Assembly: GCA_016213015.1 (NCBI GenBank)
Contig: JACRCE010000022.1
Span: 1-45,486, forward strand
Origin: Deltaproteobacteria bacterium
Lineage (GTDB): Bacteria; Desulfobacterota; GWC2-55-46
Length of the DNA: 45,486 nt
Direction: 5' to 3'
Under the pieces are notes generated by a model. It saw only the letters and a program-made list of their open reading frames with translations, was not told where the DNA came from and did no database searches. Made by a program: the position numbers and the translations under genes. Within the stretch, counting starts at the first letter, position 1. The number at the start of each line of letters is the position of its first letter. Below, one piece after another: positions 1 through 45,486 of this stretch.

Positions 1-266
1 CGGCCGCTTAATTTGTCCTTTTCCATTTCAAGGTCATACCGCGTTTGCAGATTTATCCAGAATCGTTCCGAAAGGCCGAAAAAACGCGATAACCTTAAAG
101 CCGTATCAGGGGTAATTGAACGCTTGCCCTGAACGATTTCATTTATGCGTCTTGCCGACACGCTGATGTCTTTCGCCAATTTATACTGGCTAATCCCCAT
201 AGGTTTAAGAAATTCCTCCATGAGTATCTCACCCGGATGAATCGGCAACGGCTTTCGTTTAATCAT
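1..266 (-). CDS. higA: HigA-type antitoxin (XRE-family HTH), 3' end cut by window
   Basis: Antitoxin and DNA-binding autorepressor of a HigBA module. The reading frame starts at ATG 266 with MIKRKPLPIHPGEIL and runs off the left edge, leaving 88 codons visible. The PxHPGE(I/L)L(x)EEFL start and the following helix-turn-helix (SQYKLAKDISVSARRINEIV, then G-K-R-x-I-T-P-D-T-A-L-R-L) are characteristic of the HigA/VapI branch of XRE proteins; FWINLQ near the end is also a family signature. It lies 11 nt downstream of the higB-like toxin on the same strand, in the toxin-first order normal for higBA. Family members are about 95-105 residues, so only a short tail is missing. Assignment is from motif recognition and gene order. 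Confidence 0.9.
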   Translation of the reverse strand, partial: MIKRKPLPIHPGEILMEEFLKPMGISQYKLAKDISVSARRINEIVQGKRSITPDTALRLSRFFGLSERFWINLQTRYDLEMEKDKLSG

Positions 267-277
267 ATATGCGCCTC

Positions 278-559
278 CTAATGATAGTCGGCGATTTCGA
301 CGTTGTAAGCATCGCCTTCATGCCATCCAAAACATATTCGCCATTGCGCGTTGACGCGAATACTATACAGACCTTTTCTGTCGCCTGATAATTTTTCGAG
401 ATGATTGGAAGGCGGTATTCGCAAATCCTCCAGCGCTTCCGCCGCATCGATGATTTCAAGTTTTCGCCGGACAATCCGTTGTATGACAGGCGGAATCTTC
501 CGAGAAAACTCCCGGTTGAATATCTTTTCCGTTTCCTTGCCGGCGAAGCTTTTAATCAT
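278..559 (-). CDS. higB: HigB/RelE-type mRNA interferase toxin
   Basis: Predicted ribosome-dependent mRNA-cleaving toxin, 93 residues, typical length for HigB. It begins MIKSFAGKETEKIF and ends DAYNVEIADYH, with the conserved LxxPPSNxLExLxGDRxGxYSIRVNxQWRICF core; Arg, His and Tyr residues near the C-terminus are those expected at the RelE-fold active site. The frame stays open 12 codons further upstream to an ATG at 595, but a near-consensus promoter lies inside that stretch, so the ATG at 559 is preferred. The toxin is neutralised by the HigA-like protein encoded 11 nt downstream. The start sits almost exactly at the predicted transcription start and has no Shine-Dalgarno sequence. Confidence 0.9.
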   Translation of the reverse strand: MIKSFAGKETEKIFNREFSRKIPPVIQRIVRRKLEIIDAAEALEDLRIPPSNHLEKLSGDRKGLYSIRVNAQWRICFGWHEGDAYNVEIADYH

Positions 560-566
560 TCTATTG

Positions 567-595
567 ATAATATCGCATGGCGTTATTAATGTCAA
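567..595 (-). promoter_or_regulatory. Sigma-70-type promoter of higBA
   Basis: On the minus strand TTGACA (590-595) and TATTAT (567-572) are separated by exactly 17 nt, close to the ideal sigma-70 promoter. The predicted transcription start is around 559-561, which coincides with the first base of the higB ATG at 559, so the mRNA would be leaderless or nearly so. Confidence 0.75.
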
Positions 596-655
596 AAGGA
601 CGTTTATCGAACGGGTTCATAGGCGCCATCCATATTTTTCCCGCCGGCAAATAAA

Positions 656-683
656 CAAAGGCCGGTCTCTAAACCGGCCTTTG
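656..683 (-). terminator. Rho-independent terminator after the cyclophilin operon
   Basis: An 11-bp perfect stem (CAAAGGCCGGT paired with ACCGGCCTTTG) with a 6-nt loop, followed on the minus strand by TTTATTT. It lies 14 bp past the stop codon of the cyclophilin gene and ends the HAMP protein-nuclease-cyclophilin transcript. Confidence 0.8.
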
Positions 684-697
684 TCTTGCGGATAATC

Positions 698-1291
698 TTA
701 CTTCCCCTCGCCGGTTATCTTCACCTTCATCTCTATGCGTTCGCTGGGCAGGTCGTTGGAGTTTCTTGGCTGACCTACTATCTTGTCGGCCACGTCCATC
801 CCGCTTTCCACCTCTCCGAAGACCGTATACTGCCTGTCAAGGAAAAAAGAGTCCTTGACCACGATAAAGAACTGGGAGCCCGCGCTGTCCGGGTGTTGGA
901 CGCGCGCCATTGATAGTATGCCCCTCTTGTGCTGTTTGGCGTTGAACTCGGCCTTGACGTTATGTCCCGGGCCGCCCTGTCCGTAGGTTGCCGTGTTCGG
1001 CCCCTTTGTGTTCGGGTCCCCGCCCTGTATCATAAAACCCGGTATGACCCTGTGGAATATGGTGCCGTCGTAGAAGCCCTTTTTCGCAAGCTCTACGAAG
1101 TTCTCCACATGTTTCGGCGCGACGTCCGGGAAAAATTTGATGGTTATGTTCCCGTACTTTGTTTCGATTATTGCCTTTACGTTGTTTGAATCAGCCACCT
1201 TTTTATCTCCTCCTGACGCCGTTGTTATTTGTACGAATGTAAAAAGAAACATTACGAGCATTACGGCTGAAACATACTGGACTGTTTTCAC
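698..1291 (-). CDS. Secreted cyclophilin-type peptidyl-prolyl cis-trans isomerase
   Basis: Catalyses proline cis-trans isomerisation, probably in the periplasm. 197 residues: an N-terminal signal peptide (hydrophobic residues about 5-25, ending ITTASGG) followed by a cyclophilin domain. Family signatures visible are GFYDGTIFHRVIPGFMIQGG (catalytic Arg in FHRV, then FMIQGGDP), AGSQFFI and the LDxxYTVFGEV segment. The start is GTG at 1291; a GGGAGG Shine-Dalgarno sequence lies upstream and the GTGA overlaps the stop codon of the upstream nuclease gene by 4 nt, indicating translational coupling. It is the last gene of a three-gene minus-strand operon and is followed by a clear terminator. Annotation as a cyclophilin is secure; the client proteins are unknown. 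Confidence 0.95.
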   Translation of the reverse strand: MKTVQYVSAVMLVMFLFTFVQITTASGGDKKVADSNNVKAIIETKYGNITIKFFPDVAPKHVENFVELAKKGFYDGTIFHRVIPGFMIQGGDPNTKGPNTATYGQGGPGHNVKAEFNAKQHKRGILSMARVQHPDSAGSQFFIVVKDSFFLDRQYTVFGEVESGMDVADKIVGQPRNSNDLPSERIEMKVKITGEGK

Positions 1292-1770
1292 CTTTCGGCC
1301 TCCCGTTTTTTATTGCCTCCCTTGACCGCCCACATCCCAAGCCGCTTTTTCCTTGCCTCAGCCTCAAGCGCCTTGTATCTGTCCGCCACCTTCAAACCGC
1401 ATGGAGGTATTATCAATGCTTTTGCCAGACCTTCCTTTACGAGCGTCTCATTCACCGAGACGTTCGAGACAAGGACGTCGGCAAGTAGCCTGCCGTACTT
1501 GTCGGTTCGCTCGGAGGCGCATATCTCAAGGGTTATGGAAACGCCCGATACAAGTTCCCTGTTGCGTCTTTTCGCCATGCCATAGAACGGCTCGCCTCTC
1601 TCCGGCGTGTCTATGCCCACGTATCTGACATGCTCTCCGGTCTGTAATATTATCGTGTCTCCGTCAACGATCCGTCTCACGCTGGCATTGACGACCTCTT
1701 GAGCAAACGCCCGGTCAAGACAGGCGCACAATGCGAGCAACACGACAACCCCTATGACACGCGCTACCAT
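1288..1770 (-). CDS. Secreted thermonuclease-family (SNase-like) nuclease
   Basis: 160-residue protein with an N-terminal signal sequence (about residues 1-23, ending RAFAQE) and one staphylococcal-nuclease-like domain. Seen directly: VxRIVDGDTIxL (metal-binding Asp), RYVGIDTPE, an AKRRNRELV helix, DKYGRLLADV (catalytic Arg region) and a LVKEGLAKAL helix; the C-terminus LGMW followed by a basic tail is usual in this family. It presumably degrades nucleic acids in the periplasm or outside the cell. ATG at 1770 overlaps the upstream membrane-protein gene by 7 nt and the downstream cyclophilin gene by 4 nt, so the three are co-translated. Calcium dependence is known for the family but cannot be shown here. 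Confidence 0.92.
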   Translation of the reverse strand: MVARVIGVVVLLALCACLDRAFAQEVVNASVRRIVDGDTIILQTGEHVRYVGIDTPERGEPFYGMAKRRNRELVSGVSITLEICASERTDKYGRLLADVLVSNVSVNETLVKEGLAKALIIPPCGLKVADRYKALEAEARKKRLGMWAVKGGNKKREAER

Positions 1771-2306
1771 TTTTCCCTGAACTCATGTATATGTTGCCTG
1801 AGAGAGGCGATCTCATCCTTGAGCCTCGCGCAGTCGAAACTCTCCTTGGAAAGCTCGGCCCCGAGCTCATCGAGTTTTTTTGAGACCGTGCTGTTCAGGA
1901 TATTATAGTCCTTGCTCATATTCTCGAAGTTTGCGATGAATTCGTTGGCGTAGCCGACGAAGTTCTTTACGTGGAGATCGTCGTTTGCGCGGGTGGTGAT
2001 GCGCCGCGAGAGTTCGCCCTTTGATATGAGTTTCATCTCATACTCTATGCGTTTGAAAGGCCCGATGAGCCTGTGTGTAAAAAAAACGGAAAGCAAAAGC
2101 ACGATCACCACATAACCGAGCACGAGAAAAAAACCGAGAAAAGCCGCATGTAAACCGTAATGAGTTATAAGCGCCGCTGACAGGGCCTGAAGAAATATCC
2201 CGGACACAAGCGCTATGATAGTCAACAACGCAATGGTGAATTGAAGCTCCCTTGCGCTGAAACACCTCTGTATGACAGCGCGCTTTATGTCGCTTTGTTT
2301 GTCCAC
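1764..2306 (-). CDS. HAMP-domain inner-membrane protein without an output domain
   Basis: About 180 residues. Two hydrophobic segments (roughly residues 22-45 and 53-77 from the chosen start) are followed by a HAMP-like linker (HRLIGPFKRIEYEMKLISKGELSRRI) and a C-terminal coiled coil. There is no kinase, cyclase or chemoreceptor domain, so it may be a stand-alone signalling or assembly partner; its function is unknown. The frame is open to GTG 2336 and ATG 2327, but a strong promoter overlaps those codons, so GTG 2306, preceded by AGGGG, is the preferred start. It is the first gene of the operon with the secreted nuclease and cyclophilin (7-nt overlap with the nuclease). Confidence 0.7.
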   Translation of the reverse strand: MDKQSDIKRAVIQRCFSARELQFTIALLTIIALVSGIFLQALSAALITHYGLHAAFLGFFLVLGYVVIVLLLSVFFTHRLIGPFKRIEYEMKLISKGELSRRITTRANDDLHVKNFVGYANEFIANFENMSKDYNILNSTVSKKLDELGAELSKESFDCARLKDEIASLRQHIHEFREKW

Positions 2307-2313
2307 GCCCCTA

Positions 2314-2343
2314 ATAGTACATTCCATGAGATGCACTTGTCAA
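2314..2343 (-). promoter_or_regulatory. Sigma-70-type promoter of the HAMP protein-nuclease-cyclophilin operon
   Basis: On the minus strand TTGACA (2338-2343) and TACTAT (2314-2319) are 18 nt apart. The predicted transcription start (about 2306-2308) falls at or just before GTG 2306, so upstream in-frame ATG/GTG codons at 2327 and 2336 would not be in the mRNA. Confidence 0.65.
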
Positions 2344-2369
2344 GGGTAAGCGGATTAACAATGAATCGT

Positions 2370-2420
2370 GTCCGTTGACCGTGTAAAAACGAATTCTTTA
2401 CGGAGCACGGTTCACGGCCT
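2370..2420. repeat. Copy 1 of an ACCGTGAACCGTG-type intergenic palindrome
   Basis: An imperfect inverted repeat built from CGTTGACCGTG and CACGGTTCACGGCC around an AT-rich centre. Its reverse complement shares the centre and one arm with the copy at 32081-32148; a third, more diverged copy is at 8516-8602. All three lie between genes. Confidence 0.6.
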
Positions 2421-2505
2421 TCAAGGCATTATTACCTTGACTACGCAACGGCCTCAACTTAATATATTATAAATTCGTATCATCCTTACGCTGGAGGTCA
2501 TTGTC

Positions 2506-2706
2506 ATGAGGGCAAAGATTGTCCGCATAAATAAAGGCTCCGAGGCCGTCGTGTTGCCTGAAGAGTATCTCAGATACTTAGAGCTTATACCGGGCGCCGA
2601 GGTCGAACTGCTTCTCGACAAGAAGAAAAAATGGATCGTCATTCGTCCCATGCACGGGGAGGACTTTCTCGAACACTTCAAGAACACCATGGAAACAATG
2701 GCATGA
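2506..2706 (+). CDS. AbrB/MazE-like small DNA-binding protein
   Basis: 66-residue protein with the swapped-hairpin AbrB/SpoVT fold signature: MRAKIVRINKGSEAVVLPEEYLRYLELIPGAEVELLLD, i.e. a strand, a V-L-P-E-E-Y-L turn, then G-x-E-V-E-L and a final strand (WIVIRP). Such proteins are DNA-binding antitoxins or transition-state regulators. ATG 2506 has a good Shine-Dalgarno sequence (GGAGG, 9 nt upstream) and an AT-rich TATTATAAAT stretch lies upstream as a possible -10 region. Its stop codon overlaps the next start (ATGA, 2703-2706), so it is translationally coupled to the cupin-like gene. No recognised MazF/VapC toxin is adjacent, so it is probably not a classical toxin-antitoxin pair. Confidence 0.8.
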   Translation: MRAKIVRINKGSEAVVLPEEYLRYLELIPGAEVELLLDKKKKWIVIRPMHGEDFLEHFKNTMETMA

Positions 2707-3158
2707 AGATATACCGGCTTTCCCAACTTGCGGCCGATACGCCCGGCGGAGAATACCGCCTCGGCAGTAATGAACTGAAGATGGAGGAGTTTACGTTGCT
2801 ATACGGCGCGCTGAGACCGCATGAGGCGGGCAGGAAGATTATCCCGTCCAGCGGGGCCGGCGTAGTATGCGTGATAAAAGGCAGTATCAACGTCAAATGC
2901 GGCAGAACGTCGTTCTCGGCGATATCAGGTTCGGCATTCCCGATAAACAACGGGCAGGAGTGCGTCTTTGACAATGTATACGACACCGAAGCCGCTTACA
3001 TCATCGCCAATGGCAAAGCAGGCGCGTCTGTAACGGCCGATGCCGCGGAAAAGGCGGCCGCCGGACAGCCGGAAAACGAACCAGCCGCTATAAAAGAGCC
3101 ACAGGCGATACGGGATGAATCCGAGTATATCATTACAAAAGACGAAGCGATTTCTTGA
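2703..3158 (+). CDS. Small cupin-like protein coupled to the AbrB-like gene
   Basis: 151 residues starting at ATG 2703, inside the stop of the AbrB-like gene. Residues about 25-105 look like a cupin-type beta barrel used as a sensor: LRPHEAGRKIIPSSGAGVVCVIKGSINVKCG, then SGSAFPINNGQECVFDNVYDTEAAYIIA. The last 45 residues are Ala/Glu-rich, low-complexity and probably disordered, ending SEYIITKDEAIS. The canonical cupin metal-binding histidines are not obvious, so any ligand is unknown. No signal peptide. A terminator-like hairpin begins at the stop codon. Cupin assignment is fold-level inference from the strand and turn pattern, not from a strong motif. Confidence 0.6.
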   Translation: MKIYRLSQLAADTPGGEYRLGSNELKMEEFTLLYGALRPHEAGRKIIPSSGAGVVCVIKGSINVKCGRTSFSAISGSAFPINNGQECVFDNVYDTEAAYIIANGKAGASVTADAAEKAAAGQPENEPAAIKEPQAIRDESEYIITKDEAIS

Positions 3159-3208
3159 AAAGGCAGCCCTGCGCGCGCTATTAAAGTTTTTTGGGCCTGC
3201 CTTTTTTT
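3158..3208 (+). terminator. Probable terminator after the cupin-like gene
   Basis: AAAAGGCAG (3158-3166) pairs with CTGCCTTTT (3197-3205), extended by CCC/GGG, followed by a T-run to 3208. The loop is long (over 20 nt) and contains the first copy of a direct repeat that recurs at 3269. Confidence 0.55.
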
Positions 3209-3291
3209 CAAAAAAGGGCGCTTGCCGCGCGGGCAATATGAGTTTTCGTCAACCTTGGTGTTAGTTCCCTATTAAAGTTCTTTGGCCTGCC
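3178..3291 (+). repeat. Two direct copies of a CTATTAAAGTT..TTTGG.CCTGCC motif
   Basis: The motif is at 3178-3201 and again at 3269-3291 with small differences. Both lie in the 487-bp gap between the cupin-like gene and the receiver-HD-GYP gene. No coding potential is visible in between. Confidence 0.6.
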
Positions 3292-3360
3292 GCTGGCTAG
3301 GCCGCAAAGGCTCGGCCTACCCCCGGCAAGGAATTGCTCATTTTGAAACCACGTCTTATC

Positions 3361-3432
3361 GCGCCCAGCACCACTTTGCAATGCGATACTTGTCAAACGA
3401 TACGCTTTGTGGCAAGAAGTGGTGCTGGGCGC
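3361..3432. repeat. Stand-alone copy of the CCCAGCACCACTT hairpin repeat
   Basis: A 15-bp perfect inverted repeat (3361-3375 with 3418-3432, arm GCGCCCAGCACCACT) around a 42-nt centre. The same arm forms the core of two larger elements at 11079-11418 and 24540-24719; here it lacks their outer TTGCTGAAAAA ends. Confidence 0.85.
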
Positions 3433-3468
3433 GAGTCGCCGTGTAACCGGTCTTTCAAGAAAGGCGGG

Positions 3469-3496
3469 TTGACATCAATAATTTTTCGTGTAGACT
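3469..3496 (+). promoter_or_regulatory. Probable promoter of the receiver-HD-GYP gene
   Basis: TTGACA (3469-3474), 16-nt spacer, TAGACT (3491-3496). This gives a leader of about 140 nt before the ATG at 3646. I see no recognisable riboswitch in that leader. Confidence 0.5.
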
Positions 3497-3645
3497 TACG
3501 AATGTAACAGGCAGGACAAACTTCAACGGCCCGCATCAAGTCAGTCTCCTCTCGTTTGTCTCATCCAAAGCTTCTTCGTTTTCTCTTCCTACGGGCGGGC
3601 CAAACAACACGCATCCGCGTACCCGCGGTCATATACAGGAGAGGC

Positions 3646-4743
3646 ATGTCAAACGCAAAGACGCACAGGATACTGGCCGTTGACGATCAAAAGGTCTTCA
3701 TCAGGGCGTTTGAAACATTGCTCAAAAAACAGGGCTATGACTTCATATCCGCTTCCAACGGCGAGGACGGCATAATAAAGGCCGGCAAATACATGCCCGA
3801 TCTTATACTCCTCGACCTTGTCATGCCGGACATGGACGGACGCGAGGTTTGCAGGGCGCTTAAAAAAGACCCTAAGACGTGGAACATACCGATAATAATG
3901 CTTACCTCCTCGGAGGAGCACAGCGAGCGCCTTGCCGCGCTCGAGGCCGGCGTAAGCGATTTTTTGAACAAACCCTTCGACAATGAAGAACTTCTGCTCA
4001 GGACGAGAAACCTCCTTAGATTAAAGGAGTACGAAGACTTTTTGAAGGAATACCACGTTCGTCTCGACGAACAGGTGCAAAAAAGGACGGCAGAGATCGT
4101 AAAGGCCAACAAGGAACTGATTGAATCGAAGCTCGCGCTCAAGGACGGCTACGTGGACACCGTGCACAAACTTACGAGGATTGCCGAATACAAGGATCAG
4201 GAGACCGCGACCCACATCAAGCGCGTAGGACACCTGTGCTCCTGTCTTGCCGTCAACTTGGGCTGGGATGACGACGCCGTTGAGACGATATTCTATGCAA
4301 GCCCCATGCACGACATAGGCAAGGTAGCCATACCGTCGGACATACTCTTGAAACCCGGCGCGCTCATGCCCGAGGAGTTCGCCCTCATGAAGACGCACAC
4401 CACGGTCGGCGGCAGCATACTTAAAAATTCGAGGTCGCTGATACTCCAGATGGCCGAATGGATAGCCTATAACCACCATGAGAGATGGGACGGGAGCGGC
4501 TACCCGGAAGGACGCTCAGGGGAGGACATCCCGCTCGAAGCGGCGATAATGAACCTCGTCGATCAGTACGACGCCCTGAGAAGCGAGCGTCCCTACAAAC
4601 TCTCTTTGACTCACGAAAAGGTCTTCAACATAATAACCGAGGGAGACGGGAGGACATTGCCCGCGCATTTCAATCCGCGCCTGCTTGAGGTTTTCAAGGA
4701 CACGCATGAGGAGTTCAACAAGACTTATGAGGCCAACTCTTGA
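3646..4743 (+). CDS. Response regulator with HD-GYP c-di-GMP phosphodiesterase domain
   Basis: 365 residues. Residues about 8-125 form a receiver domain (VDDQ acidic pocket, phosphoacceptor Asp57 in LLDLVMP, MLTSS, Lys in FLNKPF). A coiled-coil linker (about 130-170) leads to an HD-GYP domain (about 175-350) with intact catalytic motifs MHDIGKVAIP, KTHTTVGG, NHHERWDGSGYP and VDQYDAL. HD-GYP enzymes hydrolyse c-di-GMP, usually to GMP, so phosphorylation probably controls c-di-GMP breakdown. An in-frame extension to 3556 exists, but ATG 3646 has a clear GGAGAGG Shine-Dalgarno and matches the usual receiver start. No cognate kinase is adjacent. Its 3' end overlaps the convergent DUF218 gene by 29 bp. 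Confidence 0.95.
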   Translation: MSNAKTHRILAVDDQKVFIRAFETLLKKQGYDFISASNGEDGIIKAGKYMPDLILLDLVMPDMDGREVCRALKKDPKTWNIPIIMLTSSEEHSERLAALEAGVSDFLNKPFDNEELLLRTRNLLRLKEYEDFLKEYHVRLDEQVQKRTAEIVKANKELIESKLALKDGYVDTVHKLTRIAEYKDQETATHIKRVGHLCSCLAVNLGWDDDAVETIFYASPMHDIGKVAIPSDILLKPGALMPEEFALMKTHTTVGGSILKNSRSLILQMAEWIAYNHHERWDGSGYPEGRSGEDIPLEAAIMNLVDQYDALRSERPYKLSLTHEKVFNIITEGDGRTLPAHFNPRLLEVFKDTHEEFNKTYEANS

Positions 4744-5353
4744 CGGCGTTTGAGGCGAAATTGGAGGTTAGTTGCCGGGTCTCGAATATCTTAAACCACC
4801 AGTACTTCAAGAATTCGCTGGACGTCAGCAACAGCGCGTCAAGGTTCCAGATGTCGTTTTCGTCATAGTTGGGGGTTGCGACACGCCGGTAGATGATGCT
4901 GACGTCTGAAGGCATGACGCGGTCGAATATCGTCCGCGCCCTTTTCAGATGATATCCCGACGTTACAAGCACCATGCTTTTCAAGCCTCGCTCGTTCATT
5001 AACTTTCCGACCTCGACGGCGTTGAGATGTGTGCTCGTCGAATTTTTCTCAAGTATGATCCTTCCGCGAATTTCAGCCGAGAGCTTGCTCGCGGCGAATA
5101 TGGAATCAACGGACGCGGCCCGGTCAACGCCGCTCAGGATTAGAATATCCCCTGCCCCGCTCCTCAGGAGTTTGATGCCCTCCTCGGCCCTGCCCCGCCC
5201 GCCGGTTAGCACGACTATTGCGTCCGCGCGCCCGGCCGCAACGGACGCGCCGCTCTCCGGCCCCGACGCGGCATAGTCGGCCAGCAGGTAAAGGAACCCG
5301 GCGATCGAGAGGATGACTGCCGCAAGAAGCGGATATATGAACCTCGGCCTCAA
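4715..5353 (-). CDS. DUF218/YdcF-like membrane-anchored protein
   Basis: 212 residues with an N-terminal membrane anchor (about residues 7-27) and a DUF218 domain: ADAIVVLTGGRGRAEEGIKLLRSG, ILILSGV, LEKNSTSTHLNAVEVG and MVLVTSGYHLKRARTIF. Members (YdcF, SanA, ElyC) act in cell-envelope metabolism, and some bind nucleotide-like ligands; a specific substrate cannot be assigned. The start is TTG at 5353, preceded by AAAGGGG; no better in-frame start precedes the membrane anchor. The gene is convergent with the HD-GYP gene (29-bp overlap at 4715-4743), so read-through of either would produce antisense RNA. It is divergent from rpmB. Confidence 0.85.
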   Translation of the reverse strand: MRPRFIYPLLAAVILSIAGFLYLLADYAASGPESGASVAAGRADAIVVLTGGRGRAEEGIKLLRSGAGDILILSGVDRAASVDSIFAASKLSAEIRGRIILEKNSTSTHLNAVEVGKLMNERGLKSMVLVTSGYHLKRARTIFDRVMPSDVSIIYRRVATPNYDENDIWNLDALLLTSSEFLKYWWFKIFETRQLTSNFASNAVKSWPHKSC

Positions 5354-5392
5354 ACTCGAACCCCTTTCTTCTCAGCCGGATTAATAAAATGC

Positions 5393-5421
5393 TTGCAACG
5401 TTCAAGCGCCTGTGTTATATA
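5393..5421 (+). promoter_or_regulatory. Probable promoter of rpmB
   Basis: TTGCAA (5393-5398), 17-nt spacer, TATATA (5416-5421) in an AT-rich tract. The leader to the ATG at 5470 would be about 42 nt and contains a CTGGAGG Shine-Dalgarno sequence. Confidence 0.45.
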
Positions 5422-5469
5422 AATTGATTATATTTTGTGCGAAAAAAAACGGCACTGGAGGCAACTGTC

Positions 5470-5661
5470 ATGGCGGCAAAATGCGATATATGCGGAAAAG
5501 GCCCTTCAAGCGGCCACAACGTAAGCCACGCAAACAACAAGACAAAGAGAAGGTGGAACGTTAATCTTCAAACGGTGCGTACCGCGCAGGGTGGCATGAC
5601 GAAAAAGATTCGCGCCTGCACGAGGTGCATCCGCTCCGGCTCCGTCGGGAAAGCCGCCTGA
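5470..5661 (+). CDS. rpmB: 50S ribosomal protein L28
   Basis: Structural protein of the large ribosomal subunit, 63 residues. It shows the family hallmark CxxCGKGPxxGxNVSHAxNKTKRRWxxNLQ near the N-terminus and [10 protein letters not shown] near the C-terminus. The two Cys pairs (CDIC and CTRC) make this the zinc-ribbon 'C+' form, which many bacteria replace with a cysteine-free paralogue under zinc limitation. ATG 5470 follows a strong Shine-Dalgarno (GGAGG). It appears monocistronic; a hairpin repeat begins 21 bp after the stop. Confidence 0.98.
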
Positions 5662-5682
5662 TCAGCCGTATGGGGCAAGCAT

Positions 5683-5816
5683 CGGGGTCAGGTCTACTTT
5701 CTTGCAAGGAACGCCTTGATGACCCTCGTTGTAGGATATTCTATGCGTAACGGGCGGCAGATGGAAGAAATATTCCACAATCCATCTGTGATGTCAAGAA
5801 AGTAGACCTGACCCCG
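5683..5816. repeat. Inverted-repeat element with 22-bp perfect ends, 134 bp
   Basis: CGGGGTCAGGTCTACTTTCTTG (5683-5704) is perfectly complementary to 5795-5816. The 90-bp interior has no open frame of note. The right end touches the ridA stop codon at 5817. In my recollection GGGGTCAGGTCTAC-type palindromes in related genomes flank REP-associated Y1 transposase genes; here the transposase is absent, so this would be a solo, non-autonomous copy. The link to such transposases is inference. Confidence 0.8.
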
Positions 5817-6197
5817 CTACACCATCGCTATGAGGTCTATTTCCACCTCCACGCCTTTTGGAAGATTGCTTACCTCGATGGTTGATCTTGCGGGGTAAGG
5901 GGGCATGAAGAACTCGGCGTAGACCTTGTTCATCGCGGCAAAATGCGTAATGTCCTTGAGATAGACCGTTGCCTTTACCACGTCCTTGAAGCCGGCTCCT
6001 GCGGCCTCAAGCACTGCATTGGCGTTTTTCAACACCTGTCTTGTCTGCGCGGCCGCATCCCCCTTTATCGGTTCGCCGGATACCGGGTCAATGGGTATCT
6101 GTCCCGACAGAAACAGCATGGCCCCGCTTCTCACGGCCTGCGAATACGGGCCAACGGCGGCCGGCGCGTCAACGCTTTTAATCTCCTTCTTTTCCAT
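5817..6197 (-). CDS. ridA: RidA-family enamine/imine deaminase
   Basis: 126 residues, normal length for the YjgF/YER057c/UK114 family. RidA hydrolyses reactive enamine/imine intermediates released by PLP enzymes to keto acids and ammonia. Signatures seen: A(P)AAVGPYSQAVRSG, LFLSGQIPIDP, QTRQVLKNANAVLEAAG, VVKATVYLKDI and the active-site region PARSTIEVSNLPKGVEVEIDLIAMV (substrate-binding Arg in PxRST, catalytic-site Glu near the C-terminus). Start ATG 6197 has a consensus AAGGAGA Shine-Dalgarno. It lies downstream of rel on the same strand, 81 bp away, and may share its transcript. Confidence 0.96.
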   Translation of the reverse strand: MEKKEIKSVDAPAAVGPYSQAVRSGAMLFLSGQIPIDPVSGEPIKGDAAAQTRQVLKNANAVLEAAGAGFKDVVKATVYLKDITHFAAMNKVYAEFFMPPYPARSTIEVSNLPKGVEVEIDLIAMV

Positions 6198-6278
6198 TTC
6201 ATCTCTCCTTGATATGTAATTGGAGCCCCCTCACCCTGCCCTCTCCCACAAGGGGAGAGGGGAAAAAGGTGTTGTCCA

Positions 6279-8471
6279 TTAAGCCGGATTTCCGGATTCA
6301 TGCCCCTTTGCGGCGCGTTCGACCTTGATGACCTTCTTTATCTTCTGGAGCGACTTGATGATGGTTTTGAGATGCTCCAGGTCGTTTACCTCCACCTCGA
6401 AGTTACAGATGGCCCTGTTGTTCTCGCCGGACTTTATCTCGGCGCTCGCTATGTTCGCGTCGGCGGCCTTGATGGCGTTGGTCATATCGGCTAAAAGCCC
6501 CTTCTCGTTCTTTGAGACGACCTCTATCCTGACGGGCCGCGTAACCTTCTCCTTCTTGTCCCATGCCACGTCAACGAGCCTGTCCTTGTCCACCTGCAAA
6601 AGGTTGGCGCAAACCACGGCATGAACGGCAACGCCTTGTCCGTGGGTTATGAATCCGGCTATCTTATCGCCGGGCAGAGGGTTGCAGCACTTCGCGAATC
6701 TTACCATCACGTCCCCTACCCCCTTGACGAGCACCGGGCTTGACCCTGACTTCGCCCCCGCGCCGGACGATGGTTTGAACCTGTCGAGCACCCGTCTGAA
6801 GGTCGAGACCTTTTGATTCGCCGCGAGTTTTTCCGGCGGCAGTATCTTGCCAAGAGCCTGCATGACCGATACCTTGCCGTAACCTATGCTCGCAAGGAAG
6901 CTGTCCGCGCCCTGAAGGCCGAACTGTTCCTTTGCAATCCTGTCCAACTCGCCGGACTTGATGAGCTTGCCGAGTTCAAGGCCGTGCTTGCCGAACTCCC
7001 TGTCGCACAACTCCCTGCCGAGGGCTATGCTTTGCCCGCGCTCCTCGGTCTTGATCCAATGACGTATGCGCGTCTTGGCGCGCGCCGTGGCTACAAACCC
7101 GAGCCAATCCTTGCTTGGATGATGATTGACCGCCGTGATTATCTCGACCACGTCGCCGTTTCCGAGCTGATACCTCAACGGAACCATCTTGCCGTTCACC
7201 CTTGCGCCGGCGCACCTGTTGCCGATGTCGGTATGTATGCCGTAGGCAAAGTCAACGGTCGTCGCGCCGAACGGAAACTCCTTTATGGCGCCCTTAGGCG
7301 TAAAGACGAAGACCTCGTCGGGAAAAAGGTCTACCTTTACCGACTCCATGAACTCGGCCGAGTCCTTCAAATCGCGCTGCCATTCAAGGAGCTGTCTAAG
7401 CCACGCGAAGTTTTCCTCGTCCTTCGTCTCTATCTCGCGTCCTTCCTTGTACTTCCAGTGCGCGGCTATCCCGTACTCGGCTATCCTGTGCATCTCCTCG
7501 GTGCGAATCTGCACCTCCATCCGCAGGCCGAACGGGCCGACGACCGTCGTATGGAGCGACTGATACATGTTGCCCTTTGGCAGGGCTATGAAGTCCTTAA
7601 ACCTTCCCGGCACCGGCTTCCACGTCGAATGGATGACGCCGAGGACGCCGTAGCAATCGCTTATCGTCTTTACTATGACGCGAAAGGCAAGGATGTCGTA
7701 TATATTCTCGAAATCCACGTCCTGTTCGCGCATCTTTTTATGTATGCTGTACAGATGCTTTGCCCGTCCGCTTACCTCACCGGAGATATTATGCCCGGCA
7801 AGTTTTTCCTCTATGATCGCCTTGACGTTGTTTATATAGTCCGCGCGCGAATCCGAGTCGCGCAGCAGCCTTTCGTCGAGAGAAGCGTATTTTTCAGGCT
7901 CAAGGTACATGAAGGCAAGGTCTTCGAGCTCGGTCTTCATCCATCCGATGCCGAGCCTGTTGGCAAGCGGGGCGTATATGTCGAGCGTCTCCCTTGCAAT
8001 CTTGATCCTCTTGGGCTGAGGCAGTGCGGCCAGCGTCCTCATGTTATGTAGCCTGTCCGCAAGTTTTATGACGATGACCCGGATATCCTTGCCCATTGCA
8101 AGGATCATCTTCCTGAAGTTTTCCGCCTCGTGATCTTCCTTGCTGTCGAAGGTTATGCGGGAGAGCTTGGTAAGGCCGTCGACGAGAGAGGCTATCTCGG
8201 CTCCGAACGTCTCCTCGATCTTCTCAATGGTCGTGTGGGTATCCTCGACCGTGTCATGCAAGAGGCCGGTTGCCACGCTCTCGGCGTCCATCTTGAGTCC
8301 GGTCAGGATATTGGCTACCTCCAACGGATGATCGAGATACGGCTCGCCTGAGAGCCTTGTCTGCCCTTGATGCACCACGCCGGAGAAGACGTAAGCCTTC
8401 CTAATCAGTTCGAGATCCGCGGACGAATTATAGCCGCCCACCCTCTCGGTTATGTCTTCAAGTCTGACCAT
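6279..8471 (-). CDS. rel: Bifunctional (p)ppGpp synthetase/hydrolase (Rel/SpoT)
   Basis: Makes and degrades the stringent-response alarmone (p)ppGpp. 730 residues from ATG 8471 (MVRLEDITERV, the usual family start; the frame stays open to a TTG at 8510, which lacks support). Domains: HD hydrolase about 30-180 with intact HDTVED (72-77); synthetase about 235-345 with GRAKHLYSIHKKM, RFKD (290-293, the charge signature of bifunctional enzymes rather than RelA) and YQSLHTTV; TGS about 385-445; a C-terminal region with CCNPLPGDKIAGFIT; ACT about 655-728. Both catalytic centres look intact, and it is the only RSH protein in the window. ridA lies downstream on the same strand. Confidence 0.97.
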   Translation of the reverse strand: MVRLEDITERVGGYNSSADLELIRKAYVFSGVVHQGQTRLSGEPYLDHPLEVANILTGLKMDAESVATGLLHDTVEDTHTTIEKIEETFGAEIASLVDGLTKLSRITFDSKEDHEAENFRKMILAMGKDIRVIVIKLADRLHNMRTLAALPQPKRIKIARETLDIYAPLANRLGIGWMKTELEDLAFMYLEPEKYASLDERLLRDSDSRADYINNVKAIIEEKLAGHNISGEVSGRAKHLYSIHKKMREQDVDFENIYDILAFRVIVKTISDCYGVLGVIHSTWKPVPGRFKDFIALPKGNMYQSLHTTVVGPFGLRMEVQIRTEEMHRIAEYGIAAHWKYKEGREIETKDEENFAWLRQLLEWQRDLKDSAEFMESVKVDLFPDEVFVFTPKGAIKEFPFGATTVDFAYGIHTDIGNRCAGARVNGKMVPLRYQLGNGDVVEIITAVNHHPSKDWLGFVATARAKTRIRHWIKTEERGQSIALGRELCDREFGKHGLELGKLIKSGELDRIAKEQFGLQGADSFLASIGYGKVSVMQALGKILPPEKLAANQKVSTFRRVLDRFKPSSGAGAKSGSSPVLVKGVGDVMVRFAKCCNPLPGDKIAGFITHGQGVAVHAVVCANLLQVDKDRLVDVAWDKKEKVTRPVRIEVVSKNEKGLLADMTNAIKAADANIASAEIKSGENNRAICNFEVEVNDLEHLKTIIKSLQKIKKVIKVERAAKGHESGNPA

Positions 8472-8515
8472 GGTTCTTTTGAATTTAACCCAAGCGCCGT
8501 TGATTAGCAACTAAA

Positions 8516-8602
8516 GACCGTGTCCGTGAACCGTTGTCAGTGACCGTAACAGATTTCTCTTTTATACGGTTCATGCTCTTTATCCTTTCACGGTTCACGG
8601 CC
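8516..8602. repeat. Diverged copy of the ACCGTGAACCGTG-type palindrome
   Basis: Between the divergent rel and pbp1A genes. GACCGTGTCCGTGAACCG on the left faces CACGGTTCACGGCC on the right. Related to the copies at 2370-2420 and 32081-32148. Confidence 0.5.
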
Positions 8603-8605
8603 TCA

Positions 8606-8639
8606 TTGCTTTCAGGCTTATCCCTATAGTATACTATAG
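8606..8639 (+). promoter_or_regulatory. pbp1A promoter with a 16-bp perfect palindrome over the -10
   Basis: TTGCTT (8606-8611), 18-nt spacer, TATACT (8630-8635). The -10 hexamer is embedded in the perfect palindrome CTATAGTATACTATAG (8624-8639), which could be an operator. The predicted leader is about 28 nt with TGGAG before ATG 8670. Confidence 0.5.
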
Positions 8640-8669
8640 AGATAACAATTTATAAACAACTGGAGAATA

Positions 8670-11078
8670 ATGAAGCTTAGGCTCTCTTACAAGATCATCG
8701 GTTTCGGCGCAATAGCTTTAATCGCACTGGTTTTCGGCGGATACTTTTACTTCACATGGGGTCTGCCGTCGCTTGAAAAGATTGAGGACTATCATCCGCA
8801 GAGGGTAACGAAGGCCTTTTCACGCGACGGCCGGCTCATAGGCGAATTCTATACGGAAAGAAGGATCGTCGTGGGGTTGGAGCGCGTTCCGAAACATCTC
8901 ATCCATGCGTTCCTCGCGGCGGAAGACTCTCACTTCTATGAGCACGAGGGCATCAGTTATCTTGCCATCTTCAGGGCCATGTACAAGAACGTCCTGGCCG
9001 GAAAGGTCGTGCAGGGCGGCTCGACCATCACCCAGCAGGTTGCAAAGAGTTTTTTCCTTACGCCTGAGAGAAAGATTTCCAGAAAGATACGCGAGGCCAT
9101 CATGGCCTACAGGATTGAAAAACACCTTACCAAGGACGAGATACTGCACCTGTACCTCAATCAGATATATTTAGGCAACGGCGTCTACGGCGTGCAAACG
9201 GCCTCTGACGCTTATTTCGGAAAGGGCGTCGAAAGGCTTACCCTTGCCGAGGCCGCCATCCTTGCAAGCCTTCCAAAGGCGCCGAGCAAGTATTCTCCGT
9301 TCGTAAACCCCGCGCTTGCAAAGAAACGTCAGGAGTACGTCCTGTCGCGCATGGTTGAAGAGGGCTATATAAAACAGGCCGAGGCCGACAAGGCCGTTGC
9401 GGAAAAGTTCAAGCTCAATACGGAGCGGAAGACGGACGCCCTTTGGGTAGGCCCGTATTTCACGGAGCACGTAAGGCGGTATATCGAGGAAAAGTACGGG
9501 GAGGATACGCTCTATAAGGGCGGCCTGACGGTGCACACGACCCTCGACGTGGACGCGCAAAAGGCCGCGAACGCGGCGACAAGCGCCGGACTCAGGGAGT
9601 ATGACAAGCGCCACGGCTTCAGAGGGGCTCAAAGAGCGCTCAAGACGCCCGAAGAAACGGCGCTGTTCAAAGCCGAAATGGACAAAAGACTGGCCGCGCT
9701 TCCGATGGCCGAAGGCGATTTGTTTCAGGCGGTCGTCGTGTCGTTCAATCAAAAGGATTCGTCGCTGCTTGTCGAGGCCGGAAGCAGGAAAGGCGTCATA
9801 TCGAAGAACGACATGGACTGGGCAAGGCTTTACAACCCTGAGGCAAAGCCGGACGCTGGTAAATACGTCGAGCTGAAAAAACTCTTCAAACAGGGAGACA
9901 TTCTTGAGGTGCGTCTGAAGGCCGCGCCGGCAAACGCGCCTTTGCAACTACAGCTTGAGCAGGAGCCTCTCGCTCAGGCCGCGCTGATTGCAATGGATCC
10001 TGAGACCGGTCATGTGCGCGCTATGACCGGCGGTCTTGATTTTTCAAAAAGCCAGTTCAACCGCGCCGTACAGGCGTTTCGACAGCCGGGCAGCGCATTC
10101 AAGCCCGTAATCTACACCACTGCGATTGACGCGGGTTACACCCCAGCCTCGATAATCATGGACTCTCCCCTTGTGTTCGAGCAGACAAAGGACGCGGCGG
10201 ACAACGGAAAAGAGCCGGAAAAAGATCAGTGGCGTCCGAAGAATTATGACGAACATTTCGCCGGCCCGACCACGTTCAGGGAGGCCCTTGCCAAATCGAG
10301 AAACGTCGTTACCATCAAGATATTGAAGGACATTGGCGTCGGGCGCGTCATAGAGCATGCGCGTCTTCTCGGCATAAACTCGCCGCTTGCGCCCGATCTG
10401 TCCCTTGCGCTCGGATCGTCGGTCGTAACGCCGCTTGAGATGACCACCGCCTTTTCAACGCTGGCCAACCTCGGCTCGCGCGCGGCTCCCGTGTTCATAA
10501 CCAAGATAACTGACGCCTCCGGCAATATACTCGAGGAAAACGGGAGCGTCTTTACGCCGGCAATAAGCCCGCAAACGGCCTACGTTATGACGAACCTTCT
10601 GCAAGGCGTCATTGAAAACGGCACAGGCGCAAGGGCAAAGGCCCTTGGCAGACCGGCCGCCGGAAAGACCGGGACTACAAACGACCTGAATGACGCATGG
10701 TTCGTGGGATATGTGCCGGGCCTTGCGGCGACCGCATGGGTCGGTTATGACGACCAGCGAATGCTCGGCGGCCATGAGACCGGCGCCGTTGCCGCGCTTC
10801 CTATATGGCTAAAGTTCATGAAAGAGGCTCTGGCGGATCAGCCCGTAAGGAACTTTCAGGCCCCTGACGGCGTAGAGTTCGTCAAGATAGACGCGGTTAC
10901 GGGCTTATCGCCGTCAGGGACGACGCAAAACGCCATATTCGAGGTGTTCAAGACAGGAACCGGCCCGCGGTCGGCAACAACCGACAAGAGCGGCGCCAAG
11001 GACTTTTCAATGATGGATACGGATTCAAAAACGCCGCTTGAAAAAGTCGCTGAGCCGCCTCAGGAGACGAGCCGATAG
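8670..11078 (+). CDS. Penicillin-binding protein 1A (class A, bifunctional)
   Basis: Polymerises and cross-links peptidoglycan at the outer face of the inner membrane. 802 residues: cytoplasmic start and one membrane anchor (about 9-30); glycosyltransferase family 51 domain (about 50-230) with AAEDSHFYEHEG (catalytic Glu85) and GGSTITQQVAKSFFL; a linker/OB-like region; transpeptidase domain (about 430-730) with SAFK (Ser475, Lys478), SRN (SxN motif) and KTGTT. A low-complexity hydrophilic tail follows. ATG 8670 has a TGGAG Shine-Dalgarno sequence. The TAG stop (11076-11078) lies inside the 4-bp ATAG target duplication of a 340-bp mobile repeat; before that insertion moaA would have started 8 nt after the stop. 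Confidence 0.97.
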   Translation: MKLRLSYKIIGFGAIALIALVFGGYFYFTWGLPSLEKIEDYHPQRVTKAFSRDGRLIGEFYTERRIVVGLERVPKHLIHAFLAAEDSHFYEHEGISYLAIFRAMYKNVLAGKVVQGGSTITQQVAKSFFLTPERKISRKIREAIMAYRIEKHLTKDEILHLYLNQIYLGNGVYGVQTASDAYFGKGVERLTLAEAAILASLPKAPSKYSPFVNPALAKKRQEYVLSRMVEEGYIKQAEADKAVAEKFKLNTERKTDALWVGPYFTEHVRRYIEEKYGEDTLYKGGLTVHTTLDVDAQKAANAATSAGLREYDKRHGFRGAQRALKTPEETALFKAEMDKRLAALPMAEGDLFQAVVVSFNQKDSSLLVEAGSRKGVISKNDMDWARLYNPEAKPDAGKYVELKKLFKQGDILEVRLKAAPANAPLQLQLEQEPLAQAALIAMDPETGHVRAMTGGLDFSKSQFNRAVQAFRQPGSAFKPVIYTTAIDAGYTPASIIMDSPLVFEQTKDAADNGKEPEKDQWRPKNYDEHFAGPTTFREALAKSRNVVTIKILKDIGVGRVIEHARLLGINSPLAPDLSLALGSSVVTPLEMTTAFSTLANLGSRAAPVFITKITDASGNILEENGSVFTPAISPQTAYVMTNLLQGVIENGTGARAKALGRPAAGKTGTTNDLNDAWFVGYVPGLAATAWVGYDDQRMLGGHETGAVAALPIWLKFMKEALADQPVRNFQAPDGVEFVKIDAVTGLSPSGTTQNAIFEVFKTGTGPRSATTDKSGAKDFSMMDTDSKTPLEKVAEPPQETSR

Positions 11079-11418
11079 TAGTTTGTTGAAAAACCTGATA
11101 TTGACAAAGGCTGTTCATCGGTTGCTCGCCGACTTCTTCGCAACAAGGCGAGCTTAAAAGAGATATCTCCTAATCCTTGCCGATAAAATCATGCCGTCGT
11201 AAAGACGGCATGATTTTACAAAAGTCGCGGATGCGAGGCGGCAGGGTTCCCATTGCGTGCGAAGCACAATGCAACGGGAAGTTGCGACGAATGAGCCCAG
11301 CACCACTTTGGATTACAAAAGCATGTTGCTTGATAAATTTCCTCGTGCAACAAAGTGGTGCTGGGCGCAGTGAGGAGCGACGCGACAACAAAGCAGATGC
11401 GGCTTTTTCAACAGCCTG
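11079..11418. mobile_element. Miniature inverted-repeat element B1 (340 bp) with ATAG target duplication
   Basis: Left end TAGTTTGTTGAAAAACC and right end GGCTTTTTCAACAGCCTG are inverted copies; direct ATAG repeats flank it (11075-11078 and 11419-11422). No transposase is encoded. Inside are a 15-bp-stem hairpin (11184-11218, centred on CATGCCGTC/GACGGCATG) and the CCCAGCACCACTTTG inverted repeat (11295-11310 with 11351-11366). About 120 bp at the right side is closely similar to element B2 at 24540-24719. It splits pbp1A from moaA. Confidence 0.8.
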
Positions 11419-11430
11419 ATAGAGACTATT

Positions 11431-12438
11431 ATGACCGACAAAAACAAACTCATTGACGGCTATAACAGAAAGGTGGACTACCTGAGGATATCCGTAACCG
11501 ACAGGTGCAATCTGAGGTGCGTCTACTGTATGCCGCCTGAAGGCATCGAGCTGGCAAGGACCGATGAGATACTGCGCTACGAGGAGCTTTTAAGGATAGC
11601 GCGCATAGCCGCGGGGCACGGTGTGAGCAAGGTTCGCATCACCGGAGGAGAGCCGCTCATACGAAGGGGGCTTGTCGACTTCATCGGCTCTCTGGCCGCA
11701 ATAAAAGGCATAGAGGACTTGAGCCTTACGACAAACGGCGTCCTTCTCAAACAATATGCCGGACAACTCAAGGACGCGGGTTTGAAGCGCGTAAACGTGA
11801 GCCTTGACTCGCTCAAGCGTGAACGCTTCCATAAGATTACACGCGGGGATAACCTGAGCGAGGTCATCGCCGGAATCGAGGAGGCAAACAAGGCAGGCCT
11901 TATCCCTGTAAAGATAAACATGGTCGTGATAAAAGGCTTTAACGACGACGAGATACTGGAGTTTGCGCTTCTTACCAAAACGCATCCGTATCACGTGCGC
12001 TTCATCGAGTATATGCCGTTCGACACGCAGGCCGGATGGCAAAAGGATAAGTGTCTGACAAGCAGGGAGTTGCAGGAGATGATCGGCATTGCCTCCCCTC
12101 TCCTGCCGATAGGCGATTCCGCGGGATGCCGGAACGCTGGACCGGCGCGAAGGTTTAGGTTTGCGGACGGCGTCGGCGAGCTTGGCTTCATAAGCCCGGT
12201 GTCGGATCACTTCTGCGGCTCATGCAACCGGTTGAGGCTCACGGCGGACGGCAAGCTCCGCACCTGCCTGTTTTCGGACGACGAGATCGATCTGAGAGAG
12301 GCGCTTAGAAACGGCTCAAGCGACTCCGCGATAGAGGCCATACTTTTCAAGGCCGTTGCCGCGAAGCCTCAGGGACACAAGATAAACGAAAACATGTTCA
12401 AGAAGTGCAGCAGGACCATGAGCCTGATAGGCGGGTAA
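11431..12438 (+). CDS. moaA: GTP 3',8-cyclase, molybdenum cofactor biosynthesis protein A
   Basis: Radical SAM enzyme that, with MoaC, converts GTP to cyclic pyranopterin monophosphate, the first step of molybdopterin synthesis. 335 residues. N-terminal cluster motif CNLRCVYC (Cys26, 30, 33), GGEPLIRRG, TTNG, VSLDSL, and a C-terminal [4Fe-4S] site CGSCNRLRLTADGKLRTCLF with a later Cys in FKKCSRTM; it ends in the conserved Gly-Gly needed for activation of the C-terminal tail. The start ATG is only 12 nt beyond a mobile repeat and has a weak Shine-Dalgarno (AGAGA). Other cofactor genes in the window are mobB-mobA at 25.3 kb; moaC, moaE and moeA are not seen here. Confidence 0.97.
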   Translation: MTDKNKLIDGYNRKVDYLRISVTDRCNLRCVYCMPPEGIELARTDEILRYEELLRIARIAAGHGVSKVRITGGEPLIRRGLVDFIGSLAAIKGIEDLSLTTNGVLLKQYAGQLKDAGLKRVNVSLDSLKRERFHKITRGDNLSEVIAGIEEANKAGLIPVKINMVVIKGFNDDEILEFALLTKTHPYHVRFIEYMPFDTQAGWQKDKCLTSRELQEMIGIASPLLPIGDSAGCRNAGPARRFRFADGVGELGFISPVSDHFCGSCNRLRLTADGKLRTCLFSDDEIDLREALRNGSSDSAIEAILFKAVAAKPQGHKINENMFKKCSRTMSLIGG

Positions 12439-12466
12439 AAAAGTTGATGCAGGTTGGCAGGTTTTC

Positions 12467-12567
12467 ATAAATAGGGACAGCGACTATTTTTCTTATAAAG
12501 TCGTTCCAGCATAGACAGCCTAAGAAAAAGAAAGAGCGGGTGAAAAATAGTCGCTGTCCCTATTTAT
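12467..12567. repeat. Inverted-repeat element with 26-bp perfect ends (GGGACAGCGACTATTTTTC)
   Basis: 12467-12492 is perfectly complementary to 12542-12567 around a 49-nt centre. A further partial copy of one tip (TCCCTATTTATAT) follows at about 12571-12583, touching the metF stop codon. This AAATAGGGACAGCGACTATTT palindrome type is one I associate with REP-associated transposases in related genomes (inference); no transposase is present. It lies between convergent moaA and metF and could act as a bidirectional terminator. Confidence 0.8.
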
Positions 12568-12583
12568 ATGTCCCTATTTATAT

Positions 12584-13441
12584 TTATTTATCGATTATCC
12601 TCAACACGCTCTCCTCATTTCCTATGGCCATGATGTGGGCGCCGTGGCAGAATTTCTTGAGTTCCTTGAGTTGCCTTCCCGCTATCTCGATGCCCTTTTC
12701 AAGCTGATCAGGCGCGGCCTCAAGCTCGTCAATAAGGGCTTGAGGTACCGTTACGCCGGCCACCTTTTCATTCAGGTAATGAGCCATCTTTGCGGATTTC
12801 AGGAGAAGAAGGCCGCCGAGGACCTTTACATTGAACCGTTCGGCATATTCAAAAAATCTTTTGAACCCCTCCATGTCGAATAGCGCCTGCGTCTGGAAGA
12901 AGGACGCACCGGCAGCTATCTTCTTTTCGAACTTTATCTCCTCCGGCTCCCAAGGGTCGGCCTCCGGCGCGACTACGGCTCCGATAAGAAAGCCGGTTGA
13001 CCCGCGAAGCGGGGCGTTGTTCATATTCGTGCCTTTGTTGAGGGTGTTGATGAGCTGGACAAGCTGAACCGAGTCCAGATCAAAGACCGCCTTTGCCGAA
13101 CAATGATCCCCGGCGCTGACGTGGTCGCCGGTGAGGGCAAGAATGTTTTTTATCCCAAGCGCCCACGCGCCCATGATATCGGATTGGAGCGCAAGCCTGT
13201 TTCTGTCCCTGCACGTAACCTGAAAGACAGGCTCTATTCCCTCGTCAAGCAGGAGTTTTGAACACGCAAGAGAAGACAGGCGCATGACGGCCCGCTGATT
13301 GTCGGTTACGTTGGCCGCGGCAATCCGGCCCTTCAGGAGCCGCGCCTTTTCAAGAAACTGCGACGTATCCGTGCCCCTCGGCGGGCATATCTCGGCGGTT
13401 ATTACAAAGGCGCCGGATTCGAGTTCCCGTTTCAATGACAT
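12584..13441 (-). CDS. metF: Methylenetetrahydrofolate reductase (short MetF type)
   Basis: Reduces 5,10-methylene-THF to 5-methyl-THF, feeding methionine synthesis or a Wood-Ljungdahl methyl branch. 285 residues: one TIM-barrel domain starting MSLKRELESGAFVITAEICPPRGTD, with ANVTDNQRAVMRLSS, PVFQVTCRDRNRLALQSDIMGAWALGIKNILALTGDH, FLIGAVVAPEAD and FFQTQALFDMEGFKRF, all typical of MetF. It lacks the extra Cys-rich region of the MetV partner. It starts 3 nt after purQ, so it is the last gene of the purine operon; both pathways draw on one-carbon folates. Which physiological direction it runs cannot be told from sequence. Confidence 0.9.
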   Translation of the reverse strand: MSLKRELESGAFVITAEICPPRGTDTSQFLEKARLLKGRIAAANVTDNQRAVMRLSSLACSKLLLDEGIEPVFQVTCRDRNRLALQSDIMGAWALGIKNILALTGDHVSAGDHCSAKAVFDLDSVQLVQLINTLNKGTNMNNAPLRGSTGFLIGAVVAPEADPWEPEEIKFEKKIAAGASFFQTQALFDMEGFKRFFEYAERFNVKVLGGLLLLKSAKMAHYLNEKVAGVTVPQALIDELEAAPDQLEKGIEIAGRQLKELKKFCHGAHIMAIGNEESVLRIIDK

Positions 13442-13444
13442 GAT

Positions 13445-14134
13445 TTATACGAATCCCTTCAGAAGCGACTCGAAAACCGCCCTGCCGCCCGTTTGTCCCA
13501 ACGTTGCCTCACACGCCCTTTCAGGGTGCGGCATGGATCCCATTACGTTCCCGGCCTCGTTCAATATCGCGGCGATGTCGGCGCGGGACCCGTTCGGGGC
13601 CGCGTCAGGCGCGCCGGACCCGTCCGCGAGGCAATACCTGAACGCGATCCTGCCTGAATCCTCAAGCAGTTTTATCGTATCGTCGTCCGCGTAATAGCTG
13701 CCGTCGGCATGGGCTATCGGGATGTTTACGATCTGCCCCTTTGTATACGCGCTGGTAAACCTGCTCGTATTGTTTTCCACCCTGAGGCTTGCCCCCTTAC
13801 AGATGAACTTCAAGCCGCTATTCCTCATAAGTACGCCGGGCAGCAACCCCGCCTCCGCAAGTATCTGAAAGCCGTTGCAGATGCCGAGCACAAGACCGCC
13901 CTTTTTCGCAAAGGCCTGCACCGCGTTCATCACCGGTGAAAAACGGGCGATGGCGCCGGTGCGAAGGTAATCGCCGTAAGAAAAACCGCCGGGCAGTATC
14001 ACGCAGTCAAGACCGTCAAGGCACGAGGACTTGTGCCAGATGAATCCGGCCTCGCAACCGAAGACGTGCTTGACCGCATGGTAACAGTCATGGTCGCAGT
14101 TTGAACCGGGAAATACGATAATGCCGAACTTCAC
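13445..14134 (-). CDS. purQ: Phosphoribosylformylglycinamidine synthase, glutaminase subunit
   Basis: Supplies ammonia from glutamine to PurL for conversion of FGAR to FGAM in purine synthesis. 229 residues, class I glutamine amidotransferase fold: [13 protein letters not shown] start, [12 protein letters not shown], nucleophile Cys in [18 protein letters not shown], and the catalytic His-Glu pair in MPHPERA near the C-terminus. GTG start at 14134 with a GGGAGG Shine-Dalgarno sequence. It works with PurS, encoded just upstream; PurL is not in this window. An Ala/Gly-rich insert ([16 protein letters not shown]) near the end is slightly unusual. Confidence 0.97.
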
Positions 14135-14149
14135 CTGAAAAGACCTCCC

Positions 14150-14389
14150 TCAATCAACCTCAATCCTGTAATTCTCTATCACAGTATTGGCAAGGAGCTT
14201 TTCGCACATCTTGCCGATGCGCTCTATGGCGGCTTCCCTTGACGCACCGTCAAGCTCCAATTCAATGAACTTGCCGATGCGCGCGCCCTGCACCTCGTCA
14301 AACCCAAGCGTCTTTAGTGAGGCAACGACGGCCTTGCCCTGCGGGTCGAGCACGCCTGCCCTGAGCGTAATATATATCCTCGCTTTCAT
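14150..14389 (-). CDS. purS: Phosphoribosylformylglycinamidine synthase subunit PurS
   Basis: 79 residues, the small subunit that bridges PurQ and small PurL in bacteria with the three-part FGAM synthase. Signature: MKARIYITLRAGVLDPQGKAV, SLKTLGFDEVQGARIGKFIELEL, MCEKLLANTVIENYRIE. ATG 14389 overlaps the purC stop by 4 nt. Its presence implies that a short PurL is encoded elsewhere. Confidence 0.97.
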   Translation of the reverse strand: MKARIYITLRAGVLDPQGKAVVASLKTLGFDEVQGARIGKFIELELDGASREAAIERIGKMCEKLLANTVIENYRIEVD

Positions 14390-15111
14390 GCGCGTTTACC
14401 CTTGGGTTGGTCCATTATCTTTTTCAGCACCAGTTCGTAAGCCTCTGAAACCTGCCCAAGATCACGCCTGAACCTGTCCTTGTCGAGCTTCTCCTTGGTC
14501 TGTTTGTCCCAGAGCCTGCACCCGTCCGGCGTTATCTCGTCGCCAAGGAGTATCTCGCCCTTGTGGACGCCGTACTCAAGTTTGAAGTCAACGAGGGTTA
14601 TGCCGACGGAGTCGAAAAACTCAGTGAGAAACCTGTTGACCTTGAGGGCCGAGGTCTCCATCTCTTTCAACTCGTCAAGGGTAGCAAGACCGAACGCCTT
14701 TATGTGATATGCGTTTATCATCGGGTCCCCGAGCGGATCGCTCTTGTAATAGAACTCTATTATGGTTTCCTTGAGAGGCGTCCCCTCCTCCAGACCCATG
14801 CGCTTGGCAAGGCTTCCGGCAACGACGTTCCTTACAACCACCTCAATGGGGATTATCCTGAGTTTTTTTACGAGCATCTCCCTCTCGCCCGGCATATCCA
14901 CGAAATGGGTCTTTATCCCCTGCGCCTCAAGACGCCTGAAGAGGTGGGAGGAGATACTGTTATTGAGTATGCCCTTGTTTTCGATTATGCCCTTCTTCTT
15001 GCCGTCAAAGGCCGTTGCCTCGTCCTTGAAGTACTGGATTAGAAGGTTCTCGTCCTCGGTCGTATAAAGCACCTTTGCCTTGCCCTCGTAGAGCTTTTCG
15101 ATCTTTTTCAT
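14386..15111 (-). CDS. purC: SAICAR synthetase
   Basis: Phosphoribosylaminoimidazole-succinocarboxamide synthase, joining CAIR and aspartate with ATP hydrolysis. 241 residues, normal length. Motifs: LYEGKAKVLYTT, FKDEATAFDGKK, GIKTHFVD, RIIPIEVVVRNVVAGS, LVDFKLEYG and LGDEITPDGCRLWD. It is second in the purB-purC-purS-purQ-metF operon, 21 bp after purB and overlapping purS by 4 nt. SAICAR is the next substrate of PurB, encoded immediately upstream. Confidence 0.98.
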   Translation of the reverse strand: MKKIEKLYEGKAKVLYTTEDENLLIQYFKDEATAFDGKKKGIIENKGILNNSISSHLFRRLEAQGIKTHFVDMPGEREMLVKKLRIIPIEVVVRNVVAGSLAKRMGLEEGTPLKETIIEFYYKSDPLGDPMINAYHIKAFGLATLDELKEMETSALKVNRFLTEFFDSVGITLVDFKLEYGVHKGEILLGDEITPDGCRLWDKQTKEKLDKDRFRRDLGQVSEAYELVLKKIMDQPKGKRA

Positions 15112-15132
15112 CTCTGTGGTTTCTCCATGAAA

Positions 15133-16431
15133 CTATTTTGCGCCGAAGGTTCTTTTGAAGATATGGTCTACGTTTTTAAGGTACGGCTTCAGGTCGAAAC
15201 ATGCCTCGACGTCCTTTGCGGTCAGGACGCGCATCACGTCGTCGTCATCGAGAAGGAGCGACTTGAAGTCCCCGGAGCCTTGCCAGACCTTCATGGCGTT
15301 GCGTTGCACGATAGAATAAGCCTCTTCGCGGGACAGGCCCTTTTCCACGAGCTTCAACAGCGCCTTCTGAGAAAAGACAAGGCCGCCGAGTTTATCCATG
15401 TTGGCGCGCATGTTCTCAGGATAGACGCGAAGGCCCTTGACGAGAGAGGTCGCGCGGGAGAGCATGAAATCAAGGACGATTGCCGCGTCCGGGGCGATGA
15501 CCCGCTCGACCGACGAATGGCTTATGTCGCGCTCATGCCACAAGGCCACGTTCTCCATCGCGCTCACCGCGTAGCCGCGCATCAGACGCGCCAGACCCGT
15601 AAGGTTTTCCGAGAGCACCGGGTTTCTCTTGTGGGGCATGGCTGACGAGCCTTTCTGCCCAACGGTGAACTCCTCCTCAGCCTCAAGCACCTCGGTGCGC
15701 TGGAGATGACGTATCTCGACGGCGAACCTTTCGATAGAGGAGGCGACTATTGCGAGCGTTGAAAAATATTCGGCGTGTCTGTCCCTGTGCACGATCTGGG
15801 TCGCGGCCTTTTCCGGCTTGAGCCTCAACTTTTTGAGCGCATACTCCTCGACAAAGGGATCAACGCTTGAAAACGTCCCGACGGCCCCGGAGAGCTTTCC
15901 AACGGAGATGACCTCGCGCGCGGCCTCGACTCTGACGAGGTTTCGTTGCATCTCGTCATACCAGTGGGCGAGTTTAAGACCGAAGGTAATCGGCTCGGCG
16001 TGGATGCCGTGAGACCTGCCCATCATGACGGTCAGCTTATGTTCCTTTGCCCTGGCCTTGATGACCTCCAGCAATTCTTTGACGTCAACGATGATGAGGT
16101 CGGCGGCCTCGCGCAGGAGAAGCGCAAGCGACGTATCCAATATATCGGATGAGGTAAGCCCGATATGAATGTATCTGGAGTCAGGCCCCACATGCTCGGC
16201 AACCGAGGTGAGAAACGCGATGACGTCGTGCTTTACGGTCTTTTCAATCTCGTCAATCCTTCCGATGTCAAAGGCCGCTTTCTTGACGATATTGTCCAGC
16301 GATTTTTTCGGTATCCTGCCGAGCTTGGCCCACGCCTCGCAGGCGGCAAGCTCCACCTCAAGCCATTTTTCAAAACGGGTCTTAGGCTCCCACAAGCGCG
16401 ACATCTGGGCCCTTGAATAACGCGGTATCAC
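15133..16431 (-). CDS. purB: Adenylosuccinate lyase
   Basis: Cleaves fumarate from SAICAR and from adenylosuccinate, acting twice in purine synthesis. 432 residues of the fumarase/aspartase fold. Seen: RYSRAQMSRLWEP start, HDVIAFLT, GLTSSDILDT, GRSHGIHAEPITFG and the superfamily signature GSSAMPHKRNP (mobile catalytic Ser loop). GTG start at 16431 with AGGGAG about 6 nt upstream. It is the first gene of the operon; I do not see a PurR-type or purine-riboswitch sequence in the 100 bp upstream. Confidence 0.98.
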   Translation of the reverse strand: MIPRYSRAQMSRLWEPKTRFEKWLEVELAACEAWAKLGRIPKKSLDNIVKKAAFDIGRIDEIEKTVKHDVIAFLTSVAEHVGPDSRYIHIGLTSSDILDTSLALLLREAADLIIVDVKELLEVIKARAKEHKLTVMMGRSHGIHAEPITFGLKLAHWYDEMQRNLVRVEAAREVISVGKLSGAVGTFSSVDPFVEEYALKKLRLKPEKAATQIVHRDRHAEYFSTLAIVASSIERFAVEIRHLQRTEVLEAEEEFTVGQKGSSAMPHKRNPVLSENLTGLARLMRGYAVSAMENVALWHERDISHSSVERVIAPDAAIVLDFMLSRATSLVKGLRVYPENMRANMDKLGGLVFSQKALLKLVEKGLSREEAYSIVQRNAMKVWQGSGDFKSLLLDDDDVMRVLTAKDVEACFDLKPYLKNVDHIFKRTFGAK

Positions 16432-16537
16432 TGCAGCTCCCTTAGCACCTTCTTCATTTACAGCCCGTTAACTATAACAGAGAAGGTCGAGAAAATACAA
16501 GTTGAAAACACGGCGGGGAAACTGCTAAGGTAGGCGG

Positions 16538-17758
16538 ATGCGGGGAAAATCAGACCAACACTCCAAGCTCGGCTATCTTGCCCGCGCAGGCATTACAAGG
16601 AACGTATTCTTCGCCGGCGTCGTGAGCCTGTTGATGGACGTGTCGTCCGAGATGGTCTACCCGCTCGTGCCTCTTTTCCTGTCGAACGTGCTCGGCGCGT
16701 CAAAGTCCGCCATCGGCGTTATCGAGGGGCTCGCCGAGGCAACGGCCTCGCTGTTGAAAGTATCATCCGGCGCCCTCTCCGACAGGCTCGGCAAGAGAAA
16801 ACTGCTCATGGTCATAGGTTACGGCGTATCAACGCTCTCACGGCCGATATTGGCCGTCAGCGGCGCGTGGTCGCACGTCCTTGGCGCAAGGCTCGTAGAC
16901 AGATTCGGCAAGGGGATAAGGACCGCGCCAAGGGACGCGATAATCGCCGAATCAACGGACAAAAAAAACCTCGGCCTCGCCTTCGGCTTTCACCGCGCGA
17001 TGGACACCGCGGGGGCCGCCCTGGGCCCGGCCATCGCCTTCGGCCTGCTCTACTATCTCGCCGGGAATATCCGCGCCGTGTTCTGGGCATCCGCCATACC
17101 CGGAATAGTCGCCATGACAGCGATAATATTCTTCATAAAGGAAAAAAAAGGCGCAACGCCAAAGGCCGCACAGCAGACGGAGTTTTCATTGAAAACCCTT
17201 TTACGCGACCTGCCGTTCAGAAATTACCTGATCGTGATCGCCGTTTTCTCGCTCGGCAACTTTTCCGACGCATTTCTGATATTAAGGGCCGAGCAACTCG
17301 GCATTGCCCACGAACTCATACCCATAGTCTATCTCGTCTTCAATATCATATATGCGGCGATAAGCGTGCCTATAGGGCGCATGGCCGACAGGATCGGTCT
17401 GAGGCGCGTGGTGCTCGCCGGCCTCGTCTATTGCGCCGTCATCTATACGGGTTTCGCCGTTGCAACGACGCCCGCGCATATATGGATACTATTTCCGCTT
17501 TACGGGGTTTACAAGGGATTGACCGACGGGGTGCAAAGGGCATACATGGCCTCGATAACGCCGCCCGATAAAAAGGCGACCTCCTTCGGGGCGTATCACA
17601 CGATGACCGGGCTTGGCGCTCTTCCGGCAAGCATAATTGCGGGATGGCTATGGGACGCGCGCGGCGCCCATATCGCCTTCCTCTACGGCGCGTCCCTTGC
17701 CGCTATCGCGGCGATGATATTCGCGTTATCGGTAGACGGTGATCGATTAAGGGCTTAA
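16538..17758 (+). CDS. Major facilitator superfamily transporter
   Basis: 406 residues with about 12 membrane helices. The N-terminal half carries the MFS motif A variant GALSDRLGKRKLLMVIGYG after helix 2 and DRFGKGIRTAPRDAIIAES, while the second half has PIGRMADRIGLRR. FFAGVVSLLMDVSSEMVYPLVPLFL and the RTAPRDA stretch mark a subgroup common in anaerobes and often annotated only as MFS; the substrate cannot be assigned. ATG 16538 has AAGGTAGG just upstream. It stands alone, divergent from purB and convergent with the DUF3108 gene. Confidence 0.9.
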   Translation: MRGKSDQHSKLGYLARAGITRNVFFAGVVSLLMDVSSEMVYPLVPLFLSNVLGASKSAIGVIEGLAEATASLLKVSSGALSDRLGKRKLLMVIGYGVSTLSRPILAVSGAWSHVLGARLVDRFGKGIRTAPRDAIIAESTDKKNLGLAFGFHRAMDTAGAALGPAIAFGLLYYLAGNIRAVFWASAIPGIVAMTAIIFFIKEKKGATPKAAQQTEFSLKTLLRDLPFRNYLIVIAVFSLGNFSDAFLILRAEQLGIAHELIPIVYLVFNIIYAAISVPIGRMADRIGLRRVVLAGLVYCAVIYTGFAVATTPAHIWILFPLYGVYKGLTDGVQRAYMASITPPDKKATSFGAYHTMTGLGALPASIIAGWLWDARGAHIAFLYGASLAAIAAMIFALSVDGDRLRA

Positions 17759-17808
17759 GGATAATTATTTTTTCACCTTCACTGACTATCGATAACCGAT
17801 AATTTTTT
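17755..17808. repeat. Copy 1 of a TTTCACCTTCAC..GATAACCGATAA repeat
   Basis: Starts at the MFS stop codon and shares TTAAGGA, TTTCACCTTCAC and CGATAACCGATAA with a second copy at 44367-44421 after the multiheme cytochrome gene. Both lie between convergent genes. Confidence 0.6.
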
Positions 17809-17813
17809 AGCCT

Positions 17814-18653
17814 TCACCTCGCGGTCTTCCTGAAGTCCATGCCTACGCCGAGCTTGACCAGTCTGCCGCGCACGTCGCCGAAAAAAAGTATGTCTCTCGC
17901 AACGGCCTCGTTCGGCAGCATCTCTGAGGTGAACAGCACCTCGATGTCGCCGGACTGGGAACCGAACAGGTCTTTGTCTATGCGCGCAAAGGCCAGATAG
18001 TCGGCTGAAAGGTTTGTCCCTCTTCTTGCCTCGAGTTCGGGCCGCGTAGCGACGCGAAGATATATATGAGGCGTCTCGTCGCCCTTGGGAAAGCTGTAGA
18101 TATTATACTCCCTGCCCTCGAGCGGCGGCCCGTAGACGCCATATCTAAAATTGTAGAACGCGGTTATCGGATCGTCTATGTGGATATTGGGCGGCAGTTT
18201 CTCCACGCCTGAGCGTTCGTCCTTGCCCCCGCCCCAACTGCGCCACGTCATAAGCCTCTTTTCATAATCGAACACGGTTAGGCCGCGCCTCGTCTTGCCG
18301 CCCATCTCGATGCTCTTTTCAAAGGTCTTTGATATGAAGCGAGCGCCGTCCGCGCTCATCCTCATGTGTACGGTGTATGTGTCGCGTCTGTTTCTCAACA
18401 CCCAGTCAACTACGCCGGTCGTATATGCCTCAAGCGTTGCAACGTAGTCGTTGTCATTGGCGCGCTTGAGCGTAACCTTGCCGACGGCCACGTCGTCAAA
18501 GACCCAGAAACCTATCGCATAAGTCAACTCCTCGTCAAGGAATGCGTCGGCAATTGTGCGAGGCGGCTGGGCGGCCCAGAGGCGCTCAACCCCAAACAGA
18601 CACGCCAGCATGACAATGATGACGAGCGCAATATGACTCGGTTTGACCTTCAT
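17814..18653 (-). CDS. Exported DUF3108-family protein
   Basis: 279 residues with an N-terminal signal sequence (about residues 6-28, ending RLWAAQPP). The mature part resembles DUF3108: ELTYAIGFWVFDDVAVGKVTL, repeated amphipathic strands, RFISKTFEKSIEMGG, DPITAFYNFRYGVYGP (a hallmark-like segment) and a C-terminal FFGDVRGRLVKLGV. Members are predicted beta-rich periplasmic or outer-membrane-associated proteins of unknown role. The frame is open far upstream to 19139, but that stretch is antisense to the neighbouring gene; ATG 18653 directly precedes the signal peptide. It is divergent, 88 bp apart, from the ferritin-like/receiver gene. Confidence 0.8.
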   Translation of the reverse strand: MKVKPSHIALVIIVMLACLFGVERLWAAQPPRTIADAFLDEELTYAIGFWVFDDVAVGKVTLKRANDNDYVATLEAYTTGVVDWVLRNRRDTYTVHMRMSADGARFISKTFEKSIEMGGKTRRGLTVFDYEKRLMTWRSWGGGKDERSGVEKLPPNIHIDDPITAFYNFRYGVYGPPLEGREYNIYSFPKGDETPHIYLRVATRPELEARRGTNLSADYLAFARIDKDLFGSQSGDIEVLFTSEMLPNEAVARDILFFGDVRGRLVKLGVGMDFRKTAR

Positions 18654-18741
18654 ATATGCAAGAGTGTAATTCGGATCGGAAAAAATCGCAAGGGGCAAAG
18701 ACTCTGCTATACTTATAGCGAGAGTCCGCGAGGTTGCGACG

Positions 18742-19608
18742 ATGAAAGAGCTGACCAACTGGCTCATGGAAATAGAAAAACGCGCCGCCGTCATGTATGA
18801 AGAGGCCGCAAAACTGTTAAGCGCCGACGCGGACCTGTCCGCGCTCCTCAAGCGCCTTGCCGTTGACGAGTGGATGCACCTTGATACGTTGAAAGGAGCG
18901 ACGCACATCCTTGACGAACTGCCCGACCCGGGCGTGCCGCTTATCCGCCTTGACGAGGAGACCAAGGCTGGGATAGCGTCCGGCTTCATATCATGCGAAT
19001 GCCGGATAAAGGACAAGAGCCTGTCGAAAAACGCGATGCTCGATTGCTTGGTGGCAACGGAATTTTCGGAATGGAACGGCCTGTTCCTGTACGTCGTCAA
19101 CGCGCTCGGCAGGAGGGACGGCGCATATACGGCCGTCAAGCCGAAGATGCAACAGCATAAAAGACTGATCGAGCGGTACTGCTCTTCGCTCCCCGACGCC
19201 GATGTCTACCTGAAGAAGATAGCGCAACTGCCCATTGCGTGGCGAGAAAAGCTGCTTGTGGTGGACGATTACGCGATGATAACGGACATGCTCACAGCGC
19301 TCCTTGAGGATGAAGGCGCGATAGACGTGGCGCGAAACGGCATGGAGGCGCTCGAAAAACTCAAGACCAACTACTACGCGGCCGTCATCAGCGACGTTGA
19401 CATGCCGGTAATGAACGGGGTGCGGCTCTTTGAAGAAGCAGTAAAGATATATCCGGCCGTCTCGGAGCGATTCCTGTTCTTCACCGGTTCGATGGATGAC
19501 GAACGCACGGATTTTTTTTCAAAAAACAGGATCAAATACATCGTTAAGCCCGCAAGGGTCGGAGATATCAGGAAGGCCGTGGCCCGGATACTGTCGAGGC
19601 AGGGCTGA
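18742..19608 (+). CDS. Ferritin-like domain fused to a response-regulator receiver
   Basis: 288 residues. Residues about 1-150 are all-helical and look like a ferritin-like four-helix bundle: helix 1 with E12 and Y19, helix 2 with E43-x-x-H46 (EWMH), helix 3 with E107/E110 (ATEFSEWNGL), helix 4 with H139 but Met at the position of the expected Glu (MQQH). Residues about 168-286 form a receiver domain with intact D175/D176, phosphoacceptor D218 (ISDVDMP), T248 (FFTGS) and K269 (VKP). I know rubrerythrin-like sensors, but this arrangement is unusual. It may couple iron, peroxide or oxygen status to phosphosignalling; that is inference. No kinase adjoins it. Moderate Shine-Dalgarno (GAGG). Confidence 0.7.
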   Translation: MKELTNWLMEIEKRAAVMYEEAAKLLSADADLSALLKRLAVDEWMHLDTLKGATHILDELPDPGVPLIRLDEETKAGIASGFISCECRIKDKSLSKNAMLDCLVATEFSEWNGLFLYVVNALGRRDGAYTAVKPKMQQHKRLIERYCSSLPDADVYLKKIAQLPIAWREKLLVVDDYAMITDMLTALLEDEGAIDVARNGMEALEKLKTNYYAAVISDVDMPVMNGVRLFEEAVKIYPAVSERFLFFTGSMDDERTDFFSKNRIKYIVKPARVGDIRKAVARILSRQG

Positions 19609-19629
19609 GACGCTGCGGCTCACTATGGC

Positions 19630-20685
19630 CTATCGCATCTTCTTGTATTTCGCCGAGACCTTCTTGAAAAAATATTTCGGGTCCTGCCTGAGGAGAGTCA
19701 TGTATTTGCTGATTATCGCCGACCTCTTCGGCGCGGGGTTATCGGAGCACCACGGAGAACACCATATATAATCGTTATTCATCACCTTCTTCTGAAAGGC
19801 GCGCAATTCGGCTCCCTTCAATATCTCATCCATCCCCGCCTTGTAGGTATTACCTATGACCTTCCATGACTGACAACAGACGAGAACGTCTCCGTTGAAG
19901 TCCACGAGAAGATGATTGAACGGCACTGGGCAGACCTTATTCGGCTTATGGCTGATCGACTCGGAGATGTCCATGCCGAACTTCCTTGCAAATACGTCAA
20001 GGCCTGCGACGCGCATCTTGAGCCTGTCTATCGTTTCCTGCGCCTTTGAAAGCAGGCGCACCATCTCCGCCCGCTTAGGGAGTCCGTTGAAACTCAGGAT
20101 GGGATCGATGATATACTCGACAAAATCCACCCCGAGCTTCTTGCCAAGCTCCACAATGGCGGATAGCTCCAGCGCGTTTTGCGCGACGATTACAGAGGAT
20201 ATCGAGACAACGGGTTTGTCTCCGCGTCTCGCCTTTATAAGCATTTCAATATTTTTCAACGCGCTTGGGAAGTTTCCGTGCTTGACGATCATGTCATACG
20301 CCTGTGCGCTTGCGGCATTGAGCGAGAAATTTATCCTGCTGCTTTGATTAACGAACGTATCCATCCAGAAGTCGCTGACGCGGATGCCGTTGGTCGTTAT
20401 ATCGAGTTTTACTCCGTTGAATTGACGGATGTGTCCTGCGAATTCAGCGCAATTCGGCATTATCGTAGGCTCGCCGCCCTGTATCCGCACGTGCTTCAAA
20501 GATGGATATAAACCCGCGAGGTGTTCAAGATAGATAACGGGCGGCATATTGTGCTTTGTGCTGAAGTCGGTCTGATAGCACATAACGCATCTCGCGTTGC
20601 ATTGCCAGCCCATGATAAGATGAAGACCTGTAACGCCGGTATCTATGTTAGTCAAATGCGCCCTCCTCTTATCTTCGATAATCAT
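19630..20685 (-). CDS. Radical SAM protein with SPASM-like C-terminal domain
   Basis: 351 residues. N-terminal radical SAM core with cluster motif CNARCVMC, GGEPTIMPNC (GGE motif), DITTNGI and NFSLNAAS. The C-terminal part carries CPVPFNHLLVDFNGDVLVCCQSW and a WCSPWCSDN cluster, typical of SPASM auxiliary Fe-S sites; a basic tail follows. SPASM proteins modify peptides or proteins or act in cofactor and nucleoside pathways; no precursor peptide gene is visible next to it. ATG 20685 overlaps the stop of the upstream diguanylate cyclase gene by 4 nt, making it the last gene of the selA-yqhA-GGDEF-radical SAM chain. Confidence 0.88.
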   Translation of the reverse strand: MIIEDKRRAHLTNIDTGVTGLHLIMGWQCNARCVMCYQTDFSTKHNMPPVIYLEHLAGLYPSLKHVRIQGGEPTIMPNCAEFAGHIRQFNGVKLDITTNGIRVSDFWMDTFVNQSSRINFSLNAASAQAYDMIVKHGNFPSALKNIEMLIKARRGDKPVVSISSVIVAQNALELSAIVELGKKLGVDFVEYIIDPILSFNGLPKRAEMVRLLSKAQETIDRLKMRVAGLDVFARKFGMDISESISHKPNKVCPVPFNHLLVDFNGDVLVCCQSWKVIGNTYKAGMDEILKGAELRAFQKKVMNNDYIWCSPWCSDNPAPKRSAIISKYMTLLRQDPKYFFKKVSAKYKKMR

Positions 20686-22607
20686 GCGCCTTGATCGCTC
20701 TGTTCGCCTGAGTCTTGCCTCGCCATTGCCTGCGCGTTTTCCGCCATGACCAGCCTGTCGCGCCCTTGGGCCTTGGCCTTGTAGAGCGCCTCGTCCGCGG
20801 CGTTGATCACGTCCCTTGCGTTAAGCCCGTTATCAGGATAGATTGCCGCGCCGACGGATACCGTAACCGCGCCGAGCAACTTGCCGCCATAGAGCAGTTG
20901 GAGGCGCCGGACGGCCAGCCTTATCTGCTCGCCCATCCTGCACGCCGCCTCGATGGCGCCATCGGGCAGTATCACCGTGAACTCTTCGCCTCCGTAGCGG
21001 CAGGCTATGTCGCTTGCGCGTATGTTCTGTTGCAGTATCCCGCCCAATTCACGGAGGAGCATGTCCCCTGCTTCATGCCCGAACGTGTCGTTGTAGTCCT
21101 TGAAGTGGTCGAGGTCGAGCATCAGCACCCCGATCGGGACGTTCTTCCTCTTGGCCCTGTGTATCTCCCTTTCAAAGGACTCCTCCATGTAGCGCCTGTT
21201 GAAAAGGGAGGTAAGCGGGTCGCGGATGGAAAGGTTACGAAGGGTCTGTCTCAATCTTATGTTGGCAAGCTCAAGCTCGGCGTGTTCTGAAAGGCCGGTC
21301 AAAAGCCGCTCCCTGTCCTGCATCGTCTCATCCGGGATATGCGCGCCGTTCGAATCGGCCAGCGACAGATGCAGCACCCCTATCATGTCTCCCTGCGCCA
21401 TCATGGGCACGCACAGGTATGGCCCGTCCTTCTTCACATGCGCGCATCTTACGCCGGCGGACGGTCCGTTTACGGAATACCTCTTTCCGCGCCGTATGGC
21501 CCAGCAGTCCTCCGGCGCGAACACCCGCTCCTCGGGCGAATCGGGTCCCCATACGCTCATGGCGTCGAGAATATTTCTCGACGGATTCATTATGAACATG
21601 GCGCCGGAATCGTCCGGGAAACATTTTCCGCCATACTGAGCTATAACCGTATACGCCTCCTCGGCGCTGATACAGGTCCTGAGCGCGTCTCCGGCCTCGC
21701 GTATCATGGTTATCTCGTAGTTGAGGCATTCGAGCTTGGTGGCGCGAAAGATAAGCTCCGTATTGGCGTCGCTTAGCGCAAGTGTGCGCTCGGCTACCTT
21801 GGACTCAAGCTCGTCCTTTGTCGCGATCAACTCCGCATCCATCCGTTTTCTTTCCGTTATGTCGCGGATGAAGTTGAAAAAACAACCGTTGTCCACGTTC
21901 ATGTAGTTGACGCTTATCTCAACGTCGACTATGGTCCCGTCCTTCCTTCTATGCTTTGTTTCGAAACGGTCGCTCCCGGCCTCGACGATCTTTTTCATAT
22001 GCGCCTGAACGCTCGATCGGTCTTCCGCGGCCTCTATATTCCACACGCCCATGTTCAGGAGTTCTTCCCTTGCGTAGCCGATGATGCGGCAGTAGGCGTC
22101 GTTCATATCGGTAAAGCGCCCTTCCCTGTCAACGATGCAGAAACCGTCCATCGTGGTTCTGAGGATGATCTTATGCTCCTCCTGAAGCGCCTTTTCCCGG
22201 GCGACCTCGCTCAACAATCGTGAGTTGGCATCCGTCAACTCCATTGTGCGTTCGGCTACGATGCGCTCCAAGTCATCGGCGGCCTTCAATAGACATGCTT
22301 CGAACCGTTTCCTTTCGTTGAGATGCAGGATGAGCGGCTTAAGGACAAGGTAATAGAGCACCGGGCTGATGAGCGCCACGAGAAAAAGCGCGTCGAATAT
22401 TATCTCTATCCATTTATCGGGGAACGGCGGCAGTACCAGGATGGCCAGCATGGAGAGCAGCTCTGCGATGAATATCGCAAAGGCGATGATGACGACCATC
22501 CTCAAAGGGGACTCCTGATGGCGCGTCATGCCGTTGCCCAACGGGTCGGATGTCCGTCCCTTGCCGTCGAGATCCGACAATGGTTTCGATGTCTTGTGCG
22601 TTTCCAT
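20682..22607 (-). CDS. Membrane diguanylate cyclase, PAS-GAF-GGDEF
   Basis: 641 residues. Two membrane helices (about 31-55 and 68-90) precede a coiled coil, a PAS domain (about 145-255, with GFCIVDREGRFTDMNDAYCRIIGY and an FIRDITERKRMD exit), a second coiled coil, a GAF domain (about 310-450, with CVPMMAQGDMIGVLHLS) and a GGDEF domain (about 470-630). The active site YGGEEF is intact and is preceded at the right distance by an RASD inhibitory I-site, so active, product-inhibited c-di-GMP synthesis is likely. ATG 22607 with AAGGAC upstream; 12 nt after yqhA. Together with the HD-GYP protein at 3.6 kb it gives both arms of c-di-GMP turnover in this window. Confidence 0.95.
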   Translation of the reverse strand: METHKTSKPLSDLDGKGRTSDPLGNGMTRHQESPLRMVVIIAFAIFIAELLSMLAILVLPPFPDKWIEIIFDALFLVALISPVLYYLVLKPLILHLNERKRFEACLLKAADDLERIVAERTMELTDANSRLLSEVAREKALQEEHKIILRTTMDGFCIVDREGRFTDMNDAYCRIIGYAREELLNMGVWNIEAAEDRSSVQAHMKKIVEAGSDRFETKHRRKDGTIVDVEISVNYMNVDNGCFFNFIRDITERKRMDAELIATKDELESKVAERTLALSDANTELIFRATKLECLNYEITMIREAGDALRTCISAEEAYTVIAQYGGKCFPDDSGAMFIMNPSRNILDAMSVWGPDSPEERVFAPEDCWAIRRGKRYSVNGPSAGVRCAHVKKDGPYLCVPMMAQGDMIGVLHLSLADSNGAHIPDETMQDRERLLTGLSEHAELELANIRLRQTLRNLSIRDPLTSLFNRRYMEESFEREIHRAKRKNVPIGVLMLDLDHFKDYNDTFGHEAGDMLLRELGGILQQNIRASDIACRYGGEEFTVILPDGAIEAACRMGEQIRLAVRRLQLLYGGKLLGAVTVSVGAAIYPDNGLNARDVINAADEALYKAKAQGRDRLVMAENAQAMARQDSGEQSDQGA

Positions 22608-22619
22608 AAGTCCTTGGCC

Positions 22620-23075
22620 TTAGTCCTTGCCGCCGAAGTGAGAAAAACCTATCAGGGCAACGGCAACGACGCCGATGGCAATGCCGAACATCAGGGTTGC
22701 CTGCGCGTCCCTCCACTGCGCGAGACGCTCGAGAAACGTAACGGCCATTACAAGGATGATCACGCCGCTCAACTTGGCTTTGAGGTCATGAAGATTATGG
22801 ATCACGAGCCACTCCGGCAGTTCAAGCTCGCCGATGAAAAGCTCGTACAGTCCAACGGCGAAGATATAAAGGGCCGTGGCTATCAGGAAGGTATCCATAA
22901 CGGATATAAGCTCAACGCCTATGCCGTGGGCCTCTGAGCCGAAACTCGACGCGATGTGGATTACGGCAACTACGGTCTTGTACGCGCCCCAAATGAAGGC
23001 GGCCAATGCCGCGACTACGGACGAGACCACGGCAATCAGTATGAGCTGCCTTGACTTACTCAGCAGTTGTTTCAT
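22620..23075 (-). CDS. YqhA/UPF0114 family membrane protein
   Basis: 151 residues, four predicted membrane helices (about 10-30, 58-80, 105-120, 128-145). Family features: SRQLILIAVVSSVVAALAAFIWG start, ISVMDTFLIATALYIFAVGLYELFIGE and WLVIHNLHDLKAKLSGVIILVMAVTFLE. UPF0114 proteins are uncharacterised inner-membrane proteins. ATG 23075 overlaps selA by 4 nt, so its translation is coupled to SelA. There is no established link between UPF0114 and selenium. Confidence 0.9.
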   Translation of the reverse strand: MKQLLSKSRQLILIAVVSSVVAALAAFIWGAYKTVVAVIHIASSFGSEAHGIGVELISVMDTFLIATALYIFAVGLYELFIGELELPEWLVIHNLHDLKAKLSGVIILVMAVTFLERLAQWRDAQATLMFGIAIGVVAVALIGFSHFGGKD

Positions 23076-24484
23076 GTCGGATACTTCCCCTTTTCGGCGA
23101 TCTGTTTATTGTCAACGTCAAACGACGGCACAAGCTCTTCATACGAGTCGACGCACCTTGGGTCAAGCAAAAACCTGCCCTTCCCCACCCTGCCCAGTAT
23201 CGGCGGACGGCTGTCGAGAAAGCGCCTGTATATGTCGTGCGGCCTGTGCCTTTCATGCGTAATAGCGACAACCCTTGTACGCAAGGTCTCGGTCGGCAGC
23301 GCGCCGCCGCCGATAGTTGAAAGGTCGTCGTCAACCGCGACAATGTAACCCGGCCCGAGCCGCTCACGGATTGACGTTGCCGCCTTTTGAGCCACTGCGT
23401 CAAGCTCATCTATCGGTCTTGTCATGTATCTGAGGACGGGTAGACGCTCTTTGAGTCGTTCCGGCTCGAGATACAGTCTCAACGTAGCCTCGAGCGCGGC
23501 CATTGTGAGCTTGTCAACCCTGAGAGCGCGCTTGAGGGGGTTGTTTCTTATCCTGTCTATAATCTCCTTCTTGCCCGCGATTATACCCGCCTGCGGCCCG
23601 CCAAGGAGCTTATCCCCGCTGAAGGTTATCACGTCCGCGCCGCTTGCTATGCACGAGGCGGCTTGAGGCTCATTTGGAAGTCCGAAGGCGGACAGGTCGA
23701 TCAAAGAGCCGCTGCCGAGGTCATAGACGATCGGCAAACCTTTTGCCTTGCCTAATTCATGCAGTTCTTTGAGCGTTGCCGAGCAGGTGAATCCGACGAC
23801 CTTGTAGTTGCTTGTGTGCGCCTTGAACAGGAGCGCGGTATTGCCGCTAATCGCGGCTTCAAAATCCGCAATCCTCGTTTTGTTGGTTGAGCCGACCTCC
23901 CTGAGGATCGCCCCGCTCTTGCCGACTATCTCCGCAAGCCTGAAGGAGGCGCCGATCTCGACAAGTTCGCCCCTCGATACTATTACCTCCCTGCCCTGCG
24001 CGAGGGTGTTGATGGCAAGCACCACGGCGGCGGCGTTGTTGTTGACCACGGTTGCGGCCTCGGCCGAGGTAAGGCGGGTTATAAGACGCTCAACGCGGCA
24101 ATCCCTGTCGGAACGAGCGCCCGTGGAAATATCCAATTCGATGTTGACGTTGCCGCGAGAGGCCGAGAAAACCGCCTCTTGAGCCTCAACGCATAACACG
24201 GCCCTGCCGATGTTCGTATGAAGCACTGTGCCGGTCGCGTTAACGACCTTGCAAAGAGACGGCTTTGATTCCACGGCATAACTTTCCATTGCCATGACGA
24301 TTATATCCTCAATGGACGGCGGTAGCCATTCGCCTGAAACTATCTTCAAACGCGCCTCGCCAAGGACCTTTCGCACAGCCCACGTAAAAAGCGCGGCGCT
24401 CAGGCGGCCGGATTCCTCACGTCTTGCTGTTTTCAATACCTCGTCTACCGAGGGGAGCGCCCTCAAAAGTTCCTGATTCGACAT
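23072..24484 (-). CDS. selA: L-seryl-tRNA(Sec) selenium transferase
   Basis: PLP enzyme that converts Ser-tRNA(Sec) to Sec-tRNA(Sec) using selenophosphate. About 470 residues from ATG 24484 (MSNQELLRALPSVDEVL, the family start; the frame runs 12 codons further upstream without support). Signatures: NATGTVLHTNIGRAVL, VVNNNAAAVVLAINTLA, SRGELVEIG, FSGDKLLGGPQAGII (PLP Lys) and a C-terminal IGGGALPTE. selB, selD and tRNA(Sec) are not in the window, and no selenoprotein gene was recognised. It leads a chain of overlapping genes (yqhA, GGDEF, radical SAM). Confidence 0.97.
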   Translation of the reverse strand: MSNQELLRALPSVDEVLKTARREESGRLSAALFTWAVRKVLGEARLKIVSGEWLPPSIEDIIVMAMESYAVESKPSLCKVVNATGTVLHTNIGRAVLCVEAQEAVFSASRGNVNIELDISTGARSDRDCRVERLITRLTSAEAATVVNNNAAAVVLAINTLAQGREVIVSRGELVEIGASFRLAEIVGKSGAILREVGSTNKTRIADFEAAISGNTALLFKAHTSNYKVVGFTCSATLKELHELGKAKGLPIVYDLGSGSLIDLSAFGLPNEPQAASCIASGADVITFSGDKLLGGPQAGIIAGKKEIIDRIRNNPLKRALRVDKLTMAALEATLRLYLEPERLKERLPVLRYMTRPIDELDAVAQKAATSIRERLGPGYIVAVDDDLSTIGGGALPTETLRTRVVAITHERHRPHDIYRRFLDSRPPILGRVGKGRFLLDPRCVDSYEELVPSFDVDNKQIAEKGKYPT

Positions 24485-24539
24485 GTTCATTATGATACAC
24501 GCTACAGGGAAAAACCGCAAGGAGCGAGTCTTGCCCTAA

Positions 24540-24719
24540 CAGATTGCTGAAAAACCCAAAAATGCCGAAGGCCGCTCAAAAAGGTGCAGATGCGAGCCCA
24601 GCACCACTTTGGATTACGAAAATATGTTGCTTTACAAATTGCCTCGTGCAACAAAGTGGTGCTGGGCGCAGTTCTGAGCGACGAGACAACAAAGCAGATG
24701 CGCCTTTTTCAGCGGCCTG
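24540..24719. mobile_element. Miniature inverted-repeat element B2 (180 bp)
   Basis: Left end CAGATTGCTGAAAAACCC, right end CTTTTTCAGCGGCCTG; flanked by CTAA (24536-24539) and CTAC (24720-24723), a probable 4-bp target duplication with one mismatch. The core carries the 16-bp inverted repeat GCCCAGCACCACTTTG (24596-24611 with 24652-24667). The core and right side match element B1 closely. Confidence 0.75.
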
Positions 24720-24761
24720 CTACGAAACATTTGCATCGGCGCGGACGGAGTAGTATATTAA

Positions 24762-24902
24762 GGAAACTCTGATTTATTCAACCAAGGCGTCATTCTGAAC
24801 ACAGCGAAGAATCTTGTCCTTCGGCAATTCAAGAAGTTACAAGATTCTTCGTCGCAAAAGCGCTCCTCAGAATGACAGATAACAGAATAAATCAGAGTTT
24901 CC
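24762..24902. mobile_element. Miniature inverted-repeat element C3 (141 bp) with TTAA duplication
   Basis: 18-bp perfect ends GGAAACTCTGATTTATTC and complement, flanked by TTAA on both sides (24758-24761 and 24903-24906). The interior begins GCGTCATTCTGAACACAGCG and ends CAGAATGACAG. Its right half (CGTCGCAAAAGCGCTCCTC..AATGACAG) is shared with element B3 at 34251-34389. Confidence 0.8.
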
Positions 24903-24933
24903 TTAAATAGATAAGAGACATAGGGGTTCAGCG

Positions 24934-24989
24934 TTCAAAACGGTTCAGGGTTATTCCAGAACCGTCTCTCAACCCTGAACCGTTTTGAA
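24934..24989 (+). repeat. 19-bp hairpin upstream of the small lipoprotein gene
   Basis: TTCAAAACGGTTCAGGGTT (24934-24952) is perfectly complementary to 24971-24989, with an 18-nt loop. A further direct copy of the tip (TTGAACCCTGAA) follows at about 24997-25008, just before the AAGGAGG Shine-Dalgarno of the gene at 25024. It may be an intergenic repeat or shape the leader mRNA. Confidence 0.7.
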
Positions 24990-25023
24990 CCGTACTTGAA
25001 CCCTGAAAAGGAGGTCTCCGGTC

Positions 25024-25248
25024 ATGGCGCAAAAACGCATCTTATTCGTCTGTCTAACCCTTTCTCTTGCGCTTTGGGCGTGTTCCTCCGACAAGAAAAA
25101 AGAGGAGGAGAGGCCGTCGGTCAAAGAGGTCGTGGATAAATATACGGACACGCTCGTTACCGCCCCTGAAAAGGCCAGAGCCGCAAGGGATTTGACCGAA
25201 AAACGTGCTGAGGCTGAAAAAAAGGCGATAGAGGAAGCAACCAAATAG
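25024..25248 (+). CDS. Small predicted lipoprotein
   Basis: 74 residues. A signal peptide with a lipobox (LSLALWAC, Cys20) is followed by SSDKKKEEE and a charged helical region (PSVKEVVDKYTDTLVTAPEKARAARDLTEKRAEAEKKAIEEATK). Length and composition resemble small periplasmic lipoproteins that form a single helix; the function is unknown. Strong Shine-Dalgarno (AAGGAGG). It lies 22 bp before mobB and may be co-transcribed, though no functional link is known. Confidence 0.8.
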   Translation: MAQKRILFVCLTLSLALWACSSDKKKEEERPSVKEVVDKYTDTLVTAPEKARAARDLTEKRAEAEKKAIEEATK

Positions 25249-25270
25249 AGAGGCAAGGGGTTTAGATCGC

Positions 25271-25921
25271 ATGACCGTCCCCGTCGTATCCATCGTCGGC
25301 ACATCAGGCAGCGGCAAGACCACGCTCGTTACCATGATAATCACCGAGCTTTGCAGAAGGGGGCATCGCGTCGTTGTCATAAAGCACGACGCGCACGGGT
25401 TCTCCATTGACCATAAGGGCAAGGACTCGTGGAGACACAAACAGGCCGGGGCCTCAAGCGTCGCCATATCGAGTCCGGCCAAATTCGCAATCATAAAAGA
25501 CGTTGAGCACGAATGGCCTCCTGAGAGGATTATCCAGACCTTCTTTCAAGACGCGGATATCGTTATCACTGAGGGCTATAAGAGAGGCGCCTTCCACAAG
25601 ATCGAGGTCGTTCGCGCGGCGCACTCGAAAGAAAGCGTGTGCGCCGGAGACCCGCTATTGCTTGGATATGCGACAAACGTAAAAATCAAGACGGATTTGC
25701 CGCTATTTAAGCTGAATGACTTCAAAGGGTTGTCGGATTTTATCGAGAAAAAGGTTATTGCAACGCATCCATTGCAAAAAGTCTCTCTCATCGTCAACGG
25801 CTCGCCTGTAACGTTAAAACCTTTCATAGCAAATCTTTTGAAAGACGGAATTTCAGGGATGATAAAAAGCCTTAAAGGCTGTTCAAAGGCCGATGAGATT
25901 GAGGTGAGAATACGGCGATGA
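25271..25921 (+). CDS. mobB: Molybdopterin-guanine dinucleotide biosynthesis protein B
   Basis: GTP-binding adaptor that assists MobA in attaching GMP to molybdopterin. 216 residues. N-terminal Walker A GTSGSGKTTLV, then VVIKHDAHGFSIDHKGKDSWRHKQAGA, the family core, and VITEGYKRGAFHKIEVVR. The C-terminal extension (about residues 170-216, VSLIVNGSPVTLKPFIANLLKDGI) occurs in many MobB proteins. Stop overlaps mobA start by 4 nt (ATGA, 25918-25921). Confidence 0.96.
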   Translation: MTVPVVSIVGTSGSGKTTLVTMIITELCRRGHRVVVIKHDAHGFSIDHKGKDSWRHKQAGASSVAISSPAKFAIIKDVEHEWPPERIIQTFFQDADIVITEGYKRGAFHKIEVVRAAHSKESVCAGDPLLLGYATNVKIKTDLPLFKLNDFKGLSDFIEKKVIATHPLQKVSLIVNGSPVTLKPFIANLLKDGISGMIKSLKGCSKADEIEVRIRR

Positions 25922-26502
25922 TTGACGCAACCGGCGTTATTCTCGCGGGCGGTCAAAGCAGACGCATGGGACTTAACAAGGCCCTCATCGAGGTTGACGG
26001 CCTTACGATTATAGAGCGCACGGTCGCCCTGTTCAACGATATATTCGACGACGTAATCGTTGCCGTAAACGATGTCGGACTCTACAGCCGGCTTGACGCC
26101 ATGATAGTCACGGACGTCTACAAGGGGGCCGCCACGCTCGGCGGCATCTACACCGGCCTTTTCCACTCTCAAACGCCGTATACGTTCGTCGTTGCCTGCG
26201 ACATGCCATTTCTCGACGCGCGCGCAATCAAAAAAACGCTCGAACTCAGCGGTTCAGACGCGACCGCGCCGTTCATAAACGACAAGCTCCACGCCATGCA
26301 CACAGTCTACTCCAGAAGATGCCTGAAAAAGATAGAAGGCATGATAACCGCGGGCAACCTGAGGGTAAGCGATCTCTTCTCGATGATATGCACAAGGAGG
26401 TTGGTCGAGGCCGACTTCGCGGGCATCCCCATACTCTCGTCCATTGAAAACGTAAATACACCGGAGGATCTCTCGAGGATACGCGCCGATGAAGGCAGAT
26501 AA
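25918..26502 (+). CDS. mobA: Molybdenum cofactor guanylyltransferase
   Basis: Transfers GMP from GTP to Mo-molybdopterin to give MGD, the cofactor form of DMSO-reductase-family enzymes such as nitrate reductases and formate dehydrogenases. 194 residues. N-terminal nucleotidyltransferase motif LAGGQSRRMGLNKALIEVDG, then VACDMPFLDARAI (metal-binding Asp) and a C-terminal NVNTPEDL typical of MobA. ATG overlaps mobB; its end overlaps mazG by 14 nt. With moaA at 11.4 kb it shows that the organism makes MGD-type cofactor. Confidence 0.96.
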   Translation: MIDATGVILAGGQSRRMGLNKALIEVDGLTIIERTVALFNDIFDDVIVAVNDVGLYSRLDAMIVTDVYKGAATLGGIYTGLFHSQTPYTFVVACDMPFLDARAIKKTLELSGSDATAPFINDKLHAMHTVYSRRCLKKIEGMITAGNLRVSDLFSMICTRRLVEADFAGIPILSSIENVNTPEDLSRIRADEGR

Positions 26503-27286
26503 AACGGAAATAGCAAAACTCGTAAGCCTGATGAAGAGGCTCAGATCCGCCGACGGCTGTCCCTGGGACAAAGGGCAGACCCTCGACTCGCTCGTTCCAT
26601 TCATAATAGAAGAGGCGTATGAGGTGATCGCGGCCATTGATGAAAAGTCATTCCCTTCCATAAAAGAAGAGCTTGGAGACCTGCTCTTTCAGATAGTCTT
26701 TGCCTCGCGCATCGCCGAGGAGGCTGGCCGATTCGATCTGAACGACGTTATAGCCGAATCATACGAGAAGATGATAAGGAGACACCCTCACGTATTCGGG
26801 GACAAGACCGCGAAAGATTCCGCTGAAGTCCTCAGACGCTGGTCCGAAATCAAGAGAGAGGAAAAAAAGGGGAAACCTTTTGCTCACGGACTGCTCTCGG
26901 ACGTGCCGTCCTCCATGCCCGCCCTGATGAGGGCGCACAAGGTGAGCCACAAGGCCGCAAAGGCAGGGTTCGACTGGATTGACGTTGCCGGAGCGCTCGA
27001 TAAACTCGACGAGGAGATAGACGAGTTCAAAAAGGCCGTGAACGACAAAGACCCTTCGACGATTGAAGAGGAGCTTGGAGACATACTATTTACGCTGGTC
27101 AACGTGGCGCGTCATCTCGACGCGAACCCTGAAAACGCGCTCAGGAAGACCATCGGCAAGTTCATAACCAGATTTCACCACGTCGAACAGGCCGTTCAAG
27201 AACAAGGCAAGGACATATCCGAAACGCCGATGGCCGCGCTCGAGGCGCTCTGGCAAGAGGCTAAGGGGAAGGAAAAGGGGCGCTGA
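26489..27286 (+). CDS. mazG: Nucleoside triphosphate pyrophosphohydrolase MazG
   Basis: House-cleaning enzyme hydrolysing (d)NTPs to NMP and pyrophosphate. 265 residues with two MazG domains: the first contains LRSADGCPWDKGQTLDSLVPFIIEEAYEVIAAID and EELGDLLFQIVF; the second contains EEIDEFKKAVN and EEELGDILFTLVNVARHL (EExxE and ExxD metal motifs in each). The C-terminus FHHVEQAVQEQGKDIS..ALEALWQEAK is the usual one. ATG 26489 overlaps mobA by 14 nt. A diverged copy of its last 40 codons lies 0.7 kb downstream at 27955-28083. Confidence 0.96.
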   Translation: MKADKTEIAKLVSLMKRLRSADGCPWDKGQTLDSLVPFIIEEAYEVIAAIDEKSFPSIKEELGDLLFQIVFASRIAEEAGRFDLNDVIAESYEKMIRRHPHVFGDKTAKDSAEVLRRWSEIKREEKKGKPFAHGLLSDVPSSMPALMRAHKVSHKAAKAGFDWIDVAGALDKLDEEIDEFKKAVNDKDPSTIEEELGDILFTLVNVARHLDANPENALRKTIGKFITRFHHVEQAVQEQGKDISETPMAALEALWQEAKGKEKGR

Positions 27287-27343
27287 GTCGGTCTAACCAA
27301 TAGACTTCTTTGAAAATTTACAAAAAAATGATTAAATGCAATT

Positions 27344-27718
27344 ATGCACTTTAAGATAAAAGGGGAGATACGGAATATTGAACCAATAGCAACGGGACGC
27401 GGTATAAAGAATTTGAACCGCTTAAAGAAAGGAAGCTCTGATTAATTCGCCGACCCGTCATTGCGAGCAAAGCGAAGCAATCTCGTCTTCAAGGAAATCA
27501 ACAACTTAGAGATTGCCGCGCCGCGAAAGCGCGGCTCGCAATGACAAAATAAGAATTAATCAGAGCTTCCCAAAGTGTATGGAAAGGCAAGCAGGAGGAA
27601 GTTAAAAGGCATTTGCCGTGTAGAACTGGAAGATGGCGCTGTTTTAGAGGCTGAGGTGCATTGGTACGAAGGACACGGTATCGGGAAGAAAGAGACAAAA
27701 ATCAAAAAATATTTATGA
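27344..27718 (+). pseudogene. Small conserved gene disrupted by a miniature element
   Basis: From ATG 27344 the frame reads MHFKIKGEIRNIEPIATGRGIKNLNRLKK, then enters a 140-bp repeat (27431-27570) and meets TAA at 27443. Beyond the repeat the same frame resumes at 27572 with KVYGKASRRKLKGICRVELEDGAV and ends KKYL at the TGA 27716-27718. Removing the repeat and one 4-bp duplicate (144 nt) restores one open frame of about 76 codons. I recall short hypothetical proteins of this type (K-x-KGxIxxIExIAxGRG..., HWYExHGIGKKExKIK) next to partners like the following gene, but no function is known. The region is AT-rich compared with its surroundings, suggesting transfer. Confidence 0.75.
27431..27570. 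mobile_element. Miniature inverted-repeat element C1 (140 bp) inside a small gene
   Basis: 18-bp perfect ends GGAAGCTCTGATTAATTC and complement. Flanks are GAAA (27427-27430) and CAAA (27571-27574), a 4-bp duplication with one change. The interior (CCCGTCATTGCGAGCAAAGC... to ...CGGCTCGCAATGACA) is almost identical to element C2 at 28094-28234. Confidence 0.85.
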
Positions 27719-27728
27719 AGGGGCGGCC

Positions 27729-27950
27729 ATGAAAAAACATTTTATGATATGCGTTGATAATCACGGCTATGAATCGTCGCTGGAGATTAGAAAACTATAC
27801 GAGGTATTGACCGACAGGACGGCTGAGATTCATCAACAGATAAGGGTCGTTGATGAATCTGGAGAAGATTATTTATACCCGGAGGATTTCTTTGCCCCTG
27901 TAAGGCTCCCTCTTGTCACAAAAGAAAGGTTGGAGGCGATTACCGCCTGA
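27729..27950 (+). CDS. Small conserved protein, partner of the disrupted gene
   Basis: 73 residues: MKKHFMICVDNHGYESSLEIRKLYEVLTD, then IRVVDESGEDYLYPEDFFAPVRLP. The DESGEDYLYP stretch is one I have seen in short hypothetical proteins of many bacteria, often after a gene like the one disrupted just upstream. It is intact, with a GGGGCGG sequence before ATG 27729 and 10 bp from the end of the broken gene. The pair could be a toxin-antitoxin-like or other accessory module, but no catalytic motif is visible. It sits between mazG and a duplicated mazG tail. Confidence 0.7.
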   Translation: MKKHFMICVDNHGYESSLEIRKLYEVLTDRTAEIHQQIRVVDESGEDYLYPEDFFAPVRLPLVTKERLEAITA

Positions 27951-27954
27951 CAAA

Positions 27955-28083
27955 ACCGGATTCCATCATATCGAACAGGCCGTTTGCAAGCAAGGCAACG
28001 ACATATCCCAAACGCCGATGACCGCGCTTGAGGCGCTCTGGCAGGAGGCGAAGAGGAAGGAAAAGGGACATCAAGGTGGATAA
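27955..28083 (+). pseudogene. Duplicated, diverged 3' end of mazG
   Basis: Translates to TGFHHIEQAVCKQGNDIS followed by a segment ending EALWQEAKRKEKGHQGG and TAA, clearly homologous to the last 40 residues of MazG at 27.17-27.28 kb, with several substitutions. It has no start and no upstream MazG domains. Together with the real mazG end it brackets the AT-rich small-gene pair. Confidence 0.85.
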
Positions 28084-28093
28084 GTGTGATTAG

Positions 28094-28234
28094 GGAAGCT
28101 CTGATTAATTCACTAACACGTCATTGCGAGCAACGCGAAGCAATCTCGTCTTCAAGGAAATCAACAACTTAGAGATTGCCGCGCCGCGAAAGCGCGGCTC
28201 GCAATGACAGAAAAGGGAATTAATCAGACCTTCC
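28094..28234. mobile_element. Miniature inverted-repeat element C2 (141 bp) with TTAG duplication
   Basis: Ends GGAAGCTCTGATTAATTC and GAATTAATCAGACCTTCC (17 of 18 pairs), flanked by TTAG at 28090-28093 and 28235-28238. Near-identical interior to element C1, including ACGTCATTGCGAGCAACGCG and CGGCTCGCAATGACAG. Confidence 0.85.
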
Positions 28235-28286
28235 TTAGTTATTTTTCGCTGAACGGGACGCTGGAGCGTGGGAACAATATGAATCG

Positions 28287-28323
28287 AAAACCCCGTAGCG
28301 CTCTGTAGGCGCTACGGGGTTTT
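28287..28323. terminator. Strong bidirectional terminator
   Basis: AAAACCCCGTAGCGC pairs perfectly with GCGCTACGGGGTTTT (15 bp, 7-nt loop). T-rich on both sides, so it can end transcription from either direction. It separates the mazG region from the convergent frameshifted lipoprotein gene; nothing else is recognised between 28239 and 28409. Confidence 0.8.
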
Positions 28324-28409
28324 GTGTTAATCGTCATGTCCGAATAATTCTATCGGGCATCCAATCCTTCACGGAAGAGATGCACATAGGAGATTGACAA
28401 GTTGTGAAT

Positions 28410-29415
28410 TTAACACGAAGACGCGGGCCATAAAAACGTTCCCGCGCTGTAGTCATACGTGCCATTCCCATCCGTGTCTATGGTTATTGTATATTGCGTA
28501 GACGAAAGCACTTGAAGACGGGCTTTCGTACCGTTGCGCCCTGTTGCCGTCATAACCCCTTGAGCAGGCCAAAACACGCCGTCGGTAGTGTCGTAACGTA
28601 GAGGCAAGGCCGCATCGGTTGCCACTACTACATATCCGTAAGTCGGGTTGTAGAAATATCCGCTTTGCCATACGTCATAATAACCAACACCCTGCTTATA
28701 GGCCATGCTCGCAGTTTTTAGCCAAAAGACCTTTTGCGTGTTGTCTTTCATAAGCGAACTTATTGTTGCCACGAAGTCATACGCTGGGTTTGAAACAAAA
28801 TCATAGGATATGGCGCCGTTAAATAAGGCAAATGCCACGCCGCATCCTATATTAACGTTAAGGGTTTGAAATGAAACCACGAGGCTCAACATGTCAAAGG
28901 TATTCACGGCCAGTTAACGTAGCACCGTCATAGCAATAGTTGTTAAACGACGTCGTGCCGGTAAAACTGCCATTAACATCATTGAAAGTCATAATGACGG
29001 CCGCATTGCCGGGATTACTTATACAAGTTCCCACGCTGACATAGCTTATAGGGTAGAGGGCTTTTGAAGGGGAGGCTTTTTGATGTACCGACCACTCCCT
29101 AAGCGACCTTTCAACGGCCATAACCGCTATGGTAAGACGTGGTTTTCCGTCTCGGCCATCAGCCGATGCAGCATTGACGGCCAATCCGCTATTCAACCAC
29201 GTCCCGCCCCCGGACTGATATGCGCTATCAGTAACATCTTTGGCATTGCTTGTCGTTATGAGCGTCTGGGAGGTGGAGCCGGTATAAGCTGTTCCGCCTG
29301 TCCCTGAACCGTCGCCTGCACTTCCGCCGCCGCTATCGCCGCCATTGCCACCGCAGGCGGTAAAGGTAATTACAACCAAAAAGATTAAAAACAGGTGCAT
29401 TAGAAACTTCTTCAT
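28410..29415 (-). pseudogene. Frameshifted lipoprotein gene
   Basis: Two overlapping frames appear to be one gene. The first (29415-28894, 173 codons) starts MKKFLMHLFLIFLVVITFTAC with a lipobox, a Gly/Ser-rich linker (CGGNGGDSGGGSAGDGSG) and a domain ending NNYCYDGATLTGREYL-stop. The second (28907-28410, 165 codons) begins at GTG inside the end of the first, has no signal sequence and continues VNTFDMLSLVVSFQTLNV to a TDTDGNGTYDYSAGTFLWPASSC end. Shifting frame near 28905 (GGCCGTG) gives a smooth TLTG-VNTFDML join in a predicted beta-rich, roughly 335-residue surface lipoprotein. Cause could be mutation or a sequencing error. No family assigned. Confidence 0.7.
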
Positions 29416-29486
29416 AACAGAACCTCTGTGATATTTTTAATGAACCGTTCCGGTTGCGTCCTAACGCGGAAGCACTGAACGATAAA

Positions 29487-29522
29487 AAAGAGGGGCAAGC
29501 CATTACTGGCTTACCCCTCTTT
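29487..29522 (-). terminator. Terminator of the DUF2283 operon
   Basis: 16-bp stem (29487-29502 with 29507-29522, one G-U pair in the minus-strand RNA) and a 4-nt loop, followed on the minus strand by a T-run (TTTTTTATC). It lies between the DUF2283 gene and the lipoprotein gene. Confidence 0.8.
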
Positions 29523-29554
29523 GAATCAAAACGGTTGTAACTAAGGCTATCTAA

Positions 29555-29585
<31 letters not shown>

Positions 29586-29688
29586 GCAATTAGTGTGCCG
29601 TGATGATATTTTCATGTTGGCCTGCATGTCCTTGCGGTGATAAAAAATATTACTATTTTTACAATATTATCATATTGCTTAGGTCTTG

Positions 29689-29892
29689 TCAAACGCTTTG
29701 CCCCATTTGCAGATACGATACCTCTGAAATGTTCGCCTTTTCTTTAGCATGCTCAATAGTCATGCTGACGAGATTCCCCTTGTCGTCTAAGTCAATATAC
29801 AGGTTTTCCGATATCTCTTTCGTCTCAATAACCGTCTTATTTGAGAATTCAATGAGCGCCGTATCGGTATCGGAAAAATAGCGTATTTTCAC
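29689..29892 (-). CDS. DUF2283 protein, putative antitoxin-like partner
   Basis: 67 residues, the usual DUF2283 length: MKIRYFSDTDTALIEFSNKTVIETKEISENLYIDLDDKGNLVSMTIEHA. The M-K-(I/V)-x-Y-x-x-x-x-D-(T/A)-L-(Y/I)-I-x-F start and the L-D-x-x-G-x-(L/I)-V-x-(I/M)-x-I-x-x-A core define the family. It starts at ATG 29892 and overlaps the upstream small gene by 4 nt. DUF2283 genes often follow a small DUF4258-like gene, an arrangement that resembles type II toxin-antitoxin pairs, but activity is unproven. Confidence 0.88.
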   Translation of the reverse strand: MKIRYFSDTDTALIEFSNKTVIETKEISENLYIDLDDKGNLVSMTIEHAKEKANISEVSYLQMGQSV

Positions 29893-30128
29893 TGTCCCTC
29901 CTTATAGCCGCGGTCAAAAAAGGCGTTATGAATCGTCTCTCCGTCTTCCAAAAGAACAACCCTTAGATACTTTCCAACCTCCTCGACGTAGCCCCATTTT
30001 CTTATCCTGCCGTCGGAGTGCACCTCATTTTTGACAGGGGCGGCAATGATTTTCAATATCCACTCATCTTTGATAAGCGCCCTGTCAGGCCGCTGTTTGA
30101 CGTATAAGAAATACTGTGTACATTTCAT
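29889..30128 (-). CDS. Small DUF4258-like protein, putative toxin-like partner
   Basis: 79 residues: MKCTQYFLYVKQRPDRALIKDEWILKIIAAPVKNEVHSDGRIRKWGYVEEVGKYLRVVLLEDGETIHNAFFDRGYK. The RPDR, DGRIRxW, YLRVxLLEDGETIHNAFFDR pattern is one I know from short proteins paired with DUF2283. The fold is probably RelE/DUF4258-like (strand-rich with conserved Arg and His). Start ATG 30128; overlaps the DUF2283 gene by 4 nt. Promoter not evident. Confidence 0.75.
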   Translation of the reverse strand: MKCTQYFLYVKQRPDRALIKDEWILKIIAAPVKNEVHSDGRIRKWGYVEEVGKYLRVVLLEDGETIHNAFFDRGYKEGQ

Positions 30129-30196
30129 AATGTTACCTCTTGGGGTTCAGGTTTGCAAGCCTGATTCGTAATCGTATCCGGGTTCAATTCAGGACT

Positions 30197-32068
30197 TCAC
30201 CCTCCCCTCAACCTCATCACCATCTCCCTTGCGCCGCTGTCGTTCGGATTGAGCCTCAATACCGCCTCGAACTCGGCCAGCGCCTCGTTGGCCAATCCCT
30301 TTTTCAAGTATGCGGCCCCGAGGTTGTAGTGAGCGTCAACGTGGTCGGGCTTGAGCCTCAATGCGCTCCGATAACTAACGACGGCCCCGTCAATGTCGCC
30401 GGTCATCATGTATATGTTTGCAAGGTTGTTGTGCGCCTCAGGATAGTCGGGCCTCAGCCTGAGCGCCTCCTTCAACTCACTGGACGCTTCACTGACGCGC
30501 CCGTTGCGAACGTAAAGCACCGCAAGATTGTAATGGACATAGGGGTCGTCCGGATTGTTTGCCAGAGATCTTGAGTACGCCTCAGTCGCCTCGGCTATGC
30601 GTCCGGTCTTATAGTACAGGTCTCCGAGTCCGTTTTGCGCCTCCGCGCTTTGCGGGTTTATTCTATCAAGCACGAGCCTGTACTGTTCCTCGGCCTTGTC
30701 GAATGTCCCGGCCTGAGCATAGGCAAAGCCGAGACTGACGTGCGCCCTCGGATTGATTGGACTCTTCTTAACCACGTCTCCCCACAGGGTTATGTCGTCC
30801 TTCCACACCCTGTTCCTGAGATATGAAGAAATTGAGAGCGGTACTATGACGATCACAAAAAATACGGCCAAAGACTTGTAAAGGTTCAACCCGAATCGTT
30901 TGACGACATGGGCCGCCAGAGCGCCGACGGCCATAAATGCGCCGACCGAGGGCAGATAGAGCCTGTGCTCGTTCATCACGTCCTGAATCGGTATGAATGA
31001 CGACTCCACTGAAAGGGTTATGAAAAACCAGAGCGCGCCGAACGCAATGATAAGTCCCAACGGCCTTTGTGCTCTTTTGGAGACGATGAAAAAAAATATC
31101 GCTGTAACGATTAAAGCGAGGATGAAGATACCAGAGGCTATTGTTCCAATATCGGGGAAGCCGTGCACCGGATGCAGCAGGTAGTCGAGGCTCTGATTCA
31201 CAGGAAGGACGAGAAGCCGCATGTACGTTACTATGACCTTCATCTCCGTTAAAAAATAGCCCTGTCGCGACAGAAGGGTCAAGTCCTTTACCTGCCTTAC
31301 CCTCATCTCCTCTGCTATGCCGCTCTCCGCTCCTATTCCCAAGAGATCCAAGGGGATGATGAGCAGGGCGATGAAAAAAGGCGCGGCGTAGAGCGCGCGT
31401 TTTTTCAGAGATTCGCGTCCGGTAAAAAAGGCGTACTCATAGAGTACGATGACTATTGGGAGAGTGGCGCTTATCTCCTTTGTCTTGAGCGCAAGCACGG
31501 CTGACAGTACGGCAGGGATATAAAAACGCAGCTTGACTCCGCCTCCCGTCCGCGCCTTGACGTACAGCAACAACGATAATAGGAAAAACAGAGTGGACAG
31601 GGACGCAAACCTTTGCGTTATGTACGTTATGGCCTGCGTCTCGATCGGGTGCGATATGAAGATAAAGGCGGCTGTCAGAGCGGCCATGTAACGCGCCTTG
31701 TCCTCCACAGCCTCTTTTATCACTGGAAAGACGCTGAGCGTTAAAAGGTAGACGAGAAAGGCGTTTGTGACATGGATGAAGGTATTGACAAGATGATAGC
31801 CTGCTACGTTCAGGCCGTTTATCTTATAGTTGAGCGCAAAGGAAAAATATCCGGCCCATCGCGTTCCGAGAGGCGGCCAGAAGCGAGTCAGGTCCCTTAG
31901 GAGATAGTTCTCTACGATATTGAACTTGTCGTCAAAGTGGAAGGTTGAATGGAAGGTGTTGGAGTATATGCCGAACCCGACGATACACAGGACACCGAAT
32001 ACGACCGGGGCTGCAACGGGTGAGCGTGCCTGCCCTCGTGTGTTTGAAGCGGGGGATGGTTTGGCCAT
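30197..32068 (-). CDS. Multi-pass membrane TPR protein (TMTC/PMT-like)
   Basis: 623 residues from ATG 32068 (MAKPSPASN; the frame runs 23 codons further upstream into a repeat, judged non-coding). About 10-11 membrane helices in residues 1-400, with the acidic motif FHFDDKFNIVENY in the first external loop and YHLVNTFIHVTNAFLVYLLT, as in TMTC/PMT-type GT-C glycosyltransferases. Residues about 430-620 hold five or so TPR units (e.g. AHVSLGFAYAQAGTFDKAEEQYRLVL, AHNNLANIYMMTGDIDGAVVSYRSAL). It probably transfers a lipid-linked sugar to protein or lipid; substrate unknown. It lies 80 bp downstream of the CsgG-like lipoprotein gene on the same strand, separated by a palindrome. Confidence 0.88.
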   Translation of the reverse strand: MAKPSPASNTRGQARSPVAAPVVFGVLCIVGFGIYSNTFHSTFHFDDKFNIVENYLLRDLTRFWPPLGTRWAGYFSFALNYKINGLNVAGYHLVNTFIHVTNAFLVYLLTLSVFPVIKEAVEDKARYMAALTAAFIFISHPIETQAITYITQRFASLSTLFFLLSLLLYVKARTGGGVKLRFYIPAVLSAVLALKTKEISATLPIVIVLYEYAFFTGRESLKKRALYAAPFFIALLIIPLDLLGIGAESGIAEEMRVRQVKDLTLLSRQGYFLTEMKVIVTYMRLLVLPVNQSLDYLLHPVHGFPDIGTIASGIFILALIVTAIFFFIVSKRAQRPLGLIIAFGALWFFITLSVESSFIPIQDVMNEHRLYLPSVGAFMAVGALAAHVVKRFGLNLYKSLAVFFVIVIVPLSISSYLRNRVWKDDITLWGDVVKKSPINPRAHVSLGFAYAQAGTFDKAEEQYRLVLDRINPQSAEAQNGLGDLYYKTGRIAEATEAYSRSLANNPDDPYVHYNLAVLYVRNGRVSEASSELKEALRLRPDYPEAHNNLANIYMMTGDIDGAVVSYRSALRLKPDHVDAHYNLGAAYLKKGLANEALAEFEAVLRLNPNDSGAREMVMRLRGG

Positions 32069-32080
32069 AAAGCGGTTAAA

Positions 32081-32148
32081 GGCCGTGACCGTGAACCGTG
32101 ACCGTAAAGGATTCGTTTTTACACGGTCAACGGTCACGGTTCACGGCC
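32081..32148. repeat. Long imperfect palindrome, copy of the ACCGTGAACCGTG family
   Basis: GGCCGTGACCGTGAACCGTG on the left faces CACGGTTCACGGCC on the right around GGATTCGTTTTTAC. The centre and right arm match the reverse complement of the copy at 2370-2420. It fills the gap between the CsgG-like lipoprotein stop and the TPR-protein start. Confidence 0.7.
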
Positions 32149-34140
32149 TTATATCCCTGTTATCGTATCGAGGAGCTTGCCGAGCTTGTCGCTTACTTCC
32201 TTTGTGTCAACGCCCTTTTTCCTGTAGATGACCTCGACGTCGGAGTAGCGCTCTATGGCATCCCTGAATTCGCTCTCCTTCTCGTACCTTACCGCCTCTT
32301 CAAGATACTTCTTCTCGGGCAAGGCGAAAAGGCCCTTGAGCTCCGAGCCGATCCTCTGTATCGCCTTTTCCTGTACCCTTTTCATAAGTTCGATGTCGGA
32401 CGGGATATCGGCGCGTTTTGTGGCCACCTTGAACTCCCCAACGTCCACGCCATCGGTGCCGTCGTCAGCGGCCTCCTCGCGCAGTTCCACGATGCTCGTC
32501 GTAAGGAGCTTGCCCTTGGTGTCCACCACGCGGTAGCTTATGTTGGCGAGGCCGGTCTTCTTATAGAATATCACCTTGTACTTTATGTCCTCGAACACCG
32601 GTTTGTCTATATGGGTGGACGGTTGAGGCGATAGATTGGAAACGCCCTTTTCCTTGTCCTTGAGCCAGTAGTCGTACTCCGGGTTTCTCACCTTCTCCGT
32701 GCCTGTCTGCGCCCTGACCGTTTTTACCGTATCGCTTACACTGCTCTCCACCTTATAGTCGAGCACGTCTCCAAAGAGCATGTAATCGGCGCCGAGGAGG
32801 CTTAAGATATTCTCGCGTGATTTATCATCCATCTGCCCGGCTGTCTTGACCTCATACTCCTTGAGGAGCGTCTCCATGGCCTCGCGCTCCACGACCTTTA
32901 TGTCCGGGGTGAGATTCTTATGCAGGAAAAACGTTATATTCGACGAGAATATCTTGCCGGACTCGGACGCATACCCGGGGCTTTTGAACGGCATCACGGC
33001 AAACCCCTTTATCGCCCTCTGGGTTATCTTCTCCTGCAGCGCGTTAAAACGCTTCTTCGCGCCCGCGAAGTTCGCGTCAACGTCCGTTACCATCTTCATC
33101 AACTGGAAGGCCAATCCGATGCTGCCCCTGTCCTCTTCCTTTTCAGCTGTCTTGACAAGCCCTTCAAGAAATCCGTGTATGGCCTTTGTCGGGACCTGCA
33201 CCAAAGACCTGTCCTTGAACGGCAGGTCGCTGAAAAAGCTCTGCGCCGAGACGAAAGAACGGTAAGCCTTGAACGGTTGTGATGCGTCATAGTACTCGAT
33301 GCCTTTTTTGAAGAGCATCGAAGCCGCCGCTATCTTCGTCTTGTTCAAAACCTGACGAACGGCGTCGGAGTCCGGGTATTTCAGCGCGGCCTGATAAAGC
33401 CTTATTGCCCTGTCGAAGTTCTCCTTCTTTACCGCCTCCTGCGCCTCGCTCACGAAGTAAGCCAAAGAGTCCTTGGAAGCCGCGTCCTCAAGCCTTTGAG
33501 CAACTGACGGATAGTCCGGGGAGATGTACTTCAACTCGCCGAGAAGCGTTACGGCCTCCCTCCAGTCCTCTTTTTCAACGGCGGAGGCGGACTTGATTGA
33601 CAACTCTTCTGCCATAGCCTTTATCGCCTCGTCCGCCTTCTTTTTGGCGGATGAAGAAAGTTTACCGGCGGCGCTATAGCCGTCAACCGCCTTGACGCGC
33701 TTGCCCTCGGATTGAAGTTTGCCGGCCTCATCGAGCATACCCTTGACAATCGCCTCGGTCTTTGCCTTTTCAGCGTCAATGTCAACGACATACGGCTGGG
33801 TCTCGACTGTCGTATACCCGTAGTCGTTAAGCTCCTGAACGTCCTTGTAAAGGGCATCGGCAATATCAAGCGGCAGATAGCCGTTCACCTTGGAACCTTC
33901 AACCGTGCTTTTTACCTTGTCGAACACGGCGGAGCCTATCTTGTTTTTTACGTCGTCTCTCAGGGCGCATGCGGCCTCGCCGGGCCGCTCCTTACATAAC
34001 CCGTCGAGTTTCGCGTAACTGGTCTTGAATTCGCCGGCAGTTACCCGTTCGCGTGCATCCTTGAGTCCTGCGTCGTAAGGCGTGGCGCAGGACGCTAAAA
34101 TAAACATAGTACCAAGAAGGAGCGCGTGAAACTTCTTCAT
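32149..34140 (-). CDS. Large lipoprotein with CsgG-like domain
   Basis: 663 residues. Signal peptide with lipobox (LGTMFILASC, about residues 8-18). Residues about 20-370 are helical and repeat-like (TPR-like units such as YFVSEAQEAVKKENFDRAIRLYQAALKYPDSD). Residues about 375-520 resemble CsgG/curli-assembly-type domains: GFAVMPFKSPGYASESGKIFSSNITFFLHKNLTPDIKVVEREAMETLLKEY and ILSLLGADYMLFGDVLDYKV. A further strand-rich part includes ISYRVVDTKGKLLTTSIVELREE. Probably an outer-membrane lipoprotein used in secretion or envelope assembly. ATG 34140 has a GGAGG Shine-Dalgarno; the frame extension to 34230 lies in non-coding repeat sequence. Confidence 0.8.
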   Translation of the reverse strand: MKKFHALLLGTMFILASCATPYDAGLKDARERVTAGEFKTSYAKLDGLCKERPGEAACALRDDVKNKIGSAVFDKVKSTVEGSKVNGYLPLDIADALYKDVQELNDYGYTTVETQPYVVDIDAEKAKTEAIVKGMLDEAGKLQSEGKRVKAVDGYSAAGKLSSSAKKKADEAIKAMAEELSIKSASAVEKEDWREAVTLLGELKYISPDYPSVAQRLEDAASKDSLAYFVSEAQEAVKKENFDRAIRLYQAALKYPDSDAVRQVLNKTKIAAASMLFKKGIEYYDASQPFKAYRSFVSAQSFFSDLPFKDRSLVQVPTKAIHGFLEGLVKTAEKEEDRGSIGLAFQLMKMVTDVDANFAGAKKRFNALQEKITQRAIKGFAVMPFKSPGYASESGKIFSSNITFFLHKNLTPDIKVVEREAMETLLKEYEVKTAGQMDDKSRENILSLLGADYMLFGDVLDYKVESSVSDTVKTVRAQTGTEKVRNPEYDYWLKDKEKGVSNLSPQPSTHIDKPVFEDIKYKVIFYKKTGLANISYRVVDTKGKLLTTSIVELREEAADDGTDGVDVGEFKVATKRADIPSDIELMKRVQEKAIQRIGSELKGLFALPEKKYLEEAVRYEKESEFRDAIERYSDVEVIYRKKGVDTKEVSDKLGKLLDTITGI

Positions 34141-34213
34141 CGGAATACCTCCGGTATCACTTATGGAAGCCTGTAGGGCGGGCATTGCCACCCTACGAAC
34201 TAGGGTCTTAATC

Positions 34214-34246
34214 CAATGACGGGTCGGCAAATCAATCAGAGTTTTC
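34214..34246. mobile_element. Truncated C-type element (C4), next to B3
   Basis: CAATGACGGGTCGGCAAATC and the following GAGTTTTC match the inverted terminal third of elements C1/C2. It ends directly at a TTAG tetranucleotide (34247-34250), which is also the left target duplication of element B3. The rest of the element is missing. Confidence 0.7.
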
Positions 34247-34250
34247 TTAG

Positions 34251-34389
34251 CAGGTTGCTGAAAAACTCAAAATGCCGTCATTCTCGCTGCGCTAAGCAAT
34301 CTCGTCTCTTGGTAATTCAATGGGTTACGAGATTGCCACGTCGCAAAAGCGCTCCTCGCAATGACAGAAAAAGACTTTTCAGCAACCTG
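34251..34389. mobile_element. Miniature inverted-repeat element B3 (139 bp) with TTAG duplication
   Basis: Ends CAGGTTGCTGAAAAA and CTTTTCAGCAACCTG, flanked by TTAG at 34247-34250 and 34390-34393. Interior GCCGTCATTCTCGCTGCGC... to ...CGCTCCTCGCAATGACAG is of the C-element type, not of the B1/B2 type. Confidence 0.85.
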
Positions 34390-34403
34390 TTAGAGGCATC
34401 CGT

Positions 34404-36002
34404 CTACCTGCCCCTCGGCCTCGCCGGGGCCACGGCAACCTTCCTGCCCGATATGATGCTCTGGTGCATGAACTCTATGACCTTTTCAGCCGCGTCACGA
34501 GGCACCTCGACGAATGTAAAGGCGTCCAGTATCTTGACTCCCTGTATGGTTCGCTTGTCCATGCCGGTCTTTTTTGCTATCGCGTCAACTATGTCGTTGA
34601 CGCGGACGCCCTGCTCTTTGCCGATGGTCATGAAGAGCCTTGCCATGCCGGACGGCGCGCCCGTCTCGTCAAGAGAGGCGCCTCCGGTCTGCGCGGCCTG
34701 TTCCCCGCTCCCGAAGCCCTCAAGCTGGAACTTCAATAACGCGGCAACTACGTCCACCGGTTTGATATCGGCCGTCAACTCCTCGGCCAGCCGTAGGAAC
34801 TGATCAAAACGCTTGTCGTCTATGAACTCGTCTACCTTTTCCTTGAGCGAAGCCACGCGCGCGCTCATGACCTCCTGCTTTGAAGGGAGCCTGCCGCGTT
34901 TTATATCGGCCTTTGAAACGGCCTTGATGAGCCTTAACTGTTTTTCCTCCCTCGGGCTTACGAAGGTGATGGCAACTCCCTCCCTGCCAGCCCTGCCGGT
35001 CCTGCCAATCCTATGGACATAGGATTCCGGATCCTGCGGTATGGAGTAGTTCACCACGTGGGATATATGGCTTATATCAAGCCCCCTCGCCGCCACGTCC
35101 GTGGCCACGAGCACGTCCACCCTCGACTCCCTAAACCTCTTGAGCACCAACTCCCTTTGCGCCTGAGTGTAGTCGCCGTGCATCCCGTCAACCCCGTAGC
35201 CGCGAAGCTTGAGGTTCGAGGCCACGTCGTCCACTTCGCGCTTGGTGTGGCAAAAGACGAGGAAAACGCCCGATGCGTCCGAGTCTATGAGCCTTGATAG
35301 CGCCTCTATCTTGTCGCCCTGCTTTACCTCGTAAAAAATCTGGCTTATCTTGGAGGCGGTAAGCGTGTCTCCGGTTATGCGTATCCTGTGAGGCTCCTTC
35401 ATGTAGCGCTTGCTTATCTTGACTATCGCGTCCGGCATGGTCGCGGAAAAGAGCATGGTCTGGCGCTCTTTCGGCGTGGTCTCCAGTATCTTGGTGATGT
35501 CGTCTACAAAGCCCATGTCGAGCATCTCGTCGGCCTCGTCAAGCACAACGACCTTCACGTCCTTGAGGGAGAGCGTCCTTCTCTCAAGGTGGTCAATGAC
35601 GCGCCCCGGCGTGCCGACGACGATATGAACGCCTTTTTTAAGGGCGTTTATCTGCCGCTCTATCGAAGTGCCGCCGTATACGGGCAGGGCATGGAGCTTT
35701 TTTACCGCGCCGAGTTTGTTCATCTCCTCCGCGGCCTGCACGGCAAGCTCCCTTGTCGGCGCAAGGATTATTGCCTGCACCGTTGTCGCGCCGCGCTCGA
35801 TCTTATCAACTATCGGGATGCCGAAGGCCGCCGTCTTGCCCGTGCCGGTCTGCGCCTGTCCTATAACGTCCTTGCCGGTCATAAGCACTGGTATGGTCTT
35901 TGCCTGTATTGGCGTAGGCACCTCGAAGCCCATCTTGGCAACGGCCTTCAAGACCTCTGCCCCTAAACCGAAATCCTCAAAACTCTTTACATTCTCTTCC
36001 AA
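34404..36002 (-). CDS. DEAD-box RNA helicase (DeaD/CsdA-like)
   Basis: ATP-dependent RNA helicase for ribosome assembly, cold adaptation or mRNA turnover. 532 residues. Q-motif region FGLGAEVLKAVAKMGFEVPTPIQ, motif I AQTGTGKT, Ia PTRELA, Ib GTPGR, II DEAD, III SAT, IV VFCHTKREVDD, V TDVAARGLDI, VI HRIGRTGRAG; all intact. Beyond the two RecA domains (to about 370) is a helical dimerisation region and a C-terminal DbpA-type RNA-binding domain (VNDIVDAIAKKTGMDKRTIQGVKILDAFTFVEVPRDAAEKVI). ATG 36002; an RG-rich end (APARPRGR). It stands alone between two element-bearing gaps. Confidence 0.97.
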   Translation of the reverse strand: MEENVKSFEDFGLGAEVLKAVAKMGFEVPTPIQAKTIPVLMTGKDVIGQAQTGTGKTAAFGIPIVDKIERGATTVQAIILAPTRELAVQAAEEMNKLGAVKKLHALPVYGGTSIERQINALKKGVHIVVGTPGRVIDHLERRTLSLKDVKVVVLDEADEMLDMGFVDDITKILETTPKERQTMLFSATMPDAIVKISKRYMKEPHRIRITGDTLTASKISQIFYEVKQGDKIEALSRLIDSDASGVFLVFCHTKREVDDVASNLKLRGYGVDGMHGDYTQAQRELVLKRFRESRVDVLVATDVAARGLDISHISHVVNYSIPQDPESYVHRIGRTGRAGREGVAITFVSPREEKQLRLIKAVSKADIKRGRLPSKQEVMSARVASLKEKVDEFIDDKRFDQFLRLAEELTADIKPVDVVAALLKFQLEGFGSGEQAAQTGGASLDETGAPSGMARLFMTIGKEQGVRVNDIVDAIAKKTGMDKRTIQGVKILDAFTFVEVPRDAAEKVIEFMHQSIISGRKVAVAPARPRGR

Positions 36003-36066
36003 TTTTCCTCATCTCCTTAAATTGTGTTTGCAATTGTTATACCACAAATCCTTGCAAAAGCAACAC

Positions 36067-37290
36067 CTACCTGCAATCTATCATCCTCGCGCCGGTCGGT
36101 CTCCATGCAGGGGATATGACGTTGCTTTCCAGCTTGTCATCATTGAGCACGGCCCACGTAAGGGTTGACGAGCCGAACGCCTCGTTTATAGAATCCATCG
36201 CCTCAAGCGCCTTGTGTCTTTTCCCGCCTCCCTGAAAAAGTTCAAGCTGGCCTTCATCCTTTGCCACCCCGGATACTGTAACGCCGACAAGCCTCACCGC
36301 CATTGCAAGGCGGATGGAGTCCAACATGGCCGAGGCCGCGGCGGTTATGACGCGCTCGTCATTTGACGGCATGGACAGACGCGCGCGCCTCGTGAACGTA
36401 TTGAAATCAGAGTACCTCAACGTAAGCTGCACGGCGCTGCCCATGAGTCCGTGTCTTCTCGCCCTTTTTGCAACCATTGAGGAGAGTTTGAAGATATGCC
36501 ATTTAACGGCCGACTTATCGGATATGTCCGACGGCAGGGTATGCGAGTGTCCGATGCTCTTGACCTCGGGATCCACCGGCACAACGACGCCCTCGTCAAT
36601 CCCCTGTCCCATGAGCTTTAGCCTTGTCCCGATTATGCCGAAACGTCTTTTCAATATGCCTTCGGGAAAACGGCCGAGCGCGCCGCACGTCCTTATGCCA
36701 AGGCCCTCAAGTTGACTGGTGAGCGAGGGGCCTATGCCGCAGAGCTTCCCTACCGGCATATCTTCAAGCACCTTGCCCACGTCCGAGCGTTTTATAACGA
36801 CTAAACCGTCCGGTTTTTGCATGTCGGATGCCAGCTTTGCAAGGAGCTTATTCGGCGCAATGCCGATGGAACATCTGATGCCGATGGCATCCTTTATCTT
36901 CCGCTTTATCTCCTTTGCCGCATGCTCTGCCTCGCCGAGGAGCGCCTCTGTTCCCGTCATGTCAACGAAGGCCTCGTCAATGGAGTACGGCTCGACCACC
37001 GGGGAAAATCCGCTTAATATATCCATCACCCGCATGGATGCGCCGATGTATTTACGGTTGTCGCCAACGACGAATATCAGTTCCTTGCACACCTTTTTGG
37101 CCTCGTACCTGTTCATGCCGGTCTTTACGCCGAAGCGTCTTGCCTCATAAGAGGCCGTGGTTACGACGGTCCTGTGGCCTGAACCCACGACCGCTATCGG
37201 CTTGTTGCGAAGGCCCGGGTTTTCATGTTGCTCTATGGACGCGAAAAAGGCGTTCATGTCAACGTGCATTATCGTTCGATTATGGTTCAT
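36067..37290 (-). CDS. dinB: DNA polymerase IV
   Basis: Y-family translesion polymerase. 407 residues. Catalytic motifs MHVDMNAFFASIEQ (metal Asp), YSIDEAFVDMTG (Asp-Glu pair), PLVTTASYEARRFGVKTGM-like thumb/finger segment, helix-hairpin-helix GKLCGIGPSLTSQLEGLGIRTCGALG and a little-finger domain. A clamp-binding QLELFQGG motif lies about 45 residues before the end. Minus strand, divergent from the response-regulator gene at 37366 (75 bp). Damage regulation (LexA site) was not recognised. Confidence 0.96.
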   Translation of the reverse strand: MNHNRTIMHVDMNAFFASIEQHENPGLRNKPIAVVGSGHRTVVTTASYEARRFGVKTGMNRYEAKKVCKELIFVVGDNRKYIGASMRVMDILSGFSPVVEPYSIDEAFVDMTGTEALLGEAEHAAKEIKRKIKDAIGIRCSIGIAPNKLLAKLASDMQKPDGLVVIKRSDVGKVLEDMPVGKLCGIGPSLTSQLEGLGIRTCGALGRFPEGILKRRFGIIGTRLKLMGQGIDEGVVVPVDPEVKSIGHSHTLPSDISDKSAVKWHIFKLSSMVAKRARRHGLMGSAVQLTLRYSDFNTFTRRARLSMPSNDERVITAAASAMLDSIRLAMAVRLVGVTVSGVAKDEGQLELFQGGGKRHKALEAMDSINEAFGSSTLTWAVLNDDKLESNVISPAWRPTGARMIDCR

Positions 37291-37365
37291 TGGTATTACC
37301 TTTTATACCATACTTTGCCTTATATTATAATATCCGGTATCATTACGCTCTGGAGAACAATCAAA

Positions 37366-38010
37366 ATGAAAACAATCCTCGTTATAGACGACGACCCGGA
37401 TTTGAGGGCCAACCTTGCATGGATGCTGGAAAAAAGCGGATATGCCGCGGATGAGGCCGCTGATGGAACCGAGGCCGTTGCCAAGATCGCCTCTAAGGAG
37501 TTCGACGTAGCTCTCATCGACATGGTTCTGCCGGGCACAGACGGGCTTGACCTGTTAAGGGAGTTGAAAAGGGCCAAACCCCGGGTCAAGGCCGTCATGA
37601 TCACGGCCTTTGCAACCGTTGAAAGCGCGGTAAAGGCCATGAAGGCGGGCGCGAGCGACTACATATCCAAGCCGTTCACCATCGAAGAACTCCTTACCCT
37701 CATAAGACGGATATTCGAGGAGATACGGTTTGAAAAGAACATGGGCGCGCTCAACATGGACAACGCCCTCACAGCGATAGCAAATCCGATACGCAGGAGG
37801 ATAATACTCATGTTGCTGGACAACCCCGGTGCGCGCCTGATGGATATATGCCGCGAGATAGGCATAGAGGAACACACCAAGGTCGTATTCCACCTGAATA
37901 TGCTTATCGAGTCCGGGATAGTCGAACGGAACAAGAGGCTCTATTCGCTTACACATTACGGCATGAAGACGATAGAGACGCTAAAGGACGCTGAGAGACA
38001 TCTTTTATGA
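37366..38010 (+). CDS. Response regulator: receiver plus ArsR-like winged helix
   Basis: 214 residues from ATG 37366 (TGGAG Shine-Dalgarno; longer in-frame starts overlap dinB). Receiver domain 1-120 with D8-D10, phosphoacceptor D52 (LIDMVLPGTDG), T80 and K102, close to NtrC/FixJ-type receivers. A linker leads to a winged helix (about 128-210): ALTAIANPIRRRIILMLLDNPGARLMDICREIGIEEHTKVVFHLNMLIESGIVERNKRLYSLTHYGMKTIE, which is ArsR/HxlR-like rather than OmpR or NarL. The output type is uncommon for receivers. Its stop overlaps the start of the hybrid kinase by 4 nt, so kinase and regulator are made together. Confidence 0.85.
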   Translation: MKTILVIDDDPDLRANLAWMLEKSGYAADEAADGTEAVAKIASKEFDVALIDMVLPGTDGLDLLRELKRAKPRVKAVMITAFATVESAVKAMKAGASDYISKPFTIEELLTLIRRIFEEIRFEKNMGALNMDNALTAIANPIRRRIILMLLDNPGARLMDICREIGIEEHTKVVFHLNMLIESGIVERNKRLYSLTHYGMKTIETLKDAERHLL

Positions 38011-39959
38011 CGACTGAAAAGCTTATAAGCATAAGGCTGATGAAGTGCTTCCCCGTGTATATAGAGAAGAACTATGGGCCTGACGCGGCGATCGAGTATC
38101 TCAAGCGCACAGGCCTTACGAGCGAACAACTCAACGACCCGGACCTCTGGATTACGTGGGAACAATACATCAGGATGATCGACGAGTTGGTCAAGTTTAC
38201 CGGAGACCAATCATCCCCTTTTGAGGCCGGCAAATACGCGTCGGCTCCAACTATTTTACATGAGGCGTGGCATCTCATATTCGCCAACCTCGTTGACATG
38301 AAGACCATGTTCAGGACGCTCGTCAAGATCAACCCGATGTATAATCGCACCGCGGACTGGGAGATCATAGAGCTTACCCGAACCTGCGTCAGGCTCAGGA
38401 TAAAATGGAGGCACGGGATACGCACAACCAAGGCGTCGTGCCTTAACAGACAGGGGATGATCGGCGCAACCACCACGATGTTCGGAATGCCGCAGGCTAA
38501 ATCAAAAGAGTTGCAGTGCCAGTCCGACGGATACGATTCCTGCGTCGAGGAGTATGAATGGCGCAACAGACCGCGCCGCGTCTTTACGCCGGCACTGACC
38601 GTTGCGGGAGCGGTTGTTGCCGCGGCCATAACCGGGCTTTCTCACGCGGCCGTTGATCAATGGTTCTTCGCGGCCTCAATCGTGCTTATCGCCTTTCTCA
38701 CCGGATTCGTAATTGACAACGCGAAGATAATGGCCGCATCCAACAGGATAAACGCGGAGCAGAACAAAGAGATGGAAGGACTGGTGAAACGGCTTGAAGA
38801 CAGGTATGAAGAACTGAAAAAAACAACTGAGGAAAAACAGAAGATAGAAAGAGAGCTTTACAAGACCAGACAGGTCGAATCGCTCGGCGTCCTCGCGGGC
38901 GGCATAGCGCACGACTTCAACAACATACTCGGCACAATACTCAGCCATGTCTCAGTGGCTAAGCTCAACCTTGCCGCGCCCGACAAGGCCATGAGGCATC
39001 TGGAGGCCGCTGAAAAAGGCTTCATAATGGCAAAGAGATTGACCGGGCAGATGCTCACCTTTTCCAAGGGAGGCGCGCCGGTCAAGGAGGCAATCAGCCT
39101 CAAGGAACTTATAACCGACTCGGCTGATTTCGCGCTGAGAGGATGGAATACGCGGTGCGAATACTCCATACCGGACGATCTATGGACAATCGTCGCGGAC
39201 GACGCTCAGATAAGCCAGGTCATAAGCAATCTGGTCATAAACGCCTGTCAGTCCATGCCCGACGGCCATAGAGCAATCCGTATAAGGGCTGAAAACGCAT
39301 CGCTTGAGACCGGCGAGGCCGTCCATATCTCCATTGAAGACAACGGCACAGGGATATTGCCTGAGAATCTTGAAAAAATATTCAATCCGTTCTACACGAC
39401 AAAGCCCTCAGGGAGCGGCTTGGGACTCAGTATAGCCGATTCCATCATAAAAAAGCACGACGGACGGATTACGGTCGAGTCAAGGCCGGGCAAAACGATA
39501 TTCCATATATATCTGCCCGCGTTGGAATACGCCGCTCAAGAAAAGGCTTATGTGAAAGAGCGCAACGTCATTTACAAGGGCGCGGGCAAGGTGCTTGTAA
39601 TGGACGACGACAAGGCATTCTCAAACGCGATACGCGAGGGCCTCATGGAGTTGGGATATACGGCCGACGTTACGCCGGACGGGGCAGAGGCAATTGATAA
39701 ATACCGCAATGCCAATGAGACCGGAGCAAGGTATGACGCCGTTATAATAGACCTTGCCGGCAAGGGCGGCTTGAGCGGACAAGAGACCATGCAAAGGATC
39801 CTTGAAATAGACCCCGGCGCCGTCGGCATAATATCAAGCGGCTACTCGAACGAGCCGGTGATGTCGAACTATGGCGGATACGGCTTCAAGGCAATGCTCG
39901 TAAAACCGTATTCGATATCGAAACTGAGCGAGACGCTGCATAAGCTCGTGAAGACTTGA
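38007..39959 (+). CDS. Hybrid histidine kinase with Cys-containing N-terminal sensor
   Basis: 650 residues. Residues 1-190 form a soluble sensor domain that resembles V4R-like or heme/NO-associated sensors: WITWEQYIRMIDELV, TWEII-type strand region, then ELQCQSDGYDSCVEEYEW with C171 and C179 (a C-x7-C-x2-Y ending). Two membrane helices (about 193-213 and 217-236) and a coiled coil follow. HisKA: VLAGGIAHDFNNILG (H302); HATPase: NLVINACQSMPDG, EDNGTGI, FYTTKPSGSGLGLSI. C-terminal receiver (about 528-650) with DDD pocket, IIDLAGKGG (Pro of the usual DLxxPG missing) and VKP. Partner of the receiver-ArsR protein. The ligand is unknown. Confidence 0.8.
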   Translation: MTTEKLISIRLMKCFPVYIEKNYGPDAAIEYLKRTGLTSEQLNDPDLWITWEQYIRMIDELVKFTGDQSSPFEAGKYASAPTILHEAWHLIFANLVDMKTMFRTLVKINPMYNRTADWEIIELTRTCVRLRIKWRHGIRTTKASCLNRQGMIGATTTMFGMPQAKSKELQCQSDGYDSCVEEYEWRNRPRRVFTPALTVAGAVVAAAITGLSHAAVDQWFFAASIVLIAFLTGFVIDNAKIMAASNRINAEQNKEMEGLVKRLEDRYEELKKTTEEKQKIERELYKTRQVESLGVLAGGIAHDFNNILGTILSHVSVAKLNLAAPDKAMRHLEAAEKGFIMAKRLTGQMLTFSKGGAPVKEAISLKELITDSADFALRGWNTRCEYSIPDDLWTIVADDAQISQVISNLVINACQSMPDGHRAIRIRAENASLETGEAVHISIEDNGTGILPENLEKIFNPFYTTKPSGSGLGLSIADSIIKKHDGRITVESRPGKTIFHIYLPALEYAAQEKAYVKERNVIYKGAGKVLVMDDDKAFSNAIREGLMELGYTADVTPDGAEAIDKYRNANETGARYDAVIIDLAGKGGLSGQETMQRILEIDPGAVGIISSGYSNEPVMSNYGGYGFKAMLVKPYSISKLSETLHKLVKT

Positions 39960-39974
39960 TCTACGGAAAACAAG

Positions 39975-40002
39975 TTGAAATTGGGTGACAGTTGTGTATA
40001 CA
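39975..40002 (+). promoter_or_regulatory. Promoter and likely autoregulatory operator of the Phd/PIN pair
   Basis: TTGAAA (39975-39980), 16-nt spacer, TATACA (39997-40002), overlapped by the palindrome TGTATACA (39995-40002). Phd/YefM antitoxins bind TGTACA-like sites at their own promoter; this core differs by two central bases. Leader about 20 nt with GGAGG before ATG 40029. Confidence 0.5.
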
Positions 40003-40028
40003 ATAGAGACACAAGCGGAGGGTATCTT

Positions 40029-40316
40029 ATGAAATTCGTAAGCGTTCGGGATCTCAGGGGCAGATCCGCCCAAGTATGGAAAGAACTGCCGGAAGAAAGA
40101 GAGATGGTCATTACAAGCAACGGCAGGCCAGTGGCCATTCTTTCGGCAATAACCGAAGCAAACCTCGAAGGAGCACTGTCGGCATTCCGGCAGGCGCGCG
40201 CAATCGAGGCCGTTGCCGGCTTACAACGGCAATCCGTCAAACAAGGGATGGACAAAACCCCTATGGCGGAGATAGAGGCTGAAATCAAGGCCGTCCGCAA
40301 AAGACGCGCAAAATGA
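40029..40316 (+). CDS. Phd/YefM-family antitoxin
   Basis: 95 residues. The N-terminal DNA-binding part MKFVSVRDLRGRSAQVWKELPEEREMVITSNGRPVAILSAITEANLEG is typical of Phd/YefM; the C-terminal half is charged and predicted helical, the region that wraps the toxin. ATG 40029 has a GGAGG Shine-Dalgarno. The stop overlaps the PIN-toxin start by 4 nt (ATGA, 40313-40316). Confidence 0.9.
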   Translation: MKFVSVRDLRGRSAQVWKELPEEREMVITSNGRPVAILSAITEANLEGALSAFRQARAIEAVAGLQRQSVKQGMDKTPMAEIEAEIKAVRKRRAK

Positions 40317-40753
40317 ATATCGTCCTGGACACCAATGTCTTAGTCTCAGGACTTTTATCGCCATTCGGGCCATGCGGCGAGATCGCGCGCATGGTTTCTT
40401 CGGGCGAGTTGACCCTCTCATTCGATGCCCGTATTATTTCAGAATACTACGAAGCGCTTCAACGCCCTAAGTTCAAATTCAAAGAGGACAACGTTACCGC
40501 GCTCCTTGAACATGTTGAATTCCGAGGGAAGACCATAGCGTCCTCTCCTTTGCCTTATTCGCTTCCTGACTTGGACGACCAACCTTTTATTGAGGTTGCT
40601 GTTGCAAGCCACGCAGTATGCGTTGTTACGGGAAATCTCAGTCATTTTCCAGCCGAACTCCGTCATGGCGTCAAGGTCTTTCCCCCAAGCGGCTTTCTAT
40701 CCTTCTACAAAAAGTGGAACAGGACGAAAAAACGCACAAAAAGCCGCTCTTGA
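40313..40753 (+). CDS. PIN-domain toxin
   Basis: Predicted RNase toxin, 146 residues of the PIN_3/COG1569 type that pairs with Phd-like antitoxins. Acidic residues expected at the metal site: D6 (VLDTN), E44 (ISEYYEAL), D88/D89 (LDDQPF); the fourth position is TGN (N108), as is common in this subfamily. FSxDAR and VTGNLSHFP motifs are visible. C-terminal KKWNRTKKRTKSRS is basic. Confidence 0.9.
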   Translation: MNIVLDTNVLVSGLLSPFGPCGEIARMVSSGELTLSFDARIISEYYEALQRPKFKFKEDNVTALLEHVEFRGKTIASSPLPYSLPDLDDQPFIEVAVASHAVCVVTGNLSHFPAELRHGVKVFPPSGFLSFYKKWNRTKKRTKSRS

Positions 40754-41054
40754 TGCCTTATCGCCATGCGTTGCGTAGCGCCCCCTTCCCATAGGATGTT
40801 AATAAATCTTCACAAAAGCCGCGTTTCGTCAATATAAATTTTAATGAATCTCCCCGCCGGATACCCTAAGATAATCTCATAGGGATAATCCACGCTGCGC
40901 CGTTGTTCATCCTGACGCCGGAATATGCGCCTGTCGGCCTTTTTCAAAATACCACTTTCGGGTGATTGTAAGCGCCGGCCATTATAGTAAAATTTACTAC
41001 CCTCATATATCCATTGAAGCGATTTTCATCGCCTCAGATTTCGTAGGAACAATA
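40754..41054 (+). other. Leader region of the LuxR/cytochrome operon
   Basis: 301 bp without a recognisable gene. TTGTAA (40976-40981), 16 nt, TAAAAT (about 40998-41003) is a possible promoter about 50 nt before ATG 41055. TACCCTAAGATAATCTCATAGGG forms an imperfect palindrome near 40862-40884. Nothing else stands out. Confidence 0.4.
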
Positions 41055-41342
41055 ATGTCAACGCCGAAAAACAACGACTATGACGGAAAAAAAGATGTGG
41101 AAGCCATCCAAAGACACATGCAACGGATGTTCGACGATTTTGATTTGAGCAGGAGGGAAAGGGAGCTTGCCGTGCTCGTTGTACAGGGGCACACCAACAA
41201 ACGGATAGGAGAACAGTTATTCATCTCCGAGCATACCGTAAAGGCCCACCTTAAAAAGATTTTTCATAAAGTCGCGGTCAAGAACAGAGGCGAGTTTACG
41301 GCAAAACTGTTTGCGCTCAAGAGTATCGGGGCCGAGAGATGA
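41055..41342 (+). CDS. LuxR/NarL-type HTH protein without a sensor domain
   Basis: 95 residues from ATG 41055 (TAGGAAC upstream; the frame is open further to 40962 but without support). Residues about 30-88 form a NarL-type helix-turn-helix: LSRRERELAVLVVQGHTNKRIGEQLFISEHTVKAHLKKIFHKVAVKNRGEF. There is no receiver or ligand domain, so it is an orphan output domain, perhaps a constitutive or redox-linked regulator of the cytochrome gene. Its stop overlaps the cytochrome start by 4 nt (ATGA, 41339-41342), so the two proteins are coupled. Confidence 0.85.
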   Translation: MSTPKNNDYDGKKDVEAIQRHMQRMFDDFDLSRRERELAVLVVQGHTNKRIGEQLFISEHTVKAHLKKIFHKVAVKNRGEFTAKLFALKSIGAER

Positions 41343-44300
41343 AACGTTTGGCATTCATCTGCGCGCTTATCTCCATCTTGTCCGGCAACGCATGGGCAAC
41401 GGGCGGGGTCTTTCCTCAGACCGAGCACGGCGGAACAGACGCGCAGTATCCTGATCGCGCCTCAAGCACGACAAGCCCGGGCGCGGGCAACTCCCCTGAT
41501 GGCGTTACCGGCGTCAACCGCGGCAGGGTTGCCCCATACACCGGCTCCTACGAAGACCCGTCCAACTACGACGCCGGCAAATACCTTTCCGGCGAATGCA
41601 ACCACTGCCACGAGCCGCACGCCTCGTTCGGAGGAGGCGAACCCGTGCCGAACTGGGGTTCGCACGGCGCAACCGGGGCAGGCCCTGACAAGTATCTGTT
41701 GTTCAAAGATTATGACGACAAGTGGACAAGGACCGAACTGTGCGGTTTTTGTCATAATGAGACAGACCCGGACGCGAACGGGATAACAGGAGACACGCCT
41801 TTCGACTACAGCTTCAAGGGTGTAACCAAGTTCCAAGGAACCGCGCACTTCGCGCCGCCCGGGGGACGTAACCCGGTCCAGTGGCCGGGCGGCCAGTACG
41901 GCTCTACCTATCCGGCAAAGTCTTCGTGGGAGGCCGGAACCTGCGTCAACTGCCACACCCCGCATGGCTATCCGTACAGCTCAAGCGAAGTAACCGCGTC
42001 AACGGGTACGCCGTATCCCAAACAACTCGTGGAGCTTGCGGACATAAACAACAAAAACCCCTCCACCTCGCCCATAACCACGTGGCCTAATGTTTCAGGA
42101 CGCGACCCTGTTGACGCGGAAGACCTGTGCTTCACCTGCCATGACGGAAGTCCGGTTATTAACAACGACCTTGCCACCTATAATGGATATGCGGGCCAGA
42201 CCAGTATAAAGGCCGCCTTCGAACAGACCTACCATCATCCGGTAAAAGACTCTGAACAGACCGGCAAGACATCATACTACCATGCAGACGCGGCTACGCC
42301 TATAAACGTTCATTACGCCGTTGAGTGCACCACCTGTCATAACCCGCACCTCGCCTCTGGCAGGTGGGACGATGCAACGAGCGCGTGGGGAGGGCCTACG
42401 CCGATCGTGCTCCCCGGCGTAACTCAGTCGCTCTACCTCTCGAACCCGGCCACCTATCCCTACCAATGGCCGCCTTCATCATGGGGACTTTCATACCAGC
42501 CCGGGGACCTCTGGGGAGACGACCCGGAAGAGAAGATGAACGCGCTTCTTGCCCGGTTTCCCAACAAAGGCACGGGCGGGTGGCAGTTCAACATAGACAG
42601 AGGGTATTCAGAGGGCGCGACAAACATGCCCTTTGACCAGTATGCAAAATACCAGCCGCCATTGGGCAACACAGGGTCAGGGCAATTCTCGCCCGACGGG
42701 AACACCCTGCCCGACTATATAACCTTTTGCCTCGACTGCCACCAGCACAAGGTGGGCACGCATATGCCGATATACTGGGGAGGCGGATTTCCGCCTGGCG
42801 TGAACGCGGCACAGTGCGACGGCTCATGGCCTTATGATTGCGTTACGGCCTCGAGCTGGGAGCCGCACGGCTTCGATTCGGCGAACACCTCGCCATTTGC
42901 CTGTTGCGACGTCGCGGGATGGAAGGGATGCGACGACATGGACACCAACGCGTCCAGTCCTTTTTACGGGATGCCGAGAGGCCGAGGCTACGACGTATTT
43001 ACCAGATGGCCGTTCGAGATGGCCGACAGGATCGCCGGAATGAACTTCGTGCTCGCTTGCACCGACTGCCACGAGCCGCACGGCTCGCAGAACTCAAGCT
43101 TGTTCAGGGGTGTTATAAACGGCAGCGTCTTGGCTTCGATGTCGCACAACAACATCTGCAACGCCTGCCACTGGTATTACGGCGGTGAGATGACATACAA
43201 CACCTGCACAAGCTCGGAGACCTGTTGCAAGGGGTGCGCCACGGCCTCATGCCACTTGACTCAGTCGCTCCACCGCATAGACAACAACGACCTTGGCGGC
43301 GGCGTCGTGCTTTACTCAAAGACATGTCCCTCCGACCCGGTAACCTTCGACATGTCGAGCGCAAACGATACCTCCGGCAAACTGCTGGGAACGGCTTACA
43401 ATAGCCCTTTGAGCGGCGGCTGGTTCAAGGGCAACGGCAAGGGCAACTCGACAGGCACATATATAAAGCCGAACAACGACGGGTATCAGACCTGCCTCCT
43501 TGGAGGCGGCGTACATGAGGTCAACGGGTATAAATATGCCTCTACCATGACGATAGAGGCCCGGATTGACACTCATCGCACCGGGACCTACGACCCTAAC
43601 GGCAACGGCCTCGACGCCGAGGATTATCCGATAGGGTACGGAGCTTCCGCGTCCAACGATTCCAATTTCAGATATATATTCAGCCGGACGGGTGCGACTG
43701 GGATGAACTATGCCTTACAGATATTCAGGCCTGATCCGCAGACTCAGGGCTCCTCAGGCTGCGGAAACTCCTATGGCTGTTACCCAGGCTACGCCGCTAT
43801 TCCGGACAGGGTGGCCTCCATAGCCCTCTGGATGGGTTATTACAGGTCTACAGCCCCCAACTGGGGGGTAAGACGCATCGTCACCGACTTCACCGCCTGT
43901 CCAATAACCAACGACCACTACTACAAGATACGGGCGGTCGTGGATTCGAGCGCGTCCGTGTCGGGACATGCGCCTCCCGGCAACATATACATGGATGACC
44001 AGGGCACCGACTGCAACGGCGCCGGTGAATTATGGACAGGCTTCAGAAACTGCACTGATGCGGACCAGTCGCAACTTTCAGTGTCAGGCACGGCCTGCTG
44101 TAATGATGCCGGATGCGAATTCTCCTCATGCACCTATTCGGTAGGAAACGAAATGCAGGTGTCCTACACGCCGGACCCGAGCGCGCCGGCGGGTTGCAAG
44201 CTTGCGTATGCCATCGGGGCAGAGAGCAGCTATTTGGGGCTCAACTATTATACAGGGAGCACATGCGCTCCTAAGTACGTAAGGGTGTTCAACGGCAGTA

Positions 44301-44365
44301 TAGACTACGTTACCTTCAAGAACTCAGCCGACTACTCCGGCATAGATTATCCGAGCCCGCCGTAA
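41339..44365 (+). CDS. Exported multiheme c-type cytochrome with haem-free C-terminal region
   Basis: 1008 residues, signal peptide about 1-20 (ISILSGNAWA). Eight CXXCH haem sites at C87, C135, C202, C264, C330, C464, C574 and C607, several as CxxCHEPH/TPH/NPH, plus a variant CATASCH (C633-H639, CX4CH). Further Cys (493, 501, 522, 523, 531, 623, 629, 630) may form disulfides. Residues about 640-1008 have no haem motif but strand-rich, LamG/concanavalin-like sequence (STMTIEARIDTHRTGTYDP, FNGSIDYVTFKN). Probably a periplasmic or cell-surface electron-transfer protein. Coupled to the upstream LuxR-type gene. Extracellular location is inference. Nearest relatives I can suggest are doubled-CXXCH (CxxCHxPH) cytochromes. 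Confidence 0.9.
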   Translation: MKRLAFICALISILSGNAWATGGVFPQTEHGGTDAQYPDRASSTTSPGAGNSPDGVTGVNRGRVAPYTGSYEDPSNYDAGKYLSGECNHCHEPHASFGGGEPVPNWGSHGATGAGPDKYLLFKDYDDKWTRTELCGFCHNETDPDANGITGDTPFDYSFKGVTKFQGTAHFAPPGGRNPVQWPGGQYGSTYPAKSSWEAGTCVNCHTPHGYPYSSSEVTASTGTPYPKQLVELADINNKNPSTSPITTWPNVSGRDPVDAEDLCFTCHDGSPVINNDLATYNGYAGQTSIKAAFEQTYHHPVKDSEQTGKTSYYHADAATPINVHYAVECTTCHNPHLASGRWDDATSAWGGPTPIVLPGVTQSLYLSNPATYPYQWPPSSWGLSYQPGDLWGDDPEEKMNALLARFPNKGTGGWQFNIDRGYSEGATNMPFDQYAKYQPPLGNTGSGQFSPDGNTLPDYITFCLDCHQHKVGTHMPIYWGGGFPPGVNAAQCDGSWPYDCVTASSWEPHGFDSANTSPFACCDVAGWKGCDDMDTNASSPFYGMPRGRGYDVFTRWPFEMADRIAGMNFVLACTDCHEPHGSQNSSLFRGVINGSVLASMSHNNICNACHWYYGGEMTYNTCTSSETCCKGCATASCHLTQSLHRIDNNDLGGGVVLYSKTCPSDPVTFDMSSANDTSGKLLGTAYNSPLSGGWFKGNGKGNSTGTYIKPNNDGYQTCLLGGGVHEVNGYKYASTMTIEARIDTHRTGTYDPNGNGLDAEDYPIGYGASASNDSNFRYIFSRTGATGMNYALQIFRPDPQTQGSSGCGNSYGCYPGYAAIPDRVASIALWMGYYRSTAPNWGVRRIVTDFTACPITNDHYYKIRAVVDSSASVSGHAPPGNIYMDDQGTDCNGAGELWTGFRNCTDADQSQLSVSGTACCNDAGCEFSSCTYSVGNEMQVSYTPDPSAPAGCKLAYAIGAESSYLGLNYYTGSTCAPKYVRVFNGSIDYVTFKNSADYSGIDYPSPP

Positions 44366-44366
44366 A

Positions 44367-44421
44367 AGGTTATCGGTTTAAGGAAGATTATTCTTTCACC
44401 TTCACGGATAACCGATAACCT
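44367..44421. repeat. Copy 2 of the TTTCACCTTCAC..GATAACCGATAA repeat, with hairpin
   Basis: AGGTTATCGGTT (44367-44378) pairs with AACCGATAACCT (44410-44421). It could end transcription of the cytochrome gene and of the convergent cyclase gene. Related copy at 17755-17808. Confidence 0.65.
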
Positions 44422-44448
44422 CTCAACCACGCCAGCCCATACGCCGCC

Positions 44449-45318
44449 TCACCTTTTGCCCCGCGTGGTTGCGTCTTTCGTCCCCTCCTGTTTTGCGTCG
44501 GTCGCGCCGAGTCCGTGGCTTATCGAGCGCTTCTCCTCCGAAGGCCCTAAGCGGCTCAAGAGCCTTGGTACCAGCGTTATCGCAAGGATGATTATTATCG
44601 GTATGAGCGCTATCAGCAGTATCTTTACGGCGTTCGGCAGTTTCCTTTTGGTTTGAGATGCATCTTTCTCACGGGCAACGGTTTTTTCAGCCTCCTCCTT
44701 ATTCCAGAAGACCTTGTAGACCTTGAACTCCTCGTCCTTGCCCTTGAGCGCCGTTGTCTTGATGAAACGGCATAAGACCTCCGTCTTGTCCGTCATCGAA
44801 TCGTAAGTTTCCTCGGATATATACGCCTCGCCTGGATTTGCCGTTGTCTCAAAGCGCGAGGCCGTGTTCACGACGTCGCCGAAGACGTCGTTTTTTTCGA
44901 TTATGCACTCTCCGGTGTGAAGCCCGACGCGCATGAGGATCGGGGTACTGGTTTTTTTTGTAACGTTGTATCCGTCGATCTCCTTGAGGATGTCGCGCGC
45001 CGCCCGTACCCCGTCCTGCGCGCTTTCAAAGTAGGAAAGCGTGCCGTCTCCCATGGTCTTTACGAGCACGCCGTTAAAGCGGCCTATTATCGGAAATATT
45101 ATATCGTTGTGATGTTTTATGAGAAGCCTGCTTGAAAGGTCTCCCTCCCTGTCGGCAACCGAGGTGGAGCCTTTCAGGTCTGTGAACATGACGGTAACGC
45201 GCCTTGTGAACTTCTCCTTGAAAAGGTTGTCCATCTCCTCTTTTTTTTCAAGGAATCTGTCGATGTCATTTTCGGGGTGAGGTTCTTGAGGGGCCTTATT
45301 TGCGTTGTCGTCGGGCAT
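44449..45318 (-). CDS. Class III adenylate cyclase with C-terminal membrane anchor
   Basis: 289 residues. Catalytic domain about 38-210: metal-binding D47 (FTDLKGST) and D91 (KTMGDG), adenine-selecting K87 and D148 (FGDVVN), and transition-state N151/R155 (NTASRF), which favour cAMP over cGMP. RKLPNAVKILLIALIPIIIILAI marks one membrane segment (about 231-252), then a hydrophilic tail. There is no sensor domain at the N-terminus, which is charged and disordered. ATG 45318; 7 bp downstream of the preceding cytochrome fragment on the same strand, so probably one operon with it. Confidence 0.92.
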   Translation of the reverse strand: MPDDNANKAPQEPHPENDIDRFLEKKEEMDNLFKEKFTRRVTVMFTDLKGSTSVADREGDLSSRLLIKHHNDIIFPIIGRFNGVLVKTMGDGTLSYFESAQDGVRAARDILKEIDGYNVTKKTSTPILMRVGLHTGECIIEKNDVFGDVVNTASRFETTANPGEAYISEETYDSMTDKTEVLCRFIKTTALKGKDEEFKVYKVFWNKEEAEKTVAREKDASQTKRKLPNAVKILLIALIPIIIILAITLVPRLLSRLGPSEEKRSISHGLGATDAKQEGTKDATTRGKR

Positions 45319-45325
45319 ATACGCA

Positions 45326-45486
45326 CTATTTCTTCTTTAAGCCTTTTTGGACGCCGGGCTTCGGCTCTGTCTCAAGGCCGACTTGAGCAACCGGCTGTTT
45401 TGAACGCGGCGCGGAGTGGCATTTGAAGCAGTTTCTCAACGGAAAGGCCACCTTGTCATGGCATCTGCCGCAGTACTGTCCGCGCC
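45326..45486 (-). CDS. C-terminal end of a c-type (triheme-like) cytochrome, cut by window
   Basis: 53 codons are visible; the start lies beyond the right edge. The sequence contains two haem motifs, QYCGRCHDKVAFPLRNCFKCHS, spaced as in small c7-like multiheme cytochromes, and ends with a basic tail (LKKK-stop at 45326-45328). It is on the same strand as, and 7 bp upstream of, the cyclase gene. Electron-transfer partner unknown. Confidence 0.85.
   Translation of the reverse strand, partial: RGQYCGRCHDKVAFPLRNCFKCHSAPRSKQPVAQVGLETEPKPGVQKGLKKK

Follow-up and report, generated by a model that had tools for sequence, protein, structure and literature searches.

A conserved fusion of a ferritin-like, rubrerythrin-type domain to a response-regulator receiver in Deltaproteobacteria

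The gene at 18742–19608 of the window (the whole stretch of 45,486 nucleotides analysed) encodes a fusion protein, in which an N-terminal helical domain (residues 1–167) is followed by a C-terminal receiver. The fusion of the two domains is real and conserved. The same architecture was found in 72 non-redundant full-length homologues, which were 278–361 aa long and shared 24–45% identity with the window copy (median 35%). The best explanation of the protein is that of an orphan response regulator whose domain order is inverted and which has no output domain besides the ferritin-like N-terminal domain. The gene and the features discussed below are as follows.

18742–19608, plus strand: ferritin-like/receiver fusion gene, 288 aa, ATG-initiated open reading frame
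18742–19242, plus strand: N-terminal ferritin-like (rubrerythrin-type) domain, residues 1–167; PF02915 in relatives, matches to 2fzf and other ferritin-like PDB profiles, AlphaFold2 helices
18775–18777, plus strand: codon of E12, putative ligand in helix A; E in 67/72 homologues
18796–18798, plus strand: codon of Y19, with the E+7 spacing of sulerythrin E20/Y27; Y in 71/72
18868–18879, plus strand: codons of E43-x-x-H46, putative ligands in helix B; E in 71/72, H in 66/72
19060–19077, plus strand: codons of E107-x-x-E110-W-N112, putative ligands and conserved Asn in helix C; E107 in 72/72, E110 in 69/72, N112 in 68/72
19147–19158, plus strand: codons of M136-x-x-H139 in helix D, His kept and canonical Glu replaced by Met; H139 in 71/72
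19249–19605, plus strand: C-terminal receiver (REC), about residues 170–288; PF00072 match and VIA-align

The open reading frame check gave a stop-free frame of 288 codons plus the stop, and a GAGG resembling a ribosome-binding site was read 8 nt 5' of the ATG. No site was obtained in a sigma-70 scan. A 441-aa antisense frame across the N-terminal domain was taken as chance. The N-terminal domain was present in 37 of 59 related genomes when searched with the single sequence, and in 38 of 59 with a profile. Furthermore, full-length relatives occurred at nine loci of the species-level collection, including several named Deltaproteobacteria, one metagenome bin labelled Nitrospirae and one labelled Planctomycetota. 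In the phylum-wide search with the N-terminal domain, 196 of 395 genomes gave matches at E ≤ 0.001, mostly weak ones in short stand-alone frames. Nearly all of the strong matches lay in receiver-bearing frames of 280–390 codons, and strong fusions outside the class were few and patchy among these genomes. The homologue at L058 was excluded, as a poly-C run (L058:8180–8200), probably an assembly or sequencing error, interrupts the gene.

A ferritin-like, rubrerythrin-type ancestry of the N-terminal domain, which a first-pass annotation had called ferritin-like from the letters of the sequence, is supported by Pfam matches in relatives, PDB profiles, hhalign and structure comparison. It could not be confirmed from the window copy alone, since its N-terminal domain had no match among the ferritin-like families of Pfam (PF02915 included) at a limit as loose as E ≤ 1; the confirmation came through the relatives. 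The window protein also gave no Pfam match to RUBY_RBDX or PF01814, and a search with the single N-terminal sequence gave neither a PDB match nor a plasmid match. PF02915 (Rubrerythrin) was matched by the N-terminal domains of 25 of 37 relatives at E ≤ 1, with a best value of 1.9 × 10−8. Accordingly, the profile search suggested in the first-pass annotation succeeded for the relatives and failed for the window copy itself. In the PDB profile search with the N-terminal domain, 2fzf led at 3 × 10−7, and a de novo diiron protein was also matched. In addition, hhalign of the domain against the rubrerythrin-like proteins of the same genomes gave an E value of 2 × 10−6 and a probability of 89% over 144 columns, and the comparison with classical rubredoxin-bearing rubrerythrins was not significant (E 0.013, probability 3%). 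A weak hemerythrin match was obtained by Pfam in one family member, and only two His residues of the N-terminal domain were conserved across the 72 homologues.

The whole protein was modelled by AlphaFold2 from an input of nine sequences, with a mean pLDDT of 85.8 and a pTM of 0.63. The helices of the N-terminal domain covered residues 2–25, 30–51, 72–90, 96–107, 110–123 and 127–148, with pLDDT mostly 76–96, and helix C was broken at 108–109, at the ExxE motif. The helices were in ferritin-like order, and only 72–90 was unexpected for a plain four-helix bundle. This extra helix lies in the B–C crossover and raises the number of main helices in the model from four to five. The model of the isolated N-terminal domain, built with no alignment, was poor, with a pLDDT of 53. 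When this low-confidence model was compared by VIA-align, ferritin-like proteins made up nearly all of the best 50 rows, such as YciF (2gs4; Z 9.8, rmsd 3.8 Å, 138 residues) and rubrerythrin (1b71; Z 8.0, rmsd 3.6 Å, 124 residues). VIA-align carries a warning on helical bundles, and with the poor model these rows are support and not proof. The Foldseek hits of the same model were non-significant, with the regulatory CZB domain of DgcZ first (E 0.84). With the whole model, receivers took up the Foldseek and VIA-align lists, which were rejected as evidence on the N-terminal domain. The structure prediction proposed in the first-pass annotation is thus suggestive of a ferritin-like fold, by the order of the helices and the rows of the low-confidence model, with an additional helix in the crossover. 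The sequence evidence for the ferritin-like ancestry is stronger than that from structure comparison.

The metal-ligand-like residues of the first-pass annotation (E12, E43, H46, E107, E110 and H139) and the Met in place of the fourth-helix Glu (M136) were all found where they had been placed. The six putative ligands E12, E43, H46, E107, E110 and H139 were kept together in 64 of the 72 homologues, and at least one was missing in the remaining 8. All six were among the ten least variable of the 166 positions of the N-terminal domain (hypergeometric probability of about 8 × 10−9 if positions are independent). At position 136, 69 of the 72 homologues had I, M, V, L, F or A, and none had E or D. 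The ligand pattern is therefore beyond chance. Met in place of the fourth-helix Glu, seen before in the one sequence, thus turned out to be a rule of the family (acidic in 0/72) and not a quirk of the window copy. The word "degenerate", which had been offered for this ferritin, is probably wrong, since the site shows strong conservation and retains, if E110 is counted, four Glu and two His. Residues 129, 132/133, 136, 139, 143 and 146 were conserved as hydrophobic or His, and 142 was variable and mostly polar; from this helix phase, 136/139 was read as the position of the canonical ExxH pair. The register of helix D is not fixed by the profiles, as hhalign sets H139 against a Glu of the rubrerythrin-like group. 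Stand-alone rubrerythrin-like proteins from other lineages of the same phylum (L149, L150, L152, L154 and L156) also had the His of helix D and no Glu three residues before it, which suggests that the site may have changed before the fusion arose.

We infer that these residues probably hold a two-metal, probably diiron, site resembling that of sulerythrin, with the bridging Glu of the fourth helix lost. The ligands of sulerythrin are E20, E53, H56, E92, E126 and H129, of which E53 and E126 are bridging (PMC9589262, PMC12851003). Furthermore, its E95 lies near the dioxygen species and hydrogen-bonds the O2 or peroxide ligand, and Tyr27 belongs to the modelled site (PMC9589262, PMC12851003). Like sulerythrin and the erythrin domain of rubrerythrin, the fusion family has a Glu with a Tyr at +7 in helix A, ExxH in B, ExxE in C and a His in D, a mapping based on pattern and residue order and not on 3D superposition. 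It differs from sulerythrin in that the equivalent of E126 was never acidic and nearly always hydrophobic. Compared with rubrerythrin (PF02915), the fusion protein lacks a rubredoxin domain and carries the crossover helix 72–90 and a receiver. By definition it falls outside the rubrerythrins, which carry ExxH in both the second and the fourth helix (2-His-4-carboxylate): ExxH is present in the second helix, but the fourth-helix Glu is missing, there is no C-terminal rubredoxin such as classical forms have and, in the window copy, no Pfam match.

The receiver had been described as complete, and this was supported by both Pfam and the residues in place. Response_reg (PF00072) was matched at residues 172–280 with an E value of 2.7 × 10−13 and a score of 50.5 bits, above the gathering score of 30.2. 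Solved receivers matched the whole-protein model with VIA-align Z values up to 18.9. The acidic pair D175/D176, the phospho-acceptor D218, T248 and K269 were all present in the window copy, at the positions given before. D218 was conserved in 68 and K269 in 69 of the 72 homologues, and the full ligand set occurred together with an intact receiver in 56. In the genome G037, two fusion genes stand in tandem at L134:1465–2382 and L134:2450–3340 (L134, L169). Gene 1 keeps EEHEEH at the ligand positions and has Ala at the position of D218; in gene 2, the ligand positions read DRSERR and the receiver is intact. Such reciprocal loss was seen only in this pair among the tandem copies. This single case is what would be expected of a division of labour in which one copy is the metal module and the other the phosphorylation module.

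The window copy stands alone, with a divergent DUF3108 gene on one side and a convergent radical SAM gene on the other, and an operon reading was rejected for these orientations. On the minus strand, 19630–23075 encodes a radical SAM/SPASM protein, a PAS-GAF-GGDEF protein and a UPF0114 membrane protein, which adjoin the fusion gene. The neighbours of fusion genes differed widely among the relatives. In L051, the order was Fur family, hemerythrin, the fusion gene at a distance of 25 bp from it, rubrerythrin, AhpC, Rrf2, COX3 and COX1, with an SCO1-type gene further along that was assigned by similarity to L206 and L167. In L206, Rrf2, COX3, COX2, COX1, UbiA/CtaB, SCO1 and the fusion gene followed one another on a single strand. 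In L167, the fusion gene was followed by a 93-aa frame, SCO1 and COX1, and MsrA lay on the opposite side. Across 38 genomes, COX1 was found within 12 kb of 11 of the 66 fusion genes, with at least 1.8 expected (an expectation that is slightly low), and 6 of the 66 had MsrA within 3 kb, with 0.11 expected. The COX1 link came from g6, g7, g10 and L051, and that of MsrA from g10 and g19. Both linkages are only suggestive, because they come from few, phylogenetically non-independent genera and the choice of families followed the inspection of the neighbours. The connection with oxygen, peroxide or iron raised in the first-pass annotation is thus suggested by the neighbours in some relatives, but the window copy had no oxygen- or iron-related neighbour, and MsrA was not found in its genome at the threshold used. 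For histidine kinases, L166 had an apparent operon of a histidine kinase, an NtrC-type response regulator, ThiE and the fusion gene, and a histidine kinase also lay near the fusion gene in L167 and L192.

Two small proteins were also observed near fusion genes. An uncharacterised protein of about 150 aa with the motif SGWLxRxGRFYGCPxxxHDxLA was encoded one or two genes away at seven loci in several genera, and the two members checked had no Pfam match. A 90-aa protein with Cys pairs (CFHCKK...CPxCG...CLNC) was convergent to the fusion gene, and the one member checked had no Pfam match.

L159:6620–7057, minus strand: SGWLxRxGRFYGCPxxxHDxLA protein, about 150 aa
L186:4665–5138, plus strand: the same
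L188:5012–5473, plus strand: the same
L193:3637–4089, minus strand: the same
L195:3991–4443, plus strand: the same
L205:3970–4602, plus strand: the same
L214:1593–2045, minus strand: the same
L177:6399–6671, minus strand: 90-aa Cys-pair protein
L178:5234–5503, plus strand: the same
L179:6048–6317, minus strand: the same
L205:5652–5927, minus strand: the same

The mechanism favoured here, tentatively and at a little short of an even chance, is that of an orphan response regulator in which a metal domain responsive to O2 or peroxide would control a receiver phosphorylated in trans. After the loss of the fourth-helix bridging Glu, E110, the counterpart of sulerythrin E95, would take a coordinating or gating role. 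The reaction of the metal site with O2 or H2O2, or the loss of iron, would change the bundle, and the changed bundle would alter the phosphorylation of the receiver or its choice of partner. The phosphorylation itself would be carried out by a separate histidine kinase, and exposure to oxygen or peroxide would in this way be tied to the phosphorelay. The direction of the signal, from the metal domain to the receiver, is the least certain step. It is doubtful that the protein is a diiron sensor, non-heme and derived from ferritins, with a ligand set rearranged by loss of the bridging Glu of the fourth helix and retention of the Glu pair of helix C, in which O2 or peroxide would set the phosphorylation state of the receiver without a dedicated sensor kinase. 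The main rival to the favoured mechanism is an unlikely one, in which the receiver takes the input and its phosphorylation gates the ferritin-like domain as the output, for instance a peroxidase, a ferroxidase or an O2-reducing diiron enzyme that a histidine kinase would switch on. The two cannot be separated by sequence, as they have the same anatomy. In response regulators, the receiver usually controls an effector domain, which counts for the gated output, as do the retention of all usual ligands but one and the detoxification genes adjoining the fusion gene in L051. However, effectors are usually C-terminal to the receiver and the domain order is reversed here, one of the two bridging Glu of such diiron proteins is absent throughout the family, and the protein has no rubredoxin or other electron-donor domain, nor a redox partner constantly adjacent to it.

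The conserved residues might instead bind a single Fe, Mn or Zn ion, or answer to metal availability and not to O2, as a sensor of iron or zinc levels or as the seat of a structural metal that holds a dimer for the receiver, which is judged distinctly unlikely. A one- or mixed-metal site is plausible because the lost fourth-helix Glu corresponds to a bridging ligand in sulerythrin, whose own crystal site is Zn/Fe (PMC9589262). On the other hand, six near-invariant potential ligands exceed the needs of one metal, and the neighbours in relatives point to oxygen and peroxide, with one Fur-family gene among them. That functional metal binding has been lost, leaving the bundle to serve the receiver only in dimerisation or kinase docking, is improbable. 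Single ligands are gone beside an intact receiver in a few members (among the 8 homologues that lack at least one), and gene 2 of G037 would fit such a relic, but the retention of all six residues in most homologues despite the low identity to the window copy argues against it, and gene 1 of G037, with its ligands kept and no phospho-Asp, reads better as a division of labour. Least probable is a helical bundle of another kind (HPt-like, hemerythrin-like or CZB-like) with a coincidental metal pattern. The lack of a family match for the window copy alone, the CZB hit in Foldseek and the weak hemerythrin match could be taken in its favour, but PF02915 in the relatives, the PDB profiles, hhalign and nearly all VIA-align rows say ferritin-like.

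Soluble diiron bundles on signalling domains are represented by the hemerythrin-domain sensors, such as the chemoreceptor DcrH and the hemerythrin diguanylate cyclases, described in a review (PMC9388753). These bundles report O2 or redox state, and the fusion protein may work likewise. Hemerythrin ligands are five His, one Glu and one Asp, and the outputs are chemotaxis or c-di-GMP, whereas the fusion protein has another fold and a receiver. In a term search, the review showed no response regulator. The fusion protein is not a hemerythrin sensor, as the fold and the ligand set are different. In the globin-coupled O2-sensing two-component systems AfGcHK and NmpRSTU, O2 acts through a phosphorelay on respiratory and hemerythrin genes (PMC11841059). 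The heme sensor of these systems is on the histidine kinase, whereas the putative non-heme metal bundle is on the receiver protein. Like CheY-like receivers and the C-terminal receivers of hybrid kinases, the fusion protein has a complete receiver and no DNA-binding output, but a ferritin-like domain replaces the kinase core or the DNA-binding domain. None of the titles and abstracts searched describes a receiver or kinase to which a ferritin-like or rubrerythrin domain is attached, which is weak evidence with subscription journals mostly outside the scope.

Where gas or redox state is known to feed into two-component systems, the kinase usually carries the input. If the favoured mechanism is true, a rubrerythrin-type site on a receiver would be an added route for O2, peroxide or iron state into phosphotransfer, and the input would sit on the receiver side of two-component signalling. 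The lineages concerned are ones in which genes for O2 defence and terminal oxidases sometimes adjoin the fusion gene. Moreover, the natural ligand variants, namely the family-wide loss of the Glu and the reciprocal tandem pair, would offer a test of the requirements on a diiron site for signalling as opposed to catalysis.
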